From NCBI GenBank assembly GCA_943349825.1, contig CALQZQ010000002.1, forward strand, positions 186,001 through 250,000: a stretch of 64,000 bases of DNA, given 5' to 3'. Below are positions 1 through 64,000 of this stretch, piece by piece (position 1 is the stretch's first letter; the number at the start of each line of letters is the position of its first letter). This DNA comes from Candidatus Peribacteria bacterium. Lineage in GTDB: Bacteria > Patescibacteriota > Gracilibacteria > UBA1369 > 2-02-FULL-48-14. Under the pieces are notes generated by a model. It was not told the origin of the DNA. It worked only from the letters and a program-made list of their open reading frames with translations, and did no database searches. Both the position numbers and the translations under genes were made by a program.

Positions 1-273
1 TTTCTTAGGGGTTTCAGCGGCAGCAATGCTGCGAGCGAGCAAAGATTTGCGACGGTCAGCGGTGTTGCTAGCGAGTATGCGTTTTTTTGCAGCGGTGTCG
101 ATCAACTTATAAGCGGCAGGGAGCAATTTTTCAGCCTTAGACTTGTCGCCATCCTTGCAGGCATCCATCACTTCACGAATAGCCTTACGCAGTGCGGTGC
201 GCACATTGTAGTTGCGAGCCTGTCGTACGAGAGATTGTCGAGCGCGTTTCTTGGCAGATTTGATGATTGGCAT
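1..273 (-). CDS. rpsT: 30S ribosomal protein S20 (3' end outside window)
   Basis: Ninety-one codons are open from the ATG at 273 down to the window edge without a stop, so the C-terminus is missing. The protein starts MPIIKSAKKRARQS and continues with the Arg/Lys-rich helices and the ADRRKSLLARSI-type end typical of S20, which binds 16S rRNA early in 30S assembly. The family is usually about 85-95 aa, so only a few residues should be missing. An AAGGA lies directly against the start codon. A strong promoter (302-330) precedes the gene. It is divergent from the Maf gene. Confidence 0.93.
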   Translation of the reverse strand, partial: MPIIKSAKKRARQSLVRQARNYNVRTALRKAIREVMDACKDGDKSKAEKLLPAAYKLIDTAAKKRILASNTADRRKSLLARSIAAAETPKK

Positions 274-301
274 TCCTTGCGATTTAGAAAATTACCCGTA
301 G

Positions 302-330
302 AATATAGGGACTGTATCTGATCTTGTCAA
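302..330 (-). promoter_or_regulatory. Sigma70-type promoter of rpsT
   Basis: Read on the minus strand, the -35 box TTGACA (325-330) is a perfect match and is followed after exactly 17 bases by TATATT (302-307). The start codon lies 28 bases past the -10 box. This is one of the best consensus matches in the window, as expected for a ribosomal protein gene. Confidence 0.8.
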
Positions 331-336
331 AGGAAA

Positions 337-918
337 ATGGCAAAACCCCTCATCCTTGCTTCCGGAAGTCCTCGCCGAAAAGAGCTGCTCACCATGCTTG
401 GCCTGCCGTTCACCGTGGATCTCCCCAGCGATTTTGCCGAGTTTACAGGTTCACAAGTAACAGATCCCGCCGAACTTGTGCTCAAAAACAGCCAGGGAAA
501 AGTTCAAACCGTGTCTCTGCGCCATCCCGACGCCCTTGTTCTCGGCGTGGACACGGTGGTCTTTCACGGGGACCAGATCCTGGAAAAACCTAAAAACGCC
601 GAGGACGCCTTCCGCATGCTGAAGCTCCTTCAAGGCAACATGCACACCGTTTTCACGGCTCAAGTGCTCTTGGACACCGAAACTCAGCGCCAGCTCGAAT
701 CCGTAGAGCAAACCGCCGTCACTTTTCTGCCCATGACCGACGAGCAAATCCGCACCTACATCGCCACAGGCGAGCCCATGGACAAGGCCGGAGCCTACGC
801 GGCGCAGGGCATTGGGGCACAGTTCATCCAAAAAATCGACGGCGATTTTTTCAACGTGGTGGGCCTGTCGGTCTCTCGTTTTATGGAGCTCTACACCCAG
901 CTTGACCAATCTGTCTAA
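337..918 (+). CDS. maf: Maf-family nucleotide pyrophosphatase
   Basis: This 193-aa protein has the Maf signatures: the N-terminal phosphate-binding ASGSPRRKELL motif (about residues 8-18), the central LGVDTVV segment with its catalytic Asp, and the C-terminal DKAGAYAAQG and NVVGLS motifs. Maf proteins hydrolyse non-canonical or pyrimidine nucleoside triphosphates (dTTP/UTP type for YhdE-like members) to monophosphates, and act as house-cleaning enzymes or checkpoint factors. The length matches the family. An AAAGGA lies four bases before the ATG, one of the few Shine-Dalgarno-like sequences here. It may share a transcript with the YtxH gene downstream. Confidence 0.93.
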   Translation: MAKPLILASGSPRRKELLTMLGLPFTVDLPSDFAEFTGSQVTDPAELVLKNSQGKVQTVSLRHPDALVLGVDTVVFHGDQILEKPKNAEDAFRMLKLLQGNMHTVFTAQVLLDTETQRQLESVEQTAVTFLPMTDEQIRTYIATGEPMDKAGAYAAQGIGAQFIQKIDGDFFNVVGLSVSRFMELYTQLDQSV

Positions 919-953
919 AGCCCCTAAAGTGGAACCAATCCTAACCCAACGCC

Positions 954-1427
954 ATGGGAAATAAAGCTGGTAAAATTGCACTCGGACTGGGCCTCATCAC
1001 CGGAGCCGTCACCGGCTTCCTTTTCGCTCCTGAAGAAGGAAAGAAAATCCGTCAGAAACTCGCCAAAGGCGACACGAAAGGTCTGCTCAAAGATCTCGAA
1101 GCCGTGGGCGGAGAAATCAGAGACATGATCGTGGACCTCGGCAAAATGCCTCCTGTGAAGGAAGCTTTGGAAAAAGCCAAAGACAAGGCCGCCGATGTAG
1201 CCAACATGAAGCGTGAAGAGCTCGATACTCTCCTCAAAACAGCCTCTAAAAAGGCAGATCAGTTCAAGAAAAAACTGAGCGACTATGTTAAAGAACAGAA
1301 ATCGGTTTTAGAAGAACACCTCGATGTAAAAGGGAAGCCTTCAAAGAAAAAAGCCGCTCCTAAAAAGAAGCTCATCGCCAAAAAGCCCGCCGCTAAGAAA
1401 CCTTCCACAAAGAAGCGCAAAAAATAG
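954..1427 (+). CDS. YtxH-domain protein with histone-H1-like Lys/Ala tail
   Basis: The 157-aa product starts with a YtxH-type segment: a Gly-rich hydrophobic helix (about residues 5-25) ending in LFAPEEGKKIR, the hallmark of YtxH/gas-vesicle-like small membrane proteins. A charged helical region follows. From about residue 125 the tail is almost entirely Lys, Ala and Pro, with repeated KK, AKKP and TKK groups like the C-terminal tails of histone H1 or bacterial Hc1/AlgP. The hydrophobic start suggests membrane attachment, and the tail should bind nucleic acid or another polyanion. No Shine-Dalgarno is seen; the start context is aacgccATG, as in several neighbours. Confidence 0.72.
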   Translation: MGNKAGKIALGLGLITGAVTGFLFAPEEGKKIRQKLAKGDTKGLLKDLEAVGGEIRDMIVDLGKMPPVKEALEKAKDKAADVANMKREELDTLLKTASKKADQFKKKLSDYVKEQKSVLEEHLDVKGKPSKKKAAPKKKLIAKKPAAKKPSTKKRKK

Positions 1428-1467
1428 GCCCATTGCCTAGTCGCCACTCTAGGATTAAAATAGAGGA

Positions 1468-1483
1468 GACGAGTCTCGGAAGG
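1468..1483 (+). repeat. Partial copy of the tRNA-like hairpin arm
   Basis: The 16 bases GACGAGTCTCGGAAGG here match 15 of 16 with GACGAGTCTCAGAAGG at 1575-1590, inside the tRNA-like element, in the same orientation. The two copies are about 107 bases apart, with a terminator hairpin between them. The origin is unknown; a local duplication of a tRNA-like arm is a reasonable reading. Confidence 0.55.
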
Positions 1484-1495
1484 CTATACGCAAAA

Positions 1496-1519
1496 GAAAA
1501 CCCCCAAACGGGGGTTTTC
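1496..1519. terminator. Bidirectional intrinsic terminator after the YtxH gene
   Basis: A perfect 10-bp stem, GAAAACCCCC (1496-1505) with GGGGGTTTTC (1510-1519), closes an AAAC loop. T residues on the 3' side of both strands allow termination in either direction. It follows the YtxH gene on the plus strand and would also stop minus-strand transcripts through the tRNA-like element. Confidence 0.85.
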
Positions 1520-1537
1520 TTCGTCTATTCAGGCGGG

Positions 1538-1607
1538 TGGACCGCAGGGGATTCGAACCCCTCTTCTTGAGAGTGACGAGTCTCAGAAGGTGACCAACAC
1601 GCGGCCC
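1538..1607 (-). other. tRNA-like element with non-canonical arms
   Basis: Read on the minus strand, the ends pair as a 7-bp acceptor stem (GGGCCGC at 1601-1607 with GCGGTCC at 1539-1545), followed by discriminator A. A textbook T arm is present at 1546-1562 (AGGGG, loop TTCGAAT, CCCCT). The rest is abnormal. A short hairpin GTG-TTGGT-CAC (1590-1600) stands in for the D arm. A 27-base hairpin (1563-1589), with a 9-bp bulged stem and an 8-base loop, replaces the anticodon arm. No standard 7-base anticodon loop can be drawn, and CCA is not encoded. It could be a degenerate tRNA, a non-decoding tRNA mimic or a tRNA with an altered arm. The rest of the gap 1428-1734 holds only the terminator and the arm copy at 1468. 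Confidence 0.5.
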
Positions 1608-1734
1608 GTGTCTGAACAAACACATCCTAAAACACCGACCTTACAAAACACCTGACTTTTTTCTTTCATTCCGCTGACAAAAACCTGACACGATCACGCA
1701 CAGTTGAACAACTTGTGTATTTAAAAGTGCACAA

Positions 1735-1980
1735 CTAATTCCCCAAGAGCAACAATTTCTTCGCCCTCTTCAACTTCTTCAGCGCGCACTCCCGCTTCAG
1801 CGCCGCACTCCAAGTTTCACACTCTTCGGAATACGCCAACTCAACAGGTCGCCGGGCTTTGGTGTAACGCGCGCCCTGCTTAGAATTATTGTGTTCCCGA
1901 ATGCGCCGCTCTAAATCCTTCGTGGAACCCAAGTAAAAAGTTCCATCCGAGCAGCGCAACATGTAAACGTGGAAGCTCAT
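1735..1980 (-). CDS. GIY-YIG nuclease domain protein
   Basis: This 81-aa single-domain protein matches the small UPF0213/YhbQ-type GIY-YIG family. The motif appears as VYMLRC (residues 5-10) and FYLGST (16-21), followed by the conserved Arg and His of LERRIREHN, and by RYTKARRPVEL, typical of this subgroup. The conserved Glu sits in the RECALKKLKR stretch. Such proteins are structure-directed or non-specific endonucleases of uncertain cellular role. The start overlaps the stop of the upstream TrmB-type regulator by four bases (ATGA), so the two are probably co-translated. Confidence 0.85.
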   Translation of the reverse strand: MSFHVYMLRCSDGTFYLGSTKDLERRIREHNNSKQGARYTKARRPVELAYSEECETWSAALKRECALKKLKRAKKLLLLGN

Positions 1981-2744
1981 TTTTGAGGCATGCTTTTTAA
2001 AAGTTCCGGCTCAGCCAGTTTGGCATATTTAAAAGCAAAATTGAAAATAGAACGTTGCGTATCGGCAATGTTCTGATTTTGAATGATAACTCCCATTTGA
2101 TCCGCGTGCGAAACAATCGCCACTTTATCGTCATAAATATTGATCTCATTTTTAAACGGAAATTCTTCCTTGGGAATCAAAACGACTTCTCTCAGTTCCT
2201 CTTCACCTCGTCGCTTCACGTCGAGTGCCGCTTTGTCGTAAGAAAAAATACCGCGCAGCTGCACTTTTCTCGCCACTTTTTTAGCGATGTACGAAGGGTA
2301 ATAATCTTTCAGTAAAGTACGTGTGGCCAAGCCAACGTCCGCCCAACACAGCAGCTCCGTGGAAGTAGTCAGCGTGTCCTCCATAATGCGAATGATCCCT
2401 TCACGTCCCTGAAAAAAAGACACTTGAGGCTGAGCCGAAAATTGCTGATGCAAAGACAAAAGCTCGGGCAGAGATTTTTCTAGATCGTTGAAGCGCTTGT
2501 ATTGATCCTCCACCAAAGAGTGAGGATTCACCGGTTGAAAGTAAAAGTAGCGACCTTTTTTCACTTGGCTGACCAAGCCCTTTTTTAGCAGTTGATCCAA
2601 GACCAAATAAGCCGTGGGTCGCTTCACTCCTGCTCTTTTGGCAATCACTCCCGGAAGAGCTTCTTTAAGCGTGAGCAGTTCCAAATAAATTTTGCTCTCT
2701 TTCTCTGAGAGGCCGACGTTCTGAAGAGTGCGTGGAAGGTCCAT
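1977..2744 (-). CDS. TrmB-family transcriptional regulator
   Basis: This 255-aa protein has an N-terminal winged helix (about residues 5-75) of the TrmB/Sugar-specific type, with the pattern LGLSEKESKIYLELL and a recognition region around RAGVKRPTAYLVLDQL. A predicted coiled linker follows (about 85-110), then a TrmB-like effector domain. In archaea and some bacteria, TrmB proteins sense sugars or metabolites; the effector here is unknown. It is the first gene of a two-gene operon with the GIY-YIG nuclease and is divergent from the 2856 gene. An inverted repeat covers its likely -10 region, which suggests autoregulation (inference). Confidence 0.82.
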   Translation of the reverse strand: MDLPRTLQNVGLSEKESKIYLELLTLKEALPGVIAKRAGVKRPTAYLVLDQLLKKGLVSQVKKGRYFYFQPVNPHSLVEDQYKRFNDLEKSLPELLSLHQQFSAQPQVSFFQGREGIIRIMEDTLTTSTELLCWADVGLATRTLLKDYYPSYIAKKVARKVQLRGIFSYDKAALDVKRRGEEELREVVLIPKEEFPFKNEINIYDDKVAIVSHADQMGVIIQNQNIADTQRSIFNFAFKYAKLAEPELLKSMPQK

Positions 2745-2751
2745 AAAGCTA

Positions 2752-2769
2752 ATAGTACTGACAACAGTA
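2752..2769. promoter_or_regulatory. Candidate TrmB operator overlapping its own -10 box
   Basis: TACTG (2756-2760) and CAGTA (2765-2769) form an inverted repeat around ACAA. On the minus strand the overlapping hexamer TACTAT (complement of 2752-2757) ends 7 bases before the TrmB start codon, matching the -10 spacing of other genes here. A second TACTGACA-like half site occurs near 2805-2812 on the side of the divergent gene. A repressor bound here would block its own promoter. The -35 region is weak. Confidence 0.4.
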
Positions 2770-2855
2770 TATAACAGATTAAATCAAATAGAAAGAGCTG
2801 AGCTTACTGACATATTTGACAAGAAATATTATTATTGCATCGCTTTACCAGCACT

Positions 2856-3533
2856 ATGACTAATATCCTCTTGGCCGGAAACCATCGCGCAGAAGTAGAA
2901 CAGAAGGGCCACAACGGGACGGCCGTTGGCCTGACCTTCCAGGCTCGTGCTTTCGAGGCAGCTTGTAGGGCTCACAGAGAGCTCACGAGAAAAGGCCTCA
3001 ACGCGACTCTCTTCACGCTCATCGATCATACTGGCGGAGTGAGGGAGTTGACGGGGAAAAGAAACAATCCCGCCATTCTCCAAACCCATGACCTACAAAA
3101 AGTACTGAGCGGCCCCTTGCTTGAGCAGTTAGATCGCCACGAAATTCCTCACGAGCAGCTAGCGGTCATCCCCGAAAGCACTTTGAAGAAACACGAGATG
3201 GCACTCCGTGAGCGAGGTGCTTTCTCAGAGCAAGGGACCTGTAGAGCCTTCAATGCAGACGGGGGAATGGTATGCCGTGGGCTCGCCGGGGCCTACATGG
3301 ATTACGCGGTTCGGACGGCAGCAGAAGCAGGCGCTAAACCAAGAGCGCTGGACTGGTTCATTGAAGCCACAGCACCTGTTCCCAGCACCTTGACCTATAC
3401 CCAAGGAACCAACATTTACAGAATGGGTATGACGGCAGGAAATGATGTGCTTTCCAAACTCACAGTCCGCGGTTGGGATTGCACCACGCCTGAAATGAAA
3501 ATCCTTCAATATCTTAAGGCTTCACTAAGTTAA
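2856..3533 (+). CDS. Hypothetical cytosolic protein
   Basis: I do not recognise this 225-aa protein. I chose the ATG at 2856 (MTNILLAGNH) over the TTG seven codons upstream because ATG is the rule here. No signal peptide or membrane helix is seen. The N-terminal half (to about residue 105) mixes strands and helices and includes LFTLIDHTGG. The C-terminal half contains two Cys, in GTCRAFNADGGMVCRG, and a Tyr/Trp-rich end. The start context lacks a Shine-Dalgarno. It may share the regulatory region of the divergent TrmB gene, with a TACTGACA half site about 45 bases upstream, and so could be a TrmB target (inference). Confidence 0.6.
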   Translation: MTNILLAGNHRAEVEQKGHNGTAVGLTFQARAFEAACRAHRELTRKGLNATLFTLIDHTGGVRELTGKRNNPAILQTHDLQKVLSGPLLEQLDRHEIPHEQLAVIPESTLKKHEMALRERGAFSEQGTCRAFNADGGMVCRGLAGAYMDYAVRTAAEAGAKPRALDWFIEATAPVPSTLTYTQGTNIYRMGMTAGNDVLSKLTVRGWDCTTPEMKILQYLKASLS

Positions 3534-3602
3534 TCTTGTCAAAACAAGTGAACTGGGTTAAAATAAAATCAGATATTCCAACTTTAATTCCTACTTTCCA
3601 AT

Positions 3603-3848
3603 ATGGTGACAACCGTTCTCCGTAAAAAAGGACAGTTCACAATTCCGGCAGACCTGCGCGAAGAAATGAATATGAAAGAAGATGAAGCTTTTTCCATTTT
3701 AACCTGGAATAAAAAGGCAATGGTCCTGATACCTCAGAACTTGAAAAGTATAGACATCCTCAATAAAACAGCCGCTTTGGCAAAAAAGAAAGGACTCACG
3801 CTAGAGGAGATGCTCTTGGAGCTGGACCAAATCCGTCACGCTGCTTAA
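3603..3848 (+). CDS. AbrB/SpoVT-type antitoxin
   Basis: The 81-aa protein starts with a swapped-hairpin AbrB DNA-binding domain: TTVLRKKGQFTIPADLREEM is the standard pattern of basic residues, Gly-Q-hydrophobic-T/I-P and an acidic helix. The C-terminal helix (about residues 50-78) probably wraps the toxin. The stop codon is directly followed by the ATG of the PIN-domain gene, so the pair is one operon. In VapBC-like modules the antitoxin blocks the PIN nuclease and represses the operon. Confidence 0.88.
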   Translation: MVTTVLRKKGQFTIPADLREEMNMKEDEAFSILTWNKKAMVLIPQNLKSIDILNKTAALAKKKGLTLEEMLLELDQIRHAA

Positions 3849-4286
3849 ATGAAAGTTTTTCTCGATAGCAGTGTCATCATCGCAGCTTTACTTTCGACCA
3901 CCGGAGCATCGGCCAAAATCCTCACTCTTTCTGAAGGAGGAATTGTGGAAGCGTACGTCACGGATGAAGTAGTGGAGGAAGTCCTCGATGTCGTCCAAAG
4001 AAAATTTCCAGAGGCGCTGAGTTTGGTAAAAGAACTGCTCAAAAAAACATGCACCTGTGTAAAAGCAACAAGGGGGAAAGTGAAAGGGAATCCGCAGGAA
4101 TGGATCAAAGACCCCAAAGACGTAAAAATCTTGCTCGGAGCTAAACAGTGCAAAGTGGATGTCTTACTGACTTTGGACTTGAAAGATTTCATCAAAGACA
4201 AAGAGGTCGCAAAAAAATCCCAACTCAAGATCCAAACCCCTGGAGATTTTCTAAATGAAGTCTTCGCCCAGTTCACTAGCTTCTGA
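3849..4286 (+). CDS. PIN-domain ribonuclease toxin (VapC-like)
   Basis: This 145-aa protein has PIN-fold features: FLDSSVIIAAL at the start with the first acidic residue D6, an acidic TDEVVEEV helix (about 38-45), IKDPKDVKILLGA (about 86-97) and VLLTLDLKDF (about 105-114) carrying the last metal-binding Asp residues. PIN toxins are Mg-dependent endoribonucleases that usually cut tRNA or rRNA. It directly follows its AbrB-type antitoxin with no spacing. Its 3' end overlaps the convergent purD end by 11 bases. It belongs to the longer PIN subgroup often annotated as putative toxin-antitoxin toxin component, PIN family. Confidence 0.85.
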   Translation: MKVFLDSSVIIAALLSTTGASAKILTLSEGGIVEAYVTDEVVEEVLDVVQRKFPEALSLVKELLKKTCTCVKATRGKVKGNPQEWIKDPKDVKILLGAKQCKVDVLLTLDLKDFIKDKEVAKKSQLKIQTPGDFLNEVFAQFTSF

Positions 4287-5577
4287 GCCCTCTCATCATC
4301 TCCACTCGTTCCGCAATCAGCTTTGCTGTTCCCACATCTTTGCGATGAAACACGGGTCCAGTCACGGCCATAGCCGCCGCTTCAGCCAATTGTTCGGCCT
4401 CCGCCAAAGTCTCCGCCACGCCCACCATGGCCACCGCGCGTGAGCCGAGCAAATAAAGCCCATCTTCGCGGGCATCTACAGAGCCGTAATAAACGTGCAC
4501 GCCTTCCGGCACCGCGCCCACCACTATTTTTTCGTCTTTCACCGGCGCAGTGGGGTAGCCTTCCGGGCAAACGTACTTCACCACCGTCGCGCGTTGCTCG
4601 AATTCCACGGCTTCCAAAGTCCCCGCAATGATTCGCTCGCACACCTCCACAAAATCCGTCTTCAAAAGAGGCAGCACATTCATCACTTCTGGGTCACCAA
4701 AACGCGCGTTGTATTCAATGAGTCGCACGCCATCTTTCGTGGCCATAAATCCTCCATACATTATCCCTTTGAACTCTGCGCCGCACTCGGCCTTCAAAGC
4801 TTCCGCCACTTTCACGGTAATATCGTGCGCCGCAGCCAAATCTGCCGCCGTCAAAAACGGCAAACTTCCATCCGCGTCGCTGTAAGTCCCCATACCGCCG
4901 GTGTTGGGCCCAGTGTCACCTTCAAACGCACGTTTGTGATCCTGCACCGCGGGCATGTCCACCACGTGCGTACCATCACAAAAACTCATCAAGGAAAATT
5001 CCACGCCCACAAATTTTTCTTCCACCACCACGCGCCCAAATTTTTCGATCGACGCCTTCGCAAAAACGATGCCCTCGTCCACGGACTTCAAATGTTCACC
5101 GGAAACCTGCACACCCTTGCCACCCAAAAGTCCGTCGGCCTTCACCACATATTCACCGAGCTCATTCATCCATTCACGCAGACCTTCTTCCGCAGTAAAA
5201 ACACGGTAAAGGGGATTCCCGGGAATTTTATATTTTTCCACCAAATCACGCGTGAAAGATTTGGAACTTTCCAGTCGTGCCAAACTCTTCAGCGGCGCCA
5301 CACTTTTCACGCCCACCTCGAGCAACGCATCCGCCGCTCCAGCTCCGATGGGATCGTCCGGTCCGATGAACGCAAAGTCCGGTTTAAATTCGCGCGCGAA
5401 TTCCTGCAGCGGCCCAAAATCCATCACGTTCCCAACCCGATATTCCGAAGCGAGCTCACGAATTCCGGGATTCACCGCTCCTCCATAAACGCCCAGCTCC
5501 ACGTTGCCGTTACGCAGCAAAGTCTCGGCAATCACGTGCTCTCGCGCTCCGTTGCCGACCAATAAAATCCGCTTCAT
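4276..5577 (-). CDS. purD: Phosphoribosylamine-glycine ligase
   Basis: The 433-aa protein is a complete GAR synthetase: it joins phosphoribosylamine and glycine using ATP, the second step of purine synthesis. The N-terminal fold starts MKRILLVGNGAREH; the ATP-grasp core contains DGLLGGKGV, QDHKRAFEGDTGPNTGGMG (about residues 220-238) and the metal-binding EYNARFGDPE. I chose the internal ATG at 5577 because it gives the classical start and a 4-base ATGA overlap with the purF stop; a longer reading to 5616 adds 13 unlike residues. It is the last gene of the dut-tmk-folD-purF-purD run. Confidence 0.95.
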   Translation of the reverse strand: MKRILLVGNGAREHVIAETLLRNGNVELGVYGGAVNPGIRELASEYRVGNVMDFGPLQEFAREFKPDFAFIGPDDPIGAGAADALLEVGVKSVAPLKSLARLESSKSFTRDLVEKYKIPGNPLYRVFTAEEGLREWMNELGEYVVKADGLLGGKGVQVSGEHLKSVDEGIVFAKASIEKFGRVVVEEKFVGVEFSLMSFCDGTHVVDMPAVQDHKRAFEGDTGPNTGGMGTYSDADGSLPFLTAADLAAAHDITVKVAEALKAECGAEFKGIMYGGFMATKDGVRLIEYNARFGDPEVMNVLPLLKTDFVEVCERIIAGTLEAVEFEQRATVVKYVCPEGYPTAPVKDEKIVVGAVPEGVHVYYGSVDAREDGLYLLGSRAVAMVGVAETLAEAEQLAEAAAMAVTGPVFHRKDVGTAKLIAERVEMMRGLRS

Positions 5578-7055
5578 AAAAGTGGCACTTGAGTTTCCAT
5601 TTCCAGTTGAGCACATTGACGGCTGCTTTCCGCAGCACGCAGCACTTCTTCGGTCACGTCCGGCGTGGGATATTTGCCATCAAAACACGCCATGCAGAAG
5701 TTTTCGATAGTGGGATTTCCTTCGCGCACTGCTTCTTCCAAATCTTCTAAATCTTGATAGAAAACCGCATCGGCTCCAATGGCACGAGCCACTTCGTCCA
5801 CGGTGAGTTCGTTGGCAATGAATTCTTTGCGGCTGGGCATGTCCACGCCATACACACAAGGATTGTGGAGGGGGGCCGCACACGATGCAAAGTAAACTTT
5901 TTCCGCACCCATATCACGCACCATTTCCACAATTTTTTTAGAAGTATTTCCACGCACAATCGAATCGTCCACCAGCAGAATTTTCTTTCCTTCAATTTCC
6001 AAACGAATGGGGTTCAACTTGCGGCGAATCGAACTCTGACGTTGGCTCTGCCCGGGCATAATGAAAGTGCGGCCGACATAGCGATTTTTCACCAGTCCTT
6101 CACGGTATTTCACACCCAGCTCATAGGCCAGGGGAGCCGCGGAGTGACGAGAGGTAGAGGGCACCGGAATCACCACATCGATTTCCACGCCGGACGCTTT
6201 GATTTTCTTCGCGAGTTTTTCACCCATACGCATGCGCGTTTTGTACACAGAAATGTCGTCGATCAGACTGTCCGGTCGAGCAAAATATACGTATTCAAAA
6301 ATACAAGGATTGTAGACGGTCTTCTCGGCACAAACTTTGCTGTGCACACGGCCTTTTAAATCCACGAACACCGCTTCACCCGGCTTCAAATCTCGTACGA
6401 CTTCATAACCGAGCACATCCAGCGCCACGCTTTCGGAAGCAAAAATGGTGTCGGGGTAGAGGTCGTCCTCGCGCTTGCCCATGATCAGCGGACGAATCGC
6501 ATTCGGGTCGCGGAAAGCCAGCATTCCATAACCGGCAATCAGGACAATACAAGCATAAGCCCCTTTCACGCGACGATAGACGCCTTCCATGGCCTTAAAA
6601 ATAAGCTCTGGAGTGAGGTCAGCCGTCCCCAAGGCTTCAATTTCATGCGCCAGTACATTCAGCAAAACTTCAGAGTCAGACTGCGTGTTCAAATGGCGGT
6701 GATCTTTCTCCACCACTTCTTTTTTGAGTTCGCCGGTATTGGTCAAATTTCCATTGTGAATCAATGCGATCCCAAAAGGCGCGTTCACATAAAACGGCTG
6801 AGCTTCGGCGCTGTCGTAAGTTCCGGCAGTGGGGTAGCGCACGTGCGCCATGCCCGTAACCCCTTTGAGTCGTTCCAAATCTGCCTCGTGAAACACTTCA
6901 CTCGCCAGACCATCGCCCTTTTTCATGTGCATTTGGCGACCGTCAAAAGTCACCATTCCGGCCGCATCCTGTCCACGATGTTGGAGCATCATGAGCCCGT
7001 CGTACAGCTCAGCTGCGACAGGAGTGTTGGAATGAATGCCGATGATTCCGCACAT
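5574..7055 (-). CDS. purF: Amidophosphoribosyltransferase
   Basis: This 493-aa enzyme transfers glutamine ammonia to PRPP, the committed step of purine synthesis. After removal of Met1, Cys2 of MCGIIGI is the N-terminal nucleophile of the glutaminase domain. The phosphoribosyltransferase part carries ILLVDDSIVRGNTS, the PRPP loop. Cys residues in NPCIFEYVYF, HNPCVYG and ENFCMACF fit the four ligands of the Bacillus-type structural Fe-S cluster. The gene lies 28 bases downstream of folD and overlaps purD, so the products probably act in sequence. Confidence 0.96.
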   Translation of the reverse strand: MCGIIGIHSNTPVAAELYDGLMMLQHRGQDAAGMVTFDGRQMHMKKGDGLASEVFHEADLERLKGVTGMAHVRYPTAGTYDSAEAQPFYVNAPFGIALIHNGNLTNTGELKKEVVEKDHRHLNTQSDSEVLLNVLAHEIEALGTADLTPELIFKAMEGVYRRVKGAYACIVLIAGYGMLAFRDPNAIRPLIMGKREDDLYPDTIFASESVALDVLGYEVVRDLKPGEAVFVDLKGRVHSKVCAEKTVYNPCIFEYVYFARPDSLIDDISVYKTRMRMGEKLAKKIKASGVEIDVVIPVPSTSRHSAAPLAYELGVKYREGLVKNRYVGRTFIMPGQSQRQSSIRRKLNPIRLEIEGKKILLVDDSIVRGNTSKKIVEMVRDMGAEKVYFASCAAPLHNPCVYGVDMPSRKEFIANELTVDEVARAIGADAVFYQDLEDLEEAVREGNPTIENFCMACFDGKYPTPDVTEEVLRAAESSRQCAQLEMETQVPLL

Positions 7056-7083
7056 AGCGCGCCCTGGGGGCTTATATTAGAGA

Positions 7084-7941
7084 CTACAGATTAGCCTGTT
7101 TCTTCGCAGCTGTCACGGTATTTGAAAGGAGTGTGGCTACCGTCATGGGCCCCACACCTCCCGGCACCGGAGTGATCGCCGCCACTTTATCCTTGAGTCC
7201 TTCAAAATCCGCGTCACCCACCAGCTTACCGTTCTCCAGGCGATTCATGCCCACATCGATCACAATCGCGCCTTCTTTCACCATGTCTGCAGTCAAAAAA
7301 TTCGCTTTTCCCACGGCCACCACAATCACATCAGCCTCCTTCGTATACTTGAGTATATTTTTTGTTCGTGAATGACAGCAGGTCACTGTGGCATCCCTGT
7401 TGAGCAGCATCATTGCCATCGGTTTCCCTACGATATTGCTGCGGCCGATCACCACACAATCCAGCCCACCCACATCAATCTTATAATAATCCAAAATCTT
7501 CGTGATGCCCTTCGGCGTGCACGGCGACATGTCCTCAAATTCCTTGCTCAAAAACATTTTCCCCACGTTGTAAGCCTGAAATCCATCCACATCTTTGTAA
7601 GGGTTGATCGCCTTGATCACCTTCGCCGGATCGATTCCTCGGGGCAGGGGCAGCTGCACAATCATACCTGTTACAGAAGCATCCTGATTCAACTCCTCGA
7701 TCTTAGCCAAAAGCCCATCCTGAGTGATCGTGTCCGGCAAACTCACTCGTTCAGACAGCATGCCCACTTTGGCACAGGCCTCCTCTTTTTTTCCCACATA
7801 AACCGCGCTCGCCGGATTGTTCCCCACGACAATAACCACCAGTTTGGGAATCCGCCCGTCCGCTTTCAGCTTTTCAATCTCTTCTTTAACCTGAGAGAGC
7901 AGAAAGTCCGAAACGACGCGTCCATCCAGTAAGGTGGCCAT
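7084..7941 (-). CDS. folD: Bifunctional methylene-THF dehydrogenase / methenyl-THF cyclohydrolase
   Basis: The 285-aa FolD makes 10-formyl-tetrahydrofolate from 5,10-methylene-THF with NADP reduction, feeding formyl groups to purine synthesis. Visible motifs are the catalytic YVGKKEEACAKVG region with its Tyr and Lys (about residues 48-60), GMIVQLPLP (about 92-100), the Rossmann GRSNIVGKPMA (about 167-177) and the C-terminal TPVPGGVGPMTVA. Length is normal. It sits directly upstream of purF-purD, a logical pathway grouping. Confidence 0.96.
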   Translation of the reverse strand: MATLLDGRVVSDFLLSQVKEEIEKLKADGRIPKLVVIVVGNNPASAVYVGKKEEACAKVGMLSERVSLPDTITQDGLLAKIEELNQDASVTGMIVQLPLPRGIDPAKVIKAINPYKDVDGFQAYNVGKMFLSKEFEDMSPCTPKGITKILDYYKIDVGGLDCVVIGRSNIVGKPMAMMLLNRDATVTCCHSRTKNILKYTKEADVIVVAVGKANFLTADMVKEGAIVIDVGMNRLENGKLVGDADFEGLKDKVAAITPVPGGVGPMTVATLLSNTVTAAKKQANL

Positions 7942-8001
7942 GAACCGGGGCTAGAGATTTTATTCTAACAGGTTCGATAGGCGATTCAAGGGCTCTTTGA
8001 G

Positions 8002-8577
8002 TTAGAGCCGAGTCTGCACCACTTTCCACAGCAGCTCCTCCGTTTCATCTTTGGTAGGCTGCACCGGCACCACCGTCCAGTCGTAGCGTTTTGCCAAGTC
8101 CAAATGCACTCCGCGCGCCCGCTTCATCAAAGCATCGTTGTCTTCGTGCAAATGGCCTGCCTCTTTCGCCGACTCATGACGTTCTCCATCCAGTAAAATA
8201 GCCAAATCCTCCTTGAGCAAATAACGATTCAAAGTCTGCAGCCACTCGGTGTCCGCGCCTTTAATGGTGCCCCACGCAATGCCCGTGCCGGTATAATCTT
8301 CCGCCACCACTATTTTGCCCACAGCCAGCCACTCCTTGAGCGTCGGCTCAAATTGGTAGCGATTCAAAGTGAACCACGTCTGCAACTCTTCCTCCGAAAT
8401 CGACTGCCCTCCGCCACTCCTCAAAAATCCATTCAAAAACACGCCCGTCGGTTCCATTTCATAAACCGGAAATTTCACATACACCGCATCGTAGCCGGCA
8501 GTCTTCAGCCGTTCCACCAGCCGCAGCGCATGCGTGCTTTTCCCAATATTGTTGATCCCGTAGAGAGTGATGAGCAT
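8002..8577 (-). CDS. tmk: Thymidylate kinase-like nucleoside monophosphate kinase
   Basis: The 191-aa protein has a P-loop GINNIGKST near the start, a lid region around SISEEELQTWFTLNRYQFEP resembling the Asn-Arg-Tyr motif of TMP kinases, and VVAEDYTGTGIAWG in the position of the TMPK DRY-like motif. It should phosphorylate dTMP to dTDP, although its P-loop and DR motif diverge, so specificity is inferred. I start it at the ATG at 8577, which places the P-loop at residues 7-15 and leaves four bases after the dut stop; a longer reading to 8706 would overlap dut heavily. dUTPase next door makes the dUMP precursor. Confidence 0.83.
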   Translation of the reverse strand: MLITLYGINNIGKSTHALRLVERLKTAGYDAVYVKFPVYEMEPTGVFLNGFLRSGGGQSISEEELQTWFTLNRYQFEPTLKEWLAVGKIVVAEDYTGTGIAWGTIKGADTEWLQTLNRYLLKEDLAILLDGERHESAKEAGHLHEDNDALMKRARGVHLDLAKRYDWTVVPVQPTKDETEELLWKVVQTRL

Positions 8578-8581
8578 GAAA

Positions 8582-9019
8582 TCAGGATAAAGCATCCGTA
8601 CTCCCAAATCCACCACGGCTATCTTCGCGGATGCTGTCCACTTCTTGCCATTCGAACTTGTCCACTCGCACAAACACTCCTTGGGCGATTTTTTCGCCGC
8701 GCTCAATCGTTACCGCTGCCTCAGAAAAGTTATACACCTGGATTTTCACCTCATCCGTAGGCCCACAGTAATCGTGATCGATGATTCCAAAGCCATGCGG
8801 GGGAGTGAGCCCCTTCTTTTTAGGCGTGCTACTGCGCGAAGCCACGGCCAGCATGTAGCCCTTAGGTACCTCCACAATCACATTCCCGGGGATCAGTTCA
8901 ATCTGTCCGGGTGCCACCGTAACCGTCTCGCGGGCCAGCAGATCAAAGCCCACACTGCCCTCCGTGGCGTAAACGGGTAGAGGAAGATCTTTATCGACGC
9001 GTTGAATACGGATTTGCAT
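8582..9019 (-). CDS. dut: dUTP diphosphatase
   Basis: This 145-aa trimeric-type dUTPase has all the usual motifs: GSVGFDLLA (motif 1), ASRSSTPKKKGL (2), GIIDHDYCG (3, with the catalytic Asp), GEKIAQGVF (4) and the C-terminal RGGFGSTD P-loop-like lid (5). It hydrolyses dUTP to dUMP, preventing uracil misincorporation and feeding dTMP synthesis. It is the first gene of the minus-strand nucleotide cluster and is divergent from the gene at 9098. The insertion KKKGLT in motif 2 is slightly longer than in many homologues. Confidence 0.93.
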   Translation of the reverse strand: MQIRIQRVDKDLPLPVYATEGSVGFDLLARETVTVAPGQIELIPGNVIVEVPKGYMLAVASRSSTPKKKGLTPPHGFGIIDHDYCGPTDEVKIQVYNFSEAAVTIERGEKIAQGVFVRVDKFEWQEVDSIREDSRGGFGSTDALS

Positions 9020-9063
9020 GCTAGTATCTTACACAAAAATACCCCGGCGAGAGCCCAGACGAA

Positions 9064-9091
9064 TTGACAGAAGGCTAAAATAATTTATGAT
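9064..9091 (+). promoter_or_regulatory. Promoter giving a leaderless mRNA for the 9098 gene
   Basis: TTGACA (9064-9069) is followed after 16 bases by TATGAT (9086-9091). The ATG begins 6 bases after the -10 box, the usual distance to the transcription start, so the mRNA should start at or next to the AUG. Confidence 0.75.
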
Positions 9092-9097
9092 TAAAGT

Positions 9098-9832
9098 ATG
9101 AGGTACAGAAATCTTGCCATAGGAACTCTAGTGTTCGGAGCAATAGTGGCAGGTGCCGAGCACTATGCTGAGCCTAAAAAAGGCCCTGAGTTTTCAGACG
9201 CTCCAGTGGTTCTTCCTGTGCGCACTCAAGTGAAACAAAAAACCAGAAAGGTCTTGGAAGATGAAACCGATCCGCTGCCTTGTTCCGAAGAACTCGACGA
9301 TTACCTCGAGTTTCTTGAGGAGGACGATACAGGAGAGGAAGAAAAAGACCTTCGAGCAGAGTTGCGGGATTGTTCCCGAATTTTGACACCCAATCAACGA
9401 GGTTTGCTCAGCAGTCTGGAAGTGGAAAAAAAAGCCGAATTGCGCTACAAGCTCAATTGCTTGGACAGGGAAGACCAGTGTGAAAGCATGGAAAATGGTT
9501 TTGTAGAAACTTTAGAGGATTTTGGGGTAGAGGGCTGGATTTGGAATCCCGACTTCGAGTTTATTTACGATCAAAACGGTTGGACCACAGGAGTCCTTTC
9601 TTACCCCGGCTTCCAGCTCCAACTTCCTGCCACCTTGGCAGATCATGAAGACTCCATACACCTGGAGCCGATGTGGAATGGCGAGGAACCGGTGGTCACC
9701 TTCACCCTGGTGCACGAAGACGAAGAATCTGCAGCTGTGATGAATTTCAACGATGATTTTAACCCGATGGACGTAAGAAAAGAGAATTTAGAAACGATTC
9801 GTGACCTTTGGTTCCAAGCAAACGAGCAATAA
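9098..9832 (+). CDS. Membrane-anchored acidic protein of unknown function
   Basis: The 244-aa protein begins with a short basic start and one hydrophobic helix (about residues 5-20) that could be a signal anchor. The following region is strongly acidic, with EELDDYLEFLEEDD and many Glu/Asp, and carries several Cys. The last 100 residues, including GWIWNPDFEFIYDQNG and PGFQLQLPATL, look like a small extracytoplasmic beta domain resembling those in other secreted genes of this window. I do not recognise a family. It is monocistronic: promoter at 9064, terminator at 9832. Confidence 0.7.
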   Translation: MRYRNLAIGTLVFGAIVAGAEHYAEPKKGPEFSDAPVVLPVRTQVKQKTRKVLEDETDPLPCSEELDDYLEFLEEDDTGEEEKDLRAELRDCSRILTPNQRGLLSSLEVEKKAELRYKLNCLDREDQCESMENGFVETLEDFGVEGWIWNPDFEFIYDQNGWTTGVLSYPGFQLQLPATLADHEDSIHLEPMWNGEEPVVTFTLVHEDEESAAVMNFNDDFNPMDVRKENLETIRDLWFQANEQ

Positions 9833-9859
9833 AAAGCCCCACATTGCTGCAGGGCTTTT
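9832..9859. terminator. Bidirectional terminator between the 9098 gene and rplA
   Basis: AAAAGCCC (9832-9839) pairs with GGGCTTTT (9852-9859) around a 12-base loop. The A-tract and T-tract make it usable from both sides, ending the plus-strand 9098 gene and the minus-strand secE-nusG-rplK-rplA operon. Confidence 0.8.
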
Positions 9860-9876
9860 CGAGGGAAGCACGGTAA

Positions 9877-10578
9877 TTACTTAGAAGCGAGAATCGCAGC
9901 GTTCACGTCCATTTTGATGGCGGGGCTCATGCTGGAGCAGAGCGTCATGCTGTTGATGAAGGTTCCTTTCACAGAAGCAGGCTTCTTGTCGTTCACAGCG
10001 CGGAGGTAAGCGGACACATTCTCAGCCAATTGCTTGGTGTCGAAGGACACTTTACCCACGATGTTGTGGAGATTTCCTTGTTTGTCGTTGCGGAATTCAA
10101 CCTGTCCTTTGATCAAATTAGCCACGGTTTCTCCTACATTAGGGGTAACCGTTCCAGATTTAGGGTTAGGCATGAGTCCAGCCTGACCGAGTTGTCTAGC
10201 GATTTTAGCCATTCCACGCATCATATCGGGAGTAGCAATCGCCACATCGAAGTCCAGCCAACCTTTCTCCACTTTTTCAATGAGTTCATCGGATCCAGCT
10301 TCCATAGCGCCGGCATCTTTAGCTTCTTTAATCTTGTCGTCGGACACGAAAGCGATCACACGAACCTTTTTACCGGTTCCGTGGGGAAGGCTCACCGTGG
10401 AACGGAGTTGTTGGTCCGCAGCAGCGGGATCCACACCTAGGTTCAGGTGAATTTCTACAGAAGAATCGAATTTTGTGGAAGAAATCTCCTTAACGAGCGC
10501 AACGGCTTCGTCCAAAGAGTAAAGCTTGCCCAGCTCAATCTTAGCGAGAGCAGCAGTATATTTTTTACCGTGAGACAT
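9877..10578 (-). CDS. rplA: 50S ribosomal protein L1
   Basis: The 233-aa protein matches uL1 of the L1 stalk over its full length: the start GKKYTAALAKIELGKLYSLDEA, the central VIAFVSDDKIKEAKDAGA, MPNPKSGTVTPNVG (about residues 128-141) and FINSMTLCSSMSPAIKMD near the end. It takes part in E-site tRNA release and can repress its own operon. Some CPR lineages lack L1; its presence here helps to place the organism. It is the last gene of the run secE-nusG-unknown-rplK-rplA. Confidence 0.96.
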   Translation of the reverse strand: MSHGKKYTAALAKIELGKLYSLDEAVALVKEISSTKFDSSVEIHLNLGVDPAAADQQLRSTVSLPHGTGKKVRVIAFVSDDKIKEAKDAGAMEAGSDELIEKVEKGWLDFDVAIATPDMMRGMAKIARQLGQAGLMPNPKSGTVTPNVGETVANLIKGQVEFRNDKQGNLHNIVGKVSFDTKQLAENVSAYLRAVNDKKPASVKGTFINSMTLCSSMSPAIKMDVNAAILASK

Positions 10579-10633
10579 AGAACAGGGGTTATGGGGTGTT
10601 AGCGGTTTTTAAGCCTTCCCCGAAATGATGAGT

Positions 10634-11062
10634 TTAGTTCTCGACTTTCACTCCCATGGAGCGGGCAGTACCGGCCATGATCTTCATAGCGGCGTCGATA
10701 TCGTTTGCATTGAGGTCTTCCATCTTGATTTCAGCGACCTCTCGGAGTTGAGCTTTGGAAATGGTTCCAACCTTATCTTTGTGGGGAACAGCGCTTCCTT
10801 TTTCGAGTCCGATCGCCTTCTTAATAAGAATGGCTGCCGGTGGCTTCTTCATGATGAAAGTGAAGCTGCGGTCTTCCAAGATCGTGATGATCACCGGAAT
10901 AACCGTGTCACCCAAGGGTCGGGTGGCTTCGTTGAACTTGCTGCAGAAGTCCTGGAGGTTTACTCCGTGTGGACCGAGAGCGGTTCCCACGGGAGGTGCC
11001 GGGTTGGCTTTCCCTGCGGGAATCTGAAGTTTGACGATAGCTTGAACTTTCTTAGGAGCCAT
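10634..11062 (-). CDS. rplK: 50S ribosomal protein L11
   Basis: This 142-aa uL11 forms the GTPase-associated centre with 23S rRNA. The N-terminal domain shows [25 protein letters not shown], with the conserved Pro residues, and the RNA-binding C-terminal domain ends [10 protein letters not shown]. Length is normal. It precedes rplA by 55 bases in the usual order. Unusually, a gene for a secreted protein separates it from nusG. Confidence 0.97.
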
Positions 11063-11085
11063 AAATTGCGTAAAGCTGGCTGATT

Positions 11086-11766
11086 CTACTGAAGGGTCTT
11101 CAAACTGTCAAACACTTTTTTCATGCTCTCGTGATAGCCCTGCGCATACTCGAAGCCGTACAGATTGGCGCCCACACGAATCAACAGGTGCACCGTCTTC
11201 ACTTTAGCCTTATGGTTGAAGTAGAAAGACGAGTCTCCATAATTGTTGGCTTCATTCACGGTTCCCATATCTGTGAGAGTCTTAGCCTCATCTCTTAGAT
11301 TCAAATAACCCTGAAAACCGCCGGTGTCGGTGCCGTACTTGATTTCATAAATACTGCCCACAAAAGCAGCGCCACTGAACAGGTTCCATTGGTAAACCGT
11401 GGCCGCACTTTGATCCGTAAAGCCTAAAAATTCAAAGACCAAGCCAGAAAAGCCAGCTTCCTTCAACGTGGGATTCTCAAAACCTGCCGTTCTAAAAAGG
11501 TCTACGCTTAGAGAAGAGGGAGTGTCCTCAGCAGTTTCCTGAAGTTCGACAGGTTGATCCGGGCTCGTAGGAGTATCAGTAGTGGTGTCGGTTACGGGCA
11601 AGGTCAGAGGCTCGCTAGTATCTGTAATGGGCGTAGGCATGACTTCAGTGGTGTCCACTGTGTCCACCGCCGTGTCTAGATTCAAATAATTATTAAAAAG
11701 CACGTCCGTGATGGTGAGCACCACGACGAGCGACAGAATAATCGAGAAAACCGTGAATTTCTGCAT
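11086..11766 (-). CDS. Membrane-anchored protein inserted between nusG and rplK
   Basis: The 226-aa product has an N-terminal hydrophobic helix (about residues 4-22, no clear lipobox), a Thr/Pro/Asp-rich linker (about 30-85) typical of a cell-wall spacer, and a globular C-terminal domain with [34 protein letters not shown] and an aromatic end. I do not recognise the family. It should be tethered outside the membrane. Spacing of 27 bases to nusG and 23 to rplK puts it in the translation operon, which is unexpected for an exported protein. Confidence 0.75.
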
Positions 11767-11793
11767 AGGCGTGAAAAAGCTGTCTCCTTTGTA

Positions 11794-12342
11794 CTATTTT
11801 TTCTTCACCTGGTCAAAATCCAATTCTACCGGTGTTTCACGTCCAAAGATGGAGATCATCACTTTCACCTTACCCTTTTCTTCATCGATTTCGTTCACCA
11901 CACCTTCGTAGCCGGCGAAAGGTCCATCCAAAACGATGACCAAATCGCTGACAGCGAGTGTAATTTTGAACTTGGGAGCGTTGTCGTCTTCGAGGTAGCG
12001 AGAAATCACACCAAATTCTTCTGCAGAAACCGGCACAGGGATCGTTCCGGAACCCACGAATCCGGTCACGTTGGGCGTATTACGCACCACGTACCAAGAT
12101 TCATCATCCACCATCATGTCCACCAGCACGTAACCAGGGAAAAGACGTTTCTTCTCTGTTTTTGGCTTCCCTTTCTTCACCACGATTTGCGTTTCTTTAG
12201 GCACAATCACATCAAAAATCTTGTCCTGCATGTTCATGGACTCGATACGTTGCAAAAGCGCTTCACGTACTGCATCTTCGTAACCCGAGTAAGTGTGGAT
12301 CACATACCAGTGACGACCGGTGTTTTTCGCCTGTTTTGCCAT
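11794..12342 (-). CDS. nusG: Transcription termination/antitermination factor NusG
   Basis: The 182-aa NusG has the NGN domain (HWYVIHTYSGYEDAVREAL at about residues 11-29, then KRLFPGYVLV), which binds the RNA polymerase clamp, and a C-terminal KOW domain (VSDLVIVLDGPFAGYEGVV, about 126-144) that contacts ribosomal S10 or Rho. Length and order are normal for the family. It starts three bases after the secE stop, so the two are coupled. Confidence 0.96.
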   Translation of the reverse strand: MAKQAKNTGRHWYVIHTYSGYEDAVREALLQRIESMNMQDKIFDVIVPKETQIVVKKGKPKTEKKRLFPGYVLVDMMVDDESWYVVRNTPNVTGFVGSGTIPVPVSAEEFGVISRYLEDDNAPKFKITLAVSDLVIVLDGPFAGYEGVVNEIDEEKGKVKVMISIFGRETPVELDFDQVKKK

Positions 12343-12345
12343 GAA

Positions 12346-12660
12346 TTATTGTTGTGAGGAGGAATCGGAAGAGTCAGCAGGGACGGTTTCCACGGTAATC
12401 CCATCGGGAGCCACGACACCGGGGCTACTTTCGCCGGAAGTGTCAGTGACGGTGTTATCTGGGGTTGCCTTGAGCAAAGCCTGGTAAGCTTGACTGAATC
12501 CCAAATCGAGCAAACCAAGATAGACGCCGACCACCAGAGAAACTCCGATGACGATACCGGTGAGCAGAGCGGCTTGTTCTTTTGTGGGCCAGGTCACTTT
12601 ACCAAATTCTTCGAACGCGCTTTTGAAGTAAGCGACAACGGGGTTTTGAGAGGATTTCAT
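12346..12660 (-). CDS. secE: Preprotein translocase subunit SecE with an acidic tail
   Basis: The N-terminal 60 residues are a typical single-helix SecE: an amphipathic FKSAFEEFGKVTWPTKEQ motif followed by one membrane helix (about residues 30-52). SecE clamps SecY in the protein-export channel. Most bacterial SecE proteins of this type end after the helix; here about 45 extra residues rich in Ser, Thr, Asp and Val follow it and should lie outside the membrane. The -10-like TATAAA (complement of 12666-12671) lies five bases before the ATG, predicting a leaderless operon transcript. Confidence 0.92.
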   Translation of the reverse strand: MKSSQNPVVAYFKSAFEEFGKVTWPTKEQAALLTGIVIGVSLVVGVYLGLLDLGFSQAYQALLKATPDNTVTDTSGESSPGVVAPDGITVETVPADSSDSSSQQ

Positions 12661-12893
12661 GAGTATTTATAATTGCGTACTATGGCGAAAAAGCCTTGGG
12701 GCTTCAGTGCAAAGGGAATATACAACAGACAGAGGGGAGAATGCAAGAGAAAGTGCTCAGAGCCCAGGCGCGCCAATAGGTGAGCGCATCCTCACCACAA
12801 TTGTGCAAAACGAGCCAGTCAAAGTGATCATTTTGTCAGGACTTTTGGGGTCGATTTTTGCTACAATTTCCCTGTCTTTTAAACCTGTTAAAT

Positions 12894-13688
12894 ATGACTG
12901 ACCAAGAACTTTACGAAAAAGCCAAGCTCTACGGACAAAACGCCCTGCTCTGGCGCCAAAAATTCACAGGACTCTTGCCCGAGGTGAATCGCCGCCGTCT
13001 CCATGAGCGCCACGGCTTTGGAAGTATTTTTGAGTTTGCGTACAAACTAGCGGGCCTTTCAGAGCAGCAGGTTAAAAATGCGCTAAACTTGGAAGCGTCA
13101 TTTACGAACAAACCTACTCTTAAGGCTCTTTTGGAGAACGGGCAGGTGAGCATCAATAAGTTGGTTCGGGTGCAGTCCGTGGCTACTCAAGAAAATGAAA
13201 GTTTCTGGGCGAACCAAGCCCAAGTCCTTTCCAAAAAAGCTTTGGAAACTTTGGTGAGGGATGAAAGGATAGTGAGCCAGCCAAAGGTCCTGCCCGGGCA
13301 GGACCTACAATTCTCAGCATCTGTCCAGAGCCGCCTCCACGAACTGCAGGCCAAGGGAATAGACCTCGACCAACTACTCACGGAATTCCTGGACCAGCGA
13401 GAGGGAAAAATTGCTCAGGAAAAAGAGGCAATCGCTGAAAACCTGCCCGTAGCCACCTCTCGCCAGGTTCCGGCTCGTACCAGGAGGGTCGTCCGCGCAG
13501 AAAACGGCACAAAATGCTCCATCCCAACCTGCCAACGCTCGGCCACCGAAATCCACCATACGCAAACCTTCGCACTCAGTCGCCGGCACGATCCTCACTA
13601 CTTGGCCCCACTCTGCAAAGCTCACCACCAAATTGCGCACGCCATCAATCTGAAGGTGCTGGAAAAACGGCGGGAGGCAGTGGGGTGA
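12894..13688 (+). CDS. HNH endonuclease of the DUF222/13E12-like type
   Basis: The 264-aa protein has the two-part form of this family. The helical N-terminal region (about residues 25-135) contains RHGFGSIFEFAYKLAGLSE and KALLENGQVSINKLVRV. The C-terminal HNH motif runs from CSIPTCQRSATEIHH to LAPLCKAHHQIAH, with Cys pairs and the catalytic His-His. Such proteins are probable DNA nucleases of unknown target, often multicopy. I chose the ATG at 12894. Codons for VLPGQD at about residues 132-137 lie on a 22-bp perfect palindrome, related to non-coding copies elsewhere (see repeats). A -10-like TACAAT lies at 12862-12867 without a good -35. The gap 12661-12893 holds the secE promoter and nothing else I can support. 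Confidence 0.85.
   Translation: MTDQELYEKAKLYGQNALLWRQKFTGLLPEVNRRRLHERHGFGSIFEFAYKLAGLSEQQVKNALNLEASFTNKPTLKALLENGQVSINKLVRVQSVATQENESFWANQAQVLSKKALETLVRDERIVSQPKVLPGQDLQFSASVQSRLHELQAKGIDLDQLLTEFLDQREGKIAQEKEAIAENLPVATSRQVPARTRRVVRAENGTKCSIPTCQRSATEIHHTQTFALSRRHDPHYLAPLCKAHHQIAHAINLKVLEKRREAVG
13285..13306. repeat. Palindromic element copy inside the HNH gene
   Basis: Bases 13285-13306 form a perfect 22-bp palindrome whose centre is TGCCCGGGCA. The left half plus centre, AGGTCCTGCCCGGGCA, is shared with elements at 32688 and 34021, and the flanking bases TACAATTCTCAGCATCTG resemble theirs. In the HNH reading frame it gives VLPGQDLQFSAS, close to VLPGQDFTSSAS read from the 32.7-kb copy, so the insert keeps the frame open. 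Confidence 0.7.
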
Positions 13689-13741
13689 AGCCCCGCCCAC
13701 CAGCGCCACGTGGAGCCCTTCCTTTTTGGGAACTTTTCTGC

Positions 13742-13747
13742 TATAAT
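13742..13747 (+). promoter_or_regulatory. -10 box of the module/PKD operon
   Basis: A perfect TATAAT lies 18 bases before the ATG at 13766; the -35 region (TTCCTT at 13719-13724, 17-base spacer) is weak. This is the only promoter-like sequence before the four-gene run ending at 22769. Confidence 0.6.
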
Positions 13748-13765
13748 AAACAGATTAAAACACGT

Positions 13766-14689
13766 ATGGCACTACGAAAAACAAAAATCAACGCTCTTGG
13801 AGTCCTGATGGCTGTAGCCGCAGGAATAGCGACTTTTGCCCTGGTACACCCGGCTTTTGCCGCGAGTTATATGCCGCTTCCGTCCACCGAAGATTTGAAC
13901 GTGCCGGCCCCGGAAGGCGACACCGCCATTGAAAAACTGGAAAACTTCCTCGGGCCCATTGCTCGCAACCTCCGCATCATCATTGGGGCCATTGCCGTGC
14001 TGCTCATCGTGGTTTCCGGATTCACCATGGTGATCGGGGGCGACAACGAGGAGACCTACAAAAATCAACGTAAATCTGTTTTGTACGGAGTCGTCGGTCT
14101 CATCATGATCAGTCTGGCAGGTCCAATTGCAGAAATCTTCGACTACCGCGAAGGAAACTTCCTGGACGATCCGGACGCTTTTGTGGAACGCGCAGCCCTC
14201 TTCAACGACACAACTCAACTGATCGTGACTTTCTTGAAATATTTCTTGGGCAGCTTAGCCACACTCATGTTCATCCGTTCTGGAGCCCTCATGGTGGCGG
14301 AAGGATCGAACGAAGAAGTGGTGACTCGAGAAAAAAAGAACCTGGCCCTGGGCGCCGCCGGCTTGTTCATGATCTTCGTTTCCGACCTGGTGATTAGAAA
14401 CATTTTCTACAGCGCCACCTACAACACCGACACCAGTTCCACAGTGGTTTCCATCAATCAAAACGAATTCGTAGTGCAGTTGGTGGCCTTTACCAACCTG
14501 GTAGTGAGCTTCGTCGGTCCCATCATGATGTTCGGAATCGCGGCGGGAGGACTGCTCTATGTGGCCTCCTTCGGAAATGAAGAACGCACCGCTCTGGCCA
14601 AAAAAATCATCTTCAATTCCATCATTGGGGTAGTCATCATTTATGGCGCTTTTGCCCTGGTGACCACTGTTATTGCCGGCACTTTCTAA
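13766..14689 (+). CDS. Polytopic membrane protein with three VirB2/TrbC-like two-helix modules
   Basis: This 307-aa protein has a signal peptide (about residues 1-33, ending in AFAAS) and then three tandem copies of one module: a membrane helix, a short loop with Gly and an Asn/Asp-Glu-Glu motif (GGDNEE at 91-96, EGSNEE at 179-184, FGNEER at 269-274), one or two Lys/Arg-Lys pairs, and a second helix containing G-hydrophobic-S/G. Each module resembles the hairpin of VirB2/TrbC pilins of type IV secretion. I chose the ATG at 13766, just after a TATAAT, instead of an upstream in-frame start without signal features. It is the first gene of the operon. No secretion ATPase lies nearby, so a pilus role is only an inference. 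Confidence 0.8.
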   Translation: MALRKTKINALGVLMAVAAGIATFALVHPAFAASYMPLPSTEDLNVPAPEGDTAIEKLENFLGPIARNLRIIIGAIAVLLIVVSGFTMVIGGDNEETYKNQRKSVLYGVVGLIMISLAGPIAEIFDYREGNFLDDPDAFVERAALFNDTTQLIVTFLKYFLGSLATLMFIRSGALMVAEGSNEEVVTREKKNLALGAAGLFMIFVSDLVIRNIFYSATYNTDTSSTVVSINQNEFVVQLVAFTNLVVSFVGPIMMFGIAAGGLLYVASFGNEERTALAKKIIFNSIIGVVIIYGAFALVTTVIAGTF

Positions 14690-14694
14690 CACGC

Positions 14695-15636
14695 ATGAAA
14701 AAACTCTTCTTCACACTCGCGCTGCTCGCTCAACTCTTCCACTTTCCGGTGGCCGATGCCAGCAGCTTTGATTTCGGCACCACTCTGGAGACCTTCCAGG
14801 AAAGCGTGACGGAACAAAGTGTGGAGGTAGACCCCACCGGAACCGGAGTGACTTTGCCCACCTTCACCGACGACACCGAAGAAGGGGCAGGAGTGATTGT
14901 GGCGGCCATTCAACGTTTCTTGGACTTCTTTAAGCTCATAGTGACTCCGGTGGCGATTCTATTCATCACCATCATGGGGGTGAAAATGGTCACCGCCGCA
15001 CGCGACAGCGAAGAGGTCACCACAGCCGCAAAAAATTCAGTCACCTACACTCTCTACGGGCTACTCTTTATCTTCGTCTCCGATTCTGTGGTGAGCGTAT
15101 TTTTTGGATCTGAAGGGGAAATTTTCCGCAACGGAACGAGCGGCGTGCAAGATTTTTCCACAAAATCCTCCAACTTCTTCGCCGGGATTTATGGTCTGGT
15201 GGAAACGCTCATCGGAGCCATCGCAGTTTTCATTCTCGTGACCGCGGGTATGCGCTACGTGGCCGGTTCCTACGACGACGACCAAATCTCCAAAGCCAAA
15301 AAACAGATCCAGTGGGCCCTCGTGGGCCTTTTCGTAATCGGAGTTTCGGAGTTTGTAGTGAAGGACGTACTTTTCCAGGATCAAGGCACTCGTCTGGGAG
15401 TGGAGGAGGGCAAGCAATTGCTGGCGAATCTCACCAACTTCATGGCGGGAACCATGGGAACTATCGCCTTTGTTTCGCTGCTCTATGCGGGTTATCTCTA
15501 TGTCACTGGTGCTCAAAACGAAGACAATGTCGCCAAAGCCAAGAAGATCATCATGTGGTCTTTGGGCGGTATCGTCATCGCTTTAGCAGCCTTCGCTATC
15601 ACCAATACTATAGTAACCCTTGATAGCTCACGCTAA
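14695..15636 (+). CDS. Second triple-module VirB2/TrbC-like membrane protein
   Basis: The 313-aa protein has a signal peptide (about residues 1-23) and then again three helix-loop-helix modules with loops ARDSEEVTTAAKN, GSYDDDQISKAKK and GAQNEDNVAKAKK. It is a paralogue of the preceding gene with a short extracytoplasmic segment before the first module. It starts five bases after the upstream stop, so the two are probably co-translated. The modules keep the Glu/Asp pair and the Lys pair although overall identity looks modest, which suggests that the loop has a function such as subunit packing. Confidence 0.8.
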   Translation: MKKLFFTLALLAQLFHFPVADASSFDFGTTLETFQESVTEQSVEVDPTGTGVTLPTFTDDTEEGAGVIVAAIQRFLDFFKLIVTPVAILFITIMGVKMVTAARDSEEVTTAAKNSVTYTLYGLLFIFVSDSVVSVFFGSEGEIFRNGTSGVQDFSTKSSNFFAGIYGLVETLIGAIAVFILVTAGMRYVAGSYDDDQISKAKKQIQWALVGLFVIGVSEFVVKDVLFQDQGTRLGVEEGKQLLANLTNFMAGTMGTIAFVSLLYAGYLYVTGAQNEDNVAKAKKIIMWSLGGIVIALAAFAITNTIVTLDSSR

Positions 15637-15667
15637 ATCCCTCTATACTATGCACAAGTTTCACGCC

Positions 15668-18600
15668 ATGAATCTACGCCGCCTCATCCTCAGCCTCTCC
15701 GCGCTTATAGTGTTGGGGCTCATGACTCTTAGCCCAATCGCTTCCGCCTTGGACGTGACTTTTGATTTGAGCACGACGGACTCTGATTCTACAAGTGGCG
15801 ATGTAAGCGATACCGACTGTGCCAATCTGGATGAAAGCATGGCTGCCATTTCCGGTTGTGACACCAGCAGCCAGGTCACTGACTTCACCGAATACGGTGG
15901 AGTTTTGGAAGGCCCCGACGCTTCCGGCTACGATTCCACGCTCACCGAAAATACCAACGCCCGCGACTTCATTCAGTCCATCGTCAATTTTGCTCTGTCT
16001 TTCTTAGGACTCATTGCCATTGTGATGGTGATCTACGGCGGTGTCCTCTATGTCACCAGCCGTGGCGATGAAGAAATGACTTCTAAAGGAAAGAAAGCCA
16101 TCACTTACGCCGCGATCGGTATTGTGATCATCATGGGTTCTTACGCCTTTGTGAACACGATCCTAGATGCAGGCGGAGGGGGAGACGGAGGCCTGGGCAA
16201 CGGCACCGCCACCAATGGCACCACCATCACCGAAGCCGGAGCCGCCTTCGACGTAGAAGGCACCTTGAACGAAATCGAAAGCATCGCCGCCGACTATAAA
16301 GACGCCTACGACACTTACGTGGAGAATACTCAGGAAATCAATGCACTGTTAGCCGTTGAAATGCCTCTCATCGTGGAAGTAGAAACTACAGACAGCACCG
16401 TTTCTGGCTTACTCGACTGGTGGGGAGAATCGCTGTCCGGGACCGATAGTGATTATGCGGATCAGTATACCTTGCTCAGCGAATCACAAATCGACGACTA
16501 TCTTTCCAAACTGAAAACAGGCATCCAAAACATTGAAGGCAATAGTGACCCTTATAGTGAGACCTTCGAACACGCCCAAATCCTTTACGATTATCTGAGA
16601 AGTGGGACGACAAGTGGTGTAGTGAAATGGTTCGCGAGTCTCATACCAGTAGCCGAGGCTAGTTTAAGTCTTACGGAAATAATGGACTTGTATGCCAGTG
16701 GTGATCTCACCACCGATTCTTGTGCCTTCAAGGAGGCAGTGGCCAGCGATACTGGTTCATACACGGAAATAGGGCTTGGAGTAACGGTGAGCAACACTTC
16801 TGTGAGTGAAATCGACGACAACATTTGTCCGCTTCTTCAGAACATCCAAACCGCAGCCGACACTGATTATACGGAAGCCGTCGCCGAACTCAAAACCCGC
16901 ATGACTGATCTGGGAGCACTGTTTGATTCCCAAGAAGAGGGTTTCAGCGGCGGGTCCAGTCTCTCCAACATCGCGAATGCTACGGGTTCTACCGATGGTA
17001 CGGGTACTTATGACCTCGCGCTCAAAGATCTGACGACAGCCGAAACAATAATCACCTCCAGCACGGTGCGAAACATCATCAGCAGCATGAATGATTTCCA
17101 CTCCTCCGTGGAAACTCTGGAATTCGTGAAAGTGAGCCTCTCTGCTAGCACGGTGGAAGGCAATGCTCCTATCATCGTGCGCTTCAATGCCCTCGGCACC
17201 GAAGACCCCAGCGGGGACACGGTACAGGAAGACAGTATCCAATGGGATCTCGATGGAGATACGGGCTTAACTCCTTTTACGACCAACAACATCACGAATG
17301 AACTGGAACCCACCGGCAGCGCCGTGAGCATGACTTATAACGACGCCGGTACTTACCGAGTTCGCGTTCGTGTCCTCAGCTCAGATCCCAACGTGGCCGC
17401 CGGTATTTCTACCGTCACCGTGATTGTGAATCCGCCTCGCTCCAAAATCGTTTTGACGGGAACGGTAGGCACAGATTCCTCCACCATTGCTGATTTTAGA
17501 GAGCCACCCTACATCAATGCCAGCAGTTATAAAGTGACCATGGCGGAAGCCACGGCAGGAATTGCTTTCGACGCTTCCCAGAGTACCGATGGGGACGGGA
17601 ATACGGACGGAATCAGTCTCTTTGCCTGGGATTTCGGAGACACCTACACGTGTTCCGGAAGTGGCAGTGAAGAATGTGGATCCAAAGCCACTCACGCCTA
17701 TGGCGAAGCCGGTGCCTACACCGTTTCACTTTCCGTCACCGATTCCACCGGAGTCGAAGACCGTAAATACTTCACCCTTTATGTAGCGTCGCCCGCGGCG
17801 CGCATTTCCTACTCACCAACGGTAGGACCTGTAGGCTCCACCTTCAGTTTCGACAGCAGTTCCTCTTCGGTAGATTTGGGACAAATCGTCAGCCGCCAGT
17901 GGTCCGCTAAGCTCAACGGAACGGCGGTGACCTTGGACGAACCGACCGGAACCACGATGAACCAAATCTTCAATACTCCCGGAATCTACACCATCACTCT
18001 CACCGTGGGGGACAACAGCGGAGGGAACGACACCGCCAGCGCCGACATTCTTGTGGAATCCACGGCTCCAGTAGCGACCTTCACTTACACCATTGAAAAA
18101 AGCAACGAACCCGCCACGGTGATCTTCGACGCCACCGACAGTTACGATCCCGACGAAGGCGACAGCATCACTTATGAATGGGATTTTGACGGCACGGAAG
18201 GAACCGACTACAAGACCATCAAGAGTTCTACAACGGGTGATCTAGTCACCCTGCAATACTTAAAGAAAGGCGATTACGAGGTGGCCCTCACGGTCAATGA
18301 CAGCCAGACCGGTGACCTCCGCAAGAGCGACACCGCCAGCACTACCGTTCCCATCGATTCCGTGCTCGATGTGAACCTCACCATAGAAGGCGAAGACGCC
18401 AAGCACTTGGGCGAAGACGGAACCGTGGACGTGGAATTCACTGCCGAAAGCCAAAATGCCACTTCCTTTGAAGTGGACTACGGCGACGGCAATACCGATT
18501 TCACCGACAGCATTTCCAACAATCAATCCATCTTCACTCACACCTACGAAGGAGCTGGAATTTTCTATGTGACTTTGACCGCCTTGGACGACGACGGCAA

Positions 18601-20599
18601 TCAAAATGACATCACGCAGCGCGTTTACATCGGCGCGGGTGATTCTCCCGTGGCAGTGCTCGATGTCACTTCAGAAGGCGTAGACATCGGTTCCGGAGCC
18701 ACGCTGAACGGAAACGTAAACACGGTCTTCACCTTTGATGCCGGAGCTTCCATCAATCTGGATGGCAGCAGCGACGGTTTGAATTACAGCTGGAACTTTG
18801 GAGACGGCACCGTCGCCACGCAAGAAAGCGTGACCCACAGCTTCCGCGAACACGCCACCTACACCGTAGTTCTCACGGTGAAGGATCAGGACGACGCCAC
18901 CCTCACGTCCGAGGCCACGGTCAACATCGAAATCAAGAGCATGCCACCGGAAATCCACAGCATCACCACTCAAGTAGACGGCGAGAGCCTCACCACACCG
19001 CTCAAGGTCAACGTGACCGTAGACGTGAGCGATGAGGATTCCAAGGTCAGCAATTATAAAGGGTGGTACTACGATTTGAACGACACCGCTACAGAGCTCG
19101 GCACAGTCGTTTCTCAAAGCAACAGCTTCACTCTCAGCATCAATACGAAGGGGGAAGAAGGGGAGGAAAAACAATACGGTTTTGCCGTGGAAGTTTACAG
19201 CGGCACCGACACCGTTTCGAGCTTCGATGAACTCGATCCTGCGGAAATTCCCACCATCACCGTGACCAACGGTCCCAACGACAATCCCGTCTCCGCATTC
19301 ACCGTGGATAAAACCTCGGTTTACGTGGGCGAAGACCTGCATTTCTCCAGCACTTCTTACGATCCCGACGGTAGCATCAGCAAATACTGGTGGGACATAG
19401 AAGGGGACGGCTTCTACAACAATGATTACGAAGAAACCGGTTCTTACACCTACCAATTCACTCAAATCCATCCCGACGGTATTCCCGTGAAACTGCAAGT
19501 GGAAGACGACGCCGGAGCCACGAACGAATCAGAAACCATCACCATTTATGTGACGGCGATTTCTGACGCTCCCGATGCAGCCTTCCTCGCCAATGTGTCT
19601 GGCACTGCCGTGAGCTTTGAAGACAACTCCATTGTGGATACCGACAACGGCGCGAGCCTCGTGGGCATTTACTGGGATTTTGACACCAACGTGGATAGCA
19701 ATGGAAACGGGGTGCCCGACGACGACATCGATTCCACCGAAGCAAACGACACCCACGATTACACGGCCTTTGGCACCTATTCTGCAAAAATGACCGTGGT
19801 GGACAACACCGGCCAAGTCGACACAGTGATTCAAGACATCACGGTGCAAGATGCCGCCGACCCCACAGCCGCCTTCACCTACACGGTGGAAGAGAAAACA
19901 GTCAGCTTCCAAAACACATCCACGGTAGACACCGCGCACGGCGTAGATGTGCGTTCCTACACATGGGACCTCGATTTAAGCGCCGATGCCGATGGCGACA
20001 CCGATCCTGAAAACGATGCCGAAGCCACGGTAAAAAATCCTACCAAGGATTATGCCGATTACGGTTCTTATGACGTCATCATGACCATCGAAGACACCTA
20101 CGGAAAAACAGCTACGGTCACGCAAACCATTGTGGTGCCAGATCCCATCCAGCCCGTGGAAGCTTTGCTCACCAGCGTGCCTCAAGGCAACAGCCTCGAT
20201 CAAATTCTGCTGACCACAGACGGCTCCAACGTCACTTTCTATTTCAATGGAACGGGTGGCAGTGAAGGCTACACCTTCACCATCGATAAAAATATTTTCT
20301 ACGACACGGATGGCGACGGTCTGCGCGACAACGATGTGGATTATTCGTCCACCAAAGCCGGCTCATGGAAGACTCCGTTCTACAAATCCTACGGACAAAT
20401 AGTGAGCAAGCTCACCGTCACAGACAACGAATCCGGCGAAAAAGATATCGCCACTCTTCAAGTCGTCTTTGAAGGATCCCTGGGAGGTGCTAATCTCTTA
20501 AGTGCTACGCCTTCACAAATGTTACTCTTACTCGGAAGCGCTCTTCTCACGGCCATTCTTGGCGTGAGCATGGTCTTCCGCCATAAACCAATAAACTAG
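15668..20599 (+). CDS. Giant PKD-repeat surface protein with an N-terminal VirB2-like module
   Basis: The 1643-aa protein has a signal peptide (about residues 1-28), one VirB2-like module (loop SRGDEEMTSKGKK near 135-147), a Gly-rich hinge, a roughly 300-residue helical region, then about nine or ten Ig-like PKD domains recognised by Y/W-x-WDFGDG variants. Asp-rich loops such as DSNGNGVPDDD and DTDGDGLRDND look Ca-binding. A last hydrophobic helix followed by RHKPIN anchors the C-terminus. The ATG at 15668 has the acgccATG context of neighbours and begins the signal peptide; an ATG at 15650 is also possible. It should span the cell surface as a long adhesin or stalk. Confidence 0.82.
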   Translation: MNLRRLILSLSALIVLGLMTLSPIASALDVTFDLSTTDSDSTSGDVSDTDCANLDESMAAISGCDTSSQVTDFTEYGGVLEGPDASGYDSTLTENTNARDFIQSIVNFALSFLGLIAIVMVIYGGVLYVTSRGDEEMTSKGKKAITYAAIGIVIIMGSYAFVNTILDAGGGGDGGLGNGTATNGTTITEAGAAFDVEGTLNEIESIAADYKDAYDTYVENTQEINALLAVEMPLIVEVETTDSTVSGLLDWWGESLSGTDSDYADQYTLLSESQIDDYLSKLKTGIQNIEGNSDPYSETFEHAQILYDYLRSGTTSGVVKWFASLIPVAEASLSLTEIMDLYASGDLTTDSCAFKEAVASDTGSYTEIGLGVTVSNTSVSEIDDNICPLLQNIQTAADTDYTEAVAELKTRMTDLGALFDSQEEGFSGGSSLSNIANATGSTDGTGTYDLALKDLTTAETIITSSTVRNIISSMNDFHSSVETLEFVKVSLSASTVEGNAPIIVRFNALGTEDPSGDTVQEDSIQWDLDGDTGLTPFTTNNITNELEPTGSAVSMTYNDAGTYRVRVRVLSSDPNVAAGISTVTVIVNPPRSKIVLTGTVGTDSSTIADFREPPYINASSYKVTMAEATAGIAFDASQSTDGDGNTDGISLFAWDFGDTYTCSGSGSEECGSKATHAYGEAGAYTVSLSVTDSTGVEDRKYFTLYVASPAARISYSPTVGPVGSTFSFDSSSSSVDLGQIVSRQWSAKLNGTAVTLDEPTGTTMNQIFNTPGIYTITLTVGDNSGGNDTASADILVESTAPVATFTYTIEKSNEPATVIFDATDSYDPDEGDSITYEWDFDGTEGTDYKTIKSSTTGDLVTLQYLKKGDYEVALTVNDSQTGDLRKSDTASTTVPIDSVLDVNLTIEGEDAKHLGEDGTVDVEFTAESQNATSFEVDYGDGNTDFTDSISNNQSIFTHTYEGAGIFYVTLTALDDDGNQNDITQRVYIGAGDSPVAVLDVTSEGVDIGSGATLNGNVNTVFTFDAGASINLDGSSDGLNYSWNFGDGTVATQESVTHSFREHATYTVVLTVKDQDDATLTSEATVNIEIKSMPPEIHSITTQVDGESLTTPLKVNVTVDVSDEDSKVSNYKGWYYDLNDTATELGTVVSQSNSFTLSINTKGEEGEEKQYGFAVEVYSGTDTVSSFDELDPAEIPTITVTNGPNDNPVSAFTVDKTSVYVGEDLHFSSTSYDPDGSISKYWWDIEGDGFYNNDYEETGSYTYQFTQIHPDGIPVKLQVEDDAGATNESETITIYVTAISDAPDAAFLANVSGTAVSFEDNSIVDTDNGASLVGIYWDFDTNVDSNGNGVPDDDIDSTEANDTHDYTAFGTYSAKMTVVDNTGQVDTVIQDITVQDAADPTAAFTYTVEEKTVSFQNTSTVDTAHGVDVRSYTWDLDLSADADGDTDPENDAEATVKNPTKDYADYGSYDVIMTIEDTYGKTATVTQTIVVPDPIQPVEALLTSVPQGNSLDQILLTTDGSNVTFYFNGTGGSEGYTFTIDKNIFYDTDGDGLRDNDVDYSSTKAGSWKTPFYKSYGQIVSKLTVTDNESGEKDIATLQVVFEGSLGGANLLSATPSQMLLLLGSALLTAILGVSMVFRHKPIN

Positions 20600-20600
20600 T

Positions 20601-22769
20601 ATGGATACGCCAATCCCTCCTTCGGCTCAGCCGAATCCTACGCCCACCCCAACACCTTCCGTGACTCCACCGGTTGCGCCACCAGCGCCCTCCGTGGTTC
20701 CAGCCACTCCCGTGCCCGCCGCTCCGCTGACTCCGGAAGAAAAAGCAGCGAAGAAAAAAGCCATGTGGAAACGTCTCGGCGTCGTCACTGCTATTTTTTA
20801 CGTCGTGGTTTTGCTCGGCATTTTTGCCTGGGCTTTACTCGTGGGACAAAGCGCGGTTAGCCTTTTTGATTATTTATTTTTCAGCCAAGCCGAGTGGGGA
20901 AGTTTCCTTTTGAAACTCTTCAACATCATGGTGGGGGCTCTGGTGGCCATCACCTTTTTCATGGCTGTCTTTGGCTTCATCAAATCTCTGCTGACTAAAA
21001 AAGAAGAAGCAGACAAAAAGAAAGCCGCTTCCAGATTGGCCCTCATGGCGGGCATCGGATTCTTTGTACTCACGGTGGGCTGGCTCGGAGGCATTTATGT
21101 CTTAGGCCCCAAACTCGTGACCGAAATCGATTACGGTTCACCCATCAAAACCGACCCAGAAAACCCTCTCAACCTCACCACTCCGGTGGAAGTGGGCTTC
21201 GATGCCACTGGCATTCCCGTGGATGAAAAAATCTACACCATCCAGTCCTACACTTGGGATTTTGGAGACGGAAACAGCAGCAACGGTCAAACCACTTCCC
21301 ACGTCTACACGCACAAGGCGGAAGGCGATGGAGTCTACACCGTCACTCTCACGGTGAAGTACATGGATTTGAAGAGCGGAGAAACCTTCAACGACACCTA
21401 TAAGACTCAAGTAGGAATCGCCAACGAACAAACGGCAGCAGCCTTCACCGCGACTCCGGACAGTGGAGAAACTCCGCTCGACGTGCATTTTGACGCCACT
21501 GGGTCTTACGATCCAGACGGTGAAATCGTGGCCTACGAATGGGACATGAACAACGATGGCAAATTCGATGACGCCGAAGGCGAAGAAGCCGATTACACCT
21601 TCACTCAGGAAGGAGATTACACCGTCACCCTGCGCGTCACCGACAACAGCGGCGCCTACAACACCACTTCCAAAATCATCAAGGCAGGAAGTGTGGGCGG
21701 ACTCCGCGCAGTCATTTCTTCCAGCGCCGGAGAAAATGGCACCTACACCGTAGGAGATGAGTACGAATTCACCGGCTCTCTTTCCGAAGTAGATACAGGC
21801 AAAATCACCAAATACACTTGGAATTACGGCGACGGGAGCAAGTCCGCCGAAAGCAAAACCGTTAAACACACTTTTGATGAAGCAGGCAGCTACACCGTGA
21901 GCCTCTCCGTGCAAGACGCCGACGGCAACACCGATGAATCAATGTTGGAAGTGAACGTTACTGAAGAAGGAAAAGCTCCAGTCGCGGAAGTCACCACCAC
22001 TCCCGCCATGGTGAATGGAGGCGTTACGGGCCCCATTCCTCTGCTCGTAAATTTTGACGCTTCCGACAGCACCGACGAAGACGACGACATCGTTCAATAC
22101 GATTGGGACTTTGACAACGACGGCAGCACCGACGACACCGGCAGCACGACCTCTTACACCTTTCAAGAACTCGGAACTCACACTGCGGTACTCACCGTCA
22201 CGGATTCTGTAGGAAACAAGGATGAACTCAGCATTCCCGTCACCGTCACGGAACAAGGCATTGTAGCCAATCTCGAAGTGGATGAAACCAACGGAGAAGT
22301 GCCCCTCACCGTGCATTTCGACGCTTCCGGGTCCACTTATAAAGAAGGCTCCATCGTTTCCTACTCCTACGACTTCGGAGACGGCAGCGCTCCCTACACC
22401 ACCGGGTCCAGCGTCACTTACAAATACAACAACGTGGGCAACTACACCGCCAGCGTCACCGTGATTGGAGGCGACGGAAAAACCGCTACCGACAGCGTAC
22501 AAATTGTCGTTCGACCGGTAGCCCTTACGGCTTGTTTCACGGTAAACACAGCCACCGGCTCAGCTCCACTCTTTGTCGCCGTGGATCCTTCTTGTTCTAG
22601 CGGCACCATCTCAACCTACGCTTGGGATTTTGGAGACGGAGTCATCAGCTACGACCACAAACCTGAAGTACACACCTACGACACTCCCGGCACCTATACG
22701 CTCACACTCGAAGTCACCAGCCCCGAAGGCATCGTGAGCGACTTTGAAAATACGGTTACCGTGAAGTGA
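20601..22769 (+). CDS. PKD-repeat membrane protein with a Pro-rich cytoplasmic N-terminus
   Basis: The 722-aa protein begins one base after the previous stop. Residues 1-40 are Pro/Ala/Val-rich. Three membrane helices follow (about 53-77, 103-128 and 148-170). The last two surround a loop with KKEEADKKKAA, so they look like one more copy of the two-helix module of the upstream genes. The rest is extracytoplasmic, with about six PKD domains (YTWDFGDG, YEWDMNNDG, YTWNYGDG, YDWDFDNDG, YSYDFGDG, YAWDFGDG). It ends without a C-terminal anchor. It is the last gene of the operon. Confidence 0.82.
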   Translation: MDTPIPPSAQPNPTPTPTPSVTPPVAPPAPSVVPATPVPAAPLTPEEKAAKKKAMWKRLGVVTAIFYVVVLLGIFAWALLVGQSAVSLFDYLFFSQAEWGSFLLKLFNIMVGALVAITFFMAVFGFIKSLLTKKEEADKKKAASRLALMAGIGFFVLTVGWLGGIYVLGPKLVTEIDYGSPIKTDPENPLNLTTPVEVGFDATGIPVDEKIYTIQSYTWDFGDGNSSNGQTTSHVYTHKAEGDGVYTVTLTVKYMDLKSGETFNDTYKTQVGIANEQTAAAFTATPDSGETPLDVHFDATGSYDPDGEIVAYEWDMNNDGKFDDAEGEEADYTFTQEGDYTVTLRVTDNSGAYNTTSKIIKAGSVGGLRAVISSSAGENGTYTVGDEYEFTGSLSEVDTGKITKYTWNYGDGSKSAESKTVKHTFDEAGSYTVSLSVQDADGNTDESMLEVNVTEEGKAPVAEVTTTPAMVNGGVTGPIPLLVNFDASDSTDEDDDIVQYDWDFDNDGSTDDTGSTTSYTFQELGTHTAVLTVTDSVGNKDELSIPVTVTEQGIVANLEVDETNGEVPLTVHFDASGSTYKEGSIVSYSYDFGDGSAPYTTGSSVTYKYNNVGNYTASVTVIGGDGKTATDSVQIVVRPVALTACFTVNTATGSAPLFVAVDPSCSSGTISTYAWDFGDGVISYDHKPEVHTYDTPGTYTLTLEVTSPEGIVSDFENTVTVK

Positions 22770-23103
22770 TGAGCCATTTGCCAATCTGACAGGCCCGAGT
22801 ACCATACTCAGCCGTGCTTTTCATGGCCCTAGGAGCCCAAACCGCCGCGTCCACTGCCCAGCCCCCTAAATGGCAAAACGCAGCTTTTTCCATGGATGAA
22901 CCAGGTATAATACCCTCTGATGACGGTAAAAAAGGAACGGGATGCTCCGTTTGGGCAAGGACTTCAAACGCATCAGCCCTTGAATGAAGCTCTCCAGCCA
23001 GTTCTTGACCAATCAACACAAGATCCTCCAGTTGTCCCGCGACAAAATCGCAAACCACCTCACCGAGATCCAAAGCTTTATTTCCAAGGGTTTCTTTTGC
23101 CAT
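22756..23103 (-). CDS. Small hypothetical protein
   Basis: A possible 115-aa product with no recognisable family, signal peptide or membrane helix; two short Gly/Ala-rich stretches are visible. Its 3' end overlaps the convergent PKD gene by 14 bases. The main support is a strong promoter immediately upstream (23127-23155) with a 23-base leader. Composition is less gene-like than in its neighbours, so it may instead be the promoter of a non-coding RNA antisense to the 3' end of the PKD gene. Confidence 0.45.
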   Translation of the reverse strand: MAKETLGNKALDLGEVVCDFVAGQLEDLVLIGQELAGELHSRADAFEVLAQTEHPVPFLPSSEGIIPGSSMEKAAFCHLGGWAVDAAVWAPRAMKSTAEYGTRACQIGKWLITSR

Positions 23104-23126
23104 AAAAATATTGAAAAGAGCGTCGA

Positions 23127-23155
23127 ACTATAACTTCAAATATAATTTACGTCAA
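23127..23155 (-). promoter_or_regulatory. Promoter for the minus-strand 23103 gene
   Basis: On the minus strand TTGACG (23150-23155) and TATAGT (23127-23132) are 17 bases apart. It lies back to back with the plus-strand promoter at 23159-23187, with only three bases between the two -35 boxes. Confidence 0.7.
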
Positions 23156-23158
23156 TAA

Positions 23159-23187
23159 TTGACAAAAATCAAAATCTAGGTGATACT
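23159..23187 (+). promoter_or_regulatory. Promoter of the beta-propeller protein gene
   Basis: A perfect TTGACA (23159-23164) is followed after 17 bases by GATACT (23182-23187). The predicted leader is about 40 bases, longer than for most genes here. The bases TGTCAATTATTGACG across this and the divergent promoter form a TTGAC/GTCAA dyad that could also be an operator. Confidence 0.65.
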
Positions 23188-23234
23188 CGACAGGTCATTT
23201 TGGTCATTTCCTCTGGCCATTAACCCGATTGTTT

Positions 23235-25571
23235 ATGCATAACTTAGCTCGTCTTTCTGCACGATTTGTATTTTTGGTACTTGCGATGGGCGCTTTTTTA
23301 AGTGTGGTTCCTTTGACTTTTGCGAAATACACCTTCCAAACAGAAACAGTCATAGAAGGTGGCTACGATTACTCTGTGGATAAATCGGAATGGATCTATG
23401 ATTCAACCACTCATCAAGAAGAAATCCAGTGGACTCATCCAGAAATAGAAGGAGTAGCACCTTGGGAGAACGATTTGGTGGTGGATAGCGAAGGCTTTGT
23501 CCACGGAGTGATTAGGGTCACGGGGAATGGCGCCCCTATAGGACTCCAATATGTTACTAATGAGCACGGGCGATGGGAAGTGGATACTATTTGGTCCGGC
23601 TCGCTGAGCAGCTCAGGTTACCTTGGTATTGAAATGGATTCTAAGGGAGTTCTACACGTTCTTTTTGCGAACGATGGCGAGATTATCTACTTAACAAACT
23701 ATTTCGGTTCATGGCAGCCTTGGTTGGTGGACTATGCAAGTACGGACACTATTCACGATGCAGATTTCACTTTGGATGAACAGGACAATCTACACCTCGC
23801 TTACGTGGATGCACAAAGACAAGTCAGCTACGCTTTTGTAGAAAACTTTTCAAACAGAGGTCGAATCCAAAATCTACAATTAAATCCGACGATAACCGTT
23901 ATAAAAAGCCCAAGTTATACGCTACAGAGTAACTATCAACTGACTCCAGATGATATATTCGGAGATGTAGAGGTAGCGACCAAAGATGGGGCAATTGCCG
24001 TGGCTTTTGGGGAAGATGTTTATAGCTCGGGTGTGTTTAGTGGCACGGATATTTTTTATTCCACCTCTCTACATCGATCCCAAGTATGGTCCACGCCGCT
24101 GTCCATGGGTCTGACTCCTACGGATTATGAAAAGATAGCAGAAATGGCCTATGCCGAAAACAATGATTTATACCTATGGTCACACTATAAACAATACGTG
24201 TACAAATCAGGCACGTGGACGGAAATCGCTCAGCTTTATGGAAGTTCCATAGTCTCGTACACAAATTTTGGGCTAAACCCAATAAATGACCACACGGTGA
24301 TTGGAGCAGGTTGCCAACAAGGAACTTGCTCGCTCATTCAATATACGAACCCTACGCAAGGTCAACTATTAGACGACTATTCAACAATTGATTTTATCGA
24401 TCCAAGTGGCGCTGGATTTCTATCTATGGACATCGATGCGGATGGAAGACCTCATATGCTTTATGTAGACAGTTCCGAGCCGGGGTATTTGAAATACGCC
24501 ACGGTCACAAGCTCTTATGACACGGTAGATGACATAAATCTGAATGCGCAAAACTCTCTCGTCGCAACCAGTAAAGGCGATCCTTATATTGCTTATTATG
24601 GAGAAAGTCAGAGCAGCCTAGGCGGGAACCTAATGCTAGCCAGCAAAGTCGGCAATGCTAGCTGGACCATTCGTACGCTGGATCTCATTGGAGATACAGG
24701 CTTGCACCCCGACATTGCGGTGGATGGAAATGACCAGCTTTATATAAGCTATTATTCCTCCACCGATGATGCGGGGAATGGAACTAACGACCTTATGTTT
24801 GCCAGTGATTGCAACGGACCTTGGTTGACGAGCACGGTGGATGGAGACTGGGGCGAATCGGTTGGGCTTTATAGCGCAATAGCAGTGGGCAGAAACGGGC
24901 AGATTCATATCCTTTATTACGATTCATTCAATGGAGATCTCCGCTACGCCACCAGCAACTCTTGTGGGGCTTCCTGGAGAGATGAACTGGTGGATGCTAC
25001 TCCTGGAGCCAATGTGGGAGAACAGGTCAGTATGGTTTTGGCTCAAGATGGAACCTTATATTTCTCTTACTACGATCTCACCAATGAAGATTTGAAGTAT
25101 GGATACGGTACAAGTGGTTCATGGTACACTCAGACGCTCGATTCAACAGATTCAACGGGAACTTTCAGTTCCATTGCCTTGGACGGGGACGGCAAAGTCC
25201 ACATCAGTTATTATAGCCTTACGGATTCAGCATTGGAGTACATAAGCAACGATTACACAGGCCCAGCACCTTTTTATGGACTTCATGGCTCTATAGCAAA
25301 CGGATGGGACCGCACGACGGTGGACAATGCAGGCACCGTAGGGGCGTATAGCTCCATCGATTTGAATAACAGTGGAGTGCCTTATATTAGCTATTATGAC
25401 ACCACCAACCGAGACCTATTGGTGGCGACTAAAAATGGTACGAGCTGGCAAAGTGCTCGGATGGACGATGAAGAGGCGGGTCTATGGACATCTCTTTACG
25501 TCGACGCCAATACTTGGATACACATTGCTTACGTAACCAGTAGGGGCGACTTAAGATACATTCAGCTCTAA
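23235..25571 (+). CDS. Secreted beta-propeller-like repeat protein
   Basis: The 778-aa protein has a signal peptide (about residues 1-30, ending in FAKY) and then at least ten repeats with a hydrophobic-x-ISYYD-type strand, for example LYISYYSS, IHILYYDS, LYFSYYDL, VHISYYSL and PYISYYDT, each followed by DL-x-YA and GSW motifs. This pattern of four-stranded blades suggests one or two beta-propellers, related in style to BNR/sialidase-like repeats, but no Asp-box (SxDxGxTW) is conserved and no catalytic residues are evident. It is probably a surface binding protein. I chose the ATG at 23235 over a TTG two codons earlier. The Cys-rich lipoprotein downstream is 19 bases away. Confidence 0.78.
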   Translation: MHNLARLSARFVFLVLAMGAFLSVVPLTFAKYTFQTETVIEGGYDYSVDKSEWIYDSTTHQEEIQWTHPEIEGVAPWENDLVVDSEGFVHGVIRVTGNGAPIGLQYVTNEHGRWEVDTIWSGSLSSSGYLGIEMDSKGVLHVLFANDGEIIYLTNYFGSWQPWLVDYASTDTIHDADFTLDEQDNLHLAYVDAQRQVSYAFVENFSNRGRIQNLQLNPTITVIKSPSYTLQSNYQLTPDDIFGDVEVATKDGAIAVAFGEDVYSSGVFSGTDIFYSTSLHRSQVWSTPLSMGLTPTDYEKIAEMAYAENNDLYLWSHYKQYVYKSGTWTEIAQLYGSSIVSYTNFGLNPINDHTVIGAGCQQGTCSLIQYTNPTQGQLLDDYSTIDFIDPSGAGFLSMDIDADGRPHMLYVDSSEPGYLKYATVTSSYDTVDDINLNAQNSLVATSKGDPYIAYYGESQSSLGGNLMLASKVGNASWTIRTLDLIGDTGLHPDIAVDGNDQLYISYYSSTDDAGNGTNDLMFASDCNGPWLTSTVDGDWGESVGLYSAIAVGRNGQIHILYYDSFNGDLRYATSNSCGASWRDELVDATPGANVGEQVSMVLAQDGTLYFSYYDLTNEDLKYGYGTSGSWYTQTLDSTDSTGTFSSIALDGDGKVHISYYSLTDSALEYISNDYTGPAPFYGLHGSIANGWDRTTVDNAGTVGAYSSIDLNNSGVPYISYYDTTNRDLLVATKNGTSWQSARMDDEEAGLWTSLYVDANTWIHIAYVTSRGDLRYIQL

Positions 25572-25590
25572 ACTCTAAGCTCAAGTTGTT

Positions 25591-26211
25591 ATGGCAAATT
25601 CTATCTTATTGCTGGCTATGCTCACCGGATGCGGGCCTGAATCGCTAGTAGACTCTCAATCCACGGATTCTTCAGACACAGGAGTCAGCACCACCGTTCA
25701 GCCATGGGGAAATGTGAATTCATCATGTTTAGATGAAGCGCGGAAAATCGTGAGCACGGCAAGTAAGCTATTCTGTGCAGAAGCTTCTGATAGAGGGTGT
25801 GAAGAAGGTGAATGCACGGCAGTGTGTGAGTCGCCCGCCCCTTTGACTGATTTAGCTTACGATCATCTTAAGTTTTTAGTCCAAGAGTCTAGCACAATGG
25901 ACGTTCATGAGGCAGCTTTTCATGCAATTGATCCAAACGGTGATGAGGCTGCAGCTCTGAGAGAAGGAGAGAATGGCCTAGTAATTCCGGATGGCAGCAC
26001 CATGCTGAATATCTCCTTTCCAGAAGTACCCGGGGTTAGTTTTTATAATGTTTATGGGGTGAACGTAGAAACAGATCTTGAGGGAGCAGTGCATTGCCTC
26101 AGCTCCTCAGCCGTTTTTGTTTGTGACCAAATAAGTACGCAGGGCAACCTTGACACCTGTGCACAAAAAACTGGATTTGAAAATTTCCTTGTAGTGAGGG
26201 GGGTAAACTAA
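25591..26211 (+). CDS. Cys-rich lipoprotein of unknown function
   Basis: The 206-aa product has a lipoprotein signal ending in the lipobox LTGC with Cys at residue 14, then a Ser/Asp/Thr-rich spacer. The mature domain contains many Cys (a cluster around residues 66-83 and others at about 170-190), which could form disulfides outside the cell. The family is not recognised. It lies 19 bases after the propeller gene and is probably in the same transcript, so the two may act together at the surface. The VKOR/thioredoxin pair at 62.1 kb could supply such disulfides (inference). Confidence 0.72.
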   Translation: MANSILLLAMLTGCGPESLVDSQSTDSSDTGVSTTVQPWGNVNSSCLDEARKIVSTASKLFCAEASDRGCEEGECTAVCESPAPLTDLAYDHLKFLVQESSTMDVHEAAFHAIDPNGDEAAALREGENGLVIPDGSTMLNISFPEVPGVSFYNVYGVNVETDLEGAVHCLSSSAVFVCDQISTQGNLDTCAQKTGFENFLVVRGVN

Positions 26212-26238
26212 CCCTAATTCTTCCTCGAGTTACCCTTG

Positions 26239-26261
26239 AAAATACCAACAACTGGTATTTT
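26239..26261. terminator. Bidirectional terminator between convergent genes
   Basis: AAAATACCA (26239-26247) pairs perfectly with TGGTATTTT (26253-26261) around ACAAC. It ends the propeller/lipoprotein transcript and also overlaps the stop codon of the minus-strand lyase gene. Confidence 0.75.
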
Positions 26262-27666
26262 AAGCCAAAATCTTACCTTTCAGATCCCCAAATTTAGGAA
26301 AGAGGTGAACTTTCCGATTCGGCTGAGTCAGCTGCGCCGCGTTCAAGTATTTTTTATACTGTGCCGGCACCACGCTCACAAAAGGCACTTTCTTTTTCTT
26401 GGATTCCTTCACCAATTCCGCCACTTCGTGATAGCCAAGCACCGGAGCAAGCGCCGTAGCTACGGCCACACTGTTTTCCAAAACCGTTTGCATTTGCTCA
26501 CGGTTGGCTTCAATCCCGTCCACGCACTCCGTCCGCAGCATATAAAGTCCGTTCCCAAGAATTTCCTGCGCGTGCAAAAGATCCAGCATGATCAGCGGTG
26601 TGTACCAGTTGAGTTCCAGCTGTCCTTGCTGTGCCGAAACGGCAACCGCATGGTCCATCGCAAAAACTTGGACGCAAATCATGCTCATGCATTCCAGCAC
26701 TGAAGGATTCAATTTCCCAGGCATAATCGAAGAACCCGGTTCCACTTCAGGAAGTTGAATTTCCTGCAAAGGGCCAGCCATCAATCGAAGATCGTTGCAA
26801 ATGCGCAGCAGCTCGGTAGAAAAGCCACGCAGCGCGGCAGACACCGCCAAAAAAGAGGCCATACTATGATTGCTCTCAAAAGGATTCATTCGGCGAAGCC
26901 GAAGCCCCAAACGTTTGCTCAAATTCTCACACATCTTTTTTGCAAATTGAGGATGAGTGTTAATTCCTGTACCCACCGCTGTCGCTCCGATTCCAAGATC
27001 CGCCAGTTCCATCGCCGCAGTGCCCAGTCGTTCCAAACAGCGGCGCAAACTGTCCGCATACGCTTGAAATTCTTGGCCCAAAGTCACAGGCACCGCTTCT
27101 TGCAAATGCGTGCGGCCCACTTTCACAATTTCCTCAAACTGCACCGCCTTTTTCTCCAAACTTTCTACAAGATCCTCGCCACATTGAAACACCGGAGCCA
27201 AATCCATCAGCGCCGCGAGTCGAATCGCCGTGGGAATCACATCGTTGGACGATTGAGCCATGTTCACATGGTTGTTCGGATGAACCGGCGAGTAAGTGCC
27301 TTTTTTGCCACCTAAAATCTCATTCGCACGGTTCGCCAAAATTTCATTCAGATTCATGTTGTAAGGAGTCCCGGCCCCCGCTTGGTAAACATCCAAATCA
27401 AAATCCGCATCAAAATTTCCATCGATGAATTCTTCCGCGGCCTGCACAATGGCTTTTGCATGCTTCTTAGGAAGATGCCCCAAGTCCGCATTCACTTCGG
27501 CAGCCGCCATCTTCACAAAGGCCAGCCCCGCCTTGAAAGAAAAGGGTGCACGCAGACTGGAAATTTGAAAATTGGCCACCGCGCGTGCGGTAAAACTTCC
27601 GCCATAGGAATCGATAGGAACCTCCACGGGTCCCAAAGCGTCGATTTCGCGGCGAGTTTTTTTCAT
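26260..27666 (-). CDS. Aspartase/fumarase superfamily lyase, probably aspartate ammonia-lyase
   Basis: The 468-aa protein has the superfamily signatures: DVYQAGAGTPYNMNLNE (about residues 92-108), HVNMAQSSNDVIPTA (about 132-146), GRTHLQEAVPVTLG and the catalytic-loop GSSIMPGKLNP (about 320-330). DVYQAGAGT resembles aspartase (VDVYQGGAGT) more than fumarase C (WQTGSGT), so interconversion of aspartate and fumarate is favoured, though fumarase activity is not excluded. It overlaps the rlmE stop by four bases (ATGA), which makes a small operon. Confidence 0.85.
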   Translation of the reverse strand: MKKTRREIDALGPVEVPIDSYGGSFTARAVANFQISSLRAPFSFKAGLAFVKMAAAEVNADLGHLPKKHAKAIVQAAEEFIDGNFDADFDLDVYQAGAGTPYNMNLNEILANRANEILGGKKGTYSPVHPNNHVNMAQSSNDVIPTAIRLAALMDLAPVFQCGEDLVESLEKKAVQFEEIVKVGRTHLQEAVPVTLGQEFQAYADSLRRCLERLGTAAMELADLGIGATAVGTGINTHPQFAKKMCENLSKRLGLRLRRMNPFESNHSMASFLAVSAALRGFSTELLRICNDLRLMAGPLQEIQLPEVEPGSSIMPGKLNPSVLECMSMICVQVFAMDHAVAVSAQQGQLELNWYTPLIMLDLLHAQEILGNGLYMLRTECVDGIEANREQMQTVLENSVAVATALAPVLGYHEVAELVKESKKKKVPFVSVVPAQYKKYLNAAQLTQPNRKVHLFPKFGDLKGKILA

Positions 27667-28280
27667 GTCTTGATTCTATCACCTAAAAAACCAAGGGCAA
27701 CTATATAGGTTTCATAACTGCGATCGCGGGACGAGTCCGGCTTGAAAACTTTCACTTCCCTAAAACGCCCTTTCACCCGTTTCAAAACTTTTTGAAACTC
27801 CGAACCTTCAAAAATCTTTCCCACAAAAAATCCACCCTGCTTCAGGAGCAAAGTAGACAAGTAAAACGCTTGGTCGGTGAGCTCGGCGGAAAGTCCCGTA
27901 TCCAAATCCTTGATGCCGCTGGTCTTGGGCGCCAAATCACTGGTCACTCCATCCACTTTTTCAAACCCCGAGGCTTTCAAAATATCCATCACCTGGTCCT
28001 TATCAAAAATATCCGCCACCAAGGTCTTCACATTGGGTTCGTCGAAGGGATCAATCACCTGCAAATCCACTCCAAACACGCGCCCGCGCTGTCCCACAAT
28101 TTCCGCAATGATCTGCAAAAAACTCCCAGGCGCCGCCCCCAAATCCACAATCGTCTGTCCAGGCTTCAGCAAACGAAACTTCTCCTGAATCTCCAGCAGC
28201 TTGAACGCACTCCGCGCGCGATAACCTTTGTCCTTCGCCAGCTGAAAGTACTTGTCTTGAACTTGGTAGGGTTTAGGCAT
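27663..28280 (-). CDS. rlmE: 23S rRNA (uridine-2552) 2'-O-methyltransferase
   Basis: This 205-aa FtsJ/RrmJ-type enzyme methylates U2552 in the A loop of 23S rRNA late in 50S assembly. It opens with DKYFQLAKDKGYRARSAFKLLEI, carrying the catalytic Lys and the classic YRSRAAFKL motif, then VDLGAAPGSFLQII for SAM binding. DLAPKTSG (catalytic Asp region) and GGFFVGKIFEGSE (catalytic Lys) follow. Length is normal. It overlaps the lyase gene and is divergent from the SET-domain gene 13 bases away. Confidence 0.94.
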   Translation of the reverse strand: MPKPYQVQDKYFQLAKDKGYRARSAFKLLEIQEKFRLLKPGQTIVDLGAAPGSFLQIIAEIVGQRGRVFGVDLQVIDPFDEPNVKTLVADIFDKDQVMDILKASGFEKVDGVTSDLAPKTSGIKDLDTGLSAELTDQAFYLSTLLLKQGGFFVGKIFEGSEFQKVLKRVKGRFREVKVFKPDSSRDRSYETYIVALGFLGDRIKT

Positions 28281-28293
28281 ATGACTGTACTAT

Positions 28294-29241
28294 ATGGAAT
28301 TGTTCAAAAAAGTACAGATCTTGACGTCACCGATCCAAGGAAAGGGGATCTTCGCTAGAACAGACTTAAAAGTCGGAGAAGCGATTTTCACGGCCAAAGG
28401 ACCTTTCATTCGCTATCCTTTTTTGCCGAATTCAAGAAAAGGGCCTCACTGGCTCAACATCGGCAACAAAATGTGGATGATGCCCTTGGAAAAAACACCC
28501 TGGCGTTACATCAACCATTCTTGCGAGCCGAATGCGGGTCTGCACGGACGCACGCAAGTGGTGGCCATGCAAGCGATCAAAGCGGGTCAAGAAATTCTCA
28601 TCGATTACTCCATCACCGAATCTCACCCTGACTGGGAAATGAAGTGTCTCTGCAGAAATGCAAACTGCCGCAGCTCCATTCGCAGCATTCAATTTCTTCC
28701 CTGGTCTTTTTACGAACGGTACGAAGACTTCATCCCTACTTTTTTAAAACGCAGCTACCTCAAAGATAAAATCTATCCCACTCACAAAAAATCTCACGGT
28801 GTCTTTGCCAAACAAGCCATCAAAAAAGGAGAGCTTTTATTCAAAGTGGATGGACCCGTTGTAGAGTATCGCTTCCCGCCGAATTATCGACTGGGACCTC
28901 ATTGGCTGGCGGTGGGGAAACAAAAATGGATCATTCCTCTAGAAAACAATCCCTGGAATTTTCTTAAACATTCTTGCGAACCCAACACTGGCTTACTCAA
29001 TAAAAATGAGGTGGTGGCCATGCGGGACATCCTGCCCGGGCAAGAGCTCACTATGGACGATTCCATCACAGAAGCAGATCCTCGCTGGAAAAAACCTTGT
29101 ACCTGCGGCCAAAAAAACTGCCGAAAAATCATTCGCAGCATTCAATTTTTACCAGCAGAAAGATTCAAAAAATATGAGCCTTATCTTTCTACTTTCGCAA
29201 AGGCTGTGTACCATGAAAGTAGAAGTCTTTTCACTCACTAA
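28294..29241 (+). CDS. Tandem SET-domain protein, second domain degenerate
   Basis: The 315-aa protein consists of two similar SET domains (about residues 5-140 and 155-290). Both have GxGxFA/HGVFA, GPHWLxxGxxxWxxPLExxPW, HSCEPNxGL and a post-SET Cys cluster (C118, C120, C125; C269, C271, C276), and end in RSIQFLP. The first keeps NHSCEPN (N74, H75) and the catalytic Tyr (Y105 in LIDYSI). In the second, Asn becomes Lys (K225) and the Tyr becomes Asp (D256), so only domain one should methylate lysine. The substrate is unknown. SET proteins are rare in bacteria; a gene duplication within the protein followed by decay is the likely history. Confidence 0.87.
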   Translation: MELFKKVQILTSPIQGKGIFARTDLKVGEAIFTAKGPFIRYPFLPNSRKGPHWLNIGNKMWMMPLEKTPWRYINHSCEPNAGLHGRTQVVAMQAIKAGQEILIDYSITESHPDWEMKCLCRNANCRSSIRSIQFLPWSFYERYEDFIPTFLKRSYLKDKIYPTHKKSHGVFAKQAIKKGELLFKVDGPVVEYRFPPNYRLGPHWLAVGKQKWIIPLENNPWNFLKHSCEPNTGLLNKNEVVAMRDILPGQELTMDDSITEADPRWKKPCTCGQKNCRKIIRSIQFLPAERFKKYEPYLSTFAKAVYHESRSLFTH

Positions 29242-29250
29242 TCCGACACC

Positions 29251-29625
29251 ATGAACATCCAAAAAAACACTTACCGCCTTCTCCTAGTCGCTTTGCTAGT
29301 ACTGACTTCATTCGGTATCGGTTTCGCCGCTGCCAGTAGCAATTTTTCAGATGTTTCTGAAGACGATTGGTACTACGGCGGAGTCACTACCCTCACGGAC
29401 TACGGACTGCTCCAAGGCTACGACGACGGAACCTTCCGCGGTTCAAACGACGTGAACCGTGCCGAAATAGCCGTGATGATGGCTCGCATGGTGGATCTCG
29501 TTAAAAATTCCTGTGTGGATACAGAGTCGGGAAAAATCTACTTTGAAGGCGACGGCTGGGAAAATGGCGAAGATATCTACGAATGTATAGACGGTTCTGC
29601 ACAAGTAGTGGGGGTCATCGACTAA
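29251..29625 (+). CDS. Small secreted single SLH-domain protein
   Basis: The 124-aa product has a signal peptide (about residues 1-28) and one SLH domain: FSDVSEDDWYYGGVTTL, YGLLQGYDDGTFRG and VNRAEIAVMMARM are all canonical. SLH domains bind pyruvylated secondary wall polymers, usually in sets of three; a single domain here may work as an oligomer or a small wall-bound factor. The last 35 residues carry two Cys and no family match. It follows the SET gene by 9 bases. The 3' end overlaps rsmG convergently. Confidence 0.83.
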   Translation: MNIQKNTYRLLLVALLVLTSFGIGFAAASSNFSDVSEDDWYYGGVTTLTDYGLLQGYDDGTFRGSNDVNRAEIAVMMARMVDLVKNSCVDTESGKIYFEGDGWENGEDIYECIDGSAQVVGVID

Positions 29626-30269
29626 GCACCCAAAGGCCTCGACTTCGGCACCCCGTCCGCACGCGGATATTCTGGTGCCAAATCGCCTTTTTGCACGAAA
29701 GACAAAATGAAGCGCTCTTCGCCGCCGGGTAAAACATACTCATGAGCCTTTTCAAAGACCAAGCTCAAAACATGCTGAGCTTTTGCAGAAGCCTTCAGCT
29801 CTTCCAGATATTCCGGACCTTTCCACGCATAGAGTCGTCCCCCAATACGCAGAAATCCGCTCGCGTATTCCAGGAGCACGGGTAGGGGAGCCACGGCGCG
29901 GGCGGTCACCACGTCGTACTGTTTGCGATACCCATTTTTGTGCGCAAGTACTTCAAAACGTTCGGACACGGTTTTTAAGTTTTCCAGTCCCAAGGCATCC
30001 GCGACCTCCTGCACCGCACGGACTTTTTTTTCACGTGCATCCACCAGGCGAAACGTAAGTTCCGGGGTTCGCAAAGCCAAAGCGAGCCCGGGCAGTCCAC
30101 CGCCGGTTCCAATGTCGAGAACTTTCATGCCTTTTTGAACGAGCCAAAAATCCAAAACTGCCACAGAATCGGGAATGTGTTTGTCCGCCAACTTCAAACG
30201 GTCTCCGGCCGAAAACAAATTCAGCTGAGCACTTTTCTCCTGAAGCAATTCTACAAGGCGGTCCATCAT
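29622..30269 (-). CDS. rsmG: 16S rRNA (guanine-527-N7)-methyltransferase
   Basis: The 215-aa RsmG/GidB uses SAM to methylate G527 of 16S rRNA. It shows NLFSAGD near the start, the SAM-binding VLDIGTGGGLPGLALA (about residues 49-64), LVDAREKKVRAVQEVADALGL and the conserved VVTARAVAPLPVLLEYA. The C-terminus is slightly longer than usual and Pro-rich. It overlaps the upstream lipoprotein stop by four bases and is part of a minus-strand run polX-rsmE-lipoprotein-rsmG of which two members act on 16S rRNA. Confidence 0.94.
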   Translation of the reverse strand: MMDRLVELLQEKSAQLNLFSAGDRLKLADKHIPDSVAVLDFWLVQKGMKVLDIGTGGGLPGLALALRTPELTFRLVDAREKKVRAVQEVADALGLENLKTVSERFEVLAHKNGYRKQYDVVTARAVAPLPVLLEYASGFLRIGGRLYAWKGPEYLEELKASAKAQHVLSLVFEKAHEYVLPGGEERFILSFVQKGDLAPEYPRADGVPKSRPLGA

Positions 30270-30955
30270 TGTGCAGGAGTGGTCGTGTCTTCGGTCGTTT
30301 CCACTGGAGCAGTTTCCTCCACTACAGGGGTTTCCACAGTCTCTGTAGCTTCCACTTCTGTCGTGGTCTCCACCACAGGCTCTTCCACAACTGGAGTTTC
30401 TACCACAGTCGCAGCCTCAACTTCCGGCTCAGCTTCCTCCTCAGGGGGAGTCACTTCTTCGCTGGGCTTCACACAATTCCCGCTGGCATCGGGATAGCTC
30501 TGTCCAGTGGCAGGCATGAGACAGCTCAAACCCTCAACACATTGAATCGCCGCGATTCCTCCACACATTTCACCTTCTTTCGCCAGAGGGATGCCATTCA
30601 TAGTGAGTTCAATGGAAGCAGAAGCTTGATCGGTCGTGGTGCGGTCGTAAGCGGTTACAGTGACTTCACACTTTGCACCGGCAGGCTGATCTTTCATGAG
30701 GCTCAAGGAAATTTTGTGAACGGTAGTCGGTTCAGAGTCTTTATCGGCCAAGGGAAGAATATCCAGAGCCTCGGCGCCTTCACAGGAAACACCGGAAATA
30801 TAAGCGAGGGTAGGCGCACTCACCACAAAATCCAAAGTGCTGCTCGAAGGATCGATCACACTTCCAGGAGTGTTGGTGAAGGTGACGGTGTAAGGCGAAA
30901 TCAGGGAACAAGCCCCAAGAAGGACTACGGAAAGGAGAGGAAGAAAGCGGCGCAT
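30266..30955 (-). CDS. Lipoprotein with a Val/Glu/Thr repeat tail
   Basis: The 229-aa product has a lipoprotein signal peptide with lipobox LGAC (Cys at about residue 16). An Ig-like beta domain follows (about 20-125). Two CxxG-type Cys groups follow (about 133-150), then a low-complexity tail of about 65 residues made of VETPVVEE-like units, probably a flexible spacer. The function is unknown; surface attachment is likely. It lies between rsmE and rsmG and overlaps rsmG by four bases, a mixed operon of rRNA methylases and an exported protein. Confidence 0.75.
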   Translation of the reverse strand: MRRFLPLLSVVLLGACSLISPYTVTFTNTPGSVIDPSSSTLDFVVSAPTLAYISGVSCEGAEALDILPLADKDSEPTTVHKISLSLMKDQPAGAKCEVTVTAYDRTTTDQASASIELTMNGIPLAKEGEMCGGIAAIQCVEGLSCLMPATGQSYPDASGNCVKPSEEVTPPEEEAEPEVEAATVVETPVVEEPVVETTTEVEATETVETPVVEETAPVETTEDTTTPAQ

Positions 30956-30990
30956 AGAAAAAAGATTAACTTGTGCGCATCATAACAAAC

Positions 30991-31695
30991 TCATCCGAAT
31001 TGAACCACTGAAAGTGCGGCAATCACCGCCGTTTCCATGCGCAGCACCAAATCCCCGAGTTGGAAGAGAGTGCCGCCCGCCTTGCGAATGGCCTCCAGTT
31101 CCTGCTCCGTGAGCCCTCCTTCCGGCCCGATCAAAATGTTCACATCACCACCCAACTTCACCTTCGACAACTTTTCATCATAAGTCCACGGATCACCGGC
31201 CAACAAAAGTCCCGAGGGTTTGTCCGCGAGCAAGTCCTCCAGCGAAAGCACCTCATGCAGCTCCGGCATAAAAATACGCTCACATTGCTCCGCCGCTTCT
31301 TTAATGATCAGGCGCAGTCGCTCTAATTTGCGGAGTTCGTGCACCTGGCAACGTTCGGTGTCGATCGGAATAATATCCGTCACGCCCAGCTCTGTGGCTT
31401 TCTCCACTATCCATTCCAGGGTTGCCGGTTTTTTAGGCAACGCCACGTAGAGTCGCAGGCGCCTTTCCTCAAGCTCAAAACACTCACGTTTTTGAACCAC
31501 CAAAACCGCTTCCTTCCCATGAATCACCTCCACTGTCGCATCGGCCCTAACGCCGCGCCCGTCCAGCAGCACCACTTTATCGCCCGCACGAAAACGCAGC
31601 ACGTTCTTCATTTGATTGATGAGCTCGGGTTCGCGCACCGTCACGCGCTCGTGAGCCAAATCCGCGTCGATAAAAAAGTGTTGAATTTGTTTCAT
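30991..31695 (-). CDS. rsmE: 16S rRNA (uracil-1498-N3)-methyltransferase
   Basis: This 234-aa RsmE of the SPOUT family has the N-terminal PUA-like domain (QHFFIDADL, HLxxVLR-like NQMKNVLRF) and the knotted C-terminal SAM domain with IVEKATELGVTDIIPI, the conserved KLERLRLIIKEAAEQCER, ILIGPEGGLTEQE and LGDLVLRMETAVIAAL. It methylates U1498 in the decoding region of 16S rRNA. It overlaps the polymerase gene stop by four bases. Confidence 0.95.
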   Translation of the reverse strand: MKQIQHFFIDADLAHERVTVREPELINQMKNVLRFRAGDKVVLLDGRGVRADATVEVIHGKEAVLVVQKRECFELEERRLRLYVALPKKPATLEWIVEKATELGVTDIIPIDTERCQVHELRKLERLRLIIKEAAEQCERIFMPELHEVLSLEDLLADKPSGLLLAGDPWTYDEKLSKVKLGGDVNILIGPEGGLTEQELEAIRKAGGTLFQLGDLVLRMETAVIAALSVVQFG

Positions 31696-32645
31696 TTGAA
31701 ATTTTCCCGTTCTTCGGGGGTCATATACGGCATACCCAAGCCCTCAAACATTTCCTCCTCCGTTTTGCCGGCCAATTTATTCTCACCTTCATAAAGCCCA
31801 TATTCATTGATCTTCCAGCCGCGCTTGAGTGCCAGGGTGCGCACGTGAATATTGAAATGTTTGGGGCCAGTGAAATAAAAGAGCGCCGCCCCAAAACTCT
31901 CGGCATCCACCACGCGCAAGTCCACTTGCAGATTGCCCTCCAAAACCACACTCGATTTCGTGTCACCGCGATTCAACAGCTGATGCACCTTGGAATAAGC
32001 CGCGAAATGTTGCATGATTTTTTCGGTATCGGTACCGGTCACCAAAATATCGATATCGCCCACGGTTTCTTTTTTGCGTCGCAGCGAACCGCCGTATTGG
32101 ATCTGCTTCACTTCCTTAAAACTTTTAAGATAGTCGATAAAAGCCGTTGCCGTTTCCAAAGCTTTAGCATAGGGAATTCGTTCTTTGGAAAGACTTTGAT
32201 CCCGGAGTGCAGCCACAATAATCGCTTCACTTTTCTCTCCCATCCCGGGCAAAGTCGCCAGCGCTCCACTTTCCGCAGCAGACTTGAGTTGCTCCAAATT
32301 CGTGATGCCCAGTTGATCTCGAAACAGCTTCACTTTTTTCGGCCCGATCCCGCGGATCCTCAGCATATCCAGCATTCCCGGCCCCACTTGCTTGAGAAGC
32401 CGCGCGTGCATTTCGCATTCGCCGGTGGTGATGATTTCAATGATTTTAGCGTGCAAATCTTTCCCGATCCCCGGCAAACCCTCAATCGCCTTATCTTCAT
32501 TTTTATGCATCTCTTCCAGATCAGAAAGCCCACGAATCACTTCCGCCGCGCGCTGGTAGGCCCGCACACGAAACACATTTTCACCTAAAATTTCCAGCAT
32601 GTCGCCGATCTCTTCGAAAATCTGAACAATGCGCTCGTTGATCAT
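31692..32645 (-). CDS. Family-X DNA polymerase, short form without PHP domain
   Basis: The 317-aa protein has an N-terminal helix-hairpin-helix 8-kDa-like region (LPGIGKDLHAKI, IRGIGPKKVKLF, LPGMGEKSEAII) and a nucleotidyltransferase domain with GGSLRRKKETVGDIDILV holding the two catalytic Asp, and VDLRVV with the third. The end resembles the thumb (ALKRGWKINEYGLY). PolX proteins fill gaps in base-excision repair. Bacterial PolX usually continues with a PHP phosphoesterase domain to about 570 aa; here it stops after the polymerase, with rsmE starting in the stop codon, so this looks natural and not truncated. Confidence 0.9.
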   Translation of the reverse strand: MINERIVQIFEEIGDMLEILGENVFRVRAYQRAAEVIRGLSDLEEMHKNEDKAIEGLPGIGKDLHAKIIEIITTGECEMHARLLKQVGPGMLDMLRIRGIGPKKVKLFRDQLGITNLEQLKSAAESGALATLPGMGEKSEAIIVAALRDQSLSKERIPYAKALETATAFIDYLKSFKEVKQIQYGGSLRRKKETVGDIDILVTGTDTEKIMQHFAAYSKVHQLLNRGDTKSSVVLEGNLQVDLRVVDAESFGAALFYFTGPKHFNIHVRTLALKRGWKINEYGLYEGENKLAGKTEEEMFEGLGMPYMTPEERENFK

Positions 32646-32687
32646 GGCCCTATTCTAGCCTTATTGTGCTAAACTCTCCATATGAAA

Positions 32688-32735
32688 GAAAATGTCAGGT
32701 CCTGCCCGGGCAAGATTTTACAAGTTCTGCCAGTA
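32688..32735 (+). repeat. Palindromic-element copy upstream of a lipoprotein gene
   Basis: The first 24 bases (AAAATGTCAGGTCCTGCCCG then GGCA) are identical to the start of the copy at 34021, and 11 further bases AGATTTTACAA also match. It shares the TGCCCGGGCA centre with the HNH-gene copy. It lies between the polX start and the lipoprotein ATG at 32771, so it may be in the leader or promoter of that gene. Confidence 0.7.
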
Positions 32736-32770
32736 TCGTGTTACACTCGTTTAGATTTAACTTAAAAATT

Positions 32771-33238
32771 ATGATCAAGAAAATATTAATTGGAAGTGTA
32801 ATGAGTTTTTTAGTGCTTACGGCCTGCGAAGCTCCCATCGAACAGCCGCTTGTTGATGAACCCGCTCAAGAAACCTCCGACGAAGTAACAGGTATCGCAA
32901 GGATCGGTTTGTTCGGAGGAACAGAAATGGGGTGTGAGGCTTTAGTAGTAGGAGTTGAGGTCAAATGTAACTCTGGGTCAGGAACTATTTACCTCGAAAT
33001 GGGCGAAGATTGGGTTTATCTCCAAGATTATTCCTGTGCCGCTGATCAATACTATACTCGTGATGAGGAGGGTCAACACGTGGAGTACCGACCCAGTGGT
33101 GAATGCGAGGAAGGGTTGGAAATCGGTGAAACTTATACAGCTACGGGCAAACTCACTATCGAAAAAGATGTTTGGAGAAACGGGAAACAAGTGGACGAAC
33201 AATGGCTTGAAGTGGAGTCGATCGCCAAAGCAAATTAG
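32771..33238 (+). CDS. Small lipoprotein
   Basis: The 155-aa product starts at the ATG at 32771, giving a basic start, a hydrophobic helix and the lipobox LTAC with Cys at about residue 19; an in-frame upstream extension has no signal features and runs through the repeat element. The mature part has an acidic spacer and a compact domain with four Cys and repeated Gly/Tyr turns (EMGCEALVVGVEVKCNSGSG). The function is unknown. A terminator at 33404-33429 lies downstream. Confidence 0.72.
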   Translation: MIKKILIGSVMSFLVLTACEAPIEQPLVDEPAQETSDEVTGIARIGLFGGTEMGCEALVVGVEVKCNSGSGTIYLEMGEDWVYLQDYSCAADQYYTRDEEGQHVEYRPSGECEEGLEIGETYTATGKLTIEKDVWRNGKQVDEQWLEVESIAKAN

Positions 33239-33403
33239 TTCTAGTCGCTTTCAACTTTCCACCTACAAATGGCTCAAGTCTTGCCGTTCTTAAGAGCTAA
33301 TGCTAAGATCCGGACATGGAAATGAATTCAAACAAGTTCGTGAGCAAATGTTGTAGTCAACTTCTCAGAAGCTGAGTGTTGGCCATTTTGTAGTTTCAAA
33401 TTG

Positions 33404-33429
33404 AGCCGCCTCAGCTGGGCGGTTTTTTT
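33404..33429 (+). terminator. Intrinsic terminator
   Basis: CCGCC (33406-33410) pairs with GGCGG (33418-33422) around TCAGCTG, followed by seven T residues. A small hairpin CTCAG-AAG-CTGAG lies just upstream (33364-33376). The rest of the gap 33239-33549 shows no gene I can support. Confidence 0.75.
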
Positions 33430-33549
33430 CTTCAATTTTGAAATTATGAAATTCAATAAGTTCCAAACCAGAAACATTATTAAAGTCATCGTCAATCGTG
33501 ATCGTTGTTGTTGATGGTTTTTTTATTAACCTCAATAACCTTCTCATTT

Positions 33550-33951
33550 ATGAATGAATCATCCCACGACCCACTGGACGAAAGAAACCTAAGACACCAC
33601 GCTGTAAGGCTCAGAAACGATCCCGCCGAGCGTGATAGAGGACTAAATGCATTGATTGGATTTGTTGCCAGAACTCCCGAGCAGGCTGAGGCAGCACGCG
33701 TCCGTTTTCAAGGTGTTCTGGATGGCTTTGATATCAAGAAACTTGATCTAAACTCTCCCGCTGCCTCCGACGAAATAGGAAATGTGGCACGTGCTTTAGA
33801 GGATTTAGGGAGTATCGACAAACGTTACGACGAAGCCAAGGTCGCAGCGGTTTTAGAATTGTATAAGGTAAATCCTGAAGACCTTACTACTGTTCAGGGT
33901 GTTCGTGATCTAGTCATTAGGGCTCTCGATAACGTATGTGAAGGATCCTAG
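33550..33951 (+). CDS. Hypothetical helical protein
   Basis: The 133-aa reading from the ATG at 33550 gives a soluble, Arg/Asp/Ala-rich, mostly helical protein with no signal peptide and no family I recognise. Starting at 33514 would add a short hydrophobic segment that could be a signal anchor, so localisation is open. Repeated short helices with Arg/Asp (LRNDPAERDRGLNAL, ARTPEQAEAARVRF) could form a small bundle. It is isolated between a terminator and a palindromic repeat copy. Confidence 0.55.
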   Translation: MNESSHDPLDERNLRHHAVRLRNDPAERDRGLNALIGFVARTPEQAEAARVRFQGVLDGFDIKKLDLNSPAASDEIGNVARALEDLGSIDKRYDEAKVAAVLELYKVNPEDLTTVQGVRDLVIRALDNVCEGS

Positions 33952-34020
33952 AACTTTGTGAGTTAGTTCTTATTTCAACTGGCTGTAGTTCTGCGCAGGC
34001 TACAGTCAGTTGATACAAGG

Positions 34021-34066
34021 AAAATGTCAGGTCCTGCCCGGGCAAAGATTTTACAAACTCTGTAGG
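34021..34066 (+). repeat. Palindromic-element copy upstream of the BaiN-like gene
   Basis: It shares the first 24 bases exactly with the copy at 32688, then has one extra A and continues with AGATTTTACAA and a CCAGTA-like end. It is non-coding and lies 18-60 bases before the start of the flavoprotein gene at 34084. The one-base insertion would shift the VLPGQ reading frame seen in the other copies. Confidence 0.7.
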
Positions 34067-34083
34067 GCCAGTAGAATACCCTC

Positions 34084-35313
34084 ATGTCTATTGCGATCAT
34101 TGGCGGAGGAGCAGCAGGAATGATGGCGGCGGCCGCCGCGCTTGAAAAAAATCCGGAAGCAGAAATATTCCTCATCGAAAAAAACACGGCTCTCGGGCAA
34201 AAAGTCATTATTTCGGGAGGAGGACGTTGCAACGTGACCACCGGTTTTTCCGATCTGCGTCTCATTGCCGATCGTTACCCGCGTGGTGGCAAATTCCTTC
34301 AGTCAGCCTTTCATCGCTTCGGTCCCGAACAAGTCATGGACTGGTTCGAAAACCACGGTGTCCCCCTCAAAATAGAAGAGGACCTCCGCGTTTTCCCGAT
34401 TTCCGACAACGGCAAAGACATCGTCGGCGTCTTCGACGAGCTCTTCGCAAAATCGAACGTGCATATTTTATTCAAAACCGAACTCACTGCCCTTGAAAAG
34501 CACGCCGACCGCTTCACCCTTACCCTCAAAAACCGCGAACCCCTCATGGTCGACAAAGTCATTCTCACCACCGGCGGCCAAGCCTATCGCAGCACCGGTT
34601 CCACGGGAGACGGCTACCGTTTTGCAGAAAGCCTCGGCCATAGCATCACGCCCCTGGCACCCAGCTTGAACTCGTTCATCACTCAGGAACCATGGCCAAA
34701 AAATCTGGCTGGAGTAGCTCTTAAAAAAGTCCGCCTCTCCACAAAAACCAGCAAAAAACTCGAATGGACGGGCCCAATTTTGTTCACGCACCGCGGGCTC
34801 ACCGGCCCTGCTGTCTTTGCACTCTCGGCTCTCATCGCTTTCGAAGCTTATACGCCTCAGCAGCCTTTGGAGCTCACGCTCGACCTCATTTCGGATACGC
34901 CAGCCGCCCTCCTCGAGCAAGAATTCCAAAAGCACACCCAGGAAAATCCTAAAAAAACCTTCCGCAATTTGGTGGCTTATTTTGTTCCCAAATCGGTGGC
35001 TTGGGAACTCTGCGACCAGCTCCACATCGACGAAGAAAAACAAGCGCCGCAAGTCGGAAAAAAAGAACGGCTTCAACTCCTCGAAAACCTAAAACACCTC
35101 AAACTTCACCTGATCGGGCGTGCTGCCGGAGACGAGTTTGTGACGGCCGGGGGAGTGAACACGGATGAAGTGGATCCGCGTACTATGGAATCTAAACTCG
35201 CACCCGGGCTCTACTTCGCCGGAGAAATTTTGAACATGGATGGCTTCACCGGCGGCTACAATTTACAAGCCGCTTGGGCTAGCGGTCACCTTGCCGGGGA
35301 GAGTGCGGCGTGA
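34084..35313 (+). CDS. BaiN/HI0933-family FAD-dependent oxidoreductase
   Basis: The 409-aa flavoprotein starts with the dinucleotide-binding IAIIGGGAAGMMAAAAAL, then carries the family-specific GQKVIISGGGRCNVTT (about residues 39-54) and the C-terminal TAGGVNTDEVDPRTMES with GLYFAGEILNMDGFTGGYNLQAAWASG, typical of HI0933/YhiN proteins. Some relatives act on steroid double bonds, but most have no assigned substrate. Length is normal. The palindromic element directly precedes it. It probably forms a run with msrB and the DUF1003 gene, although msrB has its own promoter. Confidence 0.9.
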   Translation: MSIAIIGGGAAGMMAAAAALEKNPEAEIFLIEKNTALGQKVIISGGGRCNVTTGFSDLRLIADRYPRGGKFLQSAFHRFGPEQVMDWFENHGVPLKIEEDLRVFPISDNGKDIVGVFDELFAKSNVHILFKTELTALEKHADRFTLTLKNREPLMVDKVILTTGGQAYRSTGSTGDGYRFAESLGHSITPLAPSLNSFITQEPWPKNLAGVALKKVRLSTKTSKKLEWTGPILFTHRGLTGPAVFALSALIAFEAYTPQQPLELTLDLISDTPAALLEQEFQKHTQENPKKTFRNLVAYFVPKSVAWELCDQLHIDEEKQAPQVGKKERLQLLENLKHLKLHLIGRAAGDEFVTAGGVNTDEVDPRTMESKLAPGLYFAGEILNMDGFTGGYNLQAAWASGHLAGESAA

Positions 35314-35320
35314 CTATAAT
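35291..35320 (+). promoter_or_regulatory. Promoter of msrB
   Basis: TTGCCG (35291-35296) and a perfect TATAAT (35315-35320) are 18 bases apart, overlapping the end of the flavoprotein gene. The ATG is 18 bases past the -10 box. Confidence 0.6.
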
Positions 35321-35338
35321 AGGAAGTAACTTCACGCC

Positions 35339-35731
35339 ATGCCCAACTTCGATAAAGATGAACTCAAGCAGCGCCTCACGGCAGAGCAATTTCGCGTAAC
35401 GCAAGAGAAGGGAACGGAAGCTCCATTCAGTGGCGAATACGACCAAACTTTCACGCCCGGAACCTACGATTGCGTGGTTTGTGGGCACGAACTTTTCGTT
35501 TCCGACAACAAGTTCGACGCCGGTTGCGGCTGGCCCGCCTTCGATCAAGCTGCGGCAAAATCCGCCGTTGCCGAGCACGCCGATGACACTTTTGGAATGC
35601 GCCGCACCGAAGTGACCTGCTCAAATTGTGGCGCCCACCTCGGCCACGTTTTTACCGACGGACCCAAAGAAACCACGGGTCTACGCTATTGCATCAATTC
35701 AGCTTCTCTTATCCTAAAACCCCAATCCTAA
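35339..35731 (+). CDS. msrB: Peptide-methionine (R)-S-oxide reductase
   Basis: The 130-aa MsrB repairs R-methionine sulfoxide in proteins. Two CxxC pairs (CVVCG near residue 45 and CSNCG near 94) bind structural zinc. GCGWPAFDQA and GAHLGHVFTDGP are the classical substrate-site motifs, and the catalytic Cys is in LRYCINSASL near the end. A resolving Cys may be that of GCGWP. Start context is cttcacgccATG with no Shine-Dalgarno. It has no signal peptide, so it is cytosolic. Confidence 0.95.
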   Translation: MPNFDKDELKQRLTAEQFRVTQEKGTEAPFSGEYDQTFTPGTYDCVVCGHELFVSDNKFDAGCGWPAFDQAAAKSAVAEHADDTFGMRRTEVTCSNCGAHLGHVFTDGPKETTGLRYCINSASLILKPQS

Positions 35732-35732
35732 T

Positions 35733-36263
35733 ATGGGCTTCTTTTTCAACACCACAGTCGATCCTAAAATTGTAGAAGAACAACGCAAAAGAATCAAAAG
35801 CATGAAGGCGCGGATGGACGCCAATCGTTCCTGGTCCGACCGTGTAGCCGACCGTATCAGTAATAGTTTTGGGAGCATGGGTTTTTTCGCTTTTCACGTC
35901 GTCTATTTCTCCTCATGGGTGATCTTCAACTTGGGTTACATTCCGGGTTTTGAGCCCTTCGACCCCTATCCCTTTGGTTTCCTGACCATGGTGGTTTCTC
36001 TCGAAGCTATTTTTCTTTCAATTTTCGTTCTCATCAGCCAAAACCGCGCCGCTAAAATCGATGATGTGCGTGAAGAAGTCGACCTACAAATCAACGTTCG
36101 TGCGGAACAGGAAATCACCCGCATCATCAATATCCTCGACGAAATCCACGACAAACTGGGCCTGGACGCAAAAGACGATCGTCAACTCAAGAAAATGAAA
36201 AAAAACATCGACCTCCGCAAAATCGAAAAAGACGTCATGAAGGAAATGGAAGAGGACAACTAA
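35733..36263 (+). CDS. DUF1003 membrane protein
   Basis: The 176-aa protein is a typical DUF1003 member: a basic amphipathic start with WSDRVADRISNSFGSMGFFAFH, two membrane helices (about residues 50-70 and 80-104) with the conserved FDPYPFGFLTMVVSLEAIFLSIFVLISQNR, then a charged coiled tail. The family function is unknown; it occurs widely in bacteria. It starts one base after the msrB stop. A helical tail rich in Lys/Glu probably lies in the cytoplasm. Confidence 0.9.
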   Translation: MGFFFNTTVDPKIVEEQRKRIKSMKARMDANRSWSDRVADRISNSFGSMGFFAFHVVYFSSWVIFNLGYIPGFEPFDPYPFGFLTMVVSLEAIFLSIFVLISQNRAAKIDDVREEVDLQINVRAEQEITRIINILDEIHDKLGLDAKDDRQLKKMKKNIDLRKIEKDVMKEMEEDN

Positions 36264-36267
36264 ACCT

Positions 36268-36897
36268 TTAGCGAGTCAGTAGCAGCTCCGCCCAGATCTC
36301 ATTGTGGCGCATGAACCACGGAGTATAGGGTGGATTGTACTGAGCCAAAGTCAGCTCACCGCTCACGGTATAGCCAGCTTTTTCTAGTTCGCTCTCAAAA
36401 TCCGCCATCTTTCCTGCCACATCGAGTTCATCTACGACTCCTGAAAAGCTGTAGACGGCAAGAGTTCGAGCGGGGACACTTTCCACACGCACCATCGCGT
36501 CACTGGGGAGAGGCAAGTCTTCCATGCCATATTCGGAAGGCAAGACAAAGGAAATGGCATAAGCGCTGCCACCATCGGTACCGGAATGAGCTTGTTCAGT
36601 GGTAACGGGTGCGGTCATGGCGATGTTTTGTCCAAGAGTATTCTCACCGAAAATATAGCCGGCCACTTTTTTGAATCCGGCCACGGTGGCCCCATCCAAA
36701 TTTCCATCCACTGTCGTGGTCGCGACGATCGTCGGTCCGTATTCACGAATTTCATAATCATCATATTCCACAGCCACGATGTAAGCAGGGCTTTCGATGC
36801 CAGCAATGGCCAGGTAGCCATAAAGGCACCACAGCCCAAAGCCCAGCGCCACAGCGAGCAAGAATGCGACGATGATTCGAGGGCGTGAAAAAGTCAT
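36268..36897 (-). CDS. SOUL-family (heme-binding-like) membrane-anchored protein
   Basis: The 209-aa product has an N-terminal membrane helix (about residues 8-30) followed by a SOUL/HBP domain: YEIREYGPTIVATTTV, FKKVAGYIFGENTLGQNIAMTAPVTTEQ and a C-terminal YNPPYTPWFMRHNEIW are all diagnostic. SOUL proteins bind heme or other tetrapyrroles in eukaryotes; in bacteria the role is uncertain and the usual heme ligand is not conserved across the family. It should sit outside the membrane. It is convergent with the DUF1003 gene and 16 bases after mgtE, so it is probably cotranscribed with it. Confidence 0.88.
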   Translation of the reverse strand: MTFSRPRIIVAFLLAVALGFGLWCLYGYLAIAGIESPAYIVAVEYDDYEIREYGPTIVATTTVDGNLDGATVAGFKKVAGYIFGENTLGQNIAMTAPVTTEQAHSGTDGGSAYAISFVLPSEYGMEDLPLPSDAMVRVESVPARTLAVYSFSGVVDELDVAGKMADFESELEKAGYTVSGELTLAQYNPPYTPWFMRHNEIWAELLLTR

Positions 36898-36913
36898 ACT
36901 GTTCTATCCTAAA

Positions 36914-38248
36914 CTAGTGCTGCACCAGGAACAAGGTCCCGAGTCCCAAGAAAGTCAAAAACCCAAACACATCGGTGGCGGCAGTGACAAAAACAGAGCT
37001 GCCCACGGCGGGATCCACCTTCAGAGCTTTGAGCACGAAAGGAACCAAGGAGCCAAAGAATCCAGCCACAAACAAGTTGAGGATCATGGAAGCTCCCAAA
37101 ATAGCACCCAGCATCACCGGGGCATCCAGGAGCAAAGCCACTACTCCGGCCACCAGACCCACGATCAATCCGTTGGTGAGCCCTGCCACGGATTCTCTAA
37201 GAACAATACCTTTCGCTTTTTTCCAAGGAAGATCTCCCAGCGCCAAACCACGTATAGCCACCGCCAAAGTCTGAGTGCCGGTATTTCCTCCCAAGCCAGC
37301 GACAATCGGCATGTAGACGGCCAAAATCGAAAGTTGAGAAATCGTGCTTTGAAATCGGGATACGACAAAGGCAGAAAAGAAAGCAGTGCATAAATTCAGT
37401 AGCAACCAGCGATAACGACGATTCACTTTGCTCAAAACAGAATCGCCAACGTGTTCTTCTTTATTGACTCCGGCGAGTTTATACACGTCTTCCGTGGCTT
37501 CAAATTCAGCGACGCGGAGTAAATCTTTGAGATGGATCACCCCCAAGACTTTCCCAAGCTCGTCCACCACAGCCACCACTTCACAGCGCTGCTTGCGAGC
37601 GAGCACGGCCACTTCTTCTTGATCCACCGCCGGCCGAATAGAAGGGATGGGCTTGAGTAGAGCCGAAATGGCTACGGAAGCGGAGCCGATCATCAAGTTT
37701 TTGTACGGCAAATAGCCTTTGAGCTGGCCATCTTCCGAAGCCACCACCACCAAGGGAGTTTGCCGTTGTTTATCAATGTAGGCACGTACTTTTTCAGACA
37801 CTTCTTTCAAGTTGAGATCTTCAGTCACCACCAAAAAATTGAAATCCATGAGTCCCCCTGCCGTTTCCGGATGGAAGCGTAGCAGTGCTTCTATGCGGCG
37901 TTTTTTCTCTGGCCGTAAATACCCCAAGATAACTTCTCGTCGTGCATCCGGCACCGATTGCACCAGATCCACGGCGTCATCATCATCCATAAAATGCAAC
38001 ATCAGCGCGAAATCATGCATGCTCAAAAATTCGAGCAGGGCAGCACGCGAATGTTCATCCACATAAAAAATCACATCGGCCTGGCGCTCCGGCGAAAGTA
38101 GGCTGAACGTTTTTTTCTTTCCACGCCGTAAAGCATTGATCGCCTCACCGATCTCGGCCAAATCTTCCTGGGCCAAAAGCGCGCGCAATTTTTTGTGCTT
38201 TTTGACGCGTAAACACTCGTCGATGGTTTGAGTCAAAAGTGCCGACAT
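36914..38248 (-). CDS. mgtE: Magnesium transporter MgtE
   Basis: The 444-aa protein shows the N-terminal superhelical domain (about residues 10-125), two CBS domains (about 130-260) and a five-helix membrane domain (about 275-444) with MPIVAGLGGNTGTQTLAV, LGDLPWKKA and FVTAATDVFGFLTFLGLG. MgtE is a homodimeric Mg channel gated by Mg binding to its acidic cytosolic domains. Length is normal. There is no room for an Mg-sensing riboswitch upstream, since the next gene ends only nine bases away, so regulation is probably by the protein itself. Confidence 0.95.
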   Translation of the reverse strand: MSALLTQTIDECLRVKKHKKLRALLAQEDLAEIGEAINALRRGKKKTFSLLSPERQADVIFYVDEHSRAALLEFLSMHDFALMLHFMDDDDAVDLVQSVPDARREVILGYLRPEKKRRIEALLRFHPETAGGLMDFNFLVVTEDLNLKEVSEKVRAYIDKQRQTPLVVVASEDGQLKGYLPYKNLMIGSASVAISALLKPIPSIRPAVDQEEVAVLARKQRCEVVAVVDELGKVLGVIHLKDLLRVAEFEATEDVYKLAGVNKEEHVGDSVLSKVNRRYRWLLLNLCTAFFSAFVVSRFQSTISQLSILAVYMPIVAGLGGNTGTQTLAVAIRGLALGDLPWKKAKGIVLRESVAGLTNGLIVGLVAGVVALLLDAPVMLGAILGASMILNLFVAGFFGSLVPFVLKALKVDPAVGSSVFVTAATDVFGFLTFLGLGTLFLVQH

Positions 38249-38257
38249 GGTTTGAAA

Positions 38258-38905
38258 TCAAGAGCCTATAGTCTCACAAAACAGTCTCCAATCCTTTTTG
38301 AAGGCGGTTTTTGCAATGTGGAAAGTGGTGTAGGTGATGAAGAAAGCGGCGAGTACATCAATAGAATAATGCAGGTGCCCCATCAAAACGACTGCACCAA
38401 AGAAGAGGGATAAAGCAAAGAATAAGTAACGCAGTTTTTTAGTTTGCCAATAAAGTAAACACATCAAGAAGGGGAAGGCCGTATGCCCGGAAAAGAAAAG
38501 ATCACTCCCTGAAGTCAAAAAGGAGAACAAATCGGAGTGGGGAGATAAACGGTCGGGGAAGGGTCCAATGTGAGTGAGGCTCACAAAAACAGAACGTACA
38601 AGTATCAACAAAACCACGCTCTCGGCAACGAAAGGAATACGTTTAGGTTCAATAAGCGCCAAAATAAAAGTCAAAACCCAAAAAACGATAGGACCGTAGA
38701 GAAAGGCAGCACTCACATCAAAAACGGGAATGCTATTGAGAACAATGTCCGTCACAGGGTTGCTGGCTTCCTCTTGTGCATATTGGCCGGCATAAAAGTT
38801 GGCTATAAAACTGAAGGAGAGCAGAAAAAGAGCTCCCAAGACAGAAGCTGCAAAAGCTCTATGGCCAAAAGTTTCACGAATTTTTTTCCACCAATTTTTC
38901 ATCAC
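38258..38905 (-). CDS. PAP2-superfamily phosphatase of the sphingomyelin-synthase-like (PAP2_C) type
   Basis: The 215-aa protein has about six membrane helices. DLFFSGHTAFPFLM (about residues 132-145) and GHLHYSIDVLAAFFITY (about 173-189) match the D3 and D4 motifs of sphingomyelin synthase/PAP2_C proteins (FSGHT; HYTxDV), with the catalytic His, His and Asp. Such enzymes transfer or hydrolyse head-group phosphoesters at the outer membrane face. The lipid substrate cannot be deduced; the divergent glycosyltransferase gene suggests a role in membrane glycolipids. It probably shares a transcript with mgtE. Confidence 0.8.
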   Translation of the reverse strand: MMKNWWKKIRETFGHRAFAASVLGALFLLSFSFIANFYAGQYAQEEASNPVTDIVLNSIPVFDVSAAFLYGPIVFWVLTFILALIEPKRIPFVAESVVLLILVRSVFVSLTHIGPFPDRLSPHSDLFSFLTSGSDLFFSGHTAFPFLMCLLYWQTKKLRYLFFALSLFFGAVVLMGHLHYSIDVLAAFFITYTTFHIAKTAFKKDWRLFCETIGS

Positions 38906-38933
38906 AGCGTTTATACCATGTTATAGTCTCCAC

Positions 38934-39617
38934 ATGCAAAAGATCTCCTGCCTCATCTGCGCCTACAACGAAGGTCCGCGAATCGGGAAGGTGCTTGAAG
39001 TGGTGACAAAACATCCTTTGCTCGACGAAGTTCTGGTGGTGGATGACGGCTCCACCGACAACACAGCCAAAGTGGTGCGCTCTTTTAAAAAAGCCAAACT
39101 TATTTTGCAAGGAAACAACCAAGGCAAAACCAAAGCCCTACAAACCGGCTTGGCCAAAGCCAAAAATACTTGGGTGCTGACCCTCGACGCCGACTTAAAA
39201 AACCTCACCATTCCCACCATCACCGCTCTCTTAAACCCGGTGCTCAAAAACAAAGCCGACGTCAGCATGAGCCTCCGTGCCAACAGCTTGGCCATCATGA
39301 AATGGATCGGCCTAGATTTTGTCTCCGGCGAACGAGTCTTCAATAAAAACATTCTGAGCGGCCACGAAAAAGAACTGCAAAAACTGCCCGCCTTTGGCTT
39401 TGAAGTTTTCCTCAACGCACTCTTCATAAAGAAGCAATTACGCATAAAGCCGGTACGCTGGCAGCATGTGACTCACGCGCGAAAAAGTGAAAAAATGGGT
39501 TGGCTCAAAGGCCGCTGGGCTGAAGCCAAAATGATTGGGGAGATCATCAAAACCATCGGCTTGAGAAAAATCATTTCCCAGAACCGCCAGCTTTTGAAAC
39601 AGGTACGAGGTGCTTAA
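38934..39617 (+). CDS. Family 2 glycosyltransferase
   Basis: The 227-aa GT-A fold enzyme begins KISCLICAYNEGPRIGKVLE and has VLVVDDGSTDNTAKVV (nucleotide-sugar site) and VLTLDADL with the DxD-like metal motif (about residues 85-90). It lacks C-terminal membrane helices, so it is a cytosolic enzyme like DPM-type or cell-wall glycosyltransferases. I chose the ATG at 38934, where TATAGT (38922-38927) lies six bases upstream, implying a leaderless transcript. It overlaps the convergent GT4 gene by 47 bases. Confidence 0.87.
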   Translation: MQKISCLICAYNEGPRIGKVLEVVTKHPLLDEVLVVDDGSTDNTAKVVRSFKKAKLILQGNNQGKTKALQTGLAKAKNTWVLTLDADLKNLTIPTITALLNPVLKNKADVSMSLRANSLAIMKWIGLDFVSGERVFNKNILSGHEKELQKLPAFGFEVFLNALFIKKQLRIKPVRWQHVTHARKSEKMGWLKGRWAEAKMIGEIIKTIGLRKIISQNRQLLKQVRGA

Positions 39618-40617
39618 GAAAAGCGTCCGCACTGTGCTGCCAAGAAAACTGCAGAGCTTTTTTTCGGTAGTTGCCTTTCAATTTCAAGGAAGCTTTCGCA
39701 GCCTCTTCCAAGTTTTCACTCAAAAACCCTTCCACGCCATGAGTCACCACGTCTCGGGGGCCCATCACGTCATGGGCGGCGACGGGCAGTCCGCAAGCCA
39801 ACGCTTCCACCACCACCAGACCAAAAGTTTCCGTCACGGAGGGGAGCACAAACACGTCGGAAATCGAAAGCAAATCAATCAATTCTTGGCCTTTTTTGTA
39901 ACCCACAAAAACAGCTTCTTTCCCGTATTTTTTCTCCAAGGATTTTCGGGCGGGGCCGTCACCAATCACCAATTTTGTACCCGGCAAGTCCGCGGCAAAA
40001 AATTCTTCCAGACCTTTTTCTTTGGCAATGCGGCCGAAGTAAACAAAAACCGGCCCTTTGAAGCGACTTTCGGCCTTCTCATTGCGTTTGAATAAATCGG
40101 TGTCCACGCCCAAGGGACAAATGACCACATGTTTGAACCCATGGCTTTCCAAGTCCTCCTTCAAACTTTTGGAAGCGGCCATCGTCTTCACGCTCGCATT
40201 GTGAAACCAGCTCAAATAACGATAACCAGCTTCGGCCAAAGTTTTTCCTCCCACCGGGGTGTAGTGGGGAACGTACAAAGGAAAGTGCGTGTGAAAAGAA
40301 GTTGTGAAAGGAATTTTATTTTTCAAACAATACGCGCGAGCCGCCAGGCCCAGCGGACCTTCGTTGCTGATGTGAATATAATCCGGCTTTTCCTCTTCAA
40401 AAATTTTCCTCATCTTCCGGGCAGGAAAAACGGCGAGCTTAATTTCTGGGTAGATCAGCAGGGGGACAGTATTAAAAAGCCCCGGATGCACCACTATCAC
40501 TTTATAATCCTTCTCCAAAATTTTGATGGTTTTTTGCAGCGCCGAAACCACGCCATTCACTTGCGGCAGCCAGGTGTCCGTCACGATCAAAATTTTACTC
40601 GACTTTGAGCTCTTCAT
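39571..40617 (-). CDS. Family 4 (GT-B) glycosyltransferase, MgtA-like
   Basis: The 348-aa protein starts ILIVTDTWLPQVNGVVSAL, a signature of the GDP-mannose-dependent mannosyltransferase/MgtA and related sulfoquinovosyl-transferase group, and contains SFHTHFPLY, CPLGVDTDLF and the donor-site SVTETFGLVVVEALACGLPVAA (E-x7-E). Such enzymes glycosylate diacylglycerol or phosphatidylinositol lipids. The acceptor is inferred only. It is adjacent to DedA (23-base overlap) and convergent with GT2, a small lipid-glycosylation neighbourhood. Confidence 0.88.
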   Translation of the reverse strand: MKSSKSSKILIVTDTWLPQVNGVVSALQKTIKILEKDYKVIVVHPGLFNTVPLLIYPEIKLAVFPARKMRKIFEEEKPDYIHISNEGPLGLAARAYCLKNKIPFTTSFHTHFPLYVPHYTPVGGKTLAEAGYRYLSWFHNASVKTMAASKSLKEDLESHGFKHVVICPLGVDTDLFKRNEKAESRFKGPVFVYFGRIAKEKGLEEFFAADLPGTKLVIGDGPARKSLEKKYGKEAVFVGYKKGQELIDLLSISDVFVLPSVTETFGLVVVEALACGLPVAAHDVMGPRDVVTHGVEGFLSENLEEAAKASLKLKGNYRKKALQFSWQHSADAFLKHLVPVSKAGGSGK

Positions 40618-41197
40618 AATGAGTTTTTAAATAACGCTTGAATAGAAAGTAGCCGCCCAAAAGGGCAAGGGCTAAAGCCATCGATGCGATGGCGGCGTAA
40701 TTAAAGTAGCTGTCGAGTTGCTTGTAAGATTCGCCAAAATAAAAACCGATTCCTTCAAACAAAATGATTTTGGGAGTGGAACCCAGCACATTGTAAGCCA
40801 TGAATTTTTTATAAGACATGCGTGCAAAGCCTGCGGAAAAAAGAATCACCACTCCCACAGCCTGAGTTTTCCCGAGCAGAATGATCTTCCAATCGTGCTT
40901 TTGAAAATAGTGTTCAAAAATGTGCACGTTATGATCCTTAATCCCTATATAACCCAACCACTTTGGCACCTTGCCACGGCGGAAAAAATATCCCAAGCAA
41001 TAATAAAGTGTATCCCCAATCATATCTCCCAGGAGCAAGAGGAGGAAAACAAGGATCGGATCCAAACGCCCCAAAGAGACCAAAAAACCTGCCAGCGTTG
41101 CCACCATCGGTCCCTCTAGAATAGAAATGGGAAAAATAATGGCATAACCATACTGAGTGAGGAGTTCCAAAATGCCACTAGTGCTCAAATCCAGCAT
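40595..41197 (-). CDS. DedA-family membrane protein
   Basis: The 200-aa protein shows the DedA/VTT fold: IIFPISILEGPMVATLAGFL (re-entrant region), GDMIGDTLYYCLGYFFRR and FYFGESYKQLDSYF near the end. DedA proteins are membrane transporters or flippases, with members implicated in undecaprenyl-phosphate recycling and lipid homeostasis. Here the conserved Arg of the usual RFxPxxR motif is changed (GKTQAVGVVILFSAGFARM), so this copy is divergent. The gene precedes the GT4 enzyme and overlaps it. Confidence 0.86.
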   Translation of the reverse strand: MLDLSTSGILELLTQYGYAIIFPISILEGPMVATLAGFLVSLGRLDPILVFLLLLLGDMIGDTLYYCLGYFFRRGKVPKWLGYIGIKDHNVHIFEHYFQKHDWKIILLGKTQAVGVVILFSAGFARMSYKKFMAYNVLGSTPKIILFEGIGFYFGESYKQLDSYFNYAAIASMALALALLGGYFLFKRYLKTHYEELKVE

Positions 41198-41235
41198 GGG
41201 TGAAGTCTAGCAAATCTCAAGTGAAAAATAAACAT

Positions 41236-41264
41236 TTGACTAAATGCAAGTCGTTTGCAATAAT
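41236..41264 (+). promoter_or_regulatory. Promoter with embedded dyad upstream of the metal-binding lipoprotein
   Basis: TTGACT (41236-41241) and AATAAT (41259-41264) are 17 bases apart. Within and next to the spacer is the inverted repeat TGCAA (41245-41249), GTCGT, TTGCA (41255-41259), placed where a repressor would block RNA polymerase. A metal-responsive repressor (Zur/MntR-like) is a natural guess, but none is encoded nearby. Confidence 0.6.
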
Positions 41265-41287
41265 CCAGGCAACTCACTAAATCACCC

Positions 41288-42184
41288 ATGAAAAAATCCT
41301 TTCTCGCCAGCCTCCTCGCGTCCGCTCTCATCCTTTCGGCATGTTCCACAAGCACTCAAAGCACAGAAAAAATCTCTGTGGTGGCCTCCTTCTATCCTAT
41401 TGAATTTTTGGTCGATCAAATCGCCAAAGACCAAGTGACTCTGGCCACGCTGGTTCCCGGCGGCGCGGAACCTCACGACTACGAACTCAGCCCTCAAGAC
41501 CTAGGCACTATCGGGTCTAGCCAAGTATTCATCGTGAACGGGCTCGTAGAACCCTGGTTTTCCGACGTGGAGCAGAATTTAGAAAACGCTTCGGTCAGCA
41601 TCCTCAACCTTTCCAAAGAAATGACCCTCCTCGAATCGTCCGATCCTGAAGAGCCGGGGAAGGATCCCCACGTTTGGTTGGATCCGGTGCTCATGAGCCA
41701 AATGGCCGACATCGTTCGGGACGCTCTCATTGCCGCCGATCCCGACCACGCCACCCTTTTTGAAGCCAACACCATAACGCTGAAGCAAAAACTGACGCAG
41801 CTCGACGCTGATTACAAAATGGGGCTTTCTCAATGTGAACAAAAGAACTTCGTCACGTCTCACGCTGCCTTTGCTTATCTGGGAAGCCGTTATGGCATCA
41901 CTCAAGTGGCCATCTCTGGTCTTTCTCCGGACGCAGAACCTTCCGCTCAAAAACTGAAAGATCTGGTGGATTTTGCCCGTGAGAATAAAGTCACCGTGAT
42001 TTTCTTCGAAAGCCTGGTCAGCCCTGCACTTTCAGAAACCATCGCCAAGGAAGTGGGCGCTGAGACGCTGGTCCTCAACCCTCTCGAAGGTTTGACTCAG
42101 GAACAAATGGCGGCCGGTGAAGACTACTTCAGCGTCATGGAAGAAAACCTTCAAAACTTGAAAACGGCTCTAGTGTGTGAGTAA
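41288..42184 (+). CDS. Zinc/manganese ABC transporter substrate-binding lipoprotein (ZnuA/TroA-like)
   Basis: The 298-aa protein has a lipobox LSAC (Cys at about residue 19) and the cluster A-I fold: ISVVASFYPIEFLVDQIA, VPGGAEPHDYELSPQDL (first His), DPHVWLDPVLMSQM (second His), TSHAAFAYLGSRYG (third His) and FFESLVSPALSETIAKEVG with the acidic ligand. It captures Zn or Mn outside the membrane. No ABC permease or ATPase gene is adjacent, so its partners must be elsewhere. A dyad in its promoter suggests metal-dependent repression (inference). Confidence 0.9.
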   Translation: MKKSFLASLLASALILSACSTSTQSTEKISVVASFYPIEFLVDQIAKDQVTLATLVPGGAEPHDYELSPQDLGTIGSSQVFIVNGLVEPWFSDVEQNLENASVSILNLSKEMTLLESSDPEEPGKDPHVWLDPVLMSQMADIVRDALIAADPDHATLFEANTITLKQKLTQLDADYKMGLSQCEQKNFVTSHAAFAYLGSRYGITQVAISGLSPDAEPSAQKLKDLVDFARENKVTVIFFESLVSPALSETIAKEVGAETLVLNPLEGLTQEQMAAGEDYFSVMEENLQNLKTALVCE

Positions 42185-42187
42185 GCG

Positions 42188-42493
42188 CTATAGTTTTGCC
42201 AGCACCGCGCCAAACTCTTCATCGCTGGCCTGCTCACCTTTCAAACAGTCCGCTCCGTGCATTTGCCAGTAGGGCAGGCTATTCATGTTTTTGCGCGTGA
42301 TCTTTTCCGCCATCGCTTTATCTACGCCCTCCACGGTCATAAAAAACTGCATCCCACCTTCAAAAATCACCTCACAACTTTTTGGGTGTCCGTCTTCGCC
42401 GAGACAATACTGGCAGACTTGTCCATCCGCCGTTTCCGTGCCGAGTCCATGCTGTTCATCGAGAGGCATGCCGCAAGAAATGCAAGTTTTCAT
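42188..42493 (-). CDS. Putative zinc-ribbon protein
   Basis: The 101-aa protein starts with CISCGMPL (CxxC), followed by CQYC about residues 27-30, and resembles the zinc-ribbon family of small proteins with CxxCGMPM...YCxYC and a helical C-terminal half. It has more Cys (SCEVIF, ADCLKG) further on. The role is unknown; such proteins are common small regulators or adaptors. It overlaps the upstream membrane-protein gene by four bases, so the two are probably coupled. Confidence 0.78.
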   Translation of the reverse strand: MKTCISCGMPLDEQHGLGTETADGQVCQYCLGEDGHPKSCEVIFEGGMQFFMTVEGVDKAMAEKITRKNMNSLPYWQMHGADCLKGEQASDEEFGAVLAKL

Positions 42494-42792
42494 AAGGGAA
42501 GCTTACTCTTCTTTCGCAACGCCATAAAGACCATGAAAACAATCACGGCTTTCACCCAGTAACTCCCATAAGGATCCAAAAACATCTTTGTAAACGGAGT
42601 CATACTGCCCACGGCAACATGCACCATGATGCTGACCGGCAAAGTGAGCCACAGCATCTGCGCGCGACTCAATCGCAGACCCATTTTCTGAAGATAGGGT
42701 GCGATAAAATATACAAATCCATAAGCGAGTGTAAAATCAAAAATCGCAAACGGCCCGATGCGAAACGACCGTAAATAATCAAGAATCTCCAT
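42490..42792 (-). CDS. Small three-helix membrane protein
   Basis: The 100-aa product has three hydrophobic helices (about residues 14-34, 42-62 and 72-90) with short basic loops and a Lys-rich end. I do not recognise a family. I start it at the ATG at 42792; a GTG two codons upstream is possible. It precedes and overlaps the zinc-ribbon gene. The tRNA-Gln gene lies 15 bases upstream on the same strand. Confidence 0.65.
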   Translation of the reverse strand: MEILDYLRSFRIGPFAIFDFTLAYGFVYFIAPYLQKMGLRLSRAQMLWLTLPVSIMVHVAVGSMTPFTKMFLDPYGSYWVKAVIVFMVFMALRKKSKLPL

Positions 42793-42807
42793 AGGCACAA
42801 AGCTAAC

Positions 42808-42882
42808 TGGCTGGGGAGGAAGGGATCGAACCTTCGTATGGAGGCTTCAAAGGCCCCTGCCTTACCACTTGGCTACTCCCCA
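42808..42882 (-). tRNA. tRNA-Gln (anticodon UUG)
   Basis: On the minus strand, TGGGGAG pairs with CTCCCCA as acceptor stem, the D arm contains AGCCAAGTGGTAAGGC, the anticodon loop is CTTTGAA (anticodon TTG, reading CAA/CAG), and the T arm contains GGTTCGATCC. The weak first base pair U-A and discriminator G are typical of tRNA-Gln. CCA is encoded (complement of 42808-42810). Confidence 0.95.
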
Positions 42883-42943
42883 ACGCATGCACAAAAAAGT
42901 GCTCTGCCAATCTAAACAAAGAGGTCTGCAAAGTCAATTCAAG

Positions 42944-44407
42944 CTACTGCCCCAGCGAAGAATCGAAGTTTTTGATTTGGGCTTCCAGAGCATTTTGAAT
43001 CTGTTTCATGTATTCCGCGGGAAGCTGATTCACGTCCAATTGGTCCAGTGGCAAATACTTGAGAGGATCCACGCGCACCCCGTCCTGCCACACTTCAAAG
43101 TGCAAGTGCGGACCGGTGGTACGAGCGCCGGAACCAACCGTGTGAGGATCGCCACCGGTATAACCGATCATCTGGCCACGCGTCACATAATCCCCAATCG
43201 CCACAGCGGGAGAGGAGATGTGCCCATACACCGTCATCACTCCCATGCGGTGCGCGATCATGATGTAGGCATAACGACTAGAATTCGGATCGAAAATGAC
43301 ATTCTGCACCACGCCGTCGGCGGGGGCATGGATTTCGCTGCCCTGTTTTTGCTTTATGTCGAGGGCATAGTGGTCCACCCCAAACTCCGCGACATAACCT
43401 CCATCACGGAAGAACGCGCTGAGTCCCAAACCTGGCGATACCGGCCAGTCGAGTTCTAAGATTTGAGAAGCCTCGTCGCTACTGTAAGTGGCCGCCATGT
43501 CTGCTTGAATCTGCGCGACCGTGGCTTTTTGCTCTTCAGACAGTAAGCCGCCTTGATCGATCATATTTTGTTCGATCATCTCAATATTGTTTTGATAGAT
43601 GCGCATCTGGCTTTCCAGATCACCCTCGGTACCATCTGTGGTGGCGAGCATGGCCTCCAAAATATTTTTTTCACCCACGGTTTCATCCAGCAGCTCTTGC
43701 TGATTTTCACGTTCAGTTTCTAGATTTTCCAACTCGAGAGCTAGTTTGCTATCCAGCGCATCCAGCTCGCCTTGTTTCACGCGAATCTGCGCCCATTTGT
43801 CCGAAAGTTCGGCGGAAAGCTCCGTGACCTTCGCCATCTCACTTTGATTCTGAGCCTCCACCAACTTCATGTAGGTCATTTGCTGCAGCGTTTCCGAAAC
43901 CGAATTTGGACTCGCCAGCACCTTCACGGGGTTCACTCCATTTTCGTCGTAATACACCTCGCGCTTCACATAAAGCAGCGTGGTCAAACTCGCCACGGCC
44001 TTTTTTTGGTCTTCCAGTTGTTCAGACAATCCTTCGGCGTCCTTTTCGAGCTTTTCCAGCTCCATTTTTTTGGATTCCTTCTGCGATTTCACATTCAGTC
44101 CTTGCCGCGCCGTGTCCGCCAGTTGTGAGTCCAGACTAGCCAAAACCGCCTGCATATTGGTAATCGCTTCATTCGCGTCGTCCAAACTTTTCTGGGCCAC
44201 CTCAATATTTTCCGTGAGCAGCGTGTAACGGTATTGAATCTGCGCAAACTTTTCCTTGAGTTGGAGCAAAATACTATTCTGCTCCACGACCTGATTCATC
44301 ACGTCGTTGGAAACGCCCACGCTGTCGGCCAAAGCCGTAGACATAGGGGAGAGCAGCAGAGAAACTGCCGTCAGACTCACCACGAATTTTTTGAGGGTCA
44401 AAATCAT
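42944..44407 (-). CDS. Secreted M23 peptidase with a long coiled coil (EnvC-like)
   Basis: The 487-aa protein has a signal peptide (about residues 1-27, ending in ALADS), a long coiled coil (about 40-310) and a C-terminal LytM/M23 domain with HYALDI (first His/Asp), HAPADG, YGHIS and HLHFEV (zinc His). It should hydrolyse peptidoglycan cross-links or activate amidases, like EnvC/NlpD proteins. The gene has its own promoter giving a leaderless mRNA (-10 six bases before the ATG). Confidence 0.92.
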   Translation of the reverse strand: MILTLKKFVVSLTAVSLLLSPMSTALADSVGVSNDVMNQVVEQNSILLQLKEKFAQIQYRYTLLTENIEVAQKSLDDANEAITNMQAVLASLDSQLADTARQGLNVKSQKESKKMELEKLEKDAEGLSEQLEDQKKAVASLTTLLYVKREVYYDENGVNPVKVLASPNSVSETLQQMTYMKLVEAQNQSEMAKVTELSAELSDKWAQIRVKQGELDALDSKLALELENLETERENQQELLDETVGEKNILEAMLATTDGTEGDLESQMRIYQNNIEMIEQNMIDQGGLLSEEQKATVAQIQADMAATYSSDEASQILELDWPVSPGLGLSAFFRDGGYVAEFGVDHYALDIKQKQGSEIHAPADGVVQNVIFDPNSSRYAYIMIAHRMGVMTVYGHISSPAVAIGDYVTRGQMIGYTGGDPHTVGSGARTTGPHLHFEVWQDGVRVDPLKYLPLDQLDVNQLPAEYMKQIQNALEAQIKNFDSSLGQ

Positions 44408-44413
44408 CTCTTA

Positions 44414-44442
44414 ATTATAGCATAGAACAGGTTAAAGTTCAA
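44414..44442 (-). promoter_or_regulatory. Promoter of the M23 peptidase gene, leaderless
   Basis: On the minus strand TTGAAC (44437-44442) is followed after 17 bases by a perfect TATAAT (44414-44419), which ends six bases before the ATG at 44407. It overlaps the 3' end of the upstream 44439 gene. Confidence 0.75.
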
Positions 44443-45104
44443 TCTCGGACTGCTGCCCAATGGTGCTTCGTGGTGGCGTTTGGAGGATAGGCCGCGTCAC
44501 CGCCTTCACCTAGAGCCCATGCACGACCATGCCCTACAGGTAAACTTTGGGGACACCAGATGCTGGCACGGCCTTGAGATCCCAAACTGGCATGACTGAG
44601 CACGCTCAAAATACGCCCGTAGGCAGCCAAAACCTCTTCATCATTGGCCACATCTTGTAAAACAGGATGGGTCAGCCACGCCTCAACAGGATAGGAGCCG
44701 CCCGGAACACTGTTATATTTTCCTTCAGACATGAATCGGTCCCCAAGTGTACGGCGCAAACGGATGGAATAGGGTACGCCTCCGTCCACAATCTCACCGG
44801 GAGCAGAGGAAGTTCCATTTAGTTCTCGAGTCAAGTAGCCCCCCTTAGTCCGAATCGTATGAGTGGCAGTAGTCAGTCGGTGGGTCCAGAGCGGGTCGTT
44901 CTTCAAAGTGCGTGCCAAAACGACGCCTTCCTCAAAGTTGGGACGCTGAGCTTCCAACGAGATGGCATGTTGACGAAAACGGAGCATCGCAACCTCTACA
45001 CGAGCAGCCAAAAGATCTCTAAAGCTCAAAATTTCGCGCTCAGCTACAGCCTTGTAGAGCTCAGTCGGACTGTTTCCATGGACAATGCTAATTTTCTCAG
45101 GCAC
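44439..45104 (-). CDS. Hypothetical protein
   Basis: The 221-aa product starts at a GTG (45104) and has no signal peptide, membrane helix or family I recognise. The N-terminal half is helical and basic (LAARVEVAMLRFRQHAISLE); the C-terminal half is Gly/Pro-rich with WLTHPVLQD and many small loops. It lies between mutY and the M23 peptidase on the same strand with no overlaps, 46 bases after mutY. Its translation start and reality rest mainly on length and composition. Confidence 0.55.
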   Translation of the reverse strand: MPEKISIVHGNSPTELYKAVAEREILSFRDLLAARVEVAMLRFRQHAISLEAQRPNFEEGVVLARTLKNDPLWTHRLTTATHTIRTKGGYLTRELNGTSSAPGEIVDGGVPYSIRLRRTLGDRFMSEGKYNSVPGGSYPVEAWLTHPVLQDVANDEEVLAAYGRILSVLSHASLGSQGRASIWCPQSLPVGHGRAWALGEGGDAAYPPNATTKHHWAAVRD

Positions 45105-45150
45105 GGAAGCACGGTTAAAGGAGCTATATTACGACATTTATCCAGAGGAG

Positions 45151-46191
45151 TCAATCTATCAACCTCTTAATAATCCTCCCATTCGCTGCCGGAAACGCAT
45201 AATCCTTCAACTCCTCAGGCTTCACCCATTTTCCCTCGGTCGCAGCCCCCAATCTAATCCGCCCCGTCCAGTAGTTCGCCAAAAAACACTGTAAATCCAC
45301 CTGATAACTGGTGTAGGCGTGCTTGAGTCGCATAAAAGGCTTCACTCCCGCCACCTTCACGCCCAACTCTTCCTCCAGCTCTCGTTCCAAAGCCACTTCC
45401 GCGGTTTCGCCCTTTTCTACCTGCCCGCCCGGAAATTCCCAAAGCCCGGCCATCAAGCCTTGGTCGCGTCGCTTTTGAATGAAGATTTTACCCTCGCGCT
45501 GAATGATCCCAATCGCCACCGAAATGGCTTTTTTACTCCTGGAAACGCCCTTGTTGGGCAGCTCATTTTGAACGCCCGCCGCAAAGGCCTTGCACTCGCC
45601 CCTCAAAGGACAACCCCCACAGTCCGGCGACTTGGGTGTGCACTGCAGCGCCCCAAATTCCATCAAGGCTTGGTTAAAATTCCGCGCCTCGCCCTTCGGG
45701 AGCAGCTTCCCTGCCGCATTCCAAAAAAACTCACCCGCATCCTTCACATTTTCCCTGTAGTCCAACAAGCGCGCCAGTACTCGAATCACGTTCCCATCCA
45801 CCACAGGAAAATCCCTATTATAGGCAATACTCATAATAGCCCCGGCTGTGTAGCGCCCGATGCCGGGTAAACTCAGCAGTTGCTCAAAATCGTCGTAAAG
45901 CCCCCCGCCATTCTGGTCCACCAGGATTTTCGCGGCCTTTTGCAGATTCAGAGCCCGGCTGTAATAGCCCAGCCCTTCCCACAATTTCAGTAAGCGATCT
46001 TGCGGAACCTCCGCCAAAGCCTCAATCGTCGGCAGTGCTTTCATCCATCGATCAAAATACGGCAGCACGGTCGTCACCTGGGTTTGCTGCAACATGATTT
46101 CTGAAATCCAAACCTGATAAGGCTCATAATTTCGACGCCAGGGCAGGGGGCGCTGATTTTCTACGAACCAGTTTAGAAGCTTTTTTTGCAT
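45151..46191 (-). CDS. mutY: Adenine DNA glycosylase MutY
   Basis: The 346-aa MutY removes A mispaired with 8-oxoguanine. The start has the catalytic region LPWRRNYEPYQVWISEIMLQQTQV with the conserved Glu; the helix-hairpin-helix is LLSLPGIGRYTAGAI (about residues 105-119), the catalytic Asp lies in VVDGNVIRVLARL, and a Cys cluster (C-x6-C-x2-C-x5-C around QCTPKSPDCGGCPLRGEC) binds a 4Fe-4S cluster. The last 130 residues form a NUDIX-like domain with GGQVEKGETAEVALERELEEELG, which recognises 8-oxoG. It is divergent from rpmA. Confidence 0.95.
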   Translation of the reverse strand: MQKKLLNWFVENQRPLPWRRNYEPYQVWISEIMLQQTQVTTVLPYFDRWMKALPTIEALAEVPQDRLLKLWEGLGYYSRALNLQKAAKILVDQNGGGLYDDFEQLLSLPGIGRYTAGAIMSIAYNRDFPVVDGNVIRVLARLLDYRENVKDAGEFFWNAAGKLLPKGEARNFNQALMEFGALQCTPKSPDCGGCPLRGECKAFAAGVQNELPNKGVSRSKKAISVAIGIIQREGKIFIQKRRDQGLMAGLWEFPGGQVEKGETAEVALERELEEELGVKVAGVKPFMRLKHAYTSYQVDLQCFLANYWTGRIRLGAATEGKWVKPEELKDYAFPAANGRIIKRLID

Positions 46192-46287
46192 CCTCCAAAG
46201 TCTAGCAGCTTAAAATCGACTTGCAAAATTGCTCAAACCCCCTTAAAATCCCTCTGCTTTCGAGCAAATTCTATATTTTAGAGTTCT

Positions 46288-46560
46288 ATGTCACATAAAA
46301 AGGCCGGAGGGTCTAGTAGAAACGGACGAGATTCGCAGGCGCATCGCCTTGGAATCAAGTACTTCGGAGGAGAAACCGTTAGAACCGGTTGCGTACTCGT
46401 GCGCCAAAAGGGAACCAAATGGCATCCTGGTGACAACGTAGGGGTTGGTCGTGATTTCACGCTTTTCGCACTCAAGGACGGAGCAGTGAAGTTCACCGAA
46501 AAACGCCGTGCGAAGTTCGATGGCAGCCGCAAGTTCGACACGCTCGTGCACATTATTTAG
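46288..46560 (+). CDS. rpmA: 50S ribosomal protein L27
   Basis: The 90-aa bL27 starts [20 protein letters not shown], the usual flexible tail near the peptidyl-transferase centre, without the extra cleavable N-terminal extension found in Firmicutes. [22 protein letters not shown] follows. A -10 box TATATT at 46272-46277 leaves only ten bases before the ATG. A strong terminator follows, so it is monocistronic, unlike the usual rplU-rpmA pair; L21 is not in this window. Confidence 0.96.
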
Positions 46561-46577
46561 TTGGCTTCGAGACAATT

Positions 46578-46620
46578 TGCCTTTGCAGAATAAATCTATT
46601 ATTCTGAAGAGGCATTTTTT
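46578..46620 (+). terminator. Intrinsic terminator of rpmA
   Basis: A long two-part stem: TGCCT (46578-46582) with AGGCA (46610-46614), and inside it CAGAATAA with TTATTCTG, loop ATCTA, followed by six T residues (46615-46620). It is the most stable terminator seen in the window and separates rpmA from the gene at 46632. Confidence 0.88.
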
Positions 46621-46631
46621 AATCCCACGCC

Positions 46632-46895
46632 ATGAAAAATCAACTCAATGCTTTAGCTGCAGCTCTGGCCCTTGGAATCCTGTCCGGACTCTGCCTTTTT
46701 GCATGTACCCTTCTCGCCTCTAACACGGGAGTGGGTACCAAGTGGGCCGACCTCATGGCCGACGTCTACCCTTGGTACTCCGTCACCACAAAGGGTGCCT
46801 TCATCGGTCTCGTTTGGGGTTTTGTAGACGGTTTCATCGGAGGCTATCTCCTCGTCGCTCTTTACAACTTCTTTGTTAAAAAACTCGGCAAATAA
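46632..46895 (+). CDS. Small two-helix membrane protein (holin-like)
   Basis: The 87-aa product has two membrane helices (about residues 5-28 and 52-80) separated by a loop with KWADLMADVYPWYS. Proteins of this form are often labelled bacteriophage holin in databases, but no phage gene is nearby and the resemblance is only general. The conserved end GFVDGFIGGYLLVALYNFF suggests a real family of small inner-membrane proteins. It is followed after three bases by an unknown helical protein. Confidence 0.72.
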   Translation: MKNQLNALAAALALGILSGLCLFACTLLASNTGVGTKWADLMADVYPWYSVTTKGAFIGLVWGFVDGFIGGYLLVALYNFFVKKLGK

Positions 46896-46898
46896 ATC

Positions 46899-47573
46899 AT
46901 GACACTTGAATCCTTTTTCGGCTTAGACACCGATAGTTCCGGCAGCGCTGAGTCGCGGGAAAAGTTTCAGGAAATGATGCGCGAGAGCGCCAAAGCCGCA
47001 AAGGCAATTTCCGGACACCAAGCCGCGCAGAAGGCTCAGGAAGACAAACTGGCCAAGATTTTGATGCGCTATATGAAGGACGCCGGCAAATCGGATATTG
47101 TTTTCCTCGTCATCAAATTGCTTCAAGAGAATGTGCCCGGAGCTTTTATCCTCGCCGTACTATCCATCGCCGATCCGGACATGGAAAAAGAACTGCGCAC
47201 GAGCTTCGATGCCGGCAAAGCCGAAGATTCGAGTCTGTCCACTTTTGCCGGAGAAGCTTTCATCCCGGAGGAAATCAAACTCGAACTCAACGCTTGGGGC
47301 GACGCCATTTTGAAGGCGGGCCTCATGATGCCGGGAAAAACTTTACAAAACGTACTCACCCCCGAACTCAAACTCAAGTCCCTGGTGCTCGATCTGCTGC
47401 AATTCGCACTGGAGGAATTCTTGGAACGCCACGGCATTGAGTTTTCGGAAGAACGCATGCGCCAAGTTTGCCTCCTCAGCATTCAAATGGTGCTCGTGAA
47501 ACTGCGTGAAGTCGCCAAAGAAAAGTCGGACATCGAAATCATCGAAACTCCGATAGAAACGCCCACTGTTTAA
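46899..47573 (+). CDS. Hypothetical helical protein upstream of gnd
   Basis: I do not recognise this 224-aa protein. It is almost entirely predicted helix, with an Ala/Lys/Glu-rich N-terminal third, a central hydrophobic region (DIVFLVIKLLQENVPGAFILAVLSIA) that could pack against a membrane or form a core, and an acidic C-terminus (IEIIETPIETPTV). It starts three bases after the small membrane protein and ends nine bases before gnd, so it belongs to the same run and may interact with the holin-like protein. Confidence 0.65.
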   Translation: MTLESFFGLDTDSSGSAESREKFQEMMRESAKAAKAISGHQAAQKAQEDKLAKILMRYMKDAGKSDIVFLVIKLLQENVPGAFILAVLSIADPDMEKELRTSFDAGKAEDSSLSTFAGEAFIPEEIKLELNAWGDAILKAGLMMPGKTLQNVLTPELKLKSLVLDLLQFALEEFLERHGIEFSEERMRQVCLLSIQMVLVKLREVAKEKSDIEIIETPIETPTV

Positions 47574-47582
47574 CCCTCCACC

Positions 47583-48965
47583 ATGTCGTCAACCATTGGA
47601 CTCATTGGTCTCGGGACCATGGGCAAGGCTCTTGCACGCAACATCGCATCCAAAGGTTTTAAGGTGAGCGTGTGGAATCGCACGCCGGAAACAACCACCG
47701 AATACATTTTAAAATATGGGAACGAATTTTTGACAGCAGCCGAAAATTTTGAAGCCTTCGTAGAAGGACTGCAGTTGCCAAGAAAAATCGTTTTGATGCT
47801 GCCCGATGGAGCCCCAACCGAAGAAATTTTACGCAAACTCCTTCCCGCGCTCGACGACGGCGATTGTGTGATGGACGGTGCCAATGCCTTATTCCGTCTT
47901 ACTGAACTACACCAAAAACAACTGCTCGAAAAAGGGGTACATTTTCTGGGCACCGGAGTTTCCGGTGGGGAAGAAGGCGCACTGCACGGACCGAGCCTCA
48001 TGCCCGGCGGCAGCCACGAAGCCTGGCAATCCTTCGAACCCATTTTGATGGCCATCGCCGCGGAAGATTTCAATGGCAAAGCCTGCGCAGCTTACATGGG
48101 CGGCGGTGGGGCGGGCCATTATGTAAAGATGGTTCACAATGGCATTGAGTACGCCGAAATGCAGGCACTCGCCGAAGCCTACGACCTGCTGCGCAGCATC
48201 TACCAACTCAAAAACGAGGAAATTGCGCAGATTTTTACACAGTGGAAAGAGGGCCCTCTGGAATCCTTCCTCATCGACATGGCCGTGGAGGTTTTGAAAA
48301 AACAAGAAGAGGGGAAATCCCTACTTGAACTGATCGTGGATAAAGCCGGACAGAAGGGGACAGGGACCTGGACCAGCCAAGAAGCCCTCGCGCTCGGCGT
48401 CCCCACGCCCAGCCTCACCGGCGCCGTTTTTGCGCGCAGCCTCTCCGCGGAAAAAGACACGCGCACCCGCCTCGCGCCTCTTTTAAAGACCCCCAAAACC
48501 GTCGCGTCCCTCACGCTCACAGATTTTACCGCGCATTTGGAAAAAGCCCTCACTCTCGCTCGACTCTCGCACTTCACCCAAGGCTTCGCCTTGCTGCAAG
48601 CCGCAGAAACCGAACACCATTATGGTTTTCCTTTTGTTGAAATCGCTCGCGTCTGGCAAGGAGGCTGCATCATCCGTTGTGCCCTGCTCAAAGACATTCA
48701 CGCGCATTATACACCGCTGCTCTACGACGCCGCTTTTGCTCAAGAACTCATCCTCGAAAATCTTCAAAACTTGCGCACCATCGTGGCAACGGCAAGCTCT
48801 CAAGCCATTCCGCTCTTCGCGCTATCCGGCTCACTCACACACCTCGATGCCTACCGCCGCGCTGAACTTCCCGCCAACTTCATCCAAGGCTTGCGTGACC
48901 GTTTTGGCGCCCACGGTTTTGAACGTAAGGACAAAGAGGGAACTTTTCACTCCGACTGGAAATGA
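47583..48965 (+). CDS. gnd: 6-phosphogluconate dehydrogenase (decarboxylating)
   Basis: The 460-aa enzyme oxidises 6-phosphogluconate to ribulose 5-phosphate, CO2 and NADPH. It has the Rossmann IGLIGLGTMGKALARNIA, VWNRTPET (NADP specificity Arg), GVSGGEEGALHGPSLMPGG and YVKMVHNGIEYAEMQ with the catalytic Lys and Asn. GANALFRLT replaces the usual GGNSxYxDT, a small deviation. Its stop overlaps the zwf start by four bases. The order gnd-zwf-pgl places the whole oxidative pentose phosphate branch in one operon. Confidence 0.94.
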   Translation: MSSTIGLIGLGTMGKALARNIASKGFKVSVWNRTPETTTEYILKYGNEFLTAAENFEAFVEGLQLPRKIVLMLPDGAPTEEILRKLLPALDDGDCVMDGANALFRLTELHQKQLLEKGVHFLGTGVSGGEEGALHGPSLMPGGSHEAWQSFEPILMAIAAEDFNGKACAAYMGGGGAGHYVKMVHNGIEYAEMQALAEAYDLLRSIYQLKNEEIAQIFTQWKEGPLESFLIDMAVEVLKKQEEGKSLLELIVDKAGQKGTGTWTSQEALALGVPTPSLTGAVFARSLSAEKDTRTRLAPLLKTPKTVASLTLTDFTAHLEKALTLARLSHFTQGFALLQAAETEHHYGFPFVEIARVWQGGCIIRCALLKDIHAHYTPLLYDAAFAQELILENLQNLRTIVATASSQAIPLFALSGSLTHLDAYRRAELPANFIQGLRDRFGAHGFERKDKEGTFHSDWK

Positions 48966-50395
48966 AAATCCCGTTCCAAATCGCCGAAAGCAATTTCACG
49001 CTCGTGCTTTTTGGGGCTTCCGGATCGCTGGCCAAACTCAAACTGTTCCCGGCGCTCTACGAACTCGAAAAAGAAAAACGCATGCCCAAGGATTATGCCA
49101 TCGTGGGCTATGCACGCACACCCATGACGGACGAAGCTTTCCGCCGATTTTTTGAAAAAGCGGTTCGCCAGCAAGAAAAAAATCCCGACGAAGCTGCGCT
49201 CAAAAGAATCCTTGCACACATTCATTATTACACTGGGAGTTATACAGAACAGGCCAGTTATAAAACTTTCCTCAAGCAGCTCAAAACCATCGAAAAAAAT
49301 CCTTCGCGAGTGAGACTCGCTTATTTTTCCGTTCCACCCGACGCCTTCCCAGACATCTTCAAAAATCTTGCGACCGTGAATTGGAACACCAAAAAGGCGC
49401 CGCTCCGTCTCATCATCGAAAAGCCTTTTGGCTACAACCTCGCCTCTGCCAAAAAGCTCAAAAAAGCCCTGCAGAAAAACTTCAAACCCGAACAGATTTA
49501 TCTTTTAGATCACTACCTGGGCAAAGAAGCCGTGAGCAACTTGCTGTCGCTGCGCTACGCCAATTCCATTTTAACCACGCTGATGACGCGCGAGTTTGTG
49601 AGCAACATTCAAATCACGGCCATGGAAGACAAGGACATTGAAGGTCGCGCCAATTATTTCGATCACGTGGGCATCCTGCGCGACATGGTGCAGTCCCACC
49701 TCCTGCAAGTACTGGCTTACCTCACCATGTATTCTCCTCGCACTAAAACAAAATCGGCCATTCAGCACGAAAAAGCACGTGTGCTCAAATCCATCCGAGT
49801 CGGCAAAGTCGTGCGCGGCCAGTACATGGGCTACAACAAAGAGCCGGGGATTCCCAAAGATTCTCAAACAGAAACCTACACCGCTCTCAAATTGCTGCTG
49901 AAACATCCGCTTTGGAAAGGGGTGCCCGTCTACATTCGCAGCGGCAAAAGCCTCCAGAAAAAATGGACCTCTGTAGTGATTGAATTCGCCCCACGTCGCC
50001 CTCAACGTGAAACGCCCGGCCTGCCTCCCAACCGCCTGGTGATTCAACTCCAGCCTCACGAAAAAATCGAGTTTCATTTGCTCACCAAATTGGGAGGAAA
50101 AACCTTCGACTTCCACGATCTCACCACGGGCCGCCCCATTTATTGCAGCGGCGACTGCCTGGTGGAACACGGCCGACTGCTCCTCGATGCCATTGCCGGG
50201 AAGCAAGGTCTCTTCCTCGGCTTTGAAGAAATTTTTGCGGCCTGGCGCGTCATCGATCCATTGCAAAAATCCTGCGATCACGCACGAAGCAAACACTGCG
50301 AGCTCCATCTTTATAAAAAAGGCTCACTCGGCCCCAAAGCCGCCGATGAACTCATCCAGGCCGACGGCTTCGAATGGTTTAACTCCACCTCATGA
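48962..50395 (+). CDS. zwf: Glucose-6-phosphate 1-dehydrogenase
   Basis: The 477-aa enzyme oxidises glucose 6-phosphate to 6-phosphogluconolactone with NADP. The coenzyme site is LFGASGSLAKLKLFPALY, and the substrate site is LLDHYLGKEAVSNLL (about residues 179-193) with the conserved His-Lys. RGQYMGYNKEPGIPKDSQTETYTAL and RSGKSLQKKWT are also typical. Length is normal. It is coupled to gnd and pgl by ATGA overlaps. Confidence 0.95.
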   Translation: MKIPFQIAESNFTLVLFGASGSLAKLKLFPALYELEKEKRMPKDYAIVGYARTPMTDEAFRRFFEKAVRQQEKNPDEAALKRILAHIHYYTGSYTEQASYKTFLKQLKTIEKNPSRVRLAYFSVPPDAFPDIFKNLATVNWNTKKAPLRLIIEKPFGYNLASAKKLKKALQKNFKPEQIYLLDHYLGKEAVSNLLSLRYANSILTTLMTREFVSNIQITAMEDKDIEGRANYFDHVGILRDMVQSHLLQVLAYLTMYSPRTKTKSAIQHEKARVLKSIRVGKVVRGQYMGYNKEPGIPKDSQTETYTALKLLLKHPLWKGVPVYIRSGKSLQKKWTSVVIEFAPRRPQRETPGLPPNRLVIQLQPHEKIEFHLLTKLGGKTFDFHDLTTGRPIYCSGDCLVEHGRLLLDAIAGKQGLFLGFEEIFAAWRVIDPLQKSCDHARSKHCELHLYKKGSLGPKAADELIQADGFEWFNSTS

Positions 50396-51072
50396 ACACT
50401 CCACTCTTCCATCATTCCCTCACAGACAGTAAATTCTGGGACCTGGCTTTAAAAGAAGTTCTCACCGCCATCAATACCGCGCTCAAAAAACACCCCACGG
50501 CTCGCATTGGCCTTTCCGGGGGGCGTACACCAAAACACCTCTACGAACTCCTGGCGCAAGAAAAACTCCCCTGGGATAAAATCACCTTCATTTTGCTCGA
50601 TGAACGTTATGTGCCGGTCACCGATCCCGAGAGCAACTTGGGTATGGTTCAGGCCACTCTTCCAGAAGTGAAAATTCTCGCCTTCGACACGACCAAACCG
50701 GCTCACGACGCCGCCGAAGCCATGGCCAGCGAACTGATCCACTTCACTGACCAACGCCAACCGCTCTTCGATCTTTTGATTTTGGGAGCAGGGAAGGAGG
50801 GCCACATCGCGTCGCTCTTTGAAGAAGACACCGCCCTGGCCTGCAACGAATACGCCTTTGTGGCTCACGCCAAAGGCTATCCTACAGAAAGCCGCCTCAC
50901 CACTTGCCTCATGGCCCTGCAAAGTAGCACTCAAGCCATTCTTCTCCTCCAAGGTGAAGAAAAACGCCCCGTGCTGGAAGCGCTCAAAACTGGCGCCGGG
51001 CTGAAACTCACCGCCCTGCACCACCTCATGGAAAAGATGCCGCTCACTGTTTTGACCGACCTCAGCGCTTAA
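50392..51072 (+). CDS. pgl: 6-phosphogluconolactonase
   Basis: This 226-aa NagB-like enzyme hydrolyses 6-phosphogluconolactone. The N-terminal phosphate site is GLSGGRTPKHLYELL (about residues 38-52). ITFILLDERYVPVTDPESN follows, and LLILGAGKEGHIASLF (about 127-142) carries the catalytic His. The end has LTALHHLMEKMPLTVLTD. It completes the oxidative branch with zwf and gnd, in the unusual order gnd, zwf, pgl. Its last bases hold the promoter of the next gene. Confidence 0.92.
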   Translation: MNTPLFHHSLTDSKFWDLALKEVLTAINTALKKHPTARIGLSGGRTPKHLYELLAQEKLPWDKITFILLDERYVPVTDPESNLGMVQATLPEVKILAFDTTKPAHDAAEAMASELIHFTDQRQPLFDLLILGAGKEGHIASLFEEDTALACNEYAFVAHAKGYPTESRLTTCLMALQSSTQAILLLQGEEKRPVLEALKTGAGLKLTALHHLMEKMPLTVLTDLSA

Positions 51073-51080
51073 GCTACAAT
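51052..51080 (+). promoter_or_regulatory. Promoter of the 51104 lipoprotein gene, inside the pgl end
   Basis: TTGACC (51052-51057) and TACAAT (51075-51080) are 17 bases apart and overlap the end of pgl. The ATG lies 23 bases past the -10 box. Confidence 0.65.
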
Positions 51081-51103
51081 AGCGGCACTTCAACCCACCA
51101 ACC

Positions 51104-51493
51104 ATGAAAAAACTACTTTCCCTCATCTCGCTCACCCTTCTGCTCACGGCTTGCACCAGTTACACGGTCGCTACCGAGGAACAGGTCAAAAATCACCCCG
51201 AGCTCACCGACGTCATCGCCACCTGGCAAACCATGGTGGATGCGGGCGCGGGCGAAGATTGCCAAACCATTTTGGATCATATGCGAAAGACCCTGGCTGT
51301 GACGGAAGAATCTTGTGACGCAGTCGTCGCCTACCTCAAAGACGCTCCCGTCATCGATTGGGATCGCACCGATGCCAATGTGGACGGAGGAAAAGTGAAG
51401 ATCTACCAAGAAAACGGCGCTTCTGTGACCGGCTTCATCTTGGACACCAAAAACAATGTCTGGGGTGCAGACACCCGTTTCTGGGAAGAGTAA
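51104..51493 (+). CDS. Small lipoprotein
   Basis: The 129-aa protein has a lipobox LTAC (Cys at about residue 17) and a compact domain with two more Cys (GEDCQTILDHM, EESCDAVVAYL). It is of unknown family. The N-terminal spacer is short. The gene has its own promoter and is convergent with the TauE-like gene eight bases away. Confidence 0.72.
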   Translation: MKKLLSLISLTLLLTACTSYTVATEEQVKNHPELTDVIATWQTMVDAGAGEDCQTILDHMRKTLAVTEESCDAVVAYLKDAPVIDWDRTDANVDGGKVKIYQENGASVTGFILDTKNNVWGADTRFWEE

Positions 51494-51500
51494 GCTCTAG

Positions 51501-52253
51501 CTAAAAGAGCATAGTCACTCCTAAAACCAGCATCATCACCACCGAGGCTTTTTTGACCCACACGTCTCCTTTGAGGTACTGAAATTTTGTTCCAAAGTAA
51601 GCGCCCAAAATCGAGCCCAAAACCACCAGCAGCATCCACAGTGTGGACGGACGACTCAGGTTCACTAGGTAGAGGGTCTGAATCACAAGGATAGGAATCC
51701 CTGAAATCATCGAGTAGGCGATGGCTTGAGTGTAAGACATTCTGAGGAAAGAAGCCGAATAGGCAATGAACAGAAATCCCATGCCCCCACTGATCCCATG
51801 AATGATGTTCAATAAAAAGAACACCAGCATGGTCACCAGCACCTCCTTGAGTCGAAAGGGATTTGTTCGTTGAGGATGGAGGATTTTTTGCGCAAAAAAA
51901 GCTTGATAAACACACAGCGAAAGCAAAGTGACCGCCACCACCTTTTTTAAGAGCTCTTGGTCGAGATGGTACTGAAGCAGGTACATGGACAAAATGACGC
52001 CCGTTCCTCCTCCCAGCATCATCCAAAAACAAAGTTTCCAATCCAGGTGAGTGACCTTGCGGTGCAAGTTGCCGGAAACCAGTGCCAAGGCCAAGGTGGA
52101 AACTTTGGTGAGCGTGATGAAAAGCAGGTAAGAGCCTTGGGCAGTGAGCAAGAAAAAACTCAGCAAAAGAACGGCCGAACCCCCACCAGCGAAAGTGCCA
52201 AAGAAAGAAGAGAAAATGGAGAAGAGGCCACTGAGTATCATCTCAGTGGTCAT
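51501..52253 (-). CDS. TauE/SafE-family membrane exporter
   Basis: The 250-aa protein has about eight membrane helices and the TauE/SafE repeat pattern: an N-terminal GTFAGGGSAVLLLSFFLL and a C-terminal half NIIHGISGGMGFLFIAYSASFLRM. These proteins move sulfite, sulfonates or other small organic anions; the substrate here is unknown. Its start overlaps the tkt stop by four bases, placing it at the end of the tal-pgi-tkt operon. Confidence 0.82.
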   Translation of the reverse strand: MTTEMILSGLFSIFSSFFGTFAGGGSAVLLLSFFLLTAQGSYLLFITLTKVSTLALALVSGNLHRKVTHLDWKLCFWMMLGGGTGVILSMYLLQYHLDQELLKKVVAVTLLSLCVYQAFFAQKILHPQRTNPFRLKEVLVTMLVFFLLNIIHGISGGMGFLFIAYSASFLRMSYTQAIAYSMISGIPILVIQTLYLVNLSRPSTLWMLLVVLGSILGAYFGTKFQYLKGDVWVKKASVVMMLVLGVTMLF

Positions 52254-54124
52254 GCGAGGAGTTTTTTAAGTTCCTCCTCAATGTGTCGCTGTGAGAATCC
52301 CGCTTTTTCATAGAGTTCATCTGCGGTTCCGGACAGCTGATAAGCCGCCACTCCCATGCGTTTCACAGGCACCAGCACGCCCGCTTCAAACAAAGCTTCT
52401 TGCACGTAGCTTCCCAGCCCGGTATCGACATTGTGATCTTGCACCGTCAACACACGGCCCGTCTTTTTTGCACTCGCCACCACGGTTTCTGCATCAAAGG
52501 GAATAAAACTACTCACCACGATCAAATCGATGTCGTCGCCCACAGCTTCTATTGCTCGAAGTGCATAAGTCACCATGGCTCCACTGGCCACGACAGTCAC
52601 ACGAGCACCTGTCCGTAGCACATCCGCGCGCCCCGGATTGAATTCATAGGAGCCTCCAAAAAACGGCTTTCCATCTTCACCCAGCAGCACCGGCGTTTTC
52701 GCGCGCCCCATGCGCACGTAAAAATTTCCATGCGTGGCAGCCACGTATCGAATCATGCGGTCACATTGATTGGGATCACAAGGTTCCAAAATCTGCGTGT
52801 GGAAAAATCCCGCAAAAGAACTGATGTCGTCAATCGCTTGGTGCGTCGGGCCGTCTTCACCCACAGAAAGTCCGCAGTGCGTGGCCACCATTTTCACGTT
52901 CGTTTCATTCACGTCATTCACGCGCGCTTGATCCTTGGCACGGCTGGTCATGAAAGCACCAAAAGTGCTGCAGAAGGGGACAAAGCCACGCAGCGAAAGT
53001 CCGCCGGCAGTGCTCACCATATGCTGCTCGGCAATCCCACACTCAATGTGTCGTTCGGGGAAAGCCTTCTTCACTCCGTCCGTCTTCACGCTGTCCGCCA
53101 AATCTGCAGTCATCGCGAGCACATGGGGATTCAAGGTAGCCAAGTCCAGCAAAGCCGCCCCATAGGCGCCACGACAATCGGTCATCACCTCGGCAGCGTA
53201 TTCTTTGGACGTGCCCACGTTCACGAGAGCTACCGGCAGCTCTTCACTCGCGGGAATCGCCACTTTCAAACCTTTCAAACCCTCCGCCAAAATCCTCGCC
53301 TCTTCCTCGGTCAGTTCAATCAACTTCAACGCTTCCTCCGTCGCTTCTTTCTTGGGCGATTTCCCGTGCCAATCGGCCTTGTGAGCCAGCCCGGTCTCTT
53401 CCATAAAATCCACTCCTTTTCCCATCACGGTGTGCCCAATCAAAACGCTGGGCCGATCTTTCACGGCTTCGGCTGCTTGAATCGCCGCCCACATGGCTTC
53501 AAAATCATGACCATCCACTTCTTGCACATGCCAACCCGCCGCGGCGTAATGTCCGGCCACATTCAGCGGCATGATTTCTGCCAGCGAATCGGTGAGCTGT
53601 ACTTCGTTGTAATCCACAAACAGCAGCAAATTGTTGAGCTTGTACTTCGACGCAAAATTCATCATTTCATAAGCCTGGCCTTCCTGATTTTCTCCATCGC
53701 CCATCAATAAAAAAACCATGTCATCGGCCTTGCGCAATTTTTCTCCCAAAGCAAACGCGCTCGCTACGCTCGCGCCGATTCCCAGCGGCCCCGTGCCATA
53801 AAACACGCCCGGCACTTTGCGGTTCACGTGGCCTTCGTAAATGTCCACCGGCTTTCGAAAAGTTTCAATCACACGTTCTTTGGGAATCACTCCCAGCTCC
53901 GCGAGCACGCTGTAAACAGCAGGGGAGATGTGCCCGTTGGACACCACCACCGGTTCATTGCTTTCCGCCACACGCAGGGTGTACAGCAGCGACAAATAGT
54001 CCACACAGGATAAAGAGCCGCCCGGATGTCCGGACTGGGCATTCGTCACCATTTGCAAAATGCTCCGACGACACGACTTTGCGAATATCTTCACAAAGGC
54101 GAGCTGGTCGGAAGTGAGATTCAT
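52250..54124 (-). CDS. tkt: Transketolase
   Basis: The 624-aa enzyme transfers two-carbon units in the non-oxidative pentose phosphate pathway using thiamine diphosphate. Motifs include MVTNAQSGHPGGSLSC, LLMGDGENQEGQAYEMMNFA (ThDP-Mg site), VTDCRGAYGAALLDLA, HIECGIAEQHMVSTAGGL (catalytic Glu) and LSVGEDGPTHQAID. Length is normal. The ATG shares one base with the pgi stop. It belongs with tal and pgi in one minus-strand operon. Confidence 0.95.
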   Translation of the reverse strand: MNLTSDQLAFVKIFAKSCRRSILQMVTNAQSGHPGGSLSCVDYLSLLYTLRVAESNEPVVVSNGHISPAVYSVLAELGVIPKERVIETFRKPVDIYEGHVNRKVPGVFYGTGPLGIGASVASAFALGEKLRKADDMVFLLMGDGENQEGQAYEMMNFASKYKLNNLLLFVDYNEVQLTDSLAEIMPLNVAGHYAAAGWHVQEVDGHDFEAMWAAIQAAEAVKDRPSVLIGHTVMGKGVDFMEETGLAHKADWHGKSPKKEATEEALKLIELTEEEARILAEGLKGLKVAIPASEELPVALVNVGTSKEYAAEVMTDCRGAYGAALLDLATLNPHVLAMTADLADSVKTDGVKKAFPERHIECGIAEQHMVSTAGGLSLRGFVPFCSTFGAFMTSRAKDQARVNDVNETNVKMVATHCGLSVGEDGPTHQAIDDISSFAGFFHTQILEPCDPNQCDRMIRYVAATHGNFYVRMGRAKTPVLLGEDGKPFFGGSYEFNPGRADVLRTGARVTVVASGAMVTYALRAIEAVGDDIDLIVVSSFIPFDAETVVASAKKTGRVLTVQDHNVDTGLGSYVQEALFEAGVLVPVKRMGVAAYQLSGTADELYEKAGFSQRHIEEELKKLLA

Positions 54125-55350
54125 CAGGATAGGTGTTGTCGGGTTAACTTTTTACCGAGCTCTACGCCCGGCTGGTCGAACGCATTTATCCTATAGTACT
54201 CGCCCAAAAACGCAATACTGGCTTCAAAAAACATGAACAATTGTCCCAGTTCATAAGCCGACACCTCCGGCACCGTAATAGTCACCGTCGGTTTCTTATA
54301 TTCGGTCAGCGCCTGCTGCGTAGCCTTCAGCTCCGTATTCATCAGCTCATGAAAACTCACCCCGGACAAATACTTCAAATCCGGCACCTCCACGGTCGGC
54401 ACCTTCAAATCCGCCCCTTTTTCCACCTGCACAAAACAAATCAGTTTGTCTTTGGGGCCCTCGTTATAAAGCTGCAACTGTGAATGCTGATCCGTCACGC
54501 CCAGCGCCCGAATCGGAGTGAGGCCTTTGCCTTCTTTCCCGATGCTTTCCGCCAAGAGCTGTCGGTACCAATCCGCCAGAGAGTAGAGCCGCGTCGAATA
54601 GGGCATCATCACCGTCATGTGCACGCCGCGCTCCCATTCGAGCAAATATTGAGCCGTCGCAAATTGGAAAGGCAGATTGAGTTCCATCTCAGTCTTCGTA
54701 AAACGAACACCCATCTCCTCCGCGCCGGCAAGCAGCTCTTCGATGTCGATGCCGAGCAGCGCCGCAGGGAAGAGTCCCACTGGGGACAGCACGGAAAAAC
54801 GTCCGCCCACATTGGCCGGAATATCGAGCATCGGAATGCCCATCGCCCGGCCCATCCGTCGTAGCTCGCCCGAGTCTGGATCCGTAATGAACACGAAATT
54901 CTCTTTGGAAACTTTCTGTTTGAAATAAAAATACTGAGCCATCGTTTCCGGCGTGGTGCCCGATTTGGAAATCACCACAAAAAGAGTGCGATCCAAATCC
55001 ACCAAACTTTCCACATCTGCGATGGTGTCCAAATTATCCACCACAAAGAGCCTAGGTTTCCCCGAGAAATTCCATAGTGGCCCCTTCAGCGCATCGCGCA
55101 CACAAGTGATTCCCAAAGCGCTTCCGCCAATTCCCAAAACCACAATATCTTCAAATCGCCCCTTCATTTTTTCCGCCAGCGACTTCACGGCCAACACCTG
55201 CGCCTTCACTTTGGGCAGCGCCAAAAATCCCTGCCCGCGTGCATGGAAACTTTTCAGAAAATCAGGAATGCGGGACTCCTCCTCTTTCATGCGAGTCCAG
55301 CTGAGCCCGTCCGGGCCAAGTTCCACCAACTTGTCGAGCGCTAGTTTCAT
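54124..55350 (-). CDS. pgi: Glucose-6-phosphate isomerase (short form)
   Basis: The 408-aa enzyme interconverts glucose 6-phosphate and fructose 6-phosphate. It contains IVVLGIGGSALGITCV, VISKSGTTPETMAQYFYF (the SKSGTT signature, about residues 132-149), GGRFSVLSPVGLFPAALLG and a C-terminal ENxALGKE-like KxExK-type region. It is shorter than the 550-aa E. coli form and like those of Thermus and some other bacteria. It overlaps the tal stop by four bases. Confidence 0.94.
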   Translation of the reverse strand: MKLALDKLVELGPDGLSWTRMKEEESRIPDFLKSFHARGQGFLALPKVKAQVLAVKSLAEKMKGRFEDIVVLGIGGSALGITCVRDALKGPLWNFSGKPRLFVVDNLDTIADVESLVDLDRTLFVVISKSGTTPETMAQYFYFKQKVSKENFVFITDPDSGELRRMGRAMGIPMLDIPANVGGRFSVLSPVGLFPAALLGIDIEELLAGAEEMGVRFTKTEMELNLPFQFATAQYLLEWERGVHMTVMMPYSTRLYSLADWYRQLLAESIGKEGKGLTPIRALGVTDQHSQLQLYNEGPKDKLICFVQVEKGADLKVPTVEVPDLKYLSGVSFHELMNTELKATQQALTEYKKPTVTITVPEVSAYELGQLFMFFEASIAFLGEYYRINAFDQPGVELGKKLTRQHLS

Positions 55351-55994
55351 TTTTTACGTTTATTCCAATCGGCTAAAAATTTTTCCAAACCAAGGTCAGT
55401 CATGGGGTGGTGAATCAATTTTTCAAACACCGCAAACGGCATCGTACAAATGTCGGCGCCAAGCATGGCCACTTCGGTCACTTGCCGAGGGTGTCGCACG
55501 CTCGCCACCAAAATTTCCGTCCCAAACGCATAGTTGTCAAAAATCGCGCGAATTTCTTCCACCAAAGTCATTCCATCCTCTCCATTTTCATCGAGCCGCC
55601 CAATAAAGGGACTCACAAAGTTCGCCCCAGCCTTGGCCGCCAGCAAAGCTTGGTTGGCCGAAAAAATCAAAGTCACATTCACTCGAATCCCCGCCTTCCT
55701 CAACAGGCCCACGGCTTTCAGCCCTTCAGGAGTCATGGGCACTTTCACCACCACATTCTTGGCCCATTGGGCATAGCGCTTGCCTTCGGCCACCATTCCG
55801 GCAGCTTCCGTGCTAAAAACTTCCATGCTCACGGGTCCTTTCACCAACTTGCAAATGGCCTTCAGATGTTTTTCCGGATCGATCTTTCCTTCCTTGGAAA
55901 GCAGGCTGGGATTGGTCGTGATGCCGTCCAAAACGCCCCAGGAAGCCAAAACCTCGACTTCCTTCAAGTTGGCGCTGTCCAAGAAAAATTTCAT
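55347..55994 (-). CDS. tal: Transaldolase, small FSA/TalC type
   Basis: The 215-aa enzyme starts MKFFLDSANLKEVE and has GITTNPSLLSKEG, VVVKVPMTPEGLKA with the Schiff-base Lys (about residue 87) and ANFVSPFIGRLDE. It belongs to the short transaldolase/fructose-6-phosphate aldolase group; most members of this length in bacteria act as transaldolases. I chose the ATG at 55994 for the classical start; the reading to 56027 adds 11 unlike residues. It is the first gene of tal-pgi-tkt-tauE. Confidence 0.92.
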   Translation of the reverse strand: MKFFLDSANLKEVEVLASWGVLDGITTNPSLLSKEGKIDPEKHLKAICKLVKGPVSMEVFSTEAAGMVAEGKRYAQWAKNVVVKVPMTPEGLKAVGLLRKAGIRVNVTLIFSANQALLAAKAGANFVSPFIGRLDENGEDGMTLVEEIRAIFDNYAFGTEILVASVRHPRQVTEVAMLGADICTMPFAVFEKLIHHPMTDLGLEKFLADWNKRKK

Positions 55995-56044
55995 AGGCGA
56001 GTGGATTAGCTGGACCGACAGTAGCACTTCCGGCTAAATTTTGC

Positions 56045-56050
56045 TATAAT
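56045..56050 (+). promoter_or_regulatory. -10 box of the LOG-family gene
   Basis: A perfect TATAAT lies 21 bases before the ATG at 56072; no convincing -35 is seen at 16-18 bases. It lies between the divergent tal and LOG starts. Confidence 0.5.
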
Positions 56051-56071
56051 AATAAGATTAAAACACTCTCC

Positions 56072-56770
56072 ATGGCCGCCAAAAAACTGAACATCGAAAA
56101 GGAACTGCTCAAAAATGACTTCAGAGTCACGATTTTCGGCTCTGCGCGCATCAAAGCGGACGACCCTATTTATAAGGATGTTTACACCCTCGCCAAAGAA
56201 ATTGGAGCCAACGGTTACGATATGATCACCGGCGGAGGCCCCGGACTCATGGAAGCGGCCAGCACCGGTCATACCGATGGCGACGTGGAAGGCCGCGCCG
56301 ACTCGATTGGGCTCAACATCCAGCTGCCTTTTGAACAAAGACCCAACCCTGGTTTGGAATACCTCGACAACCACGAACTCTTCTCCAGCCGCCTCGACGA
56401 ATTCATGCTCCTTTCCAACGTGGTGGTAGTCACCCCCGGGGGAGTCGGAACTTGTCTGGAACTCTTCTACACTTGGCAACTCTTGCAAGTGAAACACATC
56501 TGTAAAATGCCCCTCATCCTCGTGGGAAAACAGTGGCACAAACTGGTGGAATGGATCATCGACTATCCTCTCAAAGACAAATACATGGACTCCAAAGACC
56601 TGCACTCTGTGGTGCTGGTGGACAAAGCCGTGGACGCGCTCAAAATCATCAAACTGGCCAAAAAGAACTTTGATTCAGGCACGAATGGCAGCTGCCACGA
56701 CTGGCAACAGTATGGCAAAAAGATGAAAAAACTGTCGGCCATCATCCAGAAGAACAAGGATAAAAAGTGA
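56072..56770 (+). CDS. LOG-family nucleotide 5'-monophosphate phosphoribohydrolase-like protein
   Basis: The 232-aa protein has the Rossmann-like LOG fold: VTIFGSARIKADDPIY, MITGGGPGLMEAAS (about residues 51-64), LFSSRLDEFMLLSNVVVVTPGGVGTCLELF with PGGxGTxxE (about 118-128). LOG enzymes split the N-glycosidic bond of nucleotide monophosphates, producing cytokinins in plants; bacterial members have a broader range. The C-terminal tail is Lys-rich and longer than usual. Confidence 0.88.
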   Translation: MAAKKLNIEKELLKNDFRVTIFGSARIKADDPIYKDVYTLAKEIGANGYDMITGGGPGLMEAASTGHTDGDVEGRADSIGLNIQLPFEQRPNPGLEYLDNHELFSSRLDEFMLLSNVVVVTPGGVGTCLELFYTWQLLQVKHICKMPLILVGKQWHKLVEWIIDYPLKDKYMDSKDLHSVVLVDKAVDALKIIKLAKKNFDSGTNGSCHDWQQYGKKMKKLSAIIQKNKDKK

Positions 56771-56794
56771 CGACGTCCAGCCGAGCTCAGCAAT

Positions 56795-56823
56795 TTGACG
56801 CATTTTAATTAATGTGTTAAATT
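56795..56823 (+). promoter_or_regulatory. Promoter giving a leaderless mRNA for the C39-like gene
   Basis: TTGACG (56795-56800) and TAAATT (56818-56823) are 17 bases apart; the ATG at 56830 begins six bases after the -10 box. Confidence 0.65.
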
Positions 56824-56829
56824 GCACGT

Positions 56830-57603
56830 ATGAACAGATCAAAAAACTTTGGAGCCGCAGCACTTTTGGGAGCAATGGTAGTTGCAGAAGCAGCCCAAGC
56901 GGGCATCGTTCAAGTGGGCACCATCCCTCTGAGTGCTGCCGCGATTCAATCTACCACTACGAGCCTCGAAGATCGTCTAGCCATTGCGCTGGGAAAAAAG
57001 GTTGGTAGTTTCGTTCATCCGGTACCTTTTCAATCCGAAAGTAATGTGGGAGGGGCCACCGTTGCCGGACGAAACGCCAATATAGTCTCTTGTTCTCCCG
57101 CGGCAGTATGGATGCTGCTCCAGTCGACCGGCAGGCTCGCCTCCGCCACCACTTTTCCTGATTTCATAAGCCTAGCCGCGGCGGATAGGGATCCGACTTG
57201 GGGCTGGACGCATGAAGGTTTCAAAGTGGCAGCGGCCCAATACGGAGTCAATTTAGAGGTGAATGATTTTGGAGATCGATCGAAATTTTCAACAGATCAG
57301 GCGTGGCAAGAGCTTGTAAAGGACCTCGCTCACGGTCCGGTGGGCTTATCCATAAGGCAAGTGGATCCCATCACCCAAGTGCCAGAAAGCAAAAATACCC
57401 ACATGATCGTACTGCGAGGAGCAGAGAACAACGGACGGGGATATATGGATTTTGTGGTCAACGATCCCATCGCTAAATCAGAAACAGTCGCCCGCAATCC
57501 CAGCGGTCCTCAAGCGCGTGATCATCGAGTGGGAGTCACCACTTGGCCGCAGGAATTTGTTAGGACATCTTCTCTCGATCGATGGCTGGCGGTTTCTCAG
57601 TAA
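56830..57603 (+). CDS. Secreted C39-like cysteine peptidase
   Basis: The 257-aa protein has a signal peptide (about residues 1-24, ending in AQAG). The domain begins HPVPFQSESN, has the nucleophile Cys in IVSCSPAAVWMLL (C88), the His in NTHMIVLRG (H191) and the third residue in DFVVNDP (about 211-212). This order and spacing fit peptidase C39-like (C39_2) proteins. It lacks a transporter partner, so it is probably a free exported peptidase or amidase of unknown target. It is monocistronic, with a leaderless promoter. Confidence 0.72.
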   Translation: MNRSKNFGAAALLGAMVVAEAAQAGIVQVGTIPLSAAAIQSTTTSLEDRLAIALGKKVGSFVHPVPFQSESNVGGATVAGRNANIVSCSPAAVWMLLQSTGRLASATTFPDFISLAAADRDPTWGWTHEGFKVAAAQYGVNLEVNDFGDRSKFSTDQAWQELVKDLAHGPVGLSIRQVDPITQVPESKNTHMIVLRGAENNGRGYMDFVVNDPIAKSETVARNPSGPQARDHRVGVTTWPQEFVRTSSLDRWLAVSQ

Positions 57604-57675
57604 ATTTCCACCTCCACCGATTCTGTTGCCAAACCTATAAACTCCTGTAAACTACCCGAGATTTAAACAACATCA

Positions 57676-59481
57676 ATGGAAATCCGCAACATCGCCATCA
57701 TCGCCCACGTAGATCACGGAAAAACCACCCTCGTGGACGCCTTGCTCAAGGCCGGAGGAGCTTTCACCGATCACGAAACAGTGGGGGTATGTGTGATGGA
57801 TTCCAACGATCAAGAAAAGGAACGCGGAATTACGATTTACGCTAAAAACTGTGCCATCTCCTACGGAGGCAACAAGATCAACATCGTGGACACTCCTGGT
57901 CACGCCGATTTCGGATCCGAAGTAGAGCGCATCCTCCGCACGGTGGAAGCCACGGTACTCGTGGTGGACGCTTACGAAGGTCCCATGCCTCAAACCAAGT
58001 TCGTGCTCCGCAAGTCCCTGGAGCTCGGGCTCAAAGTGCTCGTGGTCATCAACAAAATCGACAAGCCCACGGCTCGTCCCGACGCAGTACTCAATGAAAT
58101 TTTCGACCTCTTCGCCAGCCTCGGAGCCAGCGACGAACAACTCGATTTCCCTTACATGTACGCCATTGCTCGTGAAGGAATTGCTATCCGCCACCTCACC
58201 GACGAACGCAAAGACATCACGCCTCTCCTCGACTTCATCGTAGAAAACGTGAAGCCTGCCAACGGAAACACAGAAGTGCCTTTCCGCATGCAGCCCGCCA
58301 CCTTGGCTTACGACAACTTCTTGGGACGTATGGGTGTGGGCCGTGTTTACGAAGGAAAAGCAATCGTGGGGAAAATGGTCACCATCATCAATCACGAAGG
58401 AGAACGCCGCCAAGCCCGCATCACCAAGCTCTACACCTACAAAGGAATGCAAAAAGTGGAGACTCCTGAAGCCGTAGCCGGAGACATTGTTGCCCTGGCC
58501 GGAATCGCCGACATCGACGTGAGCGAAACCATCGCCAGCGAACCGAATGCTGAAGCTTTGCCTTCCATCCGTATCGATCCACCTTCCTTGGCCATCGAAT
58601 TCATGGTGAACGATTCACCGTTTGCCGGACGCGAAGGAAAATTTGTGACCAGCCGCCACATCAAAGAACGTTTGGAACGCGAATTGGAAACCAACGTAGG
58701 TCTGAAGATTGAAGGAGTGAACAACAGCGACTCCATTAAGGTTTACGGACGTGGAGAAATGCAAATCGCGGTGCTCATCGAAACCATGCGTCGTGAAGGT
58801 TACGAACTCCAGATTTCCCAGCCCGAAGTGCTCATGCACGAGGAAGAAGGAAAGAAAGTGGAGCCCATCGAATACGCCGTGGTCAACGTCCCCGACGACA
58901 TGGCCGGAAAGGTCATCGAAATGATGGGAAAACGTCGAGGAGAAATGAAAAACATGAAGTCTGATGCAGGCAACACCACTCTTGAATTCGAAGTGCCCAC
59001 TCGTGGACTCCTCGGCTTCCGCTCTCACTTCATGATCATCACCAGTGGGGAAGGAACGGTTTACCATTCCTTCGATCACTTCGCTCCTTACAAAGGAAAC
59101 ATCGACAAACGTACGGTAGGCTCCATGATTTCCGGCGAACCCGGAACCGCCATGGCTTACTCCATCTGGAAACTACAGGAACGTGGACCTTTCTTCATCG
59201 GCCCACAGACCGAAGTTTACGGAGGTATGATCATCGGGGAACACAACCAGGGAACGGACCTTGTGGTGAACGTGACCAAGAACAAGAAACTCACCAACGT
59301 GCGTGCCTCCGGTACCGACGAAGCCCTCACTCTCACTCCTTTGATCCCGATGACCTTGGAAAAGGCCATCGAGTACATCAAGGACGACGAGTACGTGGAA
59401 ATCACTCCCAAAAACATCCGTCTCCGCAAAAAGTACCTCTCCGAAGCCGACCGCAAGAAATTCGGCGGAAAGAGTGCTTAA
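57676..59481 (+). CDS. typA: Translational GTPase TypA/BipA
   Basis: The 601-aa protein is a ribosome-binding GTPase of the EF-G type, active in 50S biogenesis and stress responses. G1 is IAHVDHGKTTLVDALL (about residues 9-24), G2 region MDSNDQEKERGITI, G3 DTPGHADFG, G4 NKIDKP. Domains III-V and the TypA-specific C-terminal domain (NLRKRYL-like RLRKKYLSEADRK) are present. TTGCCA (57626-57631) and TAAACT (57648-57653), 16 bases apart, may be the promoter. The 3' end overlaps the convergent ClpP-like gene by four bases. Confidence 0.96.
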   Translation: MEIRNIAIIAHVDHGKTTLVDALLKAGGAFTDHETVGVCVMDSNDQEKERGITIYAKNCAISYGGNKINIVDTPGHADFGSEVERILRTVEATVLVVDAYEGPMPQTKFVLRKSLELGLKVLVVINKIDKPTARPDAVLNEIFDLFASLGASDEQLDFPYMYAIAREGIAIRHLTDERKDITPLLDFIVENVKPANGNTEVPFRMQPATLAYDNFLGRMGVGRVYEGKAIVGKMVTIINHEGERRQARITKLYTYKGMQKVETPEAVAGDIVALAGIADIDVSETIASEPNAEALPSIRIDPPSLAIEFMVNDSPFAGREGKFVTSRHIKERLERELETNVGLKIEGVNNSDSIKVYGRGEMQIAVLIETMRREGYELQISQPEVLMHEEEGKKVEPIEYAVVNVPDDMAGKVIEMMGKRRGEMKNMKSDAGNTTLEFEVPTRGLLGFRSHFMIITSGEGTVYHSFDHFAPYKGNIDKRTVGSMISGEPGTAMAYSIWKLQERGPFFIGPQTEVYGGMIIGEHNQGTDLVVNVTKNKKLTNVRASGTDEALTLTPLIPMTLEKAIEYIKDDEYVEITPKNIRLRKKYLSEADRKKFGGKSA

Positions 59482-60230
59482 GTGAAGAACTGTTGAATTC
59501 TAGGGTGCCACTGTTTGGGTGGAGTTTGATGGTGAGCAAGATAGGCCTTTGCCAAAGATGAACGTGAGTTGACAGCTCTATTGACCGCACCAGCGATGTG
59601 CAATTCTTCACCCGTGAAACGGACATCATCCAAATGATTTTCGGGGTCTTGAAAAGCCTCGTAAGCCCGGCCTAAAACCCAAGGGTGATGATCGGGATCA
59701 GTATTGCCAGTCAGCCATCTTAGCAATTTTCTACGGAATGCATGGCGGGGAGAAACTAAAGGATATTTTTCTGGGCTTACCGAATCATCTATATCTCCCT
59801 CCTTTTCATCTCCCATCGGCCGTCTGTGAAATTGATGGAATAGGATGCTGGAACGAGCTCTCACGACACGTTGAGGGCATGCCATGAGCAAAGTTCCACC
59901 AAAACTGGATGCTTCTTCATCGACAAAAGCAGTAGTAGGAATGCCCATATATTGTAAATGGGCGATGGGAGCGGAAGCCAACCGCCCCTTGGCAATAAGA
60001 CCACCCGAAGTGTTTTCTAGGAGGGAGGAAATCAGTTTAGTCCCTGTACTCCTGGCTTCCGAAACGACGTCCCGACAAGTAGAAGGAATATTCTCGCCCT
60101 CAAGGAGCAACTGATGGGAGCCGCACTCCAAAACAGCCACAGGCGGATTCCACCTTCGGATAGGGCCCTCCACAATAAACGTGAGCTTCCAGGGATGTTC
60201 AGCAGAATCAGGGGGCGCCAGTCGATCCAT
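59478..60230 (-). CDS. Divergent ClpP/SDH-type serine hydrolase
   Basis: The 250-aa protein resembles ClpP-fold proteins: EEASSFGGTLLMACPQR (Ser at about 109 in the GxASxG-like position), SSILFHQFHRRP with the His at about 132, and a possible Asp at 201-202 in HLDDVRFTGEELHIAGAVNRAV, which lines up with the ClpP segment before YGLVD. Spacing fits a catalytic triad. The N-terminal and insert regions differ strongly from housekeeping ClpP, so it may be a peptidase, a crotonase-like enzyme or an inactive relative. It lies 46 bases downstream of the alpha/beta hydrolase gene on the same strand. Confidence 0.68.
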   Translation of the reverse strand: MDRLAPPDSAEHPWKLTFIVEGPIRRWNPPVAVLECGSHQLLLEGENIPSTCRDVVSEARSTGTKLISSLLENTSGGLIAKGRLASAPIAHLQYMGIPTTAFVDEEASSFGGTLLMACPQRVVRARSSILFHQFHRRPMGDEKEGDIDDSVSPEKYPLVSPRHAFRRKLLRWLTGNTDPDHHPWVLGRAYEAFQDPENHLDDVRFTGEELHIAGAVNRAVNSRSSLAKAYLAHHQTPPKQWHPRIQQFFT

Positions 60231-60276
60231 AAAAAGTAAATCAGTACAAAAAGCTACAGAATTTTGTAAGGCTATG

Positions 60277-61335
60277 TCAAGGAAGCAAAGGTGCGCGGCT
60301 CAAGAGTCGCCCCAAAACCATAGGGTTGGCCGCGTGCAAAGAATGGACTCTTCCTGGGAGCACACGGTGCCTAATTTCCGGAGTAGATTTTCCGTAAGAC
60401 AGTCCACGCAAAGTTTCCTGCACCGCATTCTCATCTGTCAAAGCGCTGCACTCAGGAGTCGTTATTTCTAGAGCTCCTTTCACGTTGGGCAAAGCCAGTA
60501 ACAAATCTGCCCCTAGAGTTCCATGGCAGAGTGCTCGAATTTGAGCGATCAAAACGCCAATACCACCGGGCCCTATCAACTCTCGTATTTTTTGAACAAA
60601 TCCTGTGGCGGAATCCAATTCTTGCTGGAGTCGCTGGCTGTCTACGTCTGCCGAAGCTGCCGATACCTTACCGGATCTTCCTCCTTCCACGATCATAAAA
60701 GAGTAGAGCAAGCGGAGCAGACCTTGATCGCGAGACCCAATGGGGTCCAACAGGCGAAGCTCATCTGCAGATCGAGCCAAAAGCGTCTGCATTTGGCTGA
60801 CCATCCCAATCGCATGGCGTCCACCCTGGGAATCTCCCACAAAATCAATACGGTTGCTATCCTTTAGCGGCTCGCTCAGCCTTTGCAAAAGGTATCTTCC
60901 CAAATTCTCAAAGCGGCCCGAACGGGCAAGATCCCGAGCAAAATCGGGATTCAAAGGGGTAGAGGCTCCCACCCCAGGGGCATTGTAAACCAAGAGACTG
61001 CGCTCTGGGTCTGCTGCCAAAGAAGCCATCCAATCTCGTTGAGCCAAAGGGGTTTTAAAATCACAACCCCAACCGGGGCTGACCACCGTGATTCGCCCGG
61101 AATCGCCTCCTCCAGGAATCAGGGCCCACTCCACCTGGGCTCCACCGGCTTTTCCACCTCGATAAGGATCTCCCACGGTTTCAGCCACATGAGCTTGAAG
61201 CTCAGCTGCATCTTGAGGAAAACGTAAAAGCTCAGCGGGGAGGTGCTGCCTAGAATTGCTTTCCACTCCACTGCTAAAAGTGCTGATTTCCAAGTTCAGT
61301 CCTTCATCATAGCCGTGCTCTAGATTTTTACTCAT
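60277..61335 (-). CDS. Alpha/beta hydrolase-like protein
   Basis: The 352-aa protein has alpha/beta hydrolase features: ITVVSPGWGCDF (oxyanion-like loop), LLVYNAPGVGAST, the nucleophile elbow FVGDSQGGRHA (Ser at about 169) and a late HSLHAANP that could supply the His. The substrate is unknown. I start it at the ATG at 61335; a TACAAT (complement of 61343-61348) lies seven bases before it, but ATGs at 61344 and 61368 are also in frame. It follows the RelE-type toxin gene, possibly as part of the same transcript. Confidence 0.68.
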   Translation of the reverse strand: MSKNLEHGYDEGLNLEISTFSSGVESNSRQHLPAELLRFPQDAAELQAHVAETVGDPYRGGKAGGAQVEWALIPGGGDSGRITVVSPGWGCDFKTPLAQRDWMASLAADPERSLLVYNAPGVGASTPLNPDFARDLARSGRFENLGRYLLQRLSEPLKDSNRIDFVGDSQGGRHAIGMVSQMQTLLARSADELRLLDPIGSRDQGLLRLLYSFMIVEGGRSGKVSAASADVDSQRLQQELDSATGFVQKIRELIGPGGIGVLIAQIRALCHGTLGADLLLALPNVKGALEITTPECSALTDENAVQETLRGLSYGKSTPEIRHRVLPGRVHSLHAANPMVLGRLLSRAPLLP

Positions 61336-61364
61336 AGAGGCCATTGTAGCACAGAGACAAGGCC

Positions 61365-61604
61365 TCAATAGATATTTCCTCGATAGTCGACATCCACAAT
61401 CTGTAGAGATCGATCGGCAAGGACTATGTAAATAATTCTGATACCTCCGACCCGAAGTCGGAAGACATTTTTCCCGTAACCACTCATTTTCTTGATATTT
61501 TTCCCAGCGAAAGGATTTTTTCTTGCCAATTCAATTTTTTCATCCAAACGCGCCTTAGTTCTCAGGTCAAGAGCGGCGAAGAATTTCTTAATCTTATCCG
61601 TCAT
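61365..61604 (-). CDS. RelE/ParE-type toxin
   Basis: The 79-aa protein has the RelE fold pattern: a basic helical start (KIKKFFAALDLRTKARLDEKI), the KNIKKMSGYGKNVFRLRVGGIRIIYIV strand run with the conserved Arg residues, and a short C-terminal strand. RelE toxins cut mRNA on ribosomes. Its start overlaps the RHH antitoxin stop by four bases. Confidence 0.82.
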   Translation of the reverse strand: MTDKIKKFFAALDLRTKARLDEKIELARKNPFAGKNIKKMSGYGKNVFRLRVGGIRIIYIVLADRSLQIVDVDYRGNIY

Positions 61605-61822
61605 GAGCGGAGCATCTTTAAGAATTCACTGGCATCTATACCCTCGCCATCATTATCTCTGTGAGCATTGAAAACGTTGCCCGCAACCCAAGTCTCATCT
61701 TCCATGAAAGTCTTCACCAAAGTGATACGAATAAGGGAGCTACTGGGCACGCCATACTTTTTCGCCTGTGCCTGGATCGCTTTCTTGAGCTTAGCATCAA
61801 CCTGTATTTGCAGTAAACTCAT
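61601..61822 (-). CDS. Ribbon-helix-helix antitoxin
   Basis: The 73-aa protein starts with a beta strand and helices typical of RelB/DinJ or CopG-like repressors (LLQIQVDAKLKKAIQAQAKKYGVPSSSLIRITL), then an acidic tail that would bind the toxin. It should repress its own operon. The AT-rich upstream sequence contains AATAGTATT, a possible operator. tRNA-His lies 83 bases upstream on the same strand. Confidence 0.8.
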   Translation of the reverse strand: MSLLQIQVDAKLKKAIQAQAKKYGVPSSSLIRITLVKTFMEDETWVAGNVFNAHRDNDGEGIDASEFLKMLRS

Positions 61823-61905
61823 ACGAATAGTATTAAAAATACATTAAAATTATAGTAGCTCAAAAGACTATGGTCAAACCCAAAACCTCGATTTCATCGA
61901 GTGAA

Positions 61906-61983
61906 TGGGGTGAGTGATGGGGCTTGAACCCACGGCCTCCAGGGCCACAACCTGGCGCTCTAACCAACTGAGCTACACCCACC
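61906..61983 (-). tRNA. tRNA-His (anticodon GUG)
   Basis: On the minus strand GTGGGTG pairs with CACTCAC. An extra G at -1 faces discriminator C, the identity feature of tRNA-His. The D arm contains TAGCTCAGTTGGTTAGAGC, the anticodon stem-loop CCAGG-TTGTGGC-CCTGG gives anticodon GTG, and the T arm contains GGGTTCAAGCCC. CCA is encoded (complement of 61906-61908). Confidence 0.95.
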
Positions 61984-61995
61984 GTAGAGAGGAAA

Positions 61996-62013
61996 GAAGG
62001 AGTCGACTCCTTC
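61996..62013. repeat. 18-bp perfect palindrome upstream of tRNA-His
   Basis: GAAGGAGTCGACTCCTTC is its own reverse complement. A second small hairpin GACC-GGAGGT-GGTC lies about 8 bases further. No gene covers this region (61984-62132). Confidence 0.6.
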
Positions 62014-62052
62014 GCTTACGACCGGAGGTGGTCAGTAGACAAGCTTTAGCTT

Positions 62053-62065
62053 AGCTACACCCACC
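62053..62065 (-). repeat. Second copy of the tRNA-His 5' end
   Basis: AGCTACACCCACC here is identical to 61971-61983, the first 13 bases (complement) of tRNA-His, in the same orientation and 82 bases apart. With the palindrome between them, this may be the trace of a degenerate tRNA or a recombination event. Confidence 0.5.
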
Positions 62066-62132
62066 ATAAAGGCTGGCCAATTTTAGGTGTTTCCTCTAGA
62101 AAGAGCAACACGAAAGGTCTAAACTGCCGTCG

Positions 62133-62573
62133 ATGGAATCCACCAAGACTCGTTACCGCTGGCTCGTAGGTCTCAATCTCGTGGCTGTTCTGGCCACCAT
62201 TTACCTGACCTACGCGCACTTCAAACCTTCTGCTTCGGAAGTCTGTAACTTCAGTGAACAGTGGAATTGTGAAATTGTGAATCAAAGCATTTATTCCGAG
62301 ATTTTTGGAATCCCTGTATCCATTCTGGGCTTCATCACCTACAGTCTTCTTACCGCCTTTGCTATTCGTGGGCTCAAGCAAAATCAAACCCGCCTGCTAC
62401 CCTGGGTTCTTCTCTGTGTGATTGGAGGAGTGGGTTTCAGCCTCTACCTCACGGGCATCGAAACCTTTGTGCTCAAAACCTACTGTATTTTCTGCGTAGT
62501 CCAGCAAATCATCATCCTCTTGGATCTTGGAATCTTCAGCTCCCTCTACCTCCATCACCGTAAAAAATCATGA
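62133..62573 (+). CDS. Vitamin K epoxide reductase (VKOR) family protein
   Basis: The 146-aa membrane protein has four or five helices and the VKOR residues: a loop pair C38/C46 (CNFSEQWNCEIVNQS), the conserved Ser in SIYSEIFGIPVSILG and the active-site C118-x2-C121 (TYCIFC). Bacterial VKOR oxidises quinone-linked disulfides to drive disulfide formation in exported proteins, replacing DsbB. Its stop overlaps the start of the thioredoxin-like lipoprotein by four bases, the usual partner. Confidence 0.93.
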   Translation: MESTKTRYRWLVGLNLVAVLATIYLTYAHFKPSASEVCNFSEQWNCEIVNQSIYSEIFGIPVSILGFITYSLLTAFAIRGLKQNQTRLLPWVLLCVIGGVGFSLYLTGIETFVLKTYCIFCVVQQIIILLDLGIFSSLYLHHRKKS

Positions 62574-62947
62574 AGAAACTTGCCATCCTTTTTCTGAGCA
62601 TCCTCGCCCTCACCGGCTGCGGGGAACGAGACACCACCAACGACGCTTTCGCCACCTGTATTGCGAACAGCGGAGCTACCTTCTACGGAGCCTTCTGGTG
62701 TCCTCATTGCCAGGATCAAAAGAAAGAGTTCGGTGATTCCAAAGATCTGCTGCCCTACGTGGAATGTGATGCCAATGGAAAAGACCCCGATCTAGCGGCC
62801 TGCAAGACCAATGGCGTGGTCAGTTACCCCACCTGGATCTTTGCCGATGGCAGCAAAGCCACTGGGCTCCAAAACTTCGAAGAGCTCAGTGAAGCCACCT
62901 CCTGCGCCTTACCGGGCGAAGAGAGCGTGATGTTTAAAGGTCAGTGA
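62570..62947 (+). CDS. Thioredoxin-like lipoprotein, VKOR partner
   Basis: The 125-aa protein has a lipobox LTGC (Cys 17) and a thioredoxin-like domain with the active site WCPHC (C44, C47), as in DsbA-like proteins. PTWIFADGSKATGL is the usual cis-Pro region. It should accept electrons from exported proteins and pass them to VKOR. Other Cys (C30, C66, C79, C113) are present. The 3' end overlaps the convergent 62934 gene by 14 bases. Confidence 0.9.
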   Translation: MKKLAILFLSILALTGCGERDTTNDAFATCIANSGATFYGAFWCPHCQDQKKEFGDSKDLLPYVECDANGKDPDLAACKTNGVVSYPTWIFADGSKATGLQNFEELSEATSCALPGEESVMFKGQ

Positions 62948-64000
62948 GTAGGTTTTCGGCGAAAGCCATAGCTTCTCCTACGAGTCGAGGAACATACCAA
63001 CTGGTATCGAAGATTCCGCTAGTGACCAAATTGGCTTGAATGTCGTTGGAATAGTCGAGAGCGGTCTTCGATGGGTTATTCCAATCATTGGCCCAAGCAG
63101 GGTTCAAGACATTTTGGTAAAGCGCTTGTCCGCCTCGTTTAACAACGAGATCTTTCTGACGCAGCTGTACATAAATGCTGCGTTCCACGGAAGCAAATTG
63201 AGCAAGACGCTTCAAATCTTGTTTGAGATGAATGGCATCAGGAGCTCCGGCCAAAACTTGGGGCAAACGTGTTTCAATGATATTGTTGCGGAACACATCC
63301 GGCCATTCGCCGTCGATCGTAGCCCAGTCGTCGATAGACAGCTGGTCGTCAAACCACTTGGTGAAGGCGACTTTGGCCTTTTCTTGGTAAATCTCATCCG
63401 CGCTCTTGAGCGCATCGGGCAAGGGCAGTGCGGGGCGACCGGCAGAGATCCAATCAGAAACACCGAGAAGATCAGCATCAATGCCGACGAGCTTACCGTT
63501 AAAGTCGGTATCGCTCACGGAATAAACTTCTCCATACAAACGATCCGGAGAGTAATCTTGATGTCCTCCCAGACGCATGTCGATTTGAGAGAGGAAATAC
63601 GTGGCGTATTTTGGTTCTTGAGGAGGCACGCCGGCGGAAGTAATGAAACCCGAGTTTCCGTTGTCGATCTTCTTGAACCACATGTCCATGATCTTCATGG
63701 CATTTTCAGGTTTGGGGATCACGCCGTAACTCTCCCATTTCAGCTTGTAGAGCACATAGTCTGCCACCATCTGAGTGGGCTTTTCCCACGCGGCCTTGTT
63801 CTTTCCGGTGAGTCTGTCCATGATGCTCTTGTCCACGATCGTTTTGGTGTCGAGAGCGTAGTAAGAGCCAACGGCAGCAGTGGCAACTGCCAGATATTTA
63901 TCGACGATTTTACGAACTTCCACTTCACTAATCACAGGTTTCCCAGTAGTCCCCAAGAGGGCGATTTCGGCGTCCATGAGAGAAACTTGCTCGTGAATCT
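62934..64000 (-). CDS. Hypothetical large protein, 5' end outside window
   Basis: The reading frame stays open to the window edge; the ATG at 63977 may be internal since codons upstream (IHEQVSL before it) are also open. At least 355 aa are visible. The sequence is mostly helical with conserved-looking Trp/Tyr/Asp motifs (VADYVLYKLKWESYG, DYSPDRLYGEVYSVSDTDFNG, WFDDQLSIDDWATIDGEWPDVFR). I do not recognise the family. No membrane helix is seen in the visible part; a signal peptide could lie beyond the edge. Confidence 0.7.
   Translation of the reverse strand, partial: IHEQVSLMDAEIALLGTTGKPVISEVEVRKIVDKYLAVATAAVGSYYALDTKTIVDKSIMDRLTGKNKAAWEKPTQMVADYVLYKLKWESYGVIPKPENAMKIMDMWFKKIDNGNSGFITSAGVPPQEPKYATYFLSQIDMRLGGHQDYSPDRLYGEVYSVSDTDFNGKLVGIDADLLGVSDWISAGRPALPLPDALKSADEIYQEKAKVAFTKWFDDQLSIDDWATIDGEWPDVFRNNIIETRLPQVLAGAPDAIHLKQDLKRLAQFASVERSIYVQLRQKDLVVKRGGQALYQNVLNPAWANDWNNPSKTALDYSNDIQANLVTSGIFDTSWYVPRLVGEAMAFAENLLTDL

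What the first reader, a model, noticed from the sequence alone, without database searches (positions are those of the whole stretch)
13766..22769. Operon of repeated VirB2-like two-helix modules joined to giant PKD surface proteins
Three adjacent genes carry seven copies of one module (three, three and one), and the fourth gene probably an eighth: two membrane helices around a short loop with Gly, a D/N-E-E/D pair and a Lys pair. The first two proteins are little else; the third and fourth add about 9-10 and 6 PKD domains. The genes are 5, 31 and 1 base apart. VirB2/TrbC pilins normally carry one such hairpin; triple fusions with PKD stalks and no secretion ATPase nearby suggest a different membrane-embedded assembly, perhaps the base of a surface fibre or attachment organelle.
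Basis: partly seen in the sequence, partly recalled or inferred. Interest (0 to 1): 0.78.

Follow-up and report, generated by a model that had tools for sequence, protein, structure and literature searches.

The report
Pilin-hairpin complex carrying giant surface stalks
A conserved four-gene unit of ultra-small, probably host-dependent bacteria joins up to three copies of a membrane hairpin, elsewhere used as a secretion-pilus subunit, into single proteins and anchors fixed-length surface stalks with it; it looks like an undescribed cell-surface apparatus, but its function is untested.

Summary
Three adjacent genes carry 3, 3 and 1 copies of one two-helix module. The module belongs to Pfam PF18895, T4SS_pilin (E 2e-18, 3e-26, 5e-11); g1 also passes TrbC/VirB2. 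An eighth copy in g4 is probable only (profile-profile E 3e-6). g3 and g4 add 9 and 6 PKD domains.

The four-gene order with 3-3-1-1 modules recurs across the window's order, divergent from secE-nusG-rplK-rplA. It was tested without selecting on the operon, through nusG: 12 of 14 closest loci have it, and no locus outside the lineage does. PKD number is fixed (g4: 6 in 21 of 21; g3: 9-11). Module positions keep their identity across families, so the fusions are old.

The theme is wider. Code-25 relatives keep the g3-g4 pair. In at least 31 genomes of other Patescibacteria classes a 560-1,045-aa hairpin protein lies just upstream of a 1,700-26,000-aa hairpin protein; the three giants scanned carry Ig-type domains.

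Best reading: concatenated T4SS-pilin hairpins form a membrane platform that anchors fixed-length stalks for cell contact. T4SS descent is well supported, but use by the dispersed VirB4 system is not shown. Not found described in the literature searched. Function is inferred.

The parts
13766..14689 (+). g1: signal peptide plus three T4SS_pilin-type hairpins (307 aa)
   Evidence: PF18895 3 stretches E 1.8e-18; TrbC PF04956 E 1.2e-6, above cut-off; conserved in order
13934..14146 (+). g1 module a (internal type)
14198..14407 (+). g1 module b (internal type)
14465..14677 (+). g1 module c (C-terminal, canonical pilin type)
14695..15636 (+). g2: signal peptide plus three T4SS_pilin-type hairpins (313 aa)
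   Evidence: PF18895 3 stretches E 3.3e-26; NF045849 Mbov_0395 pilin-like above cut-off, 58.5 vs 40 bits
14899..15105 (+). g2 module a
15169..15378 (+). g2 module b
15409..15615 (+). g2 module c
15668..20599 (+). g3: signal peptide, one hairpin, variable helical region, 9 PKD domains, C-terminal hydrophobic segment (1643 aa)
15947..16171 (+). g3 hairpin module, the most conserved part of g3
   Evidence: PF18895 E 5.3e-11; conservation 0.70 vs about 0.5 for PKD; AF2 hairpin pLDDT 88.5
16175..17107 (+). g3 poorly conserved, apparently helical membrane-proximal region
   Evidence: conservation 0.23-0.26
17135..20128 (+). g3 array of 9 PKD domains (17135-17404, 17519-17770, 17801-18046, 18077-18334, 18401-18622, 18692-18919, 19295-19540, 19577-19837, 19865-20128)
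20522..20578 (+). g3 C-terminal hydrophobic segment with basic tail (not in all orthologs)
20601..22769 (+). g4: proline-rich N-terminus, three TM segments, 6 PKD domains (722 aa)
20895..21083 (+). g4 probable eighth hairpin (TM2-TM3)
   Evidence: hhalign vs g2 prob 88%, E 3e-6; single-protein scores weak
21159..22754 (+). g4 array of 6 PKD domains (21159-21392, 21441-21677, 21729-21944, 22020-22235, 22269-22502, 22533-22754)
11797..12660 (-). secE-nusG, the divergent neighbours that mark the locus across the order

Best explanation
The four genes encode one membrane-anchored surface assembly descended from T4SS pilins (VirB2/T4SS_pilin hairpins). Inserted by the Sec pathway, g1 and g2 each lay three linked hairpins side by side in the membrane. 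g3 and g4 each contribute one hairpin (g4's is probable) and expose PKD arrays of fixed number. The hairpins pack into a defined hetero-oligomeric platform, with up to eight hairpins per g1:g2:g3:g4 set. From it two classes of stalk project, about 25 nm (6 PKD) and about 40-50 nm (9-11 PKD), through the wall toward a partner cell. Fusion fixes order and stoichiometry, so this should be a static scaffold and not an extending pilus. Shown: homology of the modules, order-wide conservation, fixed PKD numbers, position-specific modules. Inferred: assembly into one complex, stoichiometry, stalk lengths, topology (from hydropathy) and a role in cell contact.
For: All members share the module (g4). 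The same 3-3-1-1 gene order is on one strand in most of 20 fetched relatives from 15 other families, the rest being incomplete at contig ends or frame breaks; the unselected nusG test agrees. PKD count is constant while sequence drifts to about 30-40% identity: g4 6 in 21/21, g3 9-11 in 23/23, as expected for a structural spacer. Modules a, b and c each keep identity by position across families. The hairpin is the best conserved part of g3. In other classes an analogous pair exists: 31 of 33 listed genomes have a 557-1,045-aa hairpin protein directly upstream of a giant hairpin protein, and three giants examined carry Ig/TIG/Big_5 domains. T4SS pilins, Ig-like and PKD proteins are among highly expressed genes of Paceibacteria grown with methanogens (PMC10936435).
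Against: No structure, localisation, interaction or mutant data. AF2 of g2 gave only low confidence (pLDDT 56), so packing of the three hairpins is unknown, and no complex could be modelled. In several class families g1/g2-like genes lie apart from the g3-g4 pair, so the two halves may work separately. The g4 module is not certain.
Confidence: 0.5

Rival explanations
1. The operon is the cell-surface and membrane platform of the organism's dispersed type IV secretion system: g1/g2 replace the missing VirB6/VirB2 translocon, and VirB4, PrgI and the VirD4-like ATPase, encoded elsewhere, power it to move protein or DNA into a host cell.
For: Own genome has VirB4 (NF045971, above cut-off), PrgI, a TrsD-like gene and a VirD4-like ATPase beside another hairpin cluster. 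No TrbL/VirB6 was found, and VirB6 is reported absent in Gracilibacteria (PMC12102498). The best NCBIfam match of g2, the Mbov_0395 pilin-like protein, and that of VirB4 belong to related monoderm conjugation systems. VirB4 is present in 279 of 288 class genomes. A T4SS pilin array is essential in Saccharibacteria (PMC10633639).
Against: VirB4 is never beside the operon: where both are on one contig they are 46-276 kb apart. VirB4 is universal in family f19, which lacks g4. The genome already has a separate hairpin set next to the VirD4-like ATPase. No sequence link to VirB6.
Confidence: 0.27
2. A passive envelope structure: hairpin-anchored PKD proteins hold the S-layer or wall at fixed distance from the membrane, with no role in host contact.
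For: Fixed PKD numbers, divergence from core translation genes in every order member, moderate and even conservation along the PKD arrays.
Against: Does not explain why the anchors are multiplied pilin hairpins in two extra proteins that carry no stalk.
Confidence: 0.15
3. True polymerising pilus: the fused hairpins are pilin subunits of an extracellular fibre with PKD proteins as tip or decoration.
For: Module family is the T4SS pilin family, and the canonical-type C-terminal module is retained.
Against: A 1643-aa PKD protein or a six-helix triple fusion would have to leave the membrane to join a helical pilus; no ATPase in the locus; internal modules form a separate, diverged type.
Confidence: 0.06

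Closest known systems
Patescibacteria VirB2-like pilins (Pfam PF18895 T4SS_pilin) and their 2-11-gene arrays (PMC12102498; the essential array of S. epibionticum, PMC10633639)
   Same: Same two-helix module, same phylum; arrays of diverged copies in neighbouring genes; class family f33 still shows single-copy arrays around the PKD genes
   Different: Here copies are fused three to a protein (four detected in f22) with position-specific identity, and others carry PKD arrays; not linked to virB4
TrbC/VirB2 pilins (PF04956) of conjugation systems
   Same: g1 passes the TrbC cut-off; signal peptide plus two-helix hairpin
   Different: VirB2 is a small single-hairpin pilin extruded by a linked machine; here 307-1643-aa proteins, no linked machine
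Mbov_0395 family pilin-like conjugal transfer protein (NF045849)
   Same: g2 above the curated cut-off
   Different: A protein of about 80 aa of integrative conjugative elements; not fused, no PKD
Giant PKD/adhesion proteins of Vampirococcus (PMC8080830)
   Same: Very large membrane-associated proteins with PKD domains in related code-25 lineages; our code-25 loci carry the g3-g4 pair
   Different: Pilin hairpin and gene pairing do not appear in the passages read; no direct orthology test made here
Extended VirB6 proteins (see PMC12857230)
   Same: Polytopic T4SS-associated membrane proteins, some with large hydrophilic domains
   Different: No sequence match to VirB6/TrbL

Membership tests
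T4SS_pilin (PF18895) | Sequence match to the family profile above its cut-off | tested here: met
   g1, g2 and g3 above 26.6 bits; g4 not on its own
T4SS_pilin (PF18895) | Helical hairpin fold | tested here: met
   AF2 module: two helices 5-46 and 51-83, pLDDT 88.5; PDB comparison not discriminating
VirB2/TrbC pilin | Match to TrbC profile | tested here: met
   g1 29 bits vs cut-off 27.9; g3 22 bits is below cut-off
VirB2/TrbC pilin | Small protein with one hairpin only | tested here: not met
   Three hairpins in g1 and g2; g3 1643 aa with PKD array
VirB2/TrbC pilin | Encoded with VirB3/VirB4/VirB6 | tested here: not met
   No such gene in the fetched loci; VirB4 46 kb or more away where on one contig
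VirB2/TrbC pilin | Polymerises into an extracellular pilus | not testable with these tools
   Needs filament isolation or tomography
Complete type IV secretion system | VirB4 ATPase in the genome | tested here: met
   844-aa protein, NF045971 363 bits vs cut-off 325
Complete type IV secretion system | VirB6 channel component | tested here: inconclusive
   No TrbL PF04610 match in own genome; divergence cannot be excluded
Complete type IV secretion system | Operon physically linked to its machinery | tested here: not met
PKD-domain surface proteins | Tandem PKD domains above cut-off | tested here: met
   PKD_4 9 stretches in g3, 6 in g4
PKD-domain surface proteins | Exposed at the cell surface | not testable with these tools
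   Inferred from hydropathy topology only

The most novel reading that the evidence does not exclude
Patescibacteria build a class of surface machine not described in the literature searched here, in which T4SS-pilin hairpins no longer polymerise but form a membrane platform of fixed composition that anchors giant Ig-type stalks. It is found across several classes as a pair of one medium and one giant hairpin protein, and in the window's lineage has gained two concatenated multi-hairpin proteins that take the place of the missing VirB6-type base for contact with or delivery into host cells.
Probability: 0.3. Interest if true: 0.85.

Novelty: new variant of a known kind. Interest (0 to 1): 0.66.

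Why it matters
How Patescibacteria attach to and draw from hosts is a central open question, and a T4SS with a pilin array is essential in the one member studied genetically. This work points to a specific set of conserved, single-locus genes, with counterparts in other classes, that ties the pilin fold to giant surface proteins. The fixed geometry (hairpin numbers, PKD numbers) gives concrete predictions for tomography and complex modelling.

Tried and rejected
Solved-structure sequence search with g1 and g2 profiles: nothing. AF2 of g2 with 11 sequences: low confidence, Foldseek meaningless. AF2 of the module: confident hairpin, but PDB comparison only returns generic hairpins and coiled coils, and no T4SS pilin was among the rows shown. 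Tested whether g4 matches a profile trained without g4: weak, so the eighth module is called probable only. Considered NCBIfam 'CPR_pilus_PamR' (NF058578) because of its name: only short PKD-type stretches, 32-51 bits vs cut-off 300, so not evidence of membership. Considered a C-terminal sorting signal in g3 (hydrophobic segment plus basic tail): absent in several orthologs, not pursued. Literature searches for a described pilin-PKD or fused multi-pilin system in Patescibacteria found none in the held library; subscription papers and preprints are not covered.
Full report
What is there. Pfam finds T4SS_pilin (PF18895) three times in g1, three times in g2 and once in g3, with E 1.8e-18, 3.3e-26 and 5.3e-11. 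g1 also passes TrbC/VirB2 (E 1.2e-6). g4 reaches only E 0.0056, below the cut-off. g2 passes the NCBIfam model for the Mbov_0395 pilin-like conjugal transfer protein (58.5 bits, cut-off 40). Family profiles of g1 and g2 align end to end (E 4e-53), and g3's module aligns with g2 (E 3e-22). For g4 I trained a module profile without any g4 sequence: single g4 proteins then score about as well as shuffles that keep the hydrophobic pattern. Profile against profile, g4 aligns with the third module of g2 at probability 88%, E 3e-6, though only 42% against g3, and outside the class the g4 profile finds short ORFs over exactly the hairpin columns. The eighth copy is therefore probable. PKD domains number 9 in g3 and 6 in g4.

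Fold. With 79 module sequences AlphaFold2 gives a confident hairpin: helix 5-46, tight turn, helix 51-83, mean pLDDT 88.5. Whole g2 shows three such hairpins but low overall confidence (pLDDT 56), so their packing is not known. Comparison with solved structures does not discriminate for so simple a fold. By hydropathy g1 and g2 have a signal peptide plus hairpin helices, g3 a signal peptide, one hairpin and a C-terminal hydrophobic segment that not all orthologs share, g4 three TM segments after a proline-rich N-terminus. The conserved basic loop (GNEE...KAKK) would lie in the cytoplasm and the PKD arrays outside; this topology is inferred.

Conservation. Every one of 99 relatives searched has a g2-like gene. 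I fetched 20 operon loci from 15 other families of the order and one further class family. Most hold g1-g2-g3-g4 complete on one strand with 3-3-1-1 modules (g4 sometimes below threshold); the rest are incomplete at contig ends or frame breaks. The neighbours are constant: secE-nusG and, farther out, rplK and rplA, divergent from g1. To avoid selecting on the operon I scanned named genomes with NusG instead. Of the 14 closest loci with upstream sequence, 12 have g1 in this place; two close ones (L067, L069) and all loci outside the lineage do not. The nearest named relative is Ca. Peribacteria bacterium Ike-50m-54 (CALRCE010000022.1, NusG 96% identical). g4 orthologs were found in 65 of 73 order genomes in the class sample. 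The number of PKD domains hardly varies: 6 in 21 of 21 g4, and 9, 10 or 11 in 23 g3. That is the pattern of a spacer of fixed length, and unlike a repeat-variable adhesin. The hairpin is the best conserved part of g3 (0.70 against about 0.5 for PKD and about 0.25 for the helical region between).

History of the module. A tree of 124 modules (short, so only deep groupings are used) separates the internal modules a and b of g1 and g2 from a second group holding the C-terminal modules, the g3 module and single-copy pilins (SH-aLRT 95), and modules at the same position mostly group together across families. So the C-terminal module is the canonical pilin type, the internal ones are a diverged type, and the fusion predates the families sampled. 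In family f22 the two proteins have four detected modules; in f33 the PKD genes sit among many single-module genes, as expected if fusions arose from pilin arrays. In family f19, which has no clear g4, a pair of triple-hairpin genes stands alone. In code-25 relatives the g3-g4 pair is retained.

A wider pattern. In other classes of the phylum the same hairpin begins giant ORFs. A search of 380 genomes lists 33 with a hairpin in an ORF of 1,600 aa or more; in 31 of them a second hairpin protein of 557-1,045 aa lies directly upstream (a lower bound, since the list is cut). Three giants scanned carry Big_5, TIG or fn3 domains instead of PKD. The window's operon thus looks like one version of a paired, hairpin-anchored surface system, to which this lineage has added two concatenated hairpin proteins. 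Whether the two kinds of pair are orthologous or convergent is open.

Relation to secretion. The genome has a T4SS in pieces: a CD1110-type VirB4, PrgI, a TrsD-like gene and a VirD4-like ATPase beside a second hairpin cluster of five modules. TrbL/VirB6 is not detectable, which fits the published absence in Gracilibacteria (PMC12102498). VirB4 is nearly universal in the class (279 of 288), also where g4 is missing, and is never near the operon: six genomes have both on one contig, 46-276 kb apart. Descent from T4SS pilins is therefore well supported; use by the T4SS is possible but not shown.

Mechanism. I take the four proteins to form one static platform. Linked hairpins fix the number and order of subunits in the membrane, and g3 and g4 enter it through their own hairpins and carry stalks of two set lengths (about 4 nm per PKD domain from general knowledge, so about 25 and 40-50 nm). 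Such a platform would suit contact with another cell, in organisms whose cultivated relatives live on hosts. Supporting hints are that T4SS pilins, Ig-like and PKD proteins are among the strongly expressed genes of Paceibacteria grown with methanogens (PMC10936435), and that a T4SS pilin array is essential for epibiotic growth in Saccharibacteria (PMC10633639). The steps from conserved genes to a complex and from complex to contact are inference.

Known or new. Single VirB2-like pilins and their arrays in Patescibacteria are published (PMC12102498, PMC10633639), and giant PKD proteins are known from Vampirococcus (PMC8080830). I found no description of fused multi-hairpin pilins, of pilin hairpins joined to PKD or Ig arrays, or of the paired-gene pattern in the library searched. 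I class it as a new variant of a known kind, with a real chance that it is a distinct surface machine.

Noticed in passing
Genomes outside the class, e.g. G474:C1:97361-100205, G526:C10:51721-54226, G481:C7:20660-22810 (L182, L179, L180): Two-gene unit: hairpin protein of 560-1,045 aa directly upstream of a giant hairpin protein, with Ig-type domains in the three giants scanned; seen in at least 31 genomes.
   Followed up: partly
G630:C8:141882-142157 and G375:C1:501367-501645: The hairpin opens frames reported as 26,099 and 14,266 aa long, exceptionally large bacterial ORFs.
   Followed up: no
G000:C4:46699-49134 (L029:6654-11203): Second cluster of T4SS_pilin modules (1, 2, 1, 1) next to a VirD4/HerA-like ATPase of 683 aa: probably the genome's conventional T4SS pilin array.
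   Followed up: partly
L177, L178, L184 (family f19): A pair of triple-hairpin genes without PKD partners, near a dihydropteroate-synthase-like gene in two of three (the latter read by eye).
   Followed up: no
window 12858-13688 (+): 276-aa ORF between secE and g1 with an HNH-like C-terminal motif by eye but no Pfam match; no counterpart between nusG and g1 in the closest relatives with tight spacing (L034, L035, L036), so possibly an insertion.
   Followed up: partly
window 23229-25571 (+): 780-aa protein with N-terminal hydrophobic segment just downstream, no Pfam family, weak below-cut-off NCBIfam hit; not part of the conserved unit in relatives.
   Followed up: partly
window 11089-11766 (-): 226-aa protein with one TM segment, conserved beside nusG across the order but without Pfam match.
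   Followed up: no
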